Shown here in pieces: positions 1-32,584 of a stretch of 32,584 nt of DNA. Numbering within the stretch: the stretch's first letter is position 1; every line of letters starts with the position of its first letter. Below the pieces are notes generated by a model. It did no database searches, was not told the DNA's origin, and was given only the letters and a program-made list of their open reading frames with translations. This stretch comes from an uncultured Pseudomonadota bacterium (lineage in GTDB: Bacteria > Bdellovibrionota_B > Oligoflexia > Oligoflexales > CAIMVM01). The stretch covers positions 1 to 32,584 of the forward strand of contig CAIMVM010000019.1 of NCBI GenBank assembly GCA_903844895.1, given 5' to 3'. Made by a program: the position numbers and the translations under genes.

Positions 1-3000
1 AAGCCCAGTACCACCTGCTTTTAAGCTGCAGATGAGGATCGGACATAACTGGTTAGGCTCGCGAATAGAAGCTTGTTTGTTAAATTGATCGACGATTTCT
101 TGACGACGACTAGCAGTTAATGAGCCGTTAATAAACGGAACAGAATCATAGCCAAGATCCTTTAGTAAAATCATCATAAGATCTGCTGCTTTGATATATT
201 GGGTAAAGATCAAAATGCCATTGCTACTGGTTCTTTCAACTTCAAGGACATCGTAGAGTTGAGCAAGCTTGGCACTGTCTTTGAAAATATCAGCTGATGT
301 TTTTGGCTTTTCATACTTCTTTAGAAGTTTCAGGGCATTCTTTTTGACGCTTTTATTAAGCTCGGAGGTTTCCAAAGCTTCATCGGCCGTTACGTCGTCA
401 AGAAACAGGCTTGGGTGAATACAGATTTGTTTTAAAAAATGGATAGAACGAAGGTATTGCGCCATCCTGGCGAAGTGATGAACGGTATTACTGTTGAGCA
501 CCACATCGATCACACTCTTGTAGAGTAAACACTGGGTTTCACTCAACTCAAACCGTAGATCCTGAGAGATCTTTTCCGGAAGGCCAAGGGCGACTTGGGG
601 GTCGTTTTTTAAGCGACGCAGCATGATGGGTTTTAGGCATTCCCTTAAAGGAGCCAGGTAGTAAGGCCTTTTTTCGGGTATTCTTGCATGTTTTGTATAT
701 TTTTCAAAAGAGGACACCGATCCTAAGTACTGGGGGTTAAGCCAATTGATGATGCTCCACAATTCGGAAGCGTGATTTTCAACCGGGGTGCCGGTGAGGG
801 CTAGGCGGTATTTACAAGGAAGTTCTAAAGCAATTTGAGCAGTCAGGGATTGGCTGTTTTTGATGGACTGGGCTTCATCAAGGATAGCGAGGTTCCAATG
901 CCGCTTAGTGATCAGTGGAGCCTTATGGCGCATGGCGCCATAGGACATAAGATAGATCTCAGAGTCGTCGAAGGAAGATTCGTCTTCTATCATTTTCACT
1001 TTTAGCTCAGGAGCAAATCTTTCTAACTCATTTTTCCAGTTGATCAAAAGAGACTTGGGAACTAAGACCAAGGAAGGAAGTTTTGGATTTTTAAACATCA
1101 TCAGAACACCGATGGCTTGTAGGGTCTTTCCTAGGCCCATTTCATCAGCTAAACACACCCCATAATTCATAGCAAGGCGGGACTTTATCCACATGATTCC
1201 TTGTGCTTGATACTCTCTAAGAGAGGACTCTAAGACGGGCAAATGGTTTCTAATCCAATCTTTGGCTGAGGTGCCTTTAAGAATTTCATCGAGTTTGTCA
1301 AATTCTTTGCTGATGGAAAGCTTCAAAGATTGAAGGTAGGCATCTGGGCTGATGTTGTCGTCACTACCATTAATAAAGTTCAGATGTGAGGACCAAACTT
1401 TCTGCATGGGGATTCGCCCCATTTTGGCAAGAGCCTTCTTTTTTAAATAATAGTTTTCCGTATAGGAGCTATAAGTGCTTTCAGGAACAAACTGACCTGG
1501 AGCTACCTCATAGACGCCGGAGGGTGACTTCTTAGCTTGAAACCACTCAGACTCAGAAACCTCTGCTCCATTGATCATAAAATAAGGAATGGCCTCAAAC
1601 TGAAGAAGATCTTTAAGTTTTTCTAAAATGAGGTCATATTGGTTTATGGCCTCAGTAGGCTCAGCACTCCCAGCTGTCATGGGGCTATTTTGAGGTGTAT
1701 CTGATTTTAAACTCGCTTTCGACTTGCTTCCCTGAACATCTGTTTGTTGACTAGCAGATAGTTGACTAGCAGAAAAATCTCTCTTTAAAGCCTCCAAGCA
1801 CTGTTCAATGGCCAGTCCATCTGAGTTCGAATAACGCACATTGATGGAAATCTGTTCCTTAACCCCAAGATCATGAATATGTAACAGAGTCTGAGGGGGC
1901 TTTTCTAAATATCGATCGGTATACGGGCGAGCATGCTCGTGGGAAAAATCTTTTGGATAAAGCCCAGATAGCTGACTATAGGACTCTGTTAAGGATAACT
2001 CAGGGATCCTCTGAGCAGTTTCTTCATTTCCCATAATGGACTTTACATCTGAAGAAATACCCACTTGATCTTCAAACAGAAATTCGGCCGTTGTTCCAAG
2101 CTTTGGTAAGGTTAGCATGGCACTTGTTAAATGAAGGAATTGATAGATGCGCCCCTGGGGCCAAAAATAGGTGTCATGGATAACGGACGGGGAGTGTGTT
2201 TCTTGAGAGGATTTGAGAAAATCTTTGAGAGATAAGACCGGTTGGGAGAGCCCCTTCGCCTTGTGCTTATCTTTTTGAATCTGGGTAGAACTCGCAAATT
2301 CTGGGTCGGGCACAGCAAAGTCAATTTGAGATAGGCCTGATGACGTGGGAGACGTGACAAGGAAGCCGTTCTCGTCGAGTGACTTTGTAGGGAAAAACTC
2401 TAAATAGTGAATGTAGACACTCTTGTCTTTGAGGCCATTTTTAAGGGCTAGAGCTCGATCATATTGAGAGACAGACTTAGCGACGAAAGTCTCCGAAGAG
2501 CCCAGAAGAAGCCTCCAAAGGAATTCTCTAACTTTCATGTATGGCGACTTTTCATTTTGCGCGTAGAAAGCATCGATGGGAGTCCCCATAAGGCGTTTTG
2601 CAAGGGTGGATTCGTTGACTTTGAAGAGTCGGCATTCAATAAATGGGCCGATAAGGCTTGTAGATAAGATTTCGAATTCTTCATAGCCAATATCTGGCAC
2701 CTTAAGAATCACATCGACGTCTAAAGGAACTTTATCATTTGACAAAGGTCCAAATACTTTTTGAGTTAAGTCTTGGGACCATTCGTGGTCCTCTCGCAAG
2801 TCTTCAAGCTTTCTTTCGGCGTATTTTTTATTGAGATCTTGAAACGATCCAGGTCGTTTTTTGGCCGGATCAAAGAAAATTAAATCTTGAGATCTTTCTG
2901 AAAGCTCACTAAAAAACTTAAAAGTCGAACGCCAACCTAGCTTTCTAAAACCTTCATTTCCTTCTCCATTGAAGTTTTTGATTGCGCAATTTAAGTTGTG

Positions 3001-3582
3001 CTTTTCGATTTCGCTAAAGTAAAAGAAATGCCCTGTTTCTTTAGATTTCTTAATTTTCTTTTCTATTTCTTCACAGATACTTAGGAACTCTTCTAGAGGA
3101 GCGGACAATAAAAAATGGTTCTCTTTAAGAAGACGTGCGATTTCAAGAATAGATTTGGAGCCGCCTTTTTTATTATCGATAACCGAAACATTGGTGGCCA
3201 CTAAGCTTCTATCACCCAAGGGCCTTGAAAGTTTAAAAGGGATGTCTATTTGAGCCCTTTCTGGTCTAGGATCGCTTGTCCACCAGTTGATCGTGCGGGG
3301 GAGCGCCATACTGTGCCCGCCTTTTCCTAACTTCAATTTGTTTTTAGTCGCCAGATTTTTAAGGGGGCCGCTTTCTACAGTCTTTTTAAGGAACGCTTCC
3401 AGGCGGTTTCCTTTGTCATCATAGGCTTCTGTAAAAGCGGGAAATAAACAGAGCTGCATGTCGCCATCGGATGCGATTCCAAAGTGAACGACAGCGATCA
3501 GCCCATCCGTTCCTTCAGAAGCCTCAGGCTTTAATTGACCAGAGTTTTTAGGGGGGCCTTTAAGAGCTGCGGATTCTATCAA
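1..3582 (-). CDS. SNF2-family DEAD/DEAH-like helicase, partial (C-terminus beyond left edge)
   Basis: One open frame runs leftward to base 1 with no stop, giving at least 1194 residues. The helicase core is at the C-terminal end of what is visible: motif I reads ADEMGLGKTLQ (about 1121-1148), motif II LDEAQ (about 869-883), motif III LTGTPVEN followed by ELWSIINWLNP, then GILIFTQY and LICSLKAGGTGL at the edge. Motif VI should lie just outside. The roughly 800-residue N-terminal region has no motif I recognise, apart from a Ser/Gln-rich linker. Such proteins are ATP-driven DNA translocases in the cytoplasm. The start is uncertain. A TTG at 3582 is the first usual start codon in frame. An ATG at 3614 has a better ribosome site (GAGGA, about 10 nt upstream) but is one base out of frame because of a GGGG run at 3599-3602. 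Family call is secure; start is not. Confidence 0.9.
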   Translation of the reverse strand, partial: MIESAALKGPPKNSGQLKPEASEGTDGLIAVVHFGIASDGDMQLCLFPAFTEAYDDKGNRLEAFLKKTVESGPLKNLATKNKLKLGKGGHSMALPRTINWWTSDPRPERAQIDIPFKLSRPLGDRSLVATNVSVIDNKKGGSKSILEIARLLKENHFLLSAPLEEFLSICEEIEKKIKKSKETGHFFYFSEIEKHNLNCAIKNFNGEGNEGFRKLGWRSTFKFFSELSERSQDLIFFDPAKKRPGSFQDLNKKYAERKLEDLREDHEWSQDLTQKVFGPLSNDKVPLDVDVILKVPDIGYEEFEILSTSLIGPFIECRLFKVNESTLAKRLMGTPIDAFYAQNEKSPYMKVREFLWRLLLGSSETFVAKSVSQYDRALALKNGLKDKSVYIHYLEFFPTKSLDENGFLVTSPTSSGLSQIDFAVPDPEFASSTQIQKDKHKAKGLSQPVLSLKDFLKSSQETHSPSVIHDTYFWPQGRIYQFLHLTSAMLTLPKLGTTAEFLFEDQVGISSDVKSIMGNEETAQRIPELSLTESYSQLSGLYPKDFSHEHARPYTDRYLEKPPQTLLHIHDLGVKEQISINVRYSNSDGLAIEQCLEALKRDFSASQLSASQQTDVQGSKSKASLKSDTPQNSPMTAGSAEPTEAINQYDLILEKLKDLLQFEAIPYFMINGAEVSESEWFQAKKSPSGVYEVAPGQFVPESTYSSYTENYYLKKKALAKMGRIPMQKVWSSHLNFINGSDDNISPDAYLQSLKLSISKEFDKLDEILKGTSAKDWIRNHLPVLESSLREYQAQGIMWIKSRLAMNYGVCLADEMGLGKTLQAIGVLMMFKNPKLPSLVLVPKSLLINWKNELERFAPELKVKMIEDESSFDDSEIYLMSYGAMRHKAPLITKRHWNLAILDEAQSIKNSQSLTAQIALELPCKYRLALTGTPVENHASELWSIINWLNPQYLGSVSSFEKYTKHARIPEKRPYYLAPLRECLKPIMLRRLKNDPQVALGLPEKISQDLRFELSETQCLLYKSVIDVVLNSNTVHHFARMAQYLRSIHFLKQICIHPSLFLDDVTADEALETSELNKSVKKNALKLLKKYEKPKTSADIFKDSAKLAQLYDVLEVERTSSNGILIFTQYIKAADLMMILLKDLGYDSVPFINGSLTASRRQEIVDQFNKQASIREPNQLCPILICSLKAGGTGL
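1746..1773. repeat. Short in-frame tandem duplication inside the helicase gene
   Basis: The 13-base word GTTGACTAGCAGA occurs twice with a 15-base period. In the helicase frame it encodes a duplicated SASQL-like stretch, so it lengthens a Ser/Gln-rich linker by five residues without changing frame. It sits between the N-terminal region and the SNF2 core. Confidence 0.75.
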
Positions 3583-3614
3583 AGAGGCCTGTTCGGTCGG
3601 CTGGTTTTGCATGA

Positions 3615-4153
3615 GAAGGGTCCTCAATTTAGGAAATAGAAAAACAATTAATCAAGGCCCAAGGCCTCGGGTCTCTAAAATACGTGCATCTTATAGCTCG
3701 ACTTGAAAGCGAATTAGAAATAAATTCAAGAGTTATTTTTTTTTAAATTTAAAAAACCAATACTATTGAGCTGTTAGCCTTCTTTAAAAGGGCGAGATTG
3801 CTCTGGATTTAGGACTGGTTTTATGCTGAGGCTCGCTATTTTAGGAATTGACAACCATCAAAAACTGCTAACACATGACCTCACCAGTAAGAGGCCTCTC
3901 GCCTCTATTCATCTTGAGAGCCATTGCTACAATCCATTTCTGAAGGCTTAATTTCTACTAGCAAGATTATCTAGCCCATGGTGAGGTTGCATTTTTTTGT
4001 CTAGGGTGATTATGTCTTTGTAATGACAGCAAAAGAAGGTAACTCGTCTCTTAGCCCAGAGACCCTAGGGATTCTAAGAAATCCATCCTGTTTTTCGGGG
4101 AGGGGCTAAAAGGCGCTCTTTGCAAACCAGCCAAATGAGGTCCCCAATTTCTA
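3615..4153. other. Gene-poor intergenic stretch with a duplicated 13-mer and a small hairpin
   Basis: No convincing gene on either strand. The 13-mer AATTTCTACTAGC occurs at 3950-3962 and again at 4146-4158, where it overlaps the hisC stop codon, so a fragment of the hisC 3' end may have been duplicated. A 6-bp inverted repeat (GTCTCT, loop TAGCCC, AGAGAC) lies at 4046-4063 but lacks a T-run, so it is only a weak candidate for a terminator of the hisC operon. Confidence 0.5.
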
Positions 4154-5266
4154 CTAGCGCGCCAAAGTTTTAAAAGTCGCTATAACCCGAGTGTTTTCAT
4201 CAGGCGTTCCTACAGTTACCCGGAGGCAGCCGGAGAGTTGAGCCCCACCTGAAATGTTTCTGACTAATATGCCTGACTTCACTAAATGTTGGTACATGGC
4301 CATGCAGGCTTCTTGGGTGGAAAATCGCACTAAGAGAAAATTGGCTTGAGAGTTTTTAACTTGAAAACCAGACCTAGTTCCTAATTCCGAGAGCTCTTTA
4401 GCAAGACGATCTCTCTCCGTGATGGTCATATCAATTACGCTTTGAAATTGATTTCTGGCAGCAACATCTGCGAGAACAAGTGGCACTGCTGCAAGAGTCA
4501 AGCGATTGATAAGAAAAGGCAGCATAAGTTTTCTCACTTGATTGACGTACTCAGGAGCTGCCACCAAGTACCCAAGGCGAATGCCGGCGGCACCCATGGT
4601 TTTTGAAAAAGTTCTGATAAGTATAAGATTGCTGAATTCGCTTAAAAGCTCTGTATAGGGCTCACTGGCAAACTCTAAGTAGGCTTCATCGCCAATAAAT
4701 AGAGTTTCCGGATACTTCGTCAGCAGCTCCCGTAAGGTGCGCCGCGGCAGAATATTGCCGACCGGATTATTGGGGGAAGCAAATAAGACGAGAGACTTTG
4801 GCGGAAGGGCAGGAAGACCTGCTATGTCATACTCAAGCTCACTGTTTAAGGTCCACGGCTCATAGGGGATTCCAGACCCCTTGCAGTGGGATTCATAGAG
4901 GGGAAAAGAAGGTCGAGCCAAGACAACTTTGGAAGCTTTTGGGCCAAAAATAGAAAGGATCAAGGCGATGAGATGATTGGATCCAGGGGACAAAAGAATC
5001 GTTCCCTCACTGACGCCCACATGCTTTGCAACCAGAGACTCAAGCTCTTTTGGATAGGGCTCAGGATACCGATTCCATGCGGACTCCATAAGCGCTTTAC
5101 AGACTTTTTCTTTAAGTTCTAGTGGCCAATCAAAAGGGCTTTCGTTTTGATCGATTTTGAGATCCACCTTGGGAGCATCAATTTTGTAGGCTGGACTTTC
5201 AATCAGCCCTGGTAGGAGATAACTTTCCAACCAAGAGATATTAGGGGATTTAGGGGAGATGGACAT
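4154..5266 (-). CDS. hisC: HisC-like histidinol-phosphate aminotransferase (class I/II, PLP)
   Basis: A 370-residue fold-type I PLP aminotransferase, most like HisC, which transfers an amino group between glutamate and imidazole-acetol phosphate in histidine synthesis. Visible landmarks are NES near residue 41, PGSN near 94, SPNNPVGN near 164-171, GDEAYLEF near 192-199 (Asp193 and Tyr196 contact PLP), SKTMGAAGIRLGY with the Schiff-base Lys at 222, and LRVTVGT near the C-terminus. The ATG at 5266 was chosen because GGAAGAG stands 7-8 nt upstream; longer starts would intrude further into trmL. It overlaps the trmL end by 17 nt, so the two are probably translationally coupled. No other his gene is in the window, so the substrate is inferred; a related aminotransferase such as a CobD-like or aromatic enzyme is possible. 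Confidence 0.82.
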   Translation of the reverse strand: MSISPKSPNISWLESYLLPGLIESPAYKIDAPKVDLKIDQNESPFDWPLELKEKVCKALMESAWNRYPEPYPKELESLVAKHVGVSEGTILLSPGSNHLIALILSIFGPKASKVVLARPSFPLYESHCKGSGIPYEPWTLNSELEYDIAGLPALPPKSLVLFASPNNPVGNILPRRTLRELLTKYPETLFIGDEAYLEFASEPYTELLSEFSNLILIRTFSKTMGAAGIRLGYLVAAPEYVNQVRKLMLPFLINRLTLAAVPLVLADVAARNQFQSVIDMTITERDRLAKELSELGTRSGFQVKNSQANFLLVRFSTQEACMAMYQHLVKSGILVRNISGGAQLSGCLRVTVGTPDENTRVIATFKTLAR

Positions 5267-5732
5267 GTTTGCACTCTTCCAATAGTTTGATTTGATGATA
5301 AACGATAACACTTGCAGCATTTGCCAGATTGAGAGATCTCACCCCAGAGTGATACATTGGGATTTGAAAACAACGGTCCTCATAGTCTTCCAAGAGTTGA
5401 TCGGGAAGTCCCTTGGTTTCTTGTCCAAAGATGAGGAGCTTTACGTCCTGAGTCATACCAAAACAGCTTCGATTTCCTTTTTTAGAGAAAAATGCGATCT
5501 CATGTCTTTGAAATCTGGCCAAGAGATCTTCCAACCGGTCGTGTATCTCAAGGTCTAAAAAAGGCCAATAGTCTAATCCTGCCCGACGAAGATTTTTATC
5601 AGAAGGGTCAAACCCAAAGGGCTTAATAAGATGAAGCCTGGACGCAGTTGCCGCAGCTAGCCTTCCGATATTCCCAGTGTTTTGGGGAATCTCAGGCTTA
5701 TACAAGCAGATTTCAGGATGGCCAGCACGCAC
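5250..5732 (-). CDS. trmL: tRNA (cytidine(34)-2'-O)-methyltransferase TrmL (SPOUT)
   Basis: 160 residues, the usual size for minimal SPOUT enzymes of the TrmL type, which 2'-O-methylate the wobble base of tRNA-Leu with S-adenosylmethionine. The three SPOUT motifs are present: PQNTGNIGRL (residues 16-25), IFGQETKGLP (101-110) and VRSLNLANAASV (131-142), the last two forming the trefoil knot that holds SAM. The start is GTG at 5732, overlapping the TAG of the upstream gene by one base (TAGTG), with AGGA 8 nt upstream. It is the middle gene of a three-gene coupled unit. Confidence 0.92.
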   Translation of the reverse strand: MRAGHPEICLYKPEIPQNTGNIGRLAAATASRLHLIKPFGFDPSDKNLRRAGLDYWPFLDLEIHDRLEDLLARFQRHEIAFFSKKGNRSCFGMTQDVKLLIFGQETKGLPDQLLEDYEDRCFQIPMYHSGVRSLNLANAASVIVYHQIKLLEECKHVHLP

Positions 5733-6442
5733 TACGGATTTCCTAGAAGTGCAGGACCCGTAAAGGCCTTATCCCCAAAGCGGGAAAAAGCCCTGCGAAC
5801 CTGCAGAAAACACGTTAAATTCACGAAAAAATGAATCACAATCACCAGCAGCAAGTTGCCTGTCTGTTCAAAAATGGTAGAAAAAGCCGCTCCCAAAGCT
5901 ATGGACTGCAGACTCCAAGCAGAAAAAATTCCATGGGGGCCCGCGTGAATCACCACATAAGCTGTGACAGCTAAAGGTATCCCGATAAGCGGCTGCAAAG
6001 CCCCTCTGAAAAGAATTTCCTCCGATACTGCAGACATCAGGCTAAGGCCTACTGCCGACCATATAGAAATTCCGCCGAGAGTTCGCGCCATGAAGTTTTT
6101 AACGAGGCCAATGGAAGCAAAGATGCGATCGAGTGGCAATACAATCATGGAGATAGCACTGGTGGCCAAAAGAACAACAAGTCCAATACGCGGGTAAAGG
6201 GCTTCAGGGCTAGGCAAGGCATTGAGCCAATTTAAAAAACCAAATCCAAACAGGTTTTCTCGACCAATTTCAGAAAACTTCAGCTGCGTTGTATAATCGG
6301 GTTCGGAAAATCTCATGATGGACAAACCGACAAGGCCCATAACGGCATACATCAGCCAGGATGCTCTTATAATATGACGGGATACCGTTTTTTTAGCATG
6401 TTGCATGAAATGTCCTTCAATTAAGCACTCCTTCTTTACCAT
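5732..6442 (-). CDS. CPBP-family intramembrane glutamic protease
   Basis: A 236-residue multi-pass membrane protein with the CPBP (Abi) signature: EEILFR (Glu141, Glu142, Arg146), a YxxxH motif ending at His166 and HFFVN (His204, Asn208). These residues form the catalytic site of intramembrane glutamic proteases such as Rce1. Hydrophobic segments lie near residues 29-43, 84-103, 124-138, 152-166 and 196-210. ATG 6442 has AGGGGG five bases upstream; a second ATG at 6406 (MQHAKK) has GAAGGA six bases upstream and is also possible. First gene of the unit with trmL and hisC; the functional link is not obvious. Family members process prenylated proteins, peptides or membrane regulators; the substrate here is unknown. 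Confidence 0.88.
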   Translation of the reverse strand: MVKKECLIEGHFMQHAKKTVSRHIIRASWLMYAVMGLVGLSIMRFSEPDYTTQLKFSEIGRENLFGFGFLNWLNALPSPEALYPRIGLVVLLATSAISMIVLPLDRIFASIGLVKNFMARTLGGISIWSAVGLSLMSAVSEEILFRGALQPLIGIPLAVTAYVVIHAGPHGIFSAWSLQSIALGAAFSTIFEQTGNLLLVIVIHFFVNLTCFLQVRRAFSRFGDKAFTGPALLGNP

Positions 6443-6533
6443 AAATTCCCCCTTTAGGTCGCCAAAAATTTTGCTTCTTTCCCGCGCTTTAAGATTGAGT
6501 CATGAAGAGCTTTCAAGCGCCGTAGGAGAAAAC

Positions 6534-7256
6534 GTGCAGCCGCTAAAAATCGAGCTTTCATGGGTTTTTCAAGGATTTGCAAAGATCTCATTGGGAATTG
6601 TCTTTCAGGCTACAGAAGTATTGGCAGGTTTAAGCGCCAGAGGGCCGGCTAACTTTGAACAAGCCAAAACCTATCTCAATAGAGCCCTCAATAAAGCGCC
6701 GGAGTCGCCAAAAACTTGGTACTGTGGCTGCACCTTGCAAGGCCATAAAGTCCCTAAATGCGATACGGGCATCAACTCAAAAAAACCGCTGACGTTAGAG
6801 TGGGACCATGTAGTACCAGCAGCGCTTTTCCCAAAACCAGATTCTTGCCTACATATTGACGGATCTTCTAGGATGTGTGCTCGAAAAAGAAGCCAAGTTT
6901 TTCGCTATGCAGAAGCCGATCTCGTGAACTTGGTGCCGGCTGAGTCCCAAGTCAATCAGCTCAAAAGTTCCAAATCTCCAGGACTTGACGAAACCACCTT
7001 TAAGGCGCGCTGTGGATTTGAGGTGGGAGTCACGCGTTTCAATCCTCCCCTTCAAAAAAGAGGCGATGTAGCTCGCATTTGGTTTCATATGAATAAAAAA
7101 CACTTTGACGGTAAGCTCATCAATCTAGGTCTCTCTGCACTTCTCTTTAAATGGAGCCTAGAAGATCCTATCTCAGAAGAAGAAACAAAAAGAGCTAAAG
7201 ACCTTGCAAAACTCGGCTCCCCCCATCTTTATGTTCCTTTGCAAGATTTCAAATAG
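6534..7256 (+). CDS. EndA-type endonuclease I (HNH/beta-beta-alpha metal), probably secreted
   Basis: 240 residues. The core matches the endonuclease I family of E. coli EndA: WYCGC (62-66), EWDHVVPA (89-96, catalytic His92), a Cys pair around SRMCAR, and DLVNLVPAESQVN (119-131) with the Mg-binding Asn. Upstream of WYCGC, a NFEQAKTYL helix matches the start of mature EndA. These enzymes cut double-stranded DNA in the periplasm or outside the cell. Start is GTG 6534 because AGGAG stands exactly five bases before it; an in-frame ATG at 6405 would overlap the divergent CPBP gene and has no comparable site. The N-terminus is only moderately hydrophobic, so the export signal is weak and the start remains open. 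Confidence 0.83.
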   Translation: MQPLKIELSWVFQGFAKISLGIVFQATEVLAGLSARGPANFEQAKTYLNRALNKAPESPKTWYCGCTLQGHKVPKCDTGINSKKPLTLEWDHVVPAALFPKPDSCLHIDGSSRMCARKRSQVFRYAEADLVNLVPAESQVNQLKSSKSPGLDETTFKARCGFEVGVTRFNPPLQKRGDVARIWFHMNKKHFDGKLINLGLSALLFKWSLEDPISEEETKRAKDLAKLGSPHLYVPLQDFK

Positions 7257-7262
7257 ACTCTT

Positions 7263-7304
7263 ATCTGCCATCTGCCATCTGCCATCTGCCATCTGCCGTC
7301 TGCC
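7263..7304. repeat. Heptanucleotide tandem repeat, six units
   Basis: Five perfect ATCTGCC units followed by one GTCTGCC unit, with a further partial match on the right. It begins seven bases after the endonuclease stop codon and lies in non-coding DNA. The unit length is not a multiple of three and the copies are nearly identical, so the copy number probably varies by slippage. Confidence 0.97.
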
Positions 7305-7415
7305 ATAGCGCATCAATAGCGATCATTTTTTTTGGGCTGTTGAATTGCAGGTGCGCGCATGATTGCTAAAAACTGGACCCAGATTGAGCTAAGCAGCCGC
7401 GAGCGCACTGAGGAT

Positions 7416-7444
7416 TTGACCTCTCACACAAGACCAGCTAAAAT
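7416..7444 (+). promoter_or_regulatory. Sigma-70-type promoter for the 7479 lipoprotein gene
   Basis: TTGACC at 7416-7421 and TAAAAT at 7439-7444 with a 17-base spacer. A start near 7451 would leave a leader of about 28 nt that contains TAGGAG (7463-7468) ahead of the ATG. Both boxes are close to consensus. Confidence 0.7.
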
Positions 7445-7478
7445 CAAGCATATCCCTGAATTTTAGGAGTGGGTTTTG

Positions 7479-8240
7479 ATGCGAATTGGACTTCTTACTG
7501 CGATCACATTTGTCATGTTTTCTGCGATTGCCTGCAAACACGTAAATCAAGATCCTTCCAGGAGCAAGATAATATTTGGTGAAACTGACTTTGTAAAAGT
7601 AGACTCGATGGGTTCAAGCATTCCAGCAAACTATAGAAATCTAATCCATGCCATCGGTTATTTAGATTCCGGCTGCACAGTGAGCCATATTGGCAACGGC
7701 CTAGTGCTTACAGCTGCCCACTGTTTGTCTAACGATGAACTATTTCCAGACAATCCCGAGCAATGTCTACGCGGTCGAAGCATCCAGTTTGGTATTTTCA
7801 AAGATGGTGTTAAAGGTCCAAAAGCAACCTGCATTAAGTTCCTCTATGGGGAACGAAATATCAACAGAGATGTGGCACTGCTTTATGTGGAAAATTGGCC
7901 AAATGATAAGATAGATGTGGAGCTTGAAAATAAACCTGCTCCCGACACCACAATCACGCTTTTTAGCCACCCCGATGGGAGGCCTCTCGAGTGGTCTAAA
8001 GATTGTTCGTTGATACCGGTCAAATACTGCTCTTTCAAAGATGCTTTTGCCTTTATGTGCGACTCTGAGCCTGGGTCAAGCGGCTCTCTTCTTCTGTCAG
8101 CCAATACAGCGACTCCCAAAGCCCTTGGGGTCCTTAGAGGGCCAAGTGATGAAGGTGACAAAAACTGTGCCTCGAGAATCACTGCGAATCAGGCTTCGGA
8201 TAAGTTCAAATTTTATCTAAAAAAATATGGTGTCCTGTAA
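7479..8240 (+). CDS. Trypsin-like (S1) serine protease lipoprotein
   Basis: 253 residues. The N-terminus MRIGLLTAITFVMFSAIAC is a lipoprotein signal ending in a lipobox (AIAC, lipidated Cys19). The S1 triad is complete: LTAAHC (His81), RDVALL (Asp131) and GSSGS (Ser201). Cys pairs near His81 and around 184-194 suggest disulfides. It probably sits on the outer membrane facing the periplasm or the surface. ATG 7479 has TAGGAG upstream; the TTG one codon earlier is not needed. It has its own promoter and converges on another trypsin-like lipoprotein (8342-9907). Substrate unknown. Confidence 0.88.
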   Translation: MRIGLLTAITFVMFSAIACKHVNQDPSRSKIIFGETDFVKVDSMGSSIPANYRNLIHAIGYLDSGCTVSHIGNGLVLTAAHCLSNDELFPDNPEQCLRGRSIQFGIFKDGVKGPKATCIKFLYGERNINRDVALLYVENWPNDKIDVELENKPAPDTTITLFSHPDGRPLEWSKDCSLIPVKYCSFKDAFAFMCDSEPGSSGSLLLSANTATPKALGVLRGPSDEGDKNCASRITANQASDKFKFYLKKYGVL

Positions 8241-8341
8241 ACCGTTTAGCTTTCTACAGGCCCATTAACTAAACTTGACACACAAACCGACTGGCTAGAC
8301 AGTGGCCTCATTTGAGTTTTGTGGGATGTCCCAAATGACTC

Positions 8342-9907
8342 CTAACAGCCTGGTGTGCTTCCGCCATAATCTAATGTTTGGGATGCATCAGCTGAAGAGC
8401 GGCGCGTGTTATTGTAAGTTGTTGGCCTCTCCGAGGGGCTGCTTGGCGGAGCATTTGGGATCGCAACGCCACTATTGGATGTTGGTGACGGTGTGTCTAC
8501 TGGCCTAGTGTTTGATGCAGTCGTAGAAGAATCTCGAGCGCTCCACTCTGCTTGACTCAAAACATCCCCTTTAGGCAAACTCAACTCGCTGGCCTTTGAC
8601 TCCCCAGTACTAGGAGTGGCTGATCCCGAGGAAGTGTTTTGACCGTCAACTCTAGAAATAACAGCCACTGGAGTTCCGTCTAAAAATAGCATGGATCCGC
8701 TGACCCCATTGTCGAGACTGGCCATAGAGTTGTCTATGTATCCCAGAATCCCATAGGGTCTCCAAATAAAGGGGATAGATCCCTGAAAGTCTTTTAAATT
8801 AGCCAATTTATACTTCGGTCCACTTGGTCCCATATAGTTAGCACCCAGACTTAGTTGGCCTTTTTGGAGATTTTGTCTTTGAGATTGCCAGTAAGCGACT
8901 TGTCTTCCATAAGACGCAGCATAGTCGTCAATGGATTTTTGAATGAGCGCTAATTTCTGAGGCTCAGATTTCCCTAGGAATCCATTAAATATACTTTTTG
9001 CAAAGAGGTCCTGAGACTGAGGCGAACTTAAGAAGGCCTTTGCGCCCGCAAGAGCTTCTGCCTTGCAGAGTGTCGGCGCGGTGTCAAATTTTATAGCAGT
9101 AGGATTGGCACAGTCGTAGACAGTAGACAAGTAACTGCCAATTTCATAGTCGCGCGTTAAAAAATACTTTTTCCTAATATCATTCATCCAATTGGAATCT
9201 GAAGCAGCCATAAAGTTAGAAGCGATGTTTCCTGAATTTTTAATGCTAAGTAACACATTTTCGCTCCCCCGTCTGGGCGTGGCGCTAAAGCTAACCAAAT
9301 CTCCAAACATAAAACATCCCACTTTTGCATTGATCTCAGTGGGGGCAATTGTGCCCCACCCGCAAAGCTTGCCTGCGTAGCTCCCAAGTTCCTGCTCGAT
9401 GGATCGATTTAGCTCCGCGTTGCCAATCTTGTCTCGAAAAACCATCGATTCAAAGGGTCTAAATATCAAACCACTGTTTTCTAAGCGTCCTTTTAATTTG
9501 CTTTGGCTAAAGCCGTCGAGAATTCGATTACTGGCGTCTAAATCTATGGACTCAATCTCTAAATCTCTGTAACCGTCTTCACCACTAACGGAAAGTTTGT
9601 AAGGTTCCTTGGTATAAGAACTCACACAGTGCCTAGCTGTAAAGACTTCTATACTAGTAGCTCCTGCTTGAGAAGAAAAAACGATTGAAGCGGCGCAGTT
9701 TTTAACCTTGCCTGACTCAGTGCTAGAAAAGAAGCCGCCAGCAATAAAAGTTGAAGATACACTTTCATTGCCGCCTGTGATGGAATCCAGTCCAAAGGTG
9801 GATATTTTTCGCGACTCGACGAAAGACTTCACGCATGCAGCTGGCTCTGGGCCGCGTTTGCAACTTGAAAGCAAAATGATAAATAGATTCAAATAAGCCA
9901 TTTTCAT
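8342..9907 (-). CDS. Large trypsin-like serine protease lipoprotein with Ser/Thr/Pro-rich tail
   Basis: 521 residues. The signal peptide ends in LLSSC (lipid Cys16). A chymotrypsin-like fold is suggested by TARHC (His93), CGWGTIAP near 182-189 and DNGVSGSMLFLDG (nucleophile Ser403), about 310 residues apart. That is far longer than the usual ~150, so a large insertion (about 205-395) separates the two barrels. The catalytic Asp is not obvious; IDLDASNR near 121-128 is a candidate. Residues about 425-521 are rich in Ser, Thr, Pro and Asn with no hydrophobic stretch, like a surface stalk, and the protein ends in Cys. ATG 9907 has AGAGGG six bases upstream. Divergent from the 10055 lipoprotein gene. 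Activity is likely but unproven. Confidence 0.8.
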   Translation of the reverse strand: MKMAYLNLFIILLSSCKRGPEPAACVKSFVESRKISTFGLDSITGGNESVSSTFIAGGFFSSTESGKVKNCAASIVFSSQAGATSIEVFTARHCVSSYTKEPYKLSVSGEDGYRDLEIESIDLDASNRILDGFSQSKLKGRLENSGLIFRPFESMVFRDKIGNAELNRSIEQELGSYAGKLCGWGTIAPTEINAKVGCFMFGDLVSFSATPRRGSENVLLSIKNSGNIASNFMAASDSNWMNDIRKKYFLTRDYEIGSYLSTVYDCANPTAIKFDTAPTLCKAEALAGAKAFLSSPQSQDLFAKSIFNGFLGKSEPQKLALIQKSIDDYAASYGRQVAYWQSQRQNLQKGQLSLGANYMGPSGPKYKLANLKDFQGSIPFIWRPYGILGYIDNSMASLDNGVSGSMLFLDGTPVAVISRVDGQNTSSGSATPSTGESKASELSLPKGDVLSQAEWSARDSSTTASNTRPVDTPSPTSNSGVAIPNAPPSSPSERPTTYNNTRRSSADASQTLDYGGSTPGC

Positions 9908-10054
9908 AAGTTACCCTCTTGAAGAGTTCATCGGCCTATGAAGTAATTCACTTTAATTCACGTTCTAAATATCTATAAATATTGACAAATACACGAACCA
10001 TTAAATCCCTAACCAGCTGAGCCGATAGGATTCAAGTGTTCAATCGAGGAGCTT

Positions 10055-10894
10055 ATGAAGAAATTTATTTTAAGCATTGCTGTTACGATCACGGGAGCAT
10101 GTGGGCCTAATGGGGGGAGCGATTTGGCTGTTGCCGATAAAGCTCAACCTATCCGCAATGGATTTCTCGTGGATATGGCACTAACCCCAGCACCTGAAGG
10201 GAAGTGTCTAGAAGGCGGAGTAACTCAAAATTACTATTATGATCTAAATAGCAACGGCGAGTTGGATCCAGGCGAAGATACCGGTTTAGTCTCGGCAGTA
10301 GATTGCTATTCAGGAGTTATCGCAAAGACAAATCCCTGTGGAAAAACAGACGGTGTAAATTGTGAGATCCCCACGAAATCCAACCAACCGATCCTAAAAG
10401 ATTGTAAAGATGCAACAAACGAACAGAAGTTAACGGCGGCAAGCATTTTGAGCTTTAATGGCAAAAAAGATGTCCCATTAGAAAGCGCATGCGCTCAACT
10501 GGTTGAATTAAGTAAAACTGTCACGGACACTGATGTTTATCTACACCGCAGTAACAACTTGAGTTTTGATGATTATTCCATTCTCACAATTATGACTAAT
10601 ATAAATGGACTAGCTATAGATGGAATGGGGTCTGCTCAGAAGGAAATTAGGAATATTAGTTCTTTAAAAATTCTACCTTATCGCATACTCGGTGAACTAA
10701 GGCTGACCGACCTCGATTTTACGGATATTTCTTTTTTTGATTTTTTGCCTCAAAAAGGCGCAAAAAATGTCGCAATTTACAATTCTAATATTGTAGGATT
10801 TAGTAAGCTATCTTCCTGGTCATACATTTCTAAATCGCCAATAGTAGAAATTATCAATTCCACCGCAATTCGCACAGCTGGTCCCAGATTTTAA
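10055..10894 (+). CDS. Lipoprotein with one EF-hand-like calcium loop; C-terminal repeats of unknown type
   Basis: 279 residues with a lipoprotein signal ending in ITGAC (Cys16). Residues 49-84 read like a small Cys-bracketed calcium module: GKCLEGG, then DLNSNGELDPGE (63-74, an EF-hand-type loop), then VDC. Similar GG...DxNxNGxLDxxE units occur in secreted proteins of myxobacteria and relatives. Residues about 155-279 show spaced Leu/Ile patterns (LSSLKILPYR, LRLTDLDFTDI, VAIYNSNIVGF) suggestive of a short leucine-rich-repeat solenoid, but I cannot confirm this. ATG has GAGGAG five bases upstream. The next gene follows after 20 nt, so they are probably co-transcribed. Function unknown. Confidence 0.8.
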   Translation: MKKFILSIAVTITGACGPNGGSDLAVADKAQPIRNGFLVDMALTPAPEGKCLEGGVTQNYYYDLNSNGELDPGEDTGLVSAVDCYSGVIAKTNPCGKTDGVNCEIPTKSNQPILKDCKDATNEQKLTAASILSFNGKKDVPLESACAQLVELSKTVTDTDVYLHRSNNLSFDDYSILTIMTNINGLAIDGMGSAQKEIRNISSLKILPYRILGELRLTDLDFTDISFFDFLPQKGAKNVAIYNSNIVGFSKLSSWSYISKSPIVEIINSTAIRTAGPRF

Positions 10895-10914
10895 TTAACT
10901 TTTAGGAGGTCGAT

Positions 10915-11454
10915 GTGTGTTCAAAATTTAAAAAAATGATGTTCCTAGGATTTATTGTTTTAGTGATTTCTTGCAATTCTAATGTGGCAGATAATTCCTC
11001 AACCAAGGCAGGAAATATGGGGCGGAACCCACAATCTGTGCCGAATGGCGAAAAGGCTTGCGAAGGTCAAATGTCAGCTGAAGCTTGTCCTTCACACGGC
11101 AATGCACTTCAATATCAATGTAGACTGCCTCAAGGTATTAAACCTACTGAATGTGAAACGGTATTAACCTTGGCAAACTCAAGTTCCAGTGTCTATGACT
11201 ATCTTAACCACGTAAATGAAGCGTATAAGAATGAGTACTATGCAGCAAATATCGATATAATTGCGATAGCCGAAAGTATATTGAAAAGTCAAAGCCCGGA
11301 AGAGATCTGTCGTCTCTCCATCCAGAGTCTAAAAGCCTTAGATTCAGTGCGAACAAACTTTAGAGATCCTTATGGGTATTTAGAAGATGTTTATGGCCGT
11401 TTCCTTCGTGCTTCTCAAGCAACAAAGGCAGAGTCTTGCCTCGGGGGAAAATAA
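10915..11454 (+). CDS. Small Cys-rich lipoprotein, unknown function
   Basis: 179 residues. GTG start at 10915 with a near-perfect AGGAGG five bases upstream; the overlapping ATG at 10913 is out of frame and closes within a few codons. The signal ends in LVISC (Cys20). The middle part holds several Cys (CEGQ, EACPSHG, YQCRLP, TECET), suggesting disulfides; the C-terminal half is helical and polar. I recognise no family. The operon position behind another lipoprotein suggests a shared envelope task. Confidence 0.75.
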   Translation: MCSKFKKMMFLGFIVLVISCNSNVADNSSTKAGNMGRNPQSVPNGEKACEGQMSAEACPSHGNALQYQCRLPQGIKPTECETVLTLANSSSSVYDYLNHVNEAYKNEYYAANIDIIAIAESILKSQSPEEICRLSIQSLKALDSVRTNFRDPYGYLEDVYGRFLRASQATKAESCLGGK

Positions 11455-11467
11455 ACAAAGGCTTGAA

Positions 11468-11683
11468 ATGGTGCTTATTCTAATGCCTAGACCTAAGAAT
11501 AATTTAATGGATTCCAGTTCTTTGATGGCATGTTTAAATGAAGATGATTACTTAATGTTGGTGAAATCTCTGCTCTGCGGTATGCCTGGAAGAGGGAGTA
11601 GCGCTCATAAAAGTTTTGAGAGCTGTTTATATGTCTTGCTTACAGCTTTACCTCTGATATGTTCAATTCTACAAGTGACTTAG
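11468..11683 (+). CDS. Possible small hypothetical protein
   Basis: An open frame of 71 codons starting at ATG 11468 with a weak AAAGG six bases upstream and ending 31 nt before the ATP-grasp gene. The C-terminal third is hydrophobic (LYVLLTALPLICSILQV). No similarity is recognised and codon use is unremarkable; it may be spurious. Its only support is that it fills an otherwise empty gap between two co-directional genes. Confidence 0.25.
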   Translation: MVLILMPRPKNNLMDSSSLMACLNEDDYLMLVKSLLCGMPGRGSSAHKSFESCLYVLLTALPLICSILQVT

Positions 11684-11714
11684 TTAAGAATTGAGTGATC
11701 TAGGATTTTAAAAG

Positions 11715-12863
11715 ATGGCTGTTGAGATTCGTTCTGATTTCTATTCTTCGAATTATGTAGTTGTATCTAAAATGCAGTTTAATAGAATGTTAGATATAGT
11801 TAAAGCTGTGGAAAGCGTTTTTGGTTGCAAAGAGTATCAGGGTCAGGTTTTTTCAAGATTGCCCGATGTGGATCACGTTGGTTTGGACAAGTCAGACCTT
11901 TTTTTGGCTTATGACTTTCACGTCAATCAGCAAGGCGTAGGACTAATTGAAGTCAATACTAACCCTGGCGGTGCTTTGCTAAGTGCAGCGCTTACACGAG
12001 GGCTGCCTTCGCATCCTCCAAAGCATCTGGAGTTGTCCTCTCCGCTGCAGGCTGGGACATTTGAATCAGAACTGATTGCTATGTTCGAGGAGGAGTGGCA
12101 AAAATTCAACCGTTTCAGGCCGCTGAAGTCTATAGCTATCATTGATGAGAATCCTGACCAGCAATTTTTGTTTCCTGAGTTTCTATTGTTTCAAGAACTA
12201 TTTCTAAAACATGGAATAGACTGTGTGATAGCGGATCCCAGTGAGGTGACTTTAAATGAGGGCTCACTTTGGGTGAGAAATGTGCGGATCGATTTGGTTT
12301 ACAATCGTCTTACGGATTTCTATTTGGAAGATCCGGCATTCAAAAATATTCGTCAAGCTTATGTCGAAAAGTTGTCTCTTGTCACTCCGAACCCGGCATC
12401 CTACGCTCTTTACGCAGATAAGAGGAATCTTGTCCTCTTGACCGATAAAAAATTACTTAATTCCTGTGGTATAGCTGCAGAGATTTTAGATGTTTTAGAG
12501 AAGGGCATCCCTGTAACTCAAGAGGTAAATGCCGCCAATGAAGACGTCCTCTGGACTCATCGAAGGAATCTTTATTTTAAACCCAATAATGGTTTCGGAG
12601 CCCGAGCTGTCTATCGCGGGGACAAGATCACAAAAAAGGTTTGGTCAATGATTCGACAAGGTCAATACGTGGCCCAAAAATACTTCGCACCAGGAGAGGT
12701 TTCTGTCGCAGAGACGGGAACTGAGAATCCTATGAAATTTGATGTTCGCCTCTTTGTCTATGGAGGGAGAATTCTTTGGGTCTCCGCTCGCGTATACCAA
12801 GGTCAAGCGACAAATTTCAGAACCCCAGGAGGCGGTTTCGCCCAGGTGTTTGTTCAGCCCTAA
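11715..12863 (+). CDS. ATP-grasp enzyme, probably circularly permuted
   Basis: 382 residues, cytoplasmic. An acidic metal-binding element IEVNTNPGG (Glu79, Asn81, Asn83) occurs near the N-terminus, whereas in ordinary ATP-grasp proteins the ExN motif comes last. The nucleotide-binding loop FKPNNGFGARAVYRG (Lys289) and the segment KFDVRLFVYGGRILW with NFRTPGGGF (Asp343, Arg345, Asn367, Arg369) come at the C-terminal end. This order points to a circularly permuted ATP-grasp fold, as in glutathionylspermidine-synthase-like enzymes. The reaction would be ATP-dependent ligation of a carboxylate to an amine or thiol; the substrate is not deducible. ATG 11715 has AGGA about nine bases upstream. It follows two lipoprotein genes on the same strand; a shared transcript is possible. 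Confidence 0.72.
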   Translation: MAVEIRSDFYSSNYVVVSKMQFNRMLDIVKAVESVFGCKEYQGQVFSRLPDVDHVGLDKSDLFLAYDFHVNQQGVGLIEVNTNPGGALLSAALTRGLPSHPPKHLELSSPLQAGTFESELIAMFEEEWQKFNRFRPLKSIAIIDENPDQQFLFPEFLLFQELFLKHGIDCVIADPSEVTLNEGSLWVRNVRIDLVYNRLTDFYLEDPAFKNIRQAYVEKLSLVTPNPASYALYADKRNLVLLTDKKLLNSCGIAAEILDVLEKGIPVTQEVNAANEDVLWTHRRNLYFKPNNGFGARAVYRGDKITKKVWSMIRQGQYVAQKYFAPGEVSVAETGTENPMKFDVRLFVYGGRILWVSARVYQGQATNFRTPGGGFAQVFVQP

Positions 12864-13256
12864 GTCACTATGTCATTCGAAAAAACAATTTCGCGCCTCG
12901 TTTATTTTTATTGGCGATGCTTTTAGCCGAAAAGATGGATGTTTAGCTAAATGTTTCGCTAAATGTTTGGCAAAAATTAAGTGGTGGATTTTTCCTTCTT
13001 TTCAAAATTCTTCAGAGATTTTTTCGGAAACTTAACTTTTGTCAAGACACCAGAGGTCTGAGGACTTTGATGGCCCAATTTCGTTTTCCTATAAAATGAA
13101 ATGTATAGTTTCTCTAAGTTCCTGTAGAGTAGGTTTTTCATCTGTTGGCTTGATTCGTCTTTTTTGGATCTAGTCTTGATCGTAGTTTTTTTGATTCAAT
13201 GAGTTTGATTCAGTGGTTTGAGAAAGATAGTTTTTATTTTACTTTTAAGGTTTGAG
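12864..13256. other. AT-rich intergenic region with short direct repeats
   Basis: No supported gene. The 11-mer GCTAAATGTTT is repeated back to back around 12946-12969 and the 9-mer TTTGATTCA occurs at 13190-13198 and 13204-13212. The region precedes the chromate-transporter gene and presumably contains its promoter, but no clear pair of boxes was found. Confidence 0.4.
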
Positions 13257-14441
13257 ATGTTGAGCGATCCAGAGTCTTTAAAACTTAATCATCCCCCAAG
13301 TCTTAAAGACCTAGCTAAGGTCTTTTTAAAGCTTGGGGCCACTTCCTTTGGGGGGCCTGCAGTACATATAGCGATGATGGAAGAGGACTTAGTTCGACGA
13401 AGATCATGGATCTCAAAGGAGGAATTTTTAGATCTTTTGGGGGCCACGCAGCTGATTCCAGGTCCTAATTCTACGGAAATGGCGATTCATATTGGTTATA
13501 AAACTGCAGGTTGGCTTGGTTTATTTGTGGCCGGTATTTGTTTTATTCTTCCCGCATTTTTAATAGTTTGGCTTATGGCTTTTCTTTATGTGCGACTTGG
13601 CGATGTTCCGAAGTTTCACGATGTCTTTTTGGGGATCAAACCCGTGGTTTTGGCTGTTGTGGTGCAGGCCATGTCTAGTCTTTCAAAGACAGCACTTAAG
13701 GATCGGCTTCTTTGGCTTCTTGGTGGGCTGTCCTTAGCTTTGTATCTTGTTTTCAAACAAGACGTGCAAATCCTACTTTTGGCCGGATTGTTTAACTTAT
13801 GCCTACGTAGCGAGGAGTCTTTCCCCGGAAAAAGAAATGGCGTATTAAGTCTTCTCGGCGTGGCTTTGTTGCTTTATTTAGTTCCTTGGTTTCTTCCCGC
13901 CTCGTCAGTGGTTCCAGAGGTTCCTACATCAAGTGGCATCCTCGGCTATTTCAGTAAAGTGGGCTCGATGCTCTTTGGTAGCGGGTATGTTTTGCTTTCT
14001 TTTCTTCAAAATGATCTGGTGGACAGGTTTCATTGGCTGACCCAACAACAACTTTTTGATGCGGTAGCGGTCGGACAATTTACCCCAGGACCTGTATTTA
14101 CCACAGCGACGTTTATCGGGTTTCTTTTGGCAGGACATAAAGGAGCTCTTTTAGCGACGATCGGTATCTTTCTTCCAGCATTCGTATTTGTGGCTTTGAG
14201 CGCTCCTTTTCTCAGTAGGCTGCGACGATCTAAAGTGGCTTCTATAGTTTTAGATGGCATCAATGTAGCGTCCTTAAGCCTTTTGGTGGGAGTTTCGTTT
14301 AGCATGGCTTCTGGCACATTAGGGACTCTTTCGGGGGGGATTCTTTTTTTGGTAAGTCTGTTCGCTCTGGTTCGCTATAAAGTAAATTCTTTTTGGCTAG
14401 TGCTTGCGGGTGCCTTCCTGGGGTATTTGGGGGTTTTGTAG
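13257..14441 (+). CDS. chrA: Chromate transporter family (CHR) protein, two-domain form
   Basis: 394 residues forming the long-chain CHR architecture: two homologous halves of about 180 residues. The N-terminal half has GATSFGGP (28-34) and LIPGPNSTEMAIHIGY; the C-terminal half has FGSGYVLLSFLQ and QFTPGPVFTTATFIGFLLAG. Many hydrophobic segments indicate about ten membrane helices in the inner membrane. Characterised members export chromate by proton antiport; many homologues have no tested substrate. ATG 13257 was chosen because AAGG stands six bases upstream; a TTG at 13218 would add 13 residues without a better ribosome site. Transcribed alone, convergent with the phosphatase operon. Confidence 0.9.
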   Translation: MLSDPESLKLNHPPSLKDLAKVFLKLGATSFGGPAVHIAMMEEDLVRRRSWISKEEFLDLLGATQLIPGPNSTEMAIHIGYKTAGWLGLFVAGICFILPAFLIVWLMAFLYVRLGDVPKFHDVFLGIKPVVLAVVVQAMSSLSKTALKDRLLWLLGGLSLALYLVFKQDVQILLLAGLFNLCLRSEESFPGKRNGVLSLLGVALLLYLVPWFLPASSVVPEVPTSSGILGYFSKVGSMLFGSGYVLLSFLQNDLVDRFHWLTQQQLFDAVAVGQFTPGPVFTTATFIGFLLAGHKGALLATIGIFLPAFVFVALSAPFLSRLRRSKVASIVLDGINVASLSLLVGVSFSMASGTLGTLSGGILFLVSLFALVRYKVNSFWLVLAGAFLGYLGVL

Positions 14442-14595
14442 AAGGGCATTTAAGATTCTCTCAGTAGGATCAACTCCCCCAATATACCCCCCTCTAATGG
14501 ACTGACTTTTACCTAAGACCCGAACTTAGGGCGTCTAAAAATGGAAACGATTTTTTCTAAGCGCCGCTGTTTTAGAACTGGTCACGCTGGTAGCT

Positions 14596-16641
14596 TCAGC
14601 GGGAGGAGCTGGCTTTTGGGGAAGCCTCTTTTTTGAGGAGAAGGAACGTCAAGTCATCTTCAAGTTCGAGGTTTTTTCGGTAAGCTCTCGAGTTGGCAAT
14701 GATTTGTGAGCCGATTTGGCTTAAGAGTCCACGTTTTCCTTTTCGAAGCTCTTGTTTGATACGACCTAACCACTGGGAAGCTGCCGCTCCTGGTGGAACG
14801 ATGCCGTCAGTGTAAAGGACAATCATGGTTTCAAGGGGGTCAAGGGTTGTGGTTTTAGCGGTCCACTTGGGATTGTCAGATTCTGAGCCTGGTCGGGACC
14901 CGTCCGTAGAATGATAGCGAAATTGGGACTCACTTCCCGTTAAAATTCCAGGATGGCCAGCCGTCGTGTAGTAAAGTGATCCCGTAGACTGATCAAAGAT
15001 CATGGCCGCCATGCTACAGCCAAGGTTGCTTCTGAGGCCGATAAGACCCTCATGAACCCTCTGAGGAGCCAGTGCTAAGTAGCTCTCAAAATCCTCATGG
15101 GCTCTTGCGACTCCTCTCGTCCAGAGGCTCCAGTGACTGGCAATATTGGAGGTCATCATGGCAGCACCCATGCCGTGTCCAGTCACATCGACCATCGCCG
15201 CGACAAGGACCGTCTTCGTGGAAGAGATTTCAATTTCTCTTACATCGTACCAATCTCCTGCAAGCTTGGAGGCGGGTCGGTAGACCCCATGCCAGGTCCA
15301 GCTGCCACTTTTAGCTTTGGACTCCGGAAGACTTGAGAACTGTATGGCTTTAGAGATTTCAATTTCCTTATCGAGTTCTGCTTTTTGACGCACGATCTTA
15401 GATACCTTTTGAATTGTGTTGTAAATACTGCCGATATCAATGAACGCAATAAAGACCAAACCTGGGACGAGGATTTGGTTGCGCCAGTCAAAAAAACTTT
15501 TAAGAGTTGTCGAGTCTTGACCCAAATATTGTTCAATATTACTACTTAAAAATAAGCCAAGGAGGATAAAAACTGCGACGAGCTCGAGTTTTTTTTCAGG
15601 TTTAAAACGTAGGAATAGGGTTGCAGTTGTACCCATGCCTAAAATAGCAAGCAGCCCGTCCCAAACGAGATCAGATTGTTGCAACCCAAGTCCGATCTTG
15701 GAACTGAGAAAGCCCAGTCCTGCAGCTACCAAAATGGAAAGAATCTGAACCTTGCGCTTGATCTCTATATTGGCGAGGGCTAGCACTACAAAGACAATTG
15801 CTACAGCCCCCATTCCATGCAGTGGAAAAATCAAAGATTCTAAGAAATTTCTATTGAGAGCATCAGTATCCCAAGCCAAATATGCCAAGCAGCGTAGAGC
15901 TCGCAATGCAGCAAATAGCGACAGGAGACCAGCAACCAAGGCGTGATCTAAAATGAGAGCCATAGCTGCGAATAGGAGTGGTACAACGACCTCGAGCATG
16001 CGGTTCATGTGGGCGGAAAAACGCTGTTTGGCACTGATGTCGAGAAAGTCTCGGTCATACCTTGGATCCACCAAGGCTGGTGCTACCAGTGCCGGCCCAA
16101 ACCATTTGGCTTCTGGGGAAATAAAAAGCTGTAGTTCTAAGGATCCCATGTTCACGCTTTGCGCGCTGAGGGGAATTCTGATGTCGGCAAAATTCCCAAG
16201 TTGAATCTTTCCGTCAGCAGGAAAAAGAATCTGGGTTGCTTGATGAGCCATAAAAGGGAAAATTAAAGTCGCCCTTTCGCTGGGGATTGTTTGAAACCAA
16301 GCCTTTTGCTCCTCAGTAAGGTTGGTACCGATTCTCACCCGATTAGCTGGCTGGGGAAGACTTTTCAAGATCGCAGGAAGTGTCGTGGCGCCTGGAAAAA
16401 CGATGTCGATGGGATTCGCGTTTAGTTGTGAGCAAGTACCTGCCGCGTCACAAGAGAAAAAAATCGCAGACCATTTCGGGATCTCTAAAATTTGTTTCTT
16501 GGAGATCAGATCGTCGCGAATTCTACCGACATTGAGCTCGCGACTTTGAATGTAGGAAACTCCGATAAAAGACAGCAAGCAAAAGATCAAGGCAATGAGA
16601 CTTGTCTCTTTATTGTATTTGCGTTCTTTGGACTTTTTCAT
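14596..16641 (-). CDS. Membrane SpoIIE-type PP2C serine phosphatase with 7TM-like sensor
   Basis: 681 residues. After a signal-anchor (about 14-31) comes an extracytoplasmic region to about residue 210, then roughly seven or eight hydrophobic segments to about 405, a short coiled-coil linker (406-435) and a SpoIIE domain. Phosphatase motifs are AGDWYD (461-466), DVTGHGMGAAM (485-495), a TTAGHPG motif, LYTDGI and EDDLTFLLL at the end, which carry the metal-binding Asp residues. The plan matches RsbU/7TMR-DISM-type regulators that dephosphorylate an anti-anti-sigma or similar protein in response to an envelope signal. Last gene of a five-gene operon, 13 nt after the PilT-family gene. No STAS or HATPase partner is in the window. 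Confidence 0.9.
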   Translation of the reverse strand: MKKSKERKYNKETSLIALIFCLLSFIGVSYIQSRELNVGRIRDDLISKKQILEIPKWSAIFFSCDAAGTCSQLNANPIDIVFPGATTLPAILKSLPQPANRVRIGTNLTEEQKAWFQTIPSERATLIFPFMAHQATQILFPADGKIQLGNFADIRIPLSAQSVNMGSLELQLFISPEAKWFGPALVAPALVDPRYDRDFLDISAKQRFSAHMNRMLEVVVPLLFAAMALILDHALVAGLLSLFAALRALRCLAYLAWDTDALNRNFLESLIFPLHGMGAVAIVFVVLALANIEIKRKVQILSILVAAGLGFLSSKIGLGLQQSDLVWDGLLAILGMGTTATLFLRFKPEKKLELVAVFILLGLFLSSNIEQYLGQDSTTLKSFFDWRNQILVPGLVFIAFIDIGSIYNTIQKVSKIVRQKAELDKEIEISKAIQFSSLPESKAKSGSWTWHGVYRPASKLAGDWYDVREIEISSTKTVLVAAMVDVTGHGMGAAMMTSNIASHWSLWTRGVARAHEDFESYLALAPQRVHEGLIGLRSNLGCSMAAMIFDQSTGSLYYTTAGHPGILTGSESQFRYHSTDGSRPGSESDNPKWTAKTTTLDPLETMIVLYTDGIVPPGAAASQWLGRIKQELRKGKRGLLSQIGSQIIANSRAYRKNLELEDDLTFLLLKKEASPKASSSR

Positions 16642-16654
16642 CGTGTGAGACTTC

Positions 16655-18841
16655 CTAAGAAGCTAAGAGTTTCCCTTCTTTATCCACAAAGGCCATAGGG
16701 ATATTCCATCTTCTAGCAAGTTCCACGAGAGACTTCTTATCAATACATTTAAGATAGGCGTCCATAGGTTCTATGAGCCCGTCTTTTGCGAGGGTTAGGA
16801 GGCATTCGTTAAGTAACTGATTTCCTGCAGCTTTTTGGGTTATCATGGTGTTCTGAATGAGATGGTTTTTGCCTTCCCGAATATTGCTTGAGACAGCGTC
16901 ATCTACTACTAAGATCTCATGGGCCGCAACCCGTCCTCCACCAATTTTTTTGATGAGTGTTTGAGCCACCACTCCTTTTAGACTTGAAGCCAGCATGGTT
17001 CTAATTTGAGACTGCTGGTTTGAGGGGAATTGATCAATAATACGGTCAACTGTTGAAATTGCCGTATTCGTATGGAGAGTGCCAAATACCAAGTGGCCAG
17101 TCTCAGCGGTTTCAATCGCAATTGCAATAGTTTCCAAATCTCTGAGCTCGCCAATGAGAATGACATCAGGGTCTTCTCGAAGTGCTGCTTTAAGTGCTCG
17201 TTTGAAGCTAGTCGTGTGTTTTCCCACTTCCCTTTGATTGACTAGGCACCTTTGTTGGGGGTGAACAAATTCAACGGGATCCTCAATTGTTAAAATGTGC
17301 TCATGACGTTCTTTGTTGATTTTGTCAATCATGGCAGCGAGAGTTGTAGATTTTCCAGAACCTGTGGGACCTGTTACTAGAACGAGACCTTTGGTAAGGG
17401 CACAGAAATCTGTTATAGCCTTGGGGAGATTTAACTGCTCTGCGGTTAAGATCTTAGCGGGAATTTGGCGAAGCACGGCGCCTACTCCATAGCCATCTCG
17501 AAACATATTTACCCTAAAACGCCCGACACCAGGCAGTTCGTAGGCAAAGTCTGTGTCATTTGCGCTTGAAAACTCTTCGCGATTTTTAGGTGGCATAATC
17601 GGAAGGAGATAGCGCTCCATGGTCGCAGCATCTAGATGAGGCATGTCCTGGCGCTCAACTTCACCGTCGACGCGGAGCACGGGAGGCTGGGTTAAAGTTA
17701 AGTGCAAGTCAGAAGCTTTTTTTGCCATCATATGCCTTAGAAGGCTATCGATAGGAAAATCTGAAGTTCTAACCACAACTTTGTCAGGGTCATTGGCATC
17801 AAAAATAATGGGTTTATTTTCTTGGGCAGCCGAGGGCATTGCAGGGGCTGACGACTCATTATAAGCAATAGCCTGTGGTGAATGAGCTACGCGATTAGCT
17901 GATGTGGGCGATGCAGACATGGGGGCGGCAGAGCTTGGAAACGTAGGTGACGGCTTATTTTCTGAGGTTGCGACCTTAGGTTCACTTACCTTTAACGGCG
18001 GGGAGTTGTCCTCTGGCGGCAATGTGAATTGCATGTTCGTGTTTGCTACTTGAGATTTTAGGGGGACAGGAGCCTCGGGCTGCAAAGAGCCGGATTGTGG
18101 GAATGGCTTAGGTATTGGTGCTGCCAGACCTTGGCTAAGGGGGGTTGGGTTTATCGGGCCTGGGGTAGGGGCATGTGCGGGTGACAATCCAGTAGAGGGG
18201 GAAGGATTGGCGCCAGGATTCAACAATGACGTGAAGCCTTTGAGTCCAAGGCCCTCCCCATCAGGATCGCTGTTTGCAAGGCCTTCGGGAGCTTCCCCGG
18301 GCATAAAAGCCACTTGCGACATGCCCGTAGGATTAAAGGATCCAAAGGCGGAATCTCGTTTAGAGCCAACGCTTTTAAGATCTACAAGCTCTCCAGGCTT
18401 AAACGGCAATGGTGGCGCATCAGGATAGGGGCTCTTTCCAGGATCTGAAATTTTGGACGGCTCTTCGGAAATAGAAAATCGACTTTCGTTTTCATATTCC
18501 GTCTGCCACTTTGTTTTGAGATCTGAAAACTTTTGATCTCCGGACCCCGGAAAGCAAATGGCTAGCTGCCACCCTTTTCCATGCTTCCAACCGAGGACAT
18601 TCAAGTTTCCTAAGCCTGCGATATTTAAAATGCCATGGGTCGGAGCTCCCGCATCGAGAGTATCCTTGGAAGTTGCAAATAGAAACCCGAAGACATCCTC
18701 TAAAAAACTCTTCGTAGTAAGCGCACCAAAGTTTTTTGAGCCTGTGGGAGTATCTGCTATGGGCTCCTTACCTTCTTTGAGGTAGACGCAGCTCACCTTT
18801 TGGGCGATGGATTCTTTAAGAAGGGATTTGAATTGTTCCAT
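16655..18841 (-). CDS. pilT: PilT-family ATPase with N-terminal extension
   Basis: 728 residues, about twice the usual PilT length. The C-terminal ~360 residues are a complete PilT-type secretion ATPase: KKASDLHLT and PGVGRFRVN in the PAS-like N-domain, Walker A GPTGSGKST (491-499), Asp box ILTIEDPVEF, Walker B DPDVILIGELRD (557-568), His box GHLVFGTLHTNTA (582-594) and a SNIREGKNH motif like the PilT AIRNLIRE segment. Such ATPases power type IV pilus retraction. The first ~115 residues look like a second, degenerate copy of the PilT N-domain (AQKVSCVYL; AGLGNLNV), followed by about 230 residues rich in Pro, Ser and Ala. The fourth gene of the operon, 22 nt after the protease gene. Family certain; coupling to pili or to another surface machine is open. 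Confidence 0.92.
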   Translation of the reverse strand: MEQFKSLLKESIAQKVSCVYLKEGKEPIADTPTGSKNFGALTTKSFLEDVFGFLFATSKDTLDAGAPTHGILNIAGLGNLNVLGWKHGKGWQLAICFPGSGDQKFSDLKTKWQTEYENESRFSISEEPSKISDPGKSPYPDAPPLPFKPGELVDLKSVGSKRDSAFGSFNPTGMSQVAFMPGEAPEGLANSDPDGEGLGLKGFTSLLNPGANPSPSTGLSPAHAPTPGPINPTPLSQGLAAPIPKPFPQSGSLQPEAPVPLKSQVANTNMQFTLPPEDNSPPLKVSEPKVATSENKPSPTFPSSAAPMSASPTSANRVAHSPQAIAYNESSAPAMPSAAQENKPIIFDANDPDKVVVRTSDFPIDSLLRHMMAKKASDLHLTLTQPPVLRVDGEVERQDMPHLDAATMERYLLPIMPPKNREEFSSANDTDFAYELPGVGRFRVNMFRDGYGVGAVLRQIPAKILTAEQLNLPKAITDFCALTKGLVLVTGPTGSGKSTTLAAMIDKINKERHEHILTIEDPVEFVHPQQRCLVNQREVGKHTTSFKRALKAALREDPDVILIGELRDLETIAIAIETAETGHLVFGTLHTNTAISTVDRIIDQFPSNQQSQIRTMLASSLKGVVAQTLIKKIGGGRVAAHEILVVDDAVSSNIREGKNHLIQNTMITQKAAGNQLLNECLLTLAKDGLIEPMDAYLKCIDKKSLVELARRWNIPMAFVDKEGKLLAS

Positions 18842-18863
18842 GTTGATCCTCCAAATCAGTAGG

Positions 18864-19925
18864 CTATGTATTTTCGAAGTTTAAAGATTTAGTCCCAGAG
18901 CTTTTTCGAATTCTTGCAAAGTGCACCCAAAGTGGCAATCCTAGGAATCCTAAGGCTAGCATCGCGGAGGCACTACCGAAGCCACTTGACGAAGAGAGGC
19001 CTGCCTGAAGGGAACAGCCGATCCCTTTAACTTTGTTCTTCTTGACTTGTCCTGAATCGGCAACACTTTGGAGTTCGTATGGAATTTGATTTAACAAGGC
19101 CTCTGCAAAGGCTGCCATGGTAGCCGTGTTGTCTTTGCGGGAAATGCCCTTGCCGTTTTCAACTATCGTGATCCCCCCCCAATTGATGCCAATGACTTGG
19201 GACGTATCAGCATCAACCAAAGCAGAACCACTAGAGCCCAGATCCAAATCACAGGTGTGTCGCAAAGACACCTGAAGAACCGCGTCCAATTTGATGTCAT
19301 CAGGACTAAAATTTCCTAAAATTTTGCAATCATTGATGGTAAGAGCCGCTACCGGTAAGGAAACATCACCTTCAGCATCTTTAGCGAACCCGCCCACTCG
19401 CGCTGGATGGTGAAAGATGAGAGCCTTGCGTCCTAAAGGATCCCCTTTAAAGAAAGACAAAGATTGCGCATCTGAAGGCGGTTTTTCTTGTAGTTGAAAA
19501 ACCCCGACATCAATTCTTGGATCCGTGCGCAAGCTGCCCGGAAGACATTTGACAAAGGGAGCTTTGCGGCTATTCTCACTAGTAAAATCAAAAAAGACGC
19601 GCGTGTCTTTACAAGCCTCCGGGATGAGAGTGTCTAACTTGGAGCCATCAGCGCCTTCTTGGGCGAAGCAGTGGTGGTTGGTGACGACATGAAGCACGCC
19701 GTCCTTATTTTTAATCATGCTCCCTGTACAGAATATGGATGAACCATTTGTTTTTCGCGTTGCGATGACGACCGTTGCTTTCCTCACGTCAGGGATATCA
19801 TTTTTTTCAGAAACAGTGGCGATGTCATTCTCTCCCAAAATATAAGCGACTCTGGAAGTTTGAGATTTTGGTCTACAATTCCAGGTAAGAGAAACGATCA
19901 AGGCAAGCCCAACTATCCTATTCAT
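18864..19925 (-). CDS. Trypsin-like serine protease with MYXO-CTERM-like C-terminal anchor
   Basis: 353 residues. The N-terminal signal MNRIVGLALIVSLTWNC has a poor lipobox (TWNC), so lipidation is uncertain. The S1 triad is visible: TNHHC (His85), RIDVGV (Asp139) and DLGSSGSALV (Ser232). The tail has GIGCS (Cys304), a Ser/Gly-rich stretch, a hydrophobic helix (about 319-335) and a basic end ARIRK. That order, Cys then helix then basic residues, is that of MYXO-CTERM-like sorting tails. ATG 19925 lies inside the end of the upstream gene (8-nt overlap) with AAGGAA seven bases upstream. Third gene of the operon; it could mature or regulate the TPR proteins, but that is a guess. Confidence 0.86.
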   Translation of the reverse strand: MNRIVGLALIVSLTWNCRPKSQTSRVAYILGENDIATVSEKNDIPDVRKATVVIATRKTNGSSIFCTGSMIKNKDGVLHVVTNHHCFAQEGADGSKLDTLIPEACKDTRVFFDFTSENSRKAPFVKCLPGSLRTDPRIDVGVFQLQEKPPSDAQSLSFFKGDPLGRKALIFHHPARVGGFAKDAEGDVSLPVAALTINDCKILGNFSPDDIKLDAVLQVSLRHTCDLDLGSSGSALVDADTSQVIGINWGGITIVENGKGISRKDNTATMAAFAEALLNQIPYELQSVADSGQVKKNKVKGIGCSLQAGLSSSSGFGSASAMLALGFLGLPLWVHFARIRKSSGTKSLNFENT

Positions 19926-20883
19926 CAACGGTTCCTTTTTTTTCCATATCAACTACGACTTGTCTAAAGAACGAATCCGCTTTTTGACGGATGAGCGAGC
20001 TGGGATTCTGCGCGTAAAATCTTACTTTTCCAAGAGCTTCCCGGGCGCTTTTGAGGTCATTGCTTGACTGGATATGCCAAAGAGCTAAATGGTAGTAAGC
20101 TACGGGACTCTTACTTTGGATGGCGCGGTCTAAATAGGTCTTTGAAGTGTTAAAGTCTTTTGCCCGTCTAGCTGCAATACTAGCTCCTAAAATTGCTTGC
20201 AAGCATTCGTTACAGCGCTCTGAGGTTTGTTCAAAGATAGAAACAGCGCGCTTCGAATTTCCAGTTTCTAAAAGGAGGTGGCCAAGGTTTAGTCCAGCCG
20301 CAATCTCCTTGGTATCGCCACTAAAAGCTGACTCAAACAGTTTTTTTGCTTGTCTAAGATCTTGTGGGTCGTTGCCCCGCTTCATCAATGTCAAGCCGGA
20401 AATATTCAGTGCGACCGTGTTATTAGGGTATTTTTCGATGAGCAGCTTCGCATAGAAAGCCGCTTTTTCATGGCGCCCCTGCAGATAGAGACTGGTAGCA
20501 AGTCCCTCGAGGCCTTCTTTAGATGCCGGATTTCTAGATAGGAGATCTCTTGCAGATTCTTCTGACTTCTCATTTTTGCCAGCAACCATCTCTGCCTCAA
20601 CTCGGTCGCGTGACACTTCCGACGCAGTCGAACGTTTGAGCCATTCTGCATCCGAGACACCAGCATTCATAACAGCACCCTGGTCGCCAGATTTAAGAAC
20701 CAGAGCATTTTCCACTTCGTTAGAAGAAGAGCCATTTTGGTGTACACAAGCAGAAATGGCGAGAACCATCAAAGCCAAACAACCGTTGCGGGTAGGCAAG
20801 CTTCTACGGGGGGACTTATGCCGCCAAAAAAGGAACTTGTCATCGGCTGATTTGAAAAGATAGTGTTGATTAGTTTCTTGCAT
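19918..20883 (-). CDS. TPR-repeat lipoprotein
   Basis: About 321 residues from the ATG at 20883, which overlaps the upstream TAA as TAATG and has AGGAG eight bases before it. The hydrophobic segment ends in LAISACVHQ, a good lipobox, but the n-region before it is unusually long (about 37 residues) and basic. Downstream are roughly five TPR-like helix pairs (for example ASKEGLEGLATSLYLQGRHEKAA, NTVALNISGLTLMKRG, IAAGLNLGHLLLETGNSKRAV). TPR lipoproteins usually scaffold envelope complexes at the outer-membrane inner face. A 987-aa TPR protein is encoded immediately upstream. Confidence 0.85.
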   Translation of the reverse strand: MQETNQHYLFKSADDKFLFWRHKSPRRSLPTRNGCLALMVLAISACVHQNGSSSNEVENALVLKSGDQGAVMNAGVSDAEWLKRSTASEVSRDRVEAEMVAGKNEKSEESARDLLSRNPASKEGLEGLATSLYLQGRHEKAAFYAKLLIEKYPNNTVALNISGLTLMKRGNDPQDLRQAKKLFESAFSGDTKEIAAGLNLGHLLLETGNSKRAVSIFEQTSERCNECLQAILGASIAARRAKDFNTSKTYLDRAIQSKSPVAYYHLALWHIQSSNDLKSAREALGKVRFYAQNPSSLIRQKADSFFRQVVVDMEKKGTVDE

Positions 20884-23846
20884 TATTTCGCTCCTTTCGT
20901 GATCTGAAGTTGGACGTAGCCTTTTCCTTCCGAGCCCGTAACTGGCTCGAAGTTCCAATCATTGGAGGTGCGCCAAATCACATCAAGTGCTGTGGTGGGA
21001 TCCGACTCTCCGTCGATCACAATGTCGTAAGCTTTTTTTTCAGAACTAATCATAAGAGCAGAAATACGGTCCATAGCTGACTTTTTGTAGGCGTTATAGG
21101 GCACCGTTTCCTCATCTCCCAGAGTTGGATTGATATTTATGTCATTCAGGACTGGTAAAAATTCGGCACCCGTGTTTGAAATTGTAATTAGAGCCAATGC
21201 ACAGTATGCCGTTGGTCCTATGTCGCAGACTGTTTTCATTCTGCGTTCATATGCAGCGAATTCGTCTATCTTGGCTTTCAAAGCGGCCTTAGGATCTTTC
21301 AAAGTAATGTTATTGACAGTGCTCATCATGGCATCAATGGGCACAGCCTTAGCGAGGGTTAAGCGCATCTGAGCGGATTTTTGAACGAAGAGGTAGTCGT
21401 CTCCAGAGAGGGCGGATACTTGGGATTCAAGCTTAGAAACTCCCGCCAGATCGTTTTTTTCACTCAGGTACTTGGCTTTAGCGCCAAAAGCATCTGCCTT
21501 TTGCCAATTATTTGGATTTTTTCTCAGAACTGTTTCGGCTGCTGCAAATGCTGAAGAAGACTTACCATAATGTTCTTCCAGATATAGAATCTGGTAGCTA
21601 GAGTCTAAATCCTCTTGTTTTGAGAGTCGACCCGTTTGTTGGTGTTCCTTAATCCTTGCTATAGCGAGTCCATAGCGTTCGAGACCAATTAAGAGCTGAA
21701 TGAGGCGACGTCTGATAGCTAGCCCCTTATCGGATTTGCCATCTCGGGACAGATAGTTTCCTGAAAAAATAAGGGAGTAGGGCTCTTGAGCCGCATCTTC
21801 TGACCACTGAAACGCCGTGGCATTAGCAATTAGCCACTCATTAGAGGTGGGAAATCTTTTGGTCATATCATGGGCTCTGACGATGGCGTCGACATAGCGA
21901 CTTGTCTTATGTAGGGACAAACTTAAGAGCCAAAGCGCGTGGTCTTCGTTGGGCTTGGCAAAAGCGTCGACGTATTCGGTTAATTTTAGAATAGCTTTTT
22001 GAAAGTTTGAGGTTGCATAGGCCGCAGAGCCGCTTTCGTAAAGTGCTAATGCTAAAAGATCATTAGAAGACAGATTTTTCCCATTAGCTTTAGGATCTAG
22101 TCGGGCTTTAACAAGAAGCCGAGCAAGTCCTTCGAGGTCTTCCCAATTTTTTGCATTTTGATAGGTTGTTAGCATCGTCCATGCGGCATTGTTGGCATGA
22201 ATCCCACTAGTGTACTTTTGAAGCAGCTGATTCCATAATTTAAAAGCGACGAGGGTTTCATTTTGAGCCATGGCGATCAACCCGCTGTGGGCGGCAAGAC
22301 CCCAGTTTTCAGGCTGTTGGGTAAGCGCATCCCCATAATATTTACGGAGCAGGCCGAGTTCAGAAGGAACTTTAGCTTTATTCTTAAACCAAGGAGCCTC
22401 TTCGCTCCAACCAGCAACTTTGCTTTGAGATTTAATAGCAAGACCATAGAGCCGTATCTTGTTTTCTTTCTTAGTAGCTATATCGCCAGCCGCATTTTGT
22501 CTAGTCCCCGCATCTTTGTTTTGACCCATTCCTTGGTAAAGTACTGCTGTGAGCTCCAGTATTTCTGCTTTGTGATCTGGACTCGGTTTCGTTTTTGCAA
22601 GATAGCGGTCGGCAAGAGGAATTACCAACCTTCCTGCTTCGGGTTGCTTCTTAGCTTTCATGGCTTCGACTTTGATAAGGGAGAGATACTCTTGAGTCAG
22701 GCTAGGAGCTCTTTCTGGCGTTTTTTCCGTATCTATTTGTCTTGATATTTCAGCTTCTAATGCTACAAATTGATTTGATTTCATCCAAGATGCTTTATGC
22801 CAAGATAAAAGTCTTATGCGCCAGGGAGTTTTTGAGGGTAGTGAGTCTTCAAGGTTGCGGGCTATTTTAATCGCATCAGCAATTTGTCCCTTTGAATAGA
22901 GCTCAAGAGAGCGTCTTTCATGGATAGCCGCAATTGTGTCTGTATTCTTTATAGCAGCCGCGTCAAAGGGAAGGCTAAACCAACTGTCTTTGGGGTCTGC
23001 AGTACGCCATATCCAAAGAACTTCGTTGATCGTTTTCTCACGAATAGACTTTGCAACTCCCGCAAGATTTTTTACAGCATCATTGAGATACTTTTTGTAC
23101 AAAGGATCTGGATTTCTCAACTTTGAGTTGTCATGAATACCAGCTAATGCTCTAGCAGTGACAAGATTTAACTGAAGTTGAAACGCCAAATTGGATTTCT
23201 GATACACATCTTTTTTGGATTCGATAAATTCTTTCAGTCTTTTGGCATCTCGAACATAGACATCGCTTCGAAGCCGATCATATGTGACCACAGCCATAGA
23301 TCTATAGCGGATAGAGTTAGTTGCTTTTTTATGGGCTGACAATTCCAGGAAAGTCTGTTTGGAGATGCTGGAATCTGGGCTGTTTGCCGCAATCAAGAAT
23401 TTAAATTGACTGAGACGCTCTGGGTTGTTCTGGTAGGCTGTCGCAAGAAGGTAGAGGATTTTTTCTTTCTTCATTTTAAGTTGGGTAAGTTCAGCATCTT
23501 GGGCTGCCGTCACTACGGCTCCAGGGATTTTTTTAAATTTAACGTCTTCGATGGCTTCCCCAGCCCGTATGATCTTTACAAGAATATCTTCTAACTCAGC
23601 AGGGGTCCTTTTCTTGTCTTCATCGGCGTCGTTTTCCGATGCTTTGACTTTATCTAAGAGGTCTCCGATATCAGGGGGAGAGGTTTCTTCTACTAAGCTC
23701 GAGTTTCCATCGCGAAGGCCTAGAAGAAACAAGTTTTGATCCCTCGTAAAACCAGGAAGCGATAAAATGGGAGTTTCGGCGTGTACCGCTTGTGAACTCG
23801 TCAAAAAAAGATAAGTGGAGAATGCTAAAAGGATACGTATGACCAT
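20883..23846 (-). CDS. Large exported TPR-rich protein, first gene of the operon
   Basis: 987 residues. The N-terminus MVIRILLAFSTYLFLTSSQ ends in VHA-ETP, a good signal peptidase I site. The rest is almost wholly helical with many TPR-like pairs (for example ALALYESGSAAYATSNFQKAI, ALWLLSLSLHKTSRYVDAI, GLAIRRRLIQLLIGLERYGLA). A short region near the end has two Cys (CDIGPTAYC). It is presumably a periplasmic scaffold. ATG 23846 has AGGTGG five bases upstream and directly precedes the signal peptide; an upstream in-frame start at 23876 would spoil the signal. I recognise no specific family. Size and pairing with a TPR lipoprotein recall the GltD/GltE pair of the Myxococcus gliding machine, an analogy only. 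Confidence 0.85.
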   Translation of the reverse strand: MVIRILLAFSTYLFLTSSQAVHAETPILSLPGFTRDQNLFLLGLRDGNSSLVEETSPPDIGDLLDKVKASENDADEDKKRTPAELEDILVKIIRAGEAIEDVKFKKIPGAVVTAAQDAELTQLKMKKEKILYLLATAYQNNPERLSQFKFLIAANSPDSSISKQTFLELSAHKKATNSIRYRSMAVVTYDRLRSDVYVRDAKRLKEFIESKKDVYQKSNLAFQLQLNLVTARALAGIHDNSKLRNPDPLYKKYLNDAVKNLAGVAKSIREKTINEVLWIWRTADPKDSWFSLPFDAAAIKNTDTIAAIHERRSLELYSKGQIADAIKIARNLEDSLPSKTPWRIRLLSWHKASWMKSNQFVALEAEISRQIDTEKTPERAPSLTQEYLSLIKVEAMKAKKQPEAGRLVIPLADRYLAKTKPSPDHKAEILELTAVLYQGMGQNKDAGTRQNAAGDIATKKENKIRLYGLAIKSQSKVAGWSEEAPWFKNKAKVPSELGLLRKYYGDALTQQPENWGLAAHSGLIAMAQNETLVAFKLWNQLLQKYTSGIHANNAAWTMLTTYQNAKNWEDLEGLARLLVKARLDPKANGKNLSSNDLLALALYESGSAAYATSNFQKAILKLTEYVDAFAKPNEDHALWLLSLSLHKTSRYVDAIVRAHDMTKRFPTSNEWLIANATAFQWSEDAAQEPYSLIFSGNYLSRDGKSDKGLAIRRRLIQLLIGLERYGLAIARIKEHQQTGRLSKQEDLDSSYQILYLEEHYGKSSSAFAAAETVLRKNPNNWQKADAFGAKAKYLSEKNDLAGVSKLESQVSALSGDDYLFVQKSAQMRLTLAKAVPIDAMMSTVNNITLKDPKAALKAKIDEFAAYERRMKTVCDIGPTAYCALALITISNTGAEFLPVLNDININPTLGDEETVPYNAYKKSAMDRISALMISSEKKAYDIVIDGESDPTTALDVIWRTSNDWNFEPVTGSEGKGYVQLQITKGAK

Positions 23847-23888
23847 AGAACCACCTAATGCGAGAGTTTCTCTCAAATTCTAGCAGCT

Positions 23889-23908
23889 TTACCTAGATTA
23901 ATAGGTAA
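23889..23908. promoter_or_regulatory. Perfect 7-bp inverted repeat in the leader of the TPR-PilT-phosphatase operon
   Basis: TTACCTA, loop GATTAA, TAGGTAA. It lies 43-62 bases upstream of the ATG at 23846 and downstream of the predicted -10 box, so it is placed as an operator or 5'-leader hairpin. Confidence 0.45.
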
Positions 23909-23932
23909 GTCTCTTATTATCAGTGGGTTGCG

Positions 23933-23938
23933 ATTATA
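23933..23938 (-). promoter_or_regulatory. Candidate -10 box of the five-gene operon
   Basis: An exact TATAAT on the minus strand, giving an expected start near 23926 and a leader of about 80 nt. There is no good -35 box 16-18 bases upstream, so activation by a regulator would be expected if this is the promoter. Confidence 0.35.
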
Positions 23939-24095
23939 GATGGCTCGGCAAATTCGACTTAGCGCGAACTCCTAGCAGAATGCAAACTCCTAATAGGCGG
24001 CTCTAATTAAGCGATTATTATGCAAAAAACTAAATTATTGAAGTTTTGCACGCCCCGCCTCCGAGTCTTCAAAGTCATTATTAGAGGAGACCATC

Positions 24096-25028
24096 ATGAA
24101 GCGAAATATTTGGTGTGCAATGGGAATCGTAACGGGGTTAGTAGGTTGTGGAAATATGCAACCTGAGGATTATTTAAGAGCTGATTTACTTAAATTGGGA
24201 TTTATTCCCTATGAGGCGCCTATTGCGGAAGCGGGAACTGGAACTCTGGTTGGGGGTTCCGCAAAAGCAATGAATATCTATGCAGGTCCTCAGCGGTGTT
24301 TTCCGGATATTGATCCTCAGACGCAAAAGAAAAATGACATTCGGGCCTTAGCGGCTATCGATCTTCCTTCTAGAACTTCATCTTATAGAGTCTCAGGAAA
24401 TGCTCGAGTTGGTCTGGTAAGTGCGCTTGGAAAAGGAAATTCGCCTGTTAAAGCTGGTGTTCAATTTGATAAAGCACAAACCATTGAATTCAGTTATTCT
24501 GCCCCCAAACGTGAATATTTGGACGCCGTAAAACTGATTTCATTTTATCGAAACTCTATGCCAGAAAACTATATGGATCCTAAGACTGGCACTATTCAAA
24601 ATGCTTGTAAAGATGCACTCGACAAATTAGGTTATATTAGAGAAGCCCTAGTGGTTGATGGCATGTCGTTTAAGTTTTTTTCGGCAAGCGGTGGCGCGAT
24701 TGATTTGACTGTAGTCGACCCTAATACTCTTTTAGAATTTGGTTTTGGTACCACTTGGCAAGTTTCCCAAAAGTACGAGCTAAAAGTTTCTACAACAAAG
24801 TATATTGGTTACAGAATGGGGCAGCTGAAGCGTGAAAATGATGGTGTGTCATTTTGCACAGCTAATACTGTAAAAAATGATAGGTACGAACTTAAGTGCG
24901 AATCTCTAGATCCAGATCCAGTAGTAAGAGCGTTAGGCTTTGCGGGAGCCACAAAGGTACAAGGCTCGAAGCCTTCTTTCCTAAATGGACTCAACAAATT
25001 GGTACCTTTGCAAGCTGTTTATAAATAG
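24096..25028 (+). CDS. Lipoprotein of unknown function
   Basis: 310 residues with a signal ending in LVGCG (lipid Cys18) and GAGGAG seven bases before the ATG. The rest looks like a globular, beta-rich domain with five further Cys (CFPD near 69, NACKD, SFCTAN, LKCES), possibly disulfide-bonded. I recognise no family. It is divergent from the TPR operon across 249 bases, so the two may share regulation, and a hairpin follows it. Confidence 0.8.
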   Translation: MKRNIWCAMGIVTGLVGCGNMQPEDYLRADLLKLGFIPYEAPIAEAGTGTLVGGSAKAMNIYAGPQRCFPDIDPQTQKKNDIRALAAIDLPSRTSSYRVSGNARVGLVSALGKGNSPVKAGVQFDKAQTIEFSYSAPKREYLDAVKLISFYRNSMPENYMDPKTGTIQNACKDALDKLGYIREALVVDGMSFKFFSASGGAIDLTVVDPNTLLEFGFGTTWQVSQKYELKVSTTKYIGYRMGQLKRENDGVSFCTANTVKNDRYELKCESLDPDPVVRALGFAGATKVQGSKPSFLNGLNKLVPLQAVYK

Positions 25029-25063
25029 CTTCATTTAGAGAACTTACTTTTTAAAATAACCTG

Positions 25064-25095
25064 AGAACTGGCTCCTAAAGAAGGCCAGTTCTTTT
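25064..25095 (+). terminator. Rho-independent-type terminator after the 24096 gene
   Basis: A perfect 9-bp stem, AGAACTGGC (25064-25072) and GCCAGTTCT (25084-25092), with an 11-base loop, followed by a short T-run. It starts 35 bases after the stop codon. The T-run is short, so efficiency may be moderate. Confidence 0.65.
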
Positions 25096-25135
25096 GAGTT
25101 CCATTTCGGGGAGTGGGTCAGAGCACATGGCCCAT

Positions 25136-25158
25136 GGGTGTCAAAAATGTTGACACCC
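25136..25158. promoter_or_regulatory. Perfect 9-bp inverted repeat, possible operator or second hairpin
   Basis: GGGTGTCAA, loop AAATG, TTGACACCC, lying 160 bases before the metalloprotease gene. The right arm contains TTGACA, a consensus -35 hexamer on the plus strand, but only a poor CTAATG lies 17 bases on. It could bind a dimeric repressor, form a hairpin, or both. The 290-base gap holds no gene. Confidence 0.45.
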
Positions 25159-25318
25159 GCCTCAACGGAGCGCTAATGCCACTTCTAAATTCCCCTTAAC
25201 AGCCCCCTAATCCCCTTATCTTATTACATTTAGGCATTGGATCGGAACTTGAAGGTGTCAAGAGGTTCTGAGCTTCGGCTTAGAATTACTTTCTTAAGTT
25301 TGGGATTTTGGGGGCTAT

Positions 25319-26857
25319 ATGTTCAGGGTTCAAAAAGTAGTGGAATTTCCCTCCCTGGTTGTTGCGGCTGTTTTGTCGCTTCCTTGGACCTTAGTGGGCT
25401 GTGGGGAAAAAAAAGTTGCCAATGAAAACCCTTTAGGTGATTCCAGTCAGTTGAATGAAGTTCTCCAAGGCTATCAGGTAAGCGATAGATCTTGTATTAG
25501 TTCCTTAGATGGTCAGAAACCAAAAGTATCCACTTTAGTTTATCGAGTGTGGAATGGAAGTCGTATCAACACCTACAGTTTTTCTGATTCTAGTATCGAG
25601 TCAAGAGGCTCGCTCTCAGGTGGCGTTGTAGCAGAGACAGTTATGAATGTTCATCAGGTCGTAGATTGTTCTGGCCCTTCCCAAAACGAAGGCTGTTCGG
25701 ACGATTCCAAGACGATTTCAAAACCCGTTTTACTTCCCATTTGTCAGGAGTCCTTTCTCTATCCTAGAACTTCTTATGAGGGTATAGCGGTTTCGAGCTT
25801 TACGAACATTTTTTCAATTTACAAATACTATCAATCCATAGAACCGCAAGATCTTCCTAAGGTGTCGCTTGTAGTTCTGCCGGCTTTAGAAAGGCGATAC
25901 ACGTCTCCCGGTGGGGGAGAGCGTAGAGATTTTCAGTTTGACAATCTTTCTTTTGTCGACTCTTTTCTGGAGAAGCCAGCATTCGTTATCTACCCGACAA
26001 GTAGTCAAAGACAGCCGGGTGAAGAGCCTCTTGCCCTTAATTTGTGGGAGTCAAGTTGGACATTAGCTCATGAGTTTGGGCATTTGGTGCTCTCAGCTGT
26101 TTCAGGAGTTCAAAAATCAGCACTTCTATTGAACTCAAGTCATCAACTCATGGATGCTGGCAGACAGCATGAGTCTTTCGATGCCTTTTCGAAATCATCA
26201 GGTGGCTTATTTTCATTCTTTGGGAAGTTTTTTGTCTTCAAGCAGTTTAGTTTTAGTTCCTTAGAACCTAGAAGTGAATCATTCTTAAATAACTCGCTAC
26301 AATGGAATGGGCGGATGGTTTCCCCTCAAGAGATTTGGTCAGCCGTAAATGAAGGCTATGCAGATCTGTTTGCAACTGCTGCGAGTAATGGTAGTTCTTT
26401 GACTCAAGGTGTGCCGTGCATAGCGGTCTCCAGAAATCCAGATCAAGGCTCGTTTCAGACGGGTGAAGCAAAATCGATAAGTACGTTTGTCTTGTCTCAA
26501 TTTATGGCGTCCGAGCCGATCCCACCAGCTCGAAACTGCTCCGCACCAGGGTATCAAAGTCCTCACACTCTTGGGGCGATCATAGCCTATGGTCTCCGGC
26601 AACTTTCACTTTCCTACGGACAAGATTCCACAGCATTGGGTAAGAATCTTGTGGTATGGGCGCGCCGAATGGGCGCTGTGGTGCGACGCGGAGGAACCTT
26701 TCAAATGTCTCAACTAGTATTTGAAGGTGTGAAATCCTTTTCCAATCAATCGTCTGATACTGTTGTTTTGGCGACTTCTCAGTGCCAATCCCTCTATTCC
26801 ACATTCCCTGTTTGGTTTGGGGAATGGCAACAGGCACGTCAACTGTACTGCAGGTAA
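25319..26857 (+). CDS. Zinc-metalloprotease lipoprotein (HEFGH)
   Basis: 512 residues. The signal ends in LVGCG (lipid Cys28). A zinc-binding HEFGH lies at 251-255 within WTLAHEFGHLVLSAV, and about 90 residues later VNEGYADLFA supplies Glu345 as a likely third ligand, the gluzincin pattern. Extra Cys residues (59, 117, 126, 142 and several after 400) suggest disulfides. The protein is probably on the outer membrane. ATG 25319 has a G-rich stretch four bases upstream. I cannot assign a MEROPS family. Convergent with the oxygenase gene. Confidence 0.83.
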   Translation: MFRVQKVVEFPSLVVAAVLSLPWTLVGCGEKKVANENPLGDSSQLNEVLQGYQVSDRSCISSLDGQKPKVSTLVYRVWNGSRINTYSFSDSSIESRGSLSGGVVAETVMNVHQVVDCSGPSQNEGCSDDSKTISKPVLLPICQESFLYPRTSYEGIAVSSFTNIFSIYKYYQSIEPQDLPKVSLVVLPALERRYTSPGGGERRDFQFDNLSFVDSFLEKPAFVIYPTSSQRQPGEEPLALNLWESSWTLAHEFGHLVLSAVSGVQKSALLLNSSHQLMDAGRQHESFDAFSKSSGGLFSFFGKFFVFKQFSFSSLEPRSESFLNNSLQWNGRMVSPQEIWSAVNEGYADLFATAASNGSSLTQGVPCIAVSRNPDQGSFQTGEAKSISTFVLSQFMASEPIPPARNCSAPGYQSPHTLGAIIAYGLRQLSLSYGQDSTALGKNLVVWARRMGAVVRRGGTFQMSQLVFEGVKSFSNQSSDTVVLATSQCQSLYSTFPVWFGEWQQARQLYCR

Positions 26858-26885
26858 TAGAACCTAAAATTAGGAGTGGGCCTTT

Positions 26886-27830
26886 CTAGCCGAGGCCTAT
26901 TTCGCGAAGCCGCTTTGCCAAATACTCTCCTGCTGTGATTTTAGGATACTTCACTTCGCCTCCAGAGATTTGTACACACGAGGAGAGGGGAGTTAAGTCA
27001 CATTCGGATCGTGGATGAGCAAAAAAGGGCATCGAAAATCTTTCTTCTCTCGAGTTGTCTGGATTGACCACGCGATGGGTTGTGGATTTGAACAGGCCAT
27101 TGGTGATGTTTTGAAGCATGTCGCCAGCATCAGCGATAATTTGTCCCTTTAGGGCATGAATTGGGCGCCACGTGCCATCACGCTGCAAAAGCTCAAGACC
27201 TGAGGAGGTGGCTTCACACAGTAAGGTGATAAGATTGATGTCCTCATGGGCTGCGGCACGAATACTACTGGGATTTCGATCTTCCGCAATAGGCGGGTAA
27301 TGAATCACTCTTAAAATAGAGTTTCCCTCAAATGCCATGGACGAGAAGCGAGATTCCTCAAGTTTAAGATAGAGGGCAGCAGCTTTTAATAAGTCTGATG
27401 CACAATGATCAAGCGTTTCATAGAGACTGCTAAAGCTTGGCTTAAATTCAGGAATTTCTGCCGGCCAGAGGTTTCTTGGGTAGTCTTGAAAGCGAGCATG
27501 ATTTGTCGGGAGTTCTCTTCCCACATGCCAAAATTCTTTTAAGTCAGGAGCTTTGGAATCCTTTGCATGCTCTTTGCCAAAGCCGGTATGTCCCCGCTGT
27601 CCTTTGAGTTCTTTTACCTCGTACAGGGCCTTCGTTCCTTCAGGAAGCTGAAAATAGTCTTTGGCGAGCCTATAGGAAGACTCAATAAGCTCCATAGGGA
27701 CGCCATGATTTTCGATAGCAAAAAAACCAATGTCGACTAAGGCATCGCCAAGGGTAGTTACAAATTTTTGACGGCGCCCCATATCGGCACTTCTAAAATC
27801 ATTTAGGTCAACAACGGGTATGGTTTGCAT
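26886..27830 (-). CDS. Isopenicillin-N-synthase-like 2-oxoglutarate/Fe(II) dioxygenase
   Basis: 314 residues. The N-terminal DIOX_N-type part has IPVVDLNDF (4-12) and FFAIENHGVP (36-45). The double-stranded beta-helix core has the iron ligands HED (His195, Asp197) and THRVVNP (His252), and the 2OG-binding RFS (Arg264, Ser266). Homologues hydroxylate or desaturate small molecules; the substrate cannot be read from sequence, and there is no NRPS gene nearby to suggest beta-lactam chemistry. ATG 27830 has GGAGAG about five bases upstream. Transcribed alone. Confidence 0.92.
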   Translation of the reverse strand: MQTIPVVDLNDFRSADMGRRQKFVTTLGDALVDIGFFAIENHGVPMELIESSYRLAKDYFQLPEGTKALYEVKELKGQRGHTGFGKEHAKDSKAPDLKEFWHVGRELPTNHARFQDYPRNLWPAEIPEFKPSFSSLYETLDHCASDLLKAAALYLKLEESRFSSMAFEGNSILRVIHYPPIAEDRNPSSIRAAAHEDINLITLLCEATSSGLELLQRDGTWRPIHALKGQIIADAGDMLQNITNGLFKSTTHRVVNPDNSREERFSMPFFAHPRSECDLTPLSSCVQISGGEVKYPKITAGEYLAKRLREIGLG

Positions 27831-28059
27831 GAGGCTCTCCTAAACTAAGCTATAGCTGCTGCATAACGAATCAGCTAGCCACTGATACCTTAAAATCAAG
27901 GGTTCTTGCAACGTAAAGCAGATTTGGGGGGCTAAAGAGTGCCCTGATGTCAAAACTTTAACACAAATAACGATAAGTTAGGACACTTATCTGGCGGTGC
28001 AACAAATCAAGACCTTTCGAAACTTTTTGTATGAAAATTCGCTCTCCTCAATTTAAAAA
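27831..28059. other. Intergenic, with a 7-bp hairpin
   Basis: No gene seen. An inverted repeat GATAAGT, loop TAGGAC, ACTTATC lies at 27972-27991, and a 10-bp palindrome AGCTATAGCT at 27848-27857 lies just upstream of the oxygenase ATG. This is the last stretch before the tRNA-fragment repeat and is probably ancestral chromosome. Confidence 0.4.
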
Positions 28060-28252
28060 GTCTTGAGATATCACAGGGACTTGAACTTACGACCTTATGC
28101 CCCCAAGTCTCGTGAAAGCTATTTAACTTGTTCAGCAATTTCAACTATTTATTATTACTTTTCACGTTTCTGGGCTTAGATACAATTCGAGTGTGACCAA
28201 ATTTGCTCAATTTTGACCATTTTCTATCGGTTTGATCCACATTTTCACCACT
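28060..28252. repeat. Island-end repeat, copy A: degraded tRNA-Pro 3' half plus arm
   Basis: About 190 bases that align through their full length with 31949-32131. Bases 28077-28106 correspond, on the minus strand, to a decayed T-arm and anticodon region of tRNA-Pro. A 37-base block at 28182-28218 is identical to 32061-32097, and a 15-base block around 28238-28251 also matches. Read as the outer end of an older integrated element. Confidence 0.85.
28077..28106 (-). pseudogene. Decayed 3' fragment of tRNA-Pro(UGG)
   Basis: Minus strand TTGGGGGCATAAGGTCG then TAAGTTCAAGTCC, matching the anticodon loop, variable region and T-arm of the cleaner fragment at 31949-31993 with several substitutions. 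The acceptor end is no longer recognisable and no 5' half is next to it. Confidence 0.65.
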
Positions 28253-28441
28253 CAAGGGAACCTAGCCGCTTGATTGTCTCTCCTTCCTTTATGCCGTTAG
28301 GCTGGACAAGCTAAGGACGTGTCGACAGAATTAAATAATATCGACATATCAGGATAGACATTTCGATAAAATCACATTTTGTGGACATGTTAAATGATAG
28401 TGCGCTAACACGGTCTCTAAATACTTAGAATTGGCAGTCAA
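28253..28441. other. Leader region of the fic gene
   Basis: No gene. A possible promoter is TCGACA (28341-28346) and GATAAA (28365-28370) with an 18-base spacer. TCGACA also occurs at 28322-28327, so a repeated operator is conceivable. The fic ATG at 28442 has no clear ribosome site, so this leader is uncertain. Confidence 0.3.
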
Positions 28442-28936
28442 ATGAACTATGATCCAAAAAAGCCATATAATGAAATTCCCGGGTTACCCCCTAAGGACGT
28501 AGACCTGGAATGTAAAGAGATTTTAAAAAAATGCATCGAAGCGAGAGCAGCTCTTGAGGGGCTAAAAGTAGCTGGAGATTTGATCCCAAACCAAACCGTA
28601 CTCATTAACATCATCCCACTCCTTGAAGCCAAAGATAGTTCTGAAATTGAAAATATTGTGACAACTACAGACCGTCTCTTTCAATATGCAGATGCCGAAA
28701 CCACGGCAACAGACTCTCCAACAAAAGAAGCTCTTAGGTATCGCACCGCGCTTTTTAATGGTTACAAGTCTTTAACAACCAAACCTCTGAGCACAGCAAC
28801 AGCAGTCGATGTATGCAGTCATATTCTCGGTATGCCCATGGATATAAGAAAGACAGCAGCGCCAGCGCTGGCTAATGACCGAATTGGTCAGATTATATAC
28901 ACACCCCCAGTCGGAGAAAACATCATTAGGGAGTAG
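28442..28936 (+). CDS. fic: Fic protein, N-terminal part (reading frame cut by amber codon)
   Basis: 164 residues holding the Fic N-terminal domain. DSSEIEN near residue 65-71 matches the class II inhibitory helix [S/T]xxxE[G/N], which normally blocks the ATP site of the same protein. It ends in VGENIIRE followed by TAG (28934-28936). Reading through that TAG continues in the same frame as LKNWEDF into MHNHQDLDP of the next segment, exactly as in an intact Fic protein, so the two are halves of one ancestral gene of about 370 codons. The inhibitory helix is thus separated from the catalytic half. No strong ribosome site is seen. Pseudogene, suppressed stop or true split gene cannot be told apart here. 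Confidence 0.82.
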   Translation: MNYDPKKPYNEIPGLPPKDVDLECKEILKKCIEARAALEGLKVAGDLIPNQTVLINIIPLLEAKDSSEIENIVTTTDRLFQYADAETTATDSPTKEALRYRTALFNGYKSLTTKPLSTATAVDVCSHILGMPMDIRKTAAPALANDRIGQIIYTPPVGENIIRE

Positions 28937-28957
28937 CTAAAGAATTGGGAGGATTTT

Positions 28958-29554
28958 ATGCACAATCACCAAGATTTGGATCCACTCATTCGCATGGCTG
29001 CTGGTCACTATCAGTTCGAAGCCATTCATCCTTTTACGGACGGGAACGGTCGGACCGGAAGAATTTTGAATTCCTTATATCTAATAAGTGAAGGATTATT
29101 ACATCAACCTATACTTTACCTAAGTCGATATATCATTAAAAACAAGTCATCTTACTACTTCCTACAATTGGATGTGACAGTCAAGGGGCAATGGAAACCT
29201 TGGATTCTCTATATGCTCACCGGTGTTACTGAAACTGCGATTTGGACTAGCGAAAAAATAAAAACGATTAAGCAACTGATCGAGCATACCGCCGACTATG
29301 TTAGGAAAGAAGCCCCAAAAATATATTCGCGTGAATTAGTCGACATTATTTTTAATCAGCCCTACTGCAGAATTTCAAAACTTGATGATGCAGGGATCGC
29401 TATGAGGCAAATAGCGGCGACCTATTTGCGGACCTTGCGGGACATCGGCATCTTGAAAGAAATGAAGGTTGGTAGAGAAGTATTGTTTATTCACCCAAAG
29501 CTTATGGAATTGCTCAAAGGCGACTCTAATGAATTCAGCCCCTATAGGTCGTGA
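28958..29554 (+). CDS. fic: Fic protein, catalytic C-terminal part
   Basis: 198 residues starting at ATG 28958, seven codons after the amber codon and in the same frame. The Fic motif [12 protein letters not shown] is complete, so the AMP-transferase active site is intact. A winged-helix-like C-terminus follows ([33 protein letters not shown], positions about 140-172), typical of Fic proteins with an HTH tail. GGGAGGA stands four bases before the ATG, a strong site by chance or selection, so this half could be made independently and would lack the inhibitory helix. Targets of such Fic enzymes include DNA gyrase and topoisomerase IV in known FicT systems; the target here is unknown. Confidence 0.85.
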
Positions 29555-29624
29555 AATATTGCCCAGCGTGTAATCAAGACAATTCAAAGTTATCTTAGTG
29601 AATATTCAGCGGCAAATTCCTAAC

Positions 29625-29645
29625 TTGATCTGACACGACGCTGGG
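29625..29645. repeat. Cassette-border-like direct repeat, copy 1
   Basis: Shares 18 of 21 positions with copy 2 (30322-30342); core TGACACGACGCTGGG. It lies between fic and the higBA module. GAATATTC occurs 17 bases upstream (29600-29607). Confidence 0.7.
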
Positions 29646-29717
29646 CTTATGATTTCCCTACCAGATTAACGCTTGACGGTATGGTTATGTGTAAAACCCT
29701 TAAGTTGAAGGGCTTGC

Positions 29718-30004
29718 CTGATTGTTGACTTTGGTGATCATGGTACAGAGGCCATTTACAATTTAGAACGCACCAAAGAGCCCGCAAAACCCTTCCAACG
29801 GAACTGCATGGCGTTGCCAAGCGTAAGCTTAACTTCATAGCGGTTGCAACCTGTTTGAAAGACTTGTCGTGCCCACCCGGTAATCGGCTGGAGAGACTGA
29901 GTGGGGATTTGTCTGCTTATCACTCCATCCGCATCAATTCCCAGTGGCGCATTATTTTCATATGGGATGACGCGGGCGCGCACGACGTTAAAATTGTCGA
30001 CTAA
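29718..30004 (+). pseudogene. higB: HigB-type RNase toxin, frameshifted
   Basis: Two pieces of a RelE-superfamily HigB protein lie in two frames. Piece one reads LIVDFGDHGTEAIYNLERTKE from CTG 29718; piece two reads RKTLPTELHGVAKRKLNF onward through LKDLSCPPGNRLERL and YHSIRINSQWRIIFIW to IVD and TAA at 30002-30004. Insertion of one G after 29780 (GAG GCC CGC) would join them as ERTKEARKTLPTELHG, the usual HigB sequence, so a single-base deletion broke the gene. The start also looks damaged: CTG stands where HigB genes normally have ATG, with GAAGGG five bases upstream. In a working pair HigB cleaves mRNA on the ribosome and HigA neutralises it. The higA gene follows 21 bases later. Confidence 0.85.
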
Positions 30005-30025
30005 CACTAAGGAGATTTCGTCATT

Positions 30026-30307
30026 ATGAAAAAACCACGCATCCCACATCCCACCCTGCCAGGTGAAATGCTGGCCGAAGAATTCCTTGTCCCGCTAGGG
30101 CTAGCACAAACTGAACTCGCCCCAAAAATCGGAGTGGCACCTCGTTCCATCAACGAAATTTGCAAAGGCAAGCGAGCCATCAGTCCGTTGATGGCAATGC
30201 GGCTTGCCCATGTTTTCGACAACACCCCGGAGTTTTGGATGAACCTTCAAAGTGCATGGGATCTCTGGAAAGAGTGGGAAAAATCTCAGCGCAAGCGCTC
30301 CGCTTAA
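30026..30307 (+). CDS. higA: HigA antitoxin, XRE-family
   Basis: 93 residues with the HigA consensus: HPTLPGEMLAEEFLVPLGLAQ at the start, a helix-turn-helix over about residues 27-52 (TELAPKIGVAPRSINEICKG), then AISPLMAMRLAHVFDNTPEFWMNLQ. It has AAGGAG 11 bases upstream of the ATG and lies 21 nt after higB, the normal toxin-first order for HigBA. HigA dimers bind HigB and the higBA operator. With higB broken, it is an orphan antitoxin that could still act as a regulator or neutralise a related toxin. The sequence is free of damage. Confidence 0.92.
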   Translation: MKKPRIPHPTLPGEMLAEEFLVPLGLAQTELAPKIGVAPRSINEICKGKRAISPLMAMRLAHVFDNTPEFWMNLQSAWDLWKEWEKSQRKRSA

Positions 30308-30321
30308 ACGAGCAATTAACA

Positions 30322-30342
30322 TTGGTTTGACACGATGCTGGG
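30322..30342. repeat. Cassette-border-like direct repeat, copy 2
   Basis: Begins 15 bases after the higA stop. Core TGACACGATGCTGGG differs from copy 1 at three of 21 positions and from copy 3 at four of 19. With copy 1 it brackets higBA. Confidence 0.7.
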
Positions 30343-30392
30343 TGAAACTCACTCGACGGGCTGGACCCCGAATCAGAGCGCTGAAACTAAAT

Positions 30393-31562
30393 CTATGGCG
30401 CAACTGTTTGCAAAGGTAGGCTATTCAAATTATGCCATGGGACAATCTTATGTCCTTGGTGTTGAAATGGCTGCGTTCCTCCATATACGACATACCCAGA
30501 GACTTCGGGTTGCAATTTTGAAAACCAATTCAAATTTGTAAGCCAATTAGGATGAAATGTTGCGCCAGATTTAATTTCCACCGGAATAAGACTATGTCCT
30601 GATTCAATAATTAAATCGATTTCATGCCCATGTTGATCACGCCAAAAGTATAATCCTGGTTGTTCGCCAGCACTGAATACTTGCTTTATGCATTCGGCAA
30701 TGACAAAGTTTTCAAAAATTGGACCTCTTAGTGGGTGAACATCAAGTTGATCAATTGTTTTAATACGCAGTAGCTGACACAAAAGGCCAGTATCATAAAA
30801 ATAAAGCTTTGGAGATTTAACCAATCTTTTTCCAAAATTATTAAAATGGGGAGCCAAGCGAAATGTAATAAAGCTAGATTCGAGGACTGAGGCCCATCGA
30901 ACTGCCGTCGGCTGAGCTACGCCCACATCTGAAGCAATAGCACTATAGTCAGTCAGTCCGCCAATTCTGCCAGCACAAAGTCTCACAAACCGATCGAATT
31001 GATTTGTGTCAGAAACATTAATGATGGACTTAATGTCTTTCTGTAAATAGGTTTGGTAATAACTTTCAAACCATTCATTTGCGCCTAAATCTTCATCATA
31101 TATTCGAGGGTAAAAGCCAGTAACTAACAACTGGTTAATGTCATTGGGGCGTATACTTAAAGGAATTTCATTTAGAGTTAAAGGTAGCACTGTAAAAATA
31201 CGAATACGACCAGCAAGTGACTGCGATATCTTTTCGTTAAGTTGAAAGCTGTTTGATCCTGTAAGAACAAAACGTCTTGGGTCTTCTTTGTCATCAACAA
31301 TTTCTTGTAAGTAAGAAAAAAGCTCAGGTGCATTTTGTATTTCATCAAGTATAGACTCTTTGGGAAGACTCTCCAAAAATGACCGCGGGTCGTTGTGAGC
31401 ACGAAACTTTACGTCAGGATTCTCTAGTGAAAAATAACCGTGCTTGGGAAATGCTTTTTTTGCAAGAGTAGTCTTTCCAGATTGACGGGGACCGATGAGA
31501 GCAATCAACTTATATTTCCTCGATGTGCTCTTGATCTTATCTTCCAAATCCCTGTCAAACAT
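30393..31562 (-). CDS. AAA_14/DUF4143 ATP-binding protein
   Basis: 389 residues. The N-terminal AAA-type ATPase has Walker A GPRQSGKTT (24-32), Walker B ILDEIQ and sensor-like LTGSNSF. A winged-helix-like part follows, then a DUF4143 C-terminus whose HEIDLII and VEIKSG look like the acidic D and ExK elements of a PD-(D/E)XK nuclease fold. These proteins are very common in accessory DNA and their role is largely unknown; a link to defence or toxin-like systems has been suggested. ATG 31562 is chosen because a promoter (31587-31615) would start transcription near 31580, which excludes the upstream TTG, and GAGGTAGGTGAG stands just before it. Convergent with higA. Confidence 0.9.
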   Translation of the reverse strand: MFDRDLEDKIKSTSRKYKLIALIGPRQSGKTTLAKKAFPKHGYFSLENPDVKFRAHNDPRSFLESLPKESILDEIQNAPELFSYLQEIVDDKEDPRRFVLTGSNSFQLNEKISQSLAGRIRIFTVLPLTLNEIPLSIRPNDINQLLVTGFYPRIYDEDLGANEWFESYYQTYLQKDIKSIINVSDTNQFDRFVRLCAGRIGGLTDYSAIASDVGVAQPTAVRWASVLESSFITFRLAPHFNNFGKRLVKSPKLYFYDTGLLCQLLRIKTIDQLDVHPLRGPIFENFVIAECIKQVFSAGEQPGLYFWRDQHGHEIDLIIESGHSLIPVEIKSGATFHPNWLTNLNWFSKLQPEVSGYVVYGGTQPFQHQGHKIVPWHNLNSLPLQTVAP

Positions 31563-31586
31563 CTCACCTACCTCACATTTAGGTAT

Positions 31587-31615
31587 ATGGTACATCGCCA
31601 AGTAGGAATTGTCAA
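31587..31615 (-). promoter_or_regulatory. Sigma-70-type promoter of the DUF4143 gene
   Basis: TTGACA (31610-31615) and TACCAT (31587-31592) on the minus strand with a 17-base spacer. The start would be near 31580, about 18 bases before the ATG. Confidence 0.65.
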
Positions 31616-31948
31616 ATTAATACTCGACTTTAAATCTCCCAACAGCTTGATATCGCCAGGTTATTTTCATAGATTTGGCTTTCCTTGCCCTGCAGCGATT
31701 CAGGACTTTTTGTATTAATCCGAGCGAATATTCGGTTGATTTACTTTACAATGGTTTGAATCGACGCCGGGCGCCTTCTTGGGCACAAGAGTACCGAGAC
31801 GACCCAAAGATATGTCCACCGTACCGATGATCGCCTCCTGTCTCTGGCCAAAGCAATAGCTCGACCAAGCTAAAATGGAGCTAATTTTAAACCGGCTGCA
31901 CTTTTGCTGCACAGGTCTTTGTATATATCTGATTTTAATGAGGAAAAA
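31616..31948. other. Right arm of element 1; no gene
   Basis: 333 bases with no supported gene; open frames here are short and resemble nothing known. It holds copy 3 of the border-like repeat and ends at the tRNA-Pro fragment. If element 1 integrated by a tyrosine recombinase, this is where its right arm would be. Confidence 0.5.
31753..31771. repeat. Cassette-border-like direct repeat, copy 3 (diverged)
   Basis: GGTTTGAATCGACGCCGGG matches copy 2 at 15 of 19 positions. GAATATTC lies upstream at 31726-31733, at nearly the same distance as in copy 1. It lies between the DUF4143 gene and the tRNA fragment. Confidence 0.5.
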
Positions 31949-31993
31949 TGGTCGGGGTGATAGGACTCGAACCTACGACCTCATGCTCCCAAA
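31949..31993 (-). pseudogene. 3' half of tRNA-Pro(UGG), positions 32-76, ending in CCA
   Basis: Minus strand: anticodon loop TTTGGGA (anticodon TGG), stem GCATG, variable AGGTC, T-arm GTAGG-TTCGAGT-CCTAT, acceptor CACCCCG, discriminator A, CCA. Every element of the 3' half is in register, but the bases upstream (TTTCTCAAGA) cannot pair with GCATG, so the gene is cut at the 5' side of the anticodon loop. No D-arm is present. This is the hallmark of a tRNA attachment site left by an integrated element. Confidence 0.88.
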
Positions 31994-32131
31994 TCTTGAG
32001 AAAGCCATTTAACTTGTTCTGCAAAATCAACAATTTATCAGTACTTTTCTAGGCTTAGAGACAATTCGAGTGTGACCAAATTTGCTCAATTTTGACCTGC
32101 TTTTGTCAATTGGACCCACATTTTCACCACT
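31949..32131. repeat. Island-end repeat, copy B: clean tRNA-Pro 3' half plus arm
   Basis: Aligns with 28060-28252 over its length, including the 37-base identical block (32061-32097). The left 45 bases are a clean tRNA fragment; the rest is shared arm sequence that marks the left end of element 2. The arm contains repeated TTTGACC / TTGGACCC-like words that could be recombinase arm sites. Confidence 0.85.
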
Positions 32132-32137
32132 TTTCAG

Positions 32138-32254
32138 ATGGCGATCTCAATGGCCGCGAAAGGCAGAGCACCTTTAACATCAAAAAATGAGCTTGTTTTG
32201 TACTCCATAGAGGAGTACGATGATTTAGGTTGGGGGCTTAATGCTGGACATTAA
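32138..32254 (+). CDS. Possible 38-residue ORF ahead of the toxin gene
   Basis: ATG 32138 to TAA 32252-32254, reading MAISMAAKGRAPLTSKNELV then ending in LGWGLNAGH. It overlaps the toxin start by 14 bases in another frame. A second ATG lies at 32150. No ribosome site or relative is recognised; it also covers the probable toxin promoter, which argues against it. Confidence 0.2.
   Translation: MAISMAAKGRAPLTSKNELVLYSIEEYDDLGWGLNAGH
32193..32221 (+). promoter_or_regulatory. Promoter with overlapping operator-like palindrome for the toxin-antitoxin pair
   Basis: TTGTTT (32193-32198) and TACGAT (32216-32221), spacer 17. A 7-bp inverted repeat GTACTCC, loop ATAGA, GGAGTAC (32200-32218) fills the spacer and overlaps the -10 box, the place expected for an autoregulating antitoxin to bind. 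Both boxes are only moderately close to consensus. Confidence 0.45.
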
Positions 32255-32528
32255 TGTTGTACGCCTTAGTAAACGCGCAAAAAGAAATTTGGATACAATC
32301 CCAAAGCATATTGTGATTAAACGAATGGCATGGGTCGCAAGCGTAGAGGATAGTGGGCTTTCTCAAACCAGGCGAATCCCAGGGTATCATGACGAACCTC
32401 TAAAAGGATCTAGACAAGGCCAAAGGTCTATTAGGTTAAATAGGTCGTACCGAGCAATTTACGAGGTTAGCGCAAACAATTCAATTGAGTTCGTATTGAT
32501 AGAAGAGGTAAATAAGCATGACTATTAG
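32241..32528 (+). CDS. RelE/HigB-type toxin of a type II toxin-antitoxin pair
   Basis: 95 residues. The sequence KRAKRNLDTIPKHIVIKRM, then IPGYHDEPLKG, GQRSIRLNRSYRAIYEV and FVLIEEVNKHDY matches RelE/ParE-superfamily toxins, in which the basic residues around RSIRLNRSYR and the C-terminal His/Tyr are usual for mRNA interferases. ATG 32241 follows a run of five G. The antitoxin start codon lies inside its end (11-nt overlap), so the two are translationally coupled. It is clearly different from the broken higB of element 1. Confidence 0.88.
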   Translation: MLDINVVRLSKRAKRNLDTIPKHIVIKRMAWVASVEDSGLSQTRRIPGYHDEPLKGSRQGQRSIRLNRSYRAIYEVSANNSIEFVLIEEVNKHDY

Positions 32529-32584
32529 TCCTAAAGGCAAAAATGCTTTTTCAAAAAGTGACACCATGAAGTTTCTTGAGAGAA
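32518..32584 (+). CDS. Antitoxin, N-terminal fragment (cut by right edge)
   Basis: 22 codons are visible from ATG 32518: MTISPKGKNAFSKSDTMKFL and onward. AGAGG lies about eight bases upstream, inside the toxin gene. Its position and the toxin type predict an XRE-type helix-turn-helix antitoxin, but that domain is outside the window. Confidence 0.65.
   Translation, partial: MTISPKGKNAFSKSDTMKFLER

Follow-up and report, generated by a model that had tools for sequence, protein, structure and literature searches.

A run of five closely packed genes in a member of the Oligoflexales, encoding two TPR proteins, an anchored protease, a PilT-type ATPase and a SpoIIE phosphatase, raises the question of whether its products form a single machine, as a sequence-only reading had suggested, or whether a smaller conserved unit stands here beside looser companions. 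The window, i.e., the whole stretch of 32,584 nucleotides that was analysed, is contig C19 of genome G000, an assembly of 4.2 Mb in 372 contigs that is 95.6% complete. Its nearest named relatives are Oligoflexales/Pseudobacteriovorax MAGs, and the Oligoflexales are kin of gliding and predatory bacteria. The comparison set comprised 58 genomes, at class and phylum level alike, with 43 in the order of the window.

The five-gene run and its surroundings

All five ORFs were confirmed on the minus strand between positions 23846 and 14596. The genes had been described as overlapping or less than 25 bases apart, and indeed neighbours overlap or sit at most 22 bases from each other. The stop codon of TPR1 shares bases with the ATG of TPR2 within TAATG (20885-20881), the end of TPR2 runs into the PROT ORF, and the protease-PilT and PilT-SpoIIE gaps are 22 and 13 bases, respectively. 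The starts of TPR2 and PROT were corrected to the ATG codons at 20883 and 19925; the listed ORFs, which begin with TTG, are longer.

20883..23846, minus strand: TPR1, predicted periplasmic TPR solenoid with signal peptide, 987 aa, GltD-like (profile comparison, AF2)
19918..20883, minus strand: TPR2, predicted TPR lipoprotein with invariant lipobox Cys, GltE-like (profile comparison)
18864..19925, minus strand: PROT, serine protease of trypsin type; lipobox Cys at the N-terminus, and at the C-terminus a Cys, a TM helix and a basic tail (Trypsin_2, alignment)
18924..18980, minus strand: C-terminal hydrophobic helix of PROT, between Cys308 and RIRKS, in a MYXO-CTERM-like layout
16655..18841, minus strand: PILT3, PilT-family ATPase, 728 aa, third Oligoflexales PilT clade (TIGR01420, tree, motifs)
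18506..18841, minus strand: N0 domain of PILT3, residues 1-112, putative second, degenerate copy of the N-terminal domain of PilT (hhalign, AF2, Foldseek)
17753..18505, minus strand: PILT3 linker of low complexity, rich in proline (residues 113-363; sequence, alignment)
16745..17752, minus strand: PilT core of PILT3 with Walker A, Asp box, Walker B, His box and IRE motif
14596..16641, minus strand: SPOIIE, N-terminal TM helix, extracytoplasmic domain of ~170 residues, several TM helices and SpoIIE/PPM phosphatase domain

The gene packing, together with a TPR1-TPR2-protease order that is kept in other families, is beyond chance. Promoter and terminator predictions within the operon did not exceed the shuffled background, so it is from the spacing alone that co-transcription is deduced. 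Neither Rfam nor tRNA features were found in the window.

Divergently from the operon, on the plus strand (24096-25028), lies a gene for a lipoprotein, part of which is gasdermin-like (NF051890, 2.5e-4; PADLOC bGSDM, 7e-5). All eight aligned members of its family match bGSDM, the best at 1.1e-8; a 63% copy is located on contig C153 of the same genome, and relatives occur in eight other genomes of the class. A gasdermin-like protein with a lipoprotein signal that adjoins a protease operon is unusual. The window also encodes a second trypsin-like lipoprotein protease (7476-8240, plus strand) and a further lipoprotein (8342-9907, minus strand), protease-like by eye and with no Pfam match. At 5732-6442 (minus strand) lies a gene for an intramembrane protease of the CPBP (Rce1-like) type; it carries EExxxR and HxxxN motifs and weakly matches myxosortase-type models. 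The HisC-TrmL-CPBP block of the window is syntenic with family f8.

A GltD/GltE-type pair and its protease

Domain searches returned a weak TPR_16 match for TPR1 and clear TPRs for TPR2. Relatives recognised by the TPR1 profile are present in 35 of the 43 genomes of the order, while a narrower TPR1 profile scan gave six loci only, all of Oligoflexales type. The profile also weakly picks up a TPR protein of ~1050 aa from a Glt-type gliding operon, the partners of which are an OMP_myx_plus barrel, GltC (NF033756, 6e-41), GltE (NF033758, 2e-13) and CglF (1e-7). In hhalign comparisons, TPR1 matched the GltD-like family at 2.4e-28, with 688 columns aligned (968 in global mode), and TPR2 the GltE-like family at 1.1e-27 over 280 columns; cross-controls with other TPR families gave 2e-9 to 3e-3, and those for the TPR1-GltD comparison 7e-8 to 3e-3. 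Because these full-length matches far exceed the TPR controls, TPR1 and TPR2 are considered colinear homologues of GltD and GltE, and what had been offered as an analogy to Myxococcus gliding proteins can be upheld as homology. The gene order is that of gltD and gltE in Myxococcus (MXAN_4870-4869; PMC3169522).

The pair is far from its relatives in sequence. TPR1 shows no significant blastp alignment with the GltD paralogues of its own genome, and the GltE model NF033758 weakly matches 18 of 22 members of the TPR2 family and misses the TPR2 of the window. Two further complete-looking Glt-type operons are encoded in this genome (contigs C247 and C73, loci L111 and L112), and the window pair can be regarded, on sequence grounds, as a third and very diverged GltD/GltE pair. 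With GltD/GltE (AgmU/AglT) of the Agl-Glt system it shares adjacency, equal order, the full-length colinear profile match and the combination of a periplasmic TPR solenoid with a TPR lipoprotein. It differs in an extra C-terminal cysteine pair of TPR1 (C874/C882), which is invariant in the family, present in one f13 relative inspected and absent from the GltD-like proteins inspected. The AF2 model of TPR1 is an all-helical solenoid, the pLDDT of which mostly exceeds 80 between residues ~310 and ~950, and its Foldseek matches are generic TPR solenoids, the CtpA-LbcA complex being one among many, with a low TM-score.

The genomic partners differ as well. GltC, OMP and CglF, which occur in the operons on C247 and C73, were found neither at the window locus nor at orthologous loci, and no AglRQS-like motor domain was detected among the scanned ORFs of the operon and its flanks. 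In place of the Glt partners seen in the OMP-GltC-GltD-GltE-CglF operons of the Oligoflexales, the window has the protease, and its relatives usually have in addition a gene termed here X. Comparisons of X with GltC, OMP, CglF and GltD led us to reject it as a Glt component. Operons of the Glt type (OMP-GltC-GltD-like-GltE, mostly with CglF) are widespread in the Oligoflexales (L078-L086, L090, L111, L112). Only in f5, flagellar-type MotA and MotB and a protein of ~620 aa, F8, adjoin TPR1 (L044-L048, L040; sequence inspection); F8, encoded upstream of TPR1, was likewise discarded as a Glt component after tests against GltC, OMP and GltD.

PROT matches Trypsin_2 (2.7e-10), and the closest solved sequence is Achromobacter protease I, at a weak E=0.0066. 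Cys17 of the lipobox, His85, Asp139 and Ser232 (within GSSGS) are invariant in 11 PROT homologues, and Cys308 is nearly so. Every homologue whose tail is unfused ends in a Cys, mostly as Cys-Gly, followed by a hydrophobic helix and in most cases by basic residues. The PROT tail fits the tripartite MYXO-CTERM layout of Cys, TM helix and basic residues as defined in PMC11980579 and resembles the ends of MYXO-CTERM and GlyGly-CTERM proteins such as the VesB protease; a T2SS was also found in this genome (C73). PROT differs from these proteins in bearing an N-terminal lipobox as well and in matching no CTERM model (five members, E<=1).

Wherever the contig is long enough, all main orthologues of TPR1 and TPR2 lie side by side on one strand. 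PROT follows them in 15 fetched loci, and X comes after PROT in 13 of these 15. The X gene, common to most relatives and absent at the window locus, encodes an undescribed periplasmic domain with a conserved ending such as YELIQRxYSxRQxGxGxVA and no Pfam match (examples are L031:5305-6246, L109:9800-10519 and the C-terminal half of the fused 6156-8180 ORF of L033). In f7 the X domain is fused to PROT after the C-terminal tail, whereas elsewhere X is a separate gene directly downstream; with the two fused in this way, the C-terminal helix of PROT would span the inner membrane, at any rate for a time. G016, G003, G008 and G012, in which PILT3 lies elsewhere or did not turn up in the vicinity, retain the TPR1-TPR2-PROT order. 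PROT was detected in 22 of the 35 TPR1-positive genomes and in one of the eight TPR1-negative ones (Fisher p=0.017, with phylogeny ignored). About one third of the TPR1-positive genomes, comprising most of f5 and all of g8 (f8) except G040, carry TPR1-TPR2 without PROT, and therefore the pair must have another role there. Family f13, from a different order of the class, has a TPR1 relative with a large lipoprotein subtilisin-like protease encoded directly after it (L072:4823-8848, L073:10753-14697, L089:7215-8541), so the association of a GltD-like protein with an anchored protease is seen again, this time with another protease fold. TPR1-TPR2-PROT is the conserved core of the five-gene run. 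It is probably a real functional unit, with the PilT and the phosphatase as looser companions.

The PilT-type ATPase and the phosphatase

PILT3 scores 446.3 bits against the PilT family model TIGR01420, above the curated cut-off of 319.1. Like PilT and PilU, it has a complete core with nucleotide-binding and catalytic boxes (Walker A at residue 491, Asp box at 516, Walker B at 557, His box at 583), and the position of the AIRNLIRE retraction motif reads AVSSNIRE, with I, R and E retained. It differs from them in lying outside pil operons and in an extra, degenerate N-domain that a 250-residue proline-rich linker connects to the core with all the catalytic boxes. This N0 domain (residues 1-112) matches the PilT N-domain at 7.1e-9 in hhalign (controls E>=0.05). 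Its AF2 model has a pLDDT of 89, and the best Foldseek matches are almost all of PilT, PilU, DotB and PilB/GspE type, with a TM of 0.72 to Thermus PilT2. Profile, structure model and Foldseek agree, and by these predictions N0 represents a diverged duplicate of the N-terminal domain of PilT itself.

Oligoflexales genomes encode up to three PilT types. The long PilTs are monophyletic in the tree (99/99) and sister (90/83) to the pilB-adjacent PilT, apart from the second short PilT, and thus form a clade separate from both. Two lengthened PilTs of f13 (569 and 620 aa; L098 on G048:C6 and L099 on G047:C164) are placed elsewhere in the tree, outside the PILT3 clade, so their extension appears to be independent. 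The other PilT of the genome under study (C225) is of the second short type. The notion that PILT3 might be the only PilT of an otherwise normal pilus system fails on this second protein and on the distinct clade of PILT3. The search for other pil genes also yielded PilM-N-O-P-Q-like genes at C361. PilB and PilC were not found in this incomplete assembly, in which only T2SS GspE/GspF-type homologues were detected; the ATPase at C73 was dismissed as PilB, and as evidence of type IV pili, since its T2SS neighbours mark it as GspE. In relatives pilB adjoins pilT; loss and an assembly gap are thus equally likely here. Gliding of Bdellovibrio requires neither PilT (PMC4237445), which argues against assuming a link between PilT and Glt.

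PILT3 lies less than 10 kb from TPR1 in 19 genomes of the families f1, f5, f7 and f8, and at ~13 kb in G017. The two genes diverge in f7 and g8 (f8), and PILT3 is downstream of TPR1 in f5, f8 (g14) and f1; in relatives PILT3 is often on the opposite strand. In three genomes of f10 (G016, G009) and f3 (G002) the two genes are unlinked. In the TPR1-negative genome G001 (f2), PROT is located immediately upstream of PILT3, in the order and strand of the window. METH, a methionine-synthase/MTHFR gene of the YitJ type, keeps its linkage to PILT3 also where TPR1 is absent or elsewhere (f10, f11), and M17 peptidase and HisC-TrmL-CPBP genes are common to the PILT3/TPR1 neighbourhood in several families. 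Since METH and such housekeeping genes accompany PILT3 and TPR1 or stand between them, the PILT3 linkage is partly plain synteny. METH (F4) itself was rejected as a system component, being a methionine-synthase/MTHFR-type enzyme.

SPOIIE matches the SpoIIE domain at 1.5e-16, and its metal-binding Asp motifs are present (GDWYD 462, DVTGHG 485, YTDG 610, EDDLT 661). A SpoIIE gene adjoins PILT3 in two genomes only, G000 and G028, and the architectures differ (7TM-like versus PAS-SpoIIE). The gene neighbourhoods therefore bear out part of the proposed association: TPR1-TPR2-PROT is conserved and PILT3 is a neighbour in four families, whereas the linkage of SpoIIE does not hold.

A proposed scaffold for an anchored protease

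Based on the observed homologies, gene order, conservation and intact catalytic motifs, we propose, at a probability of roughly 45%, that a Glt-derived TPR scaffold serves an envelope-anchored trypsin-like protease and that an accessory PilT and a phosphatase are co-expressed with it here. The GltD-like periplasmic solenoid and the GltE-like outer-membrane TPR lipoprotein would have been duplicated from the Glt core and would act as scaffold or adaptor for PROT, which is anchored to the envelope separately. The resulting complex may process or shed envelope or surface proteins. Its mode of action would be like that of NlpI-Prc and LbcA-CtpA, in which an outer-membrane TPR lipoprotein is likewise paired with a periplasmic protease; LbcA activates CtpA and sets a precedent for such pairing (PMC8764530, PMC11021448). 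The window locus differs from both in having two TPR proteins, which are Glt-related scaffolds, and a trypsin-like protease (S1 type, Trypsin_2) instead of a C-terminal processing protease. PILT3 would serve as an accessory ATPase of the retraction type for type IV pili, its regulatory N-domain being duplicated. Drawn into one transcription unit here with the membrane SpoIIE, which may exert phosphatase regulation, it would allow the output of scaffold and protease to be co-expressed with pilus dynamics. The presence of a TPR lipoprotein beside a protease could, on the other hand, be a coincidence.

How PILT3 came to lie here has a simpler explanation, in which the scaffold-protease operon and PILT3 are old neighbours merged by loss of intervening genes. 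This is a real possibility, if short of an even chance; it covers the PILT3 link alone and is compatible with the scaffold-protease core. The persistence of METH beside PILT3 in f10 and f11 and the shared M17 peptidase and HisC-TrmL-CPBP genes speak for it, but G001 keeps PROT and PILT3 in order and strand without the rest, the run in the window is codirectional with short gaps, and linkage has been kept across families despite a TPR1 identity of only ~25%. The same linkage in 19 genomes and G017, the PROT-PILT3 adjacency of G001 and the PilM-N-O-P-Q-like operon could also indicate a type IV pilus accessory, with PILT3 providing a special retraction mode and TPR1, TPR2 and PROT stabilising or processing the pilus or secretin at the outer membrane. 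TPR2 does have weak matches to PilW (1.1e-7) and Tgl (0.0024), yet the PilW score is not above generic TPR models, and with PILT3 and TPR1 unlinked in f10 and f3 and PilB and PilC not found in the incomplete assembly, we consider this unlikely.

A Glt-like module of surface adhesion or motility, in which TPR1 and TPR2 couple to a shared AglRQS-type motor, PROT frees adhesins and PILT3 is incidental, is doubtful, though it accords well with the full-length colinearity and like gene order of the two pairs and with the two additional OMP-GltC-GltD-GltE operons of this genome (one with CglF). Glt modules are known to be duplicated and redeployed, with four expanded core complexes in Bdellovibrio (PMC3169522), which favours such a module; the lack of GltC, OMP, CglF and AglRQS-like genes at the locus and its orthologues and the distance of TPR1 from the GltD paralogues tell against it. 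Least credible are the readings that join all five products. One trans-envelope machine powered by PILT3, for which the near-contiguous or overlapping run in this genome speaks, is improbable, and less likely than the scaffold-protease reading: G000 and G028 alone have SpoIIE beside PILT3, in unlike architectures, PILT3 is separable, and the run encodes no inner-membrane platform. It is equally hard to credit an ATP-driven machine of the Glt type, a hybrid between type IV pilus motor and gliding scaffold, with the duplicated N-domain of PILT3 powering or gating the GltD/GltE-like periplasmic scaffold and its surface protease under the control of the membrane SpoIIE phosphatase.

Glt core genes are present in many non-gliding bacteria as well. 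The preferred reading of a scaffold that serves a protease would link a GltD/GltE pair with an anchored protease in place of the gliding motor, and may thereby provide a testable role for a redeployed Glt scaffold. Concomitantly, an order-wide PilT clade with a duplicated N-domain would constitute a natural experiment on the control of retraction by this mobile domain.
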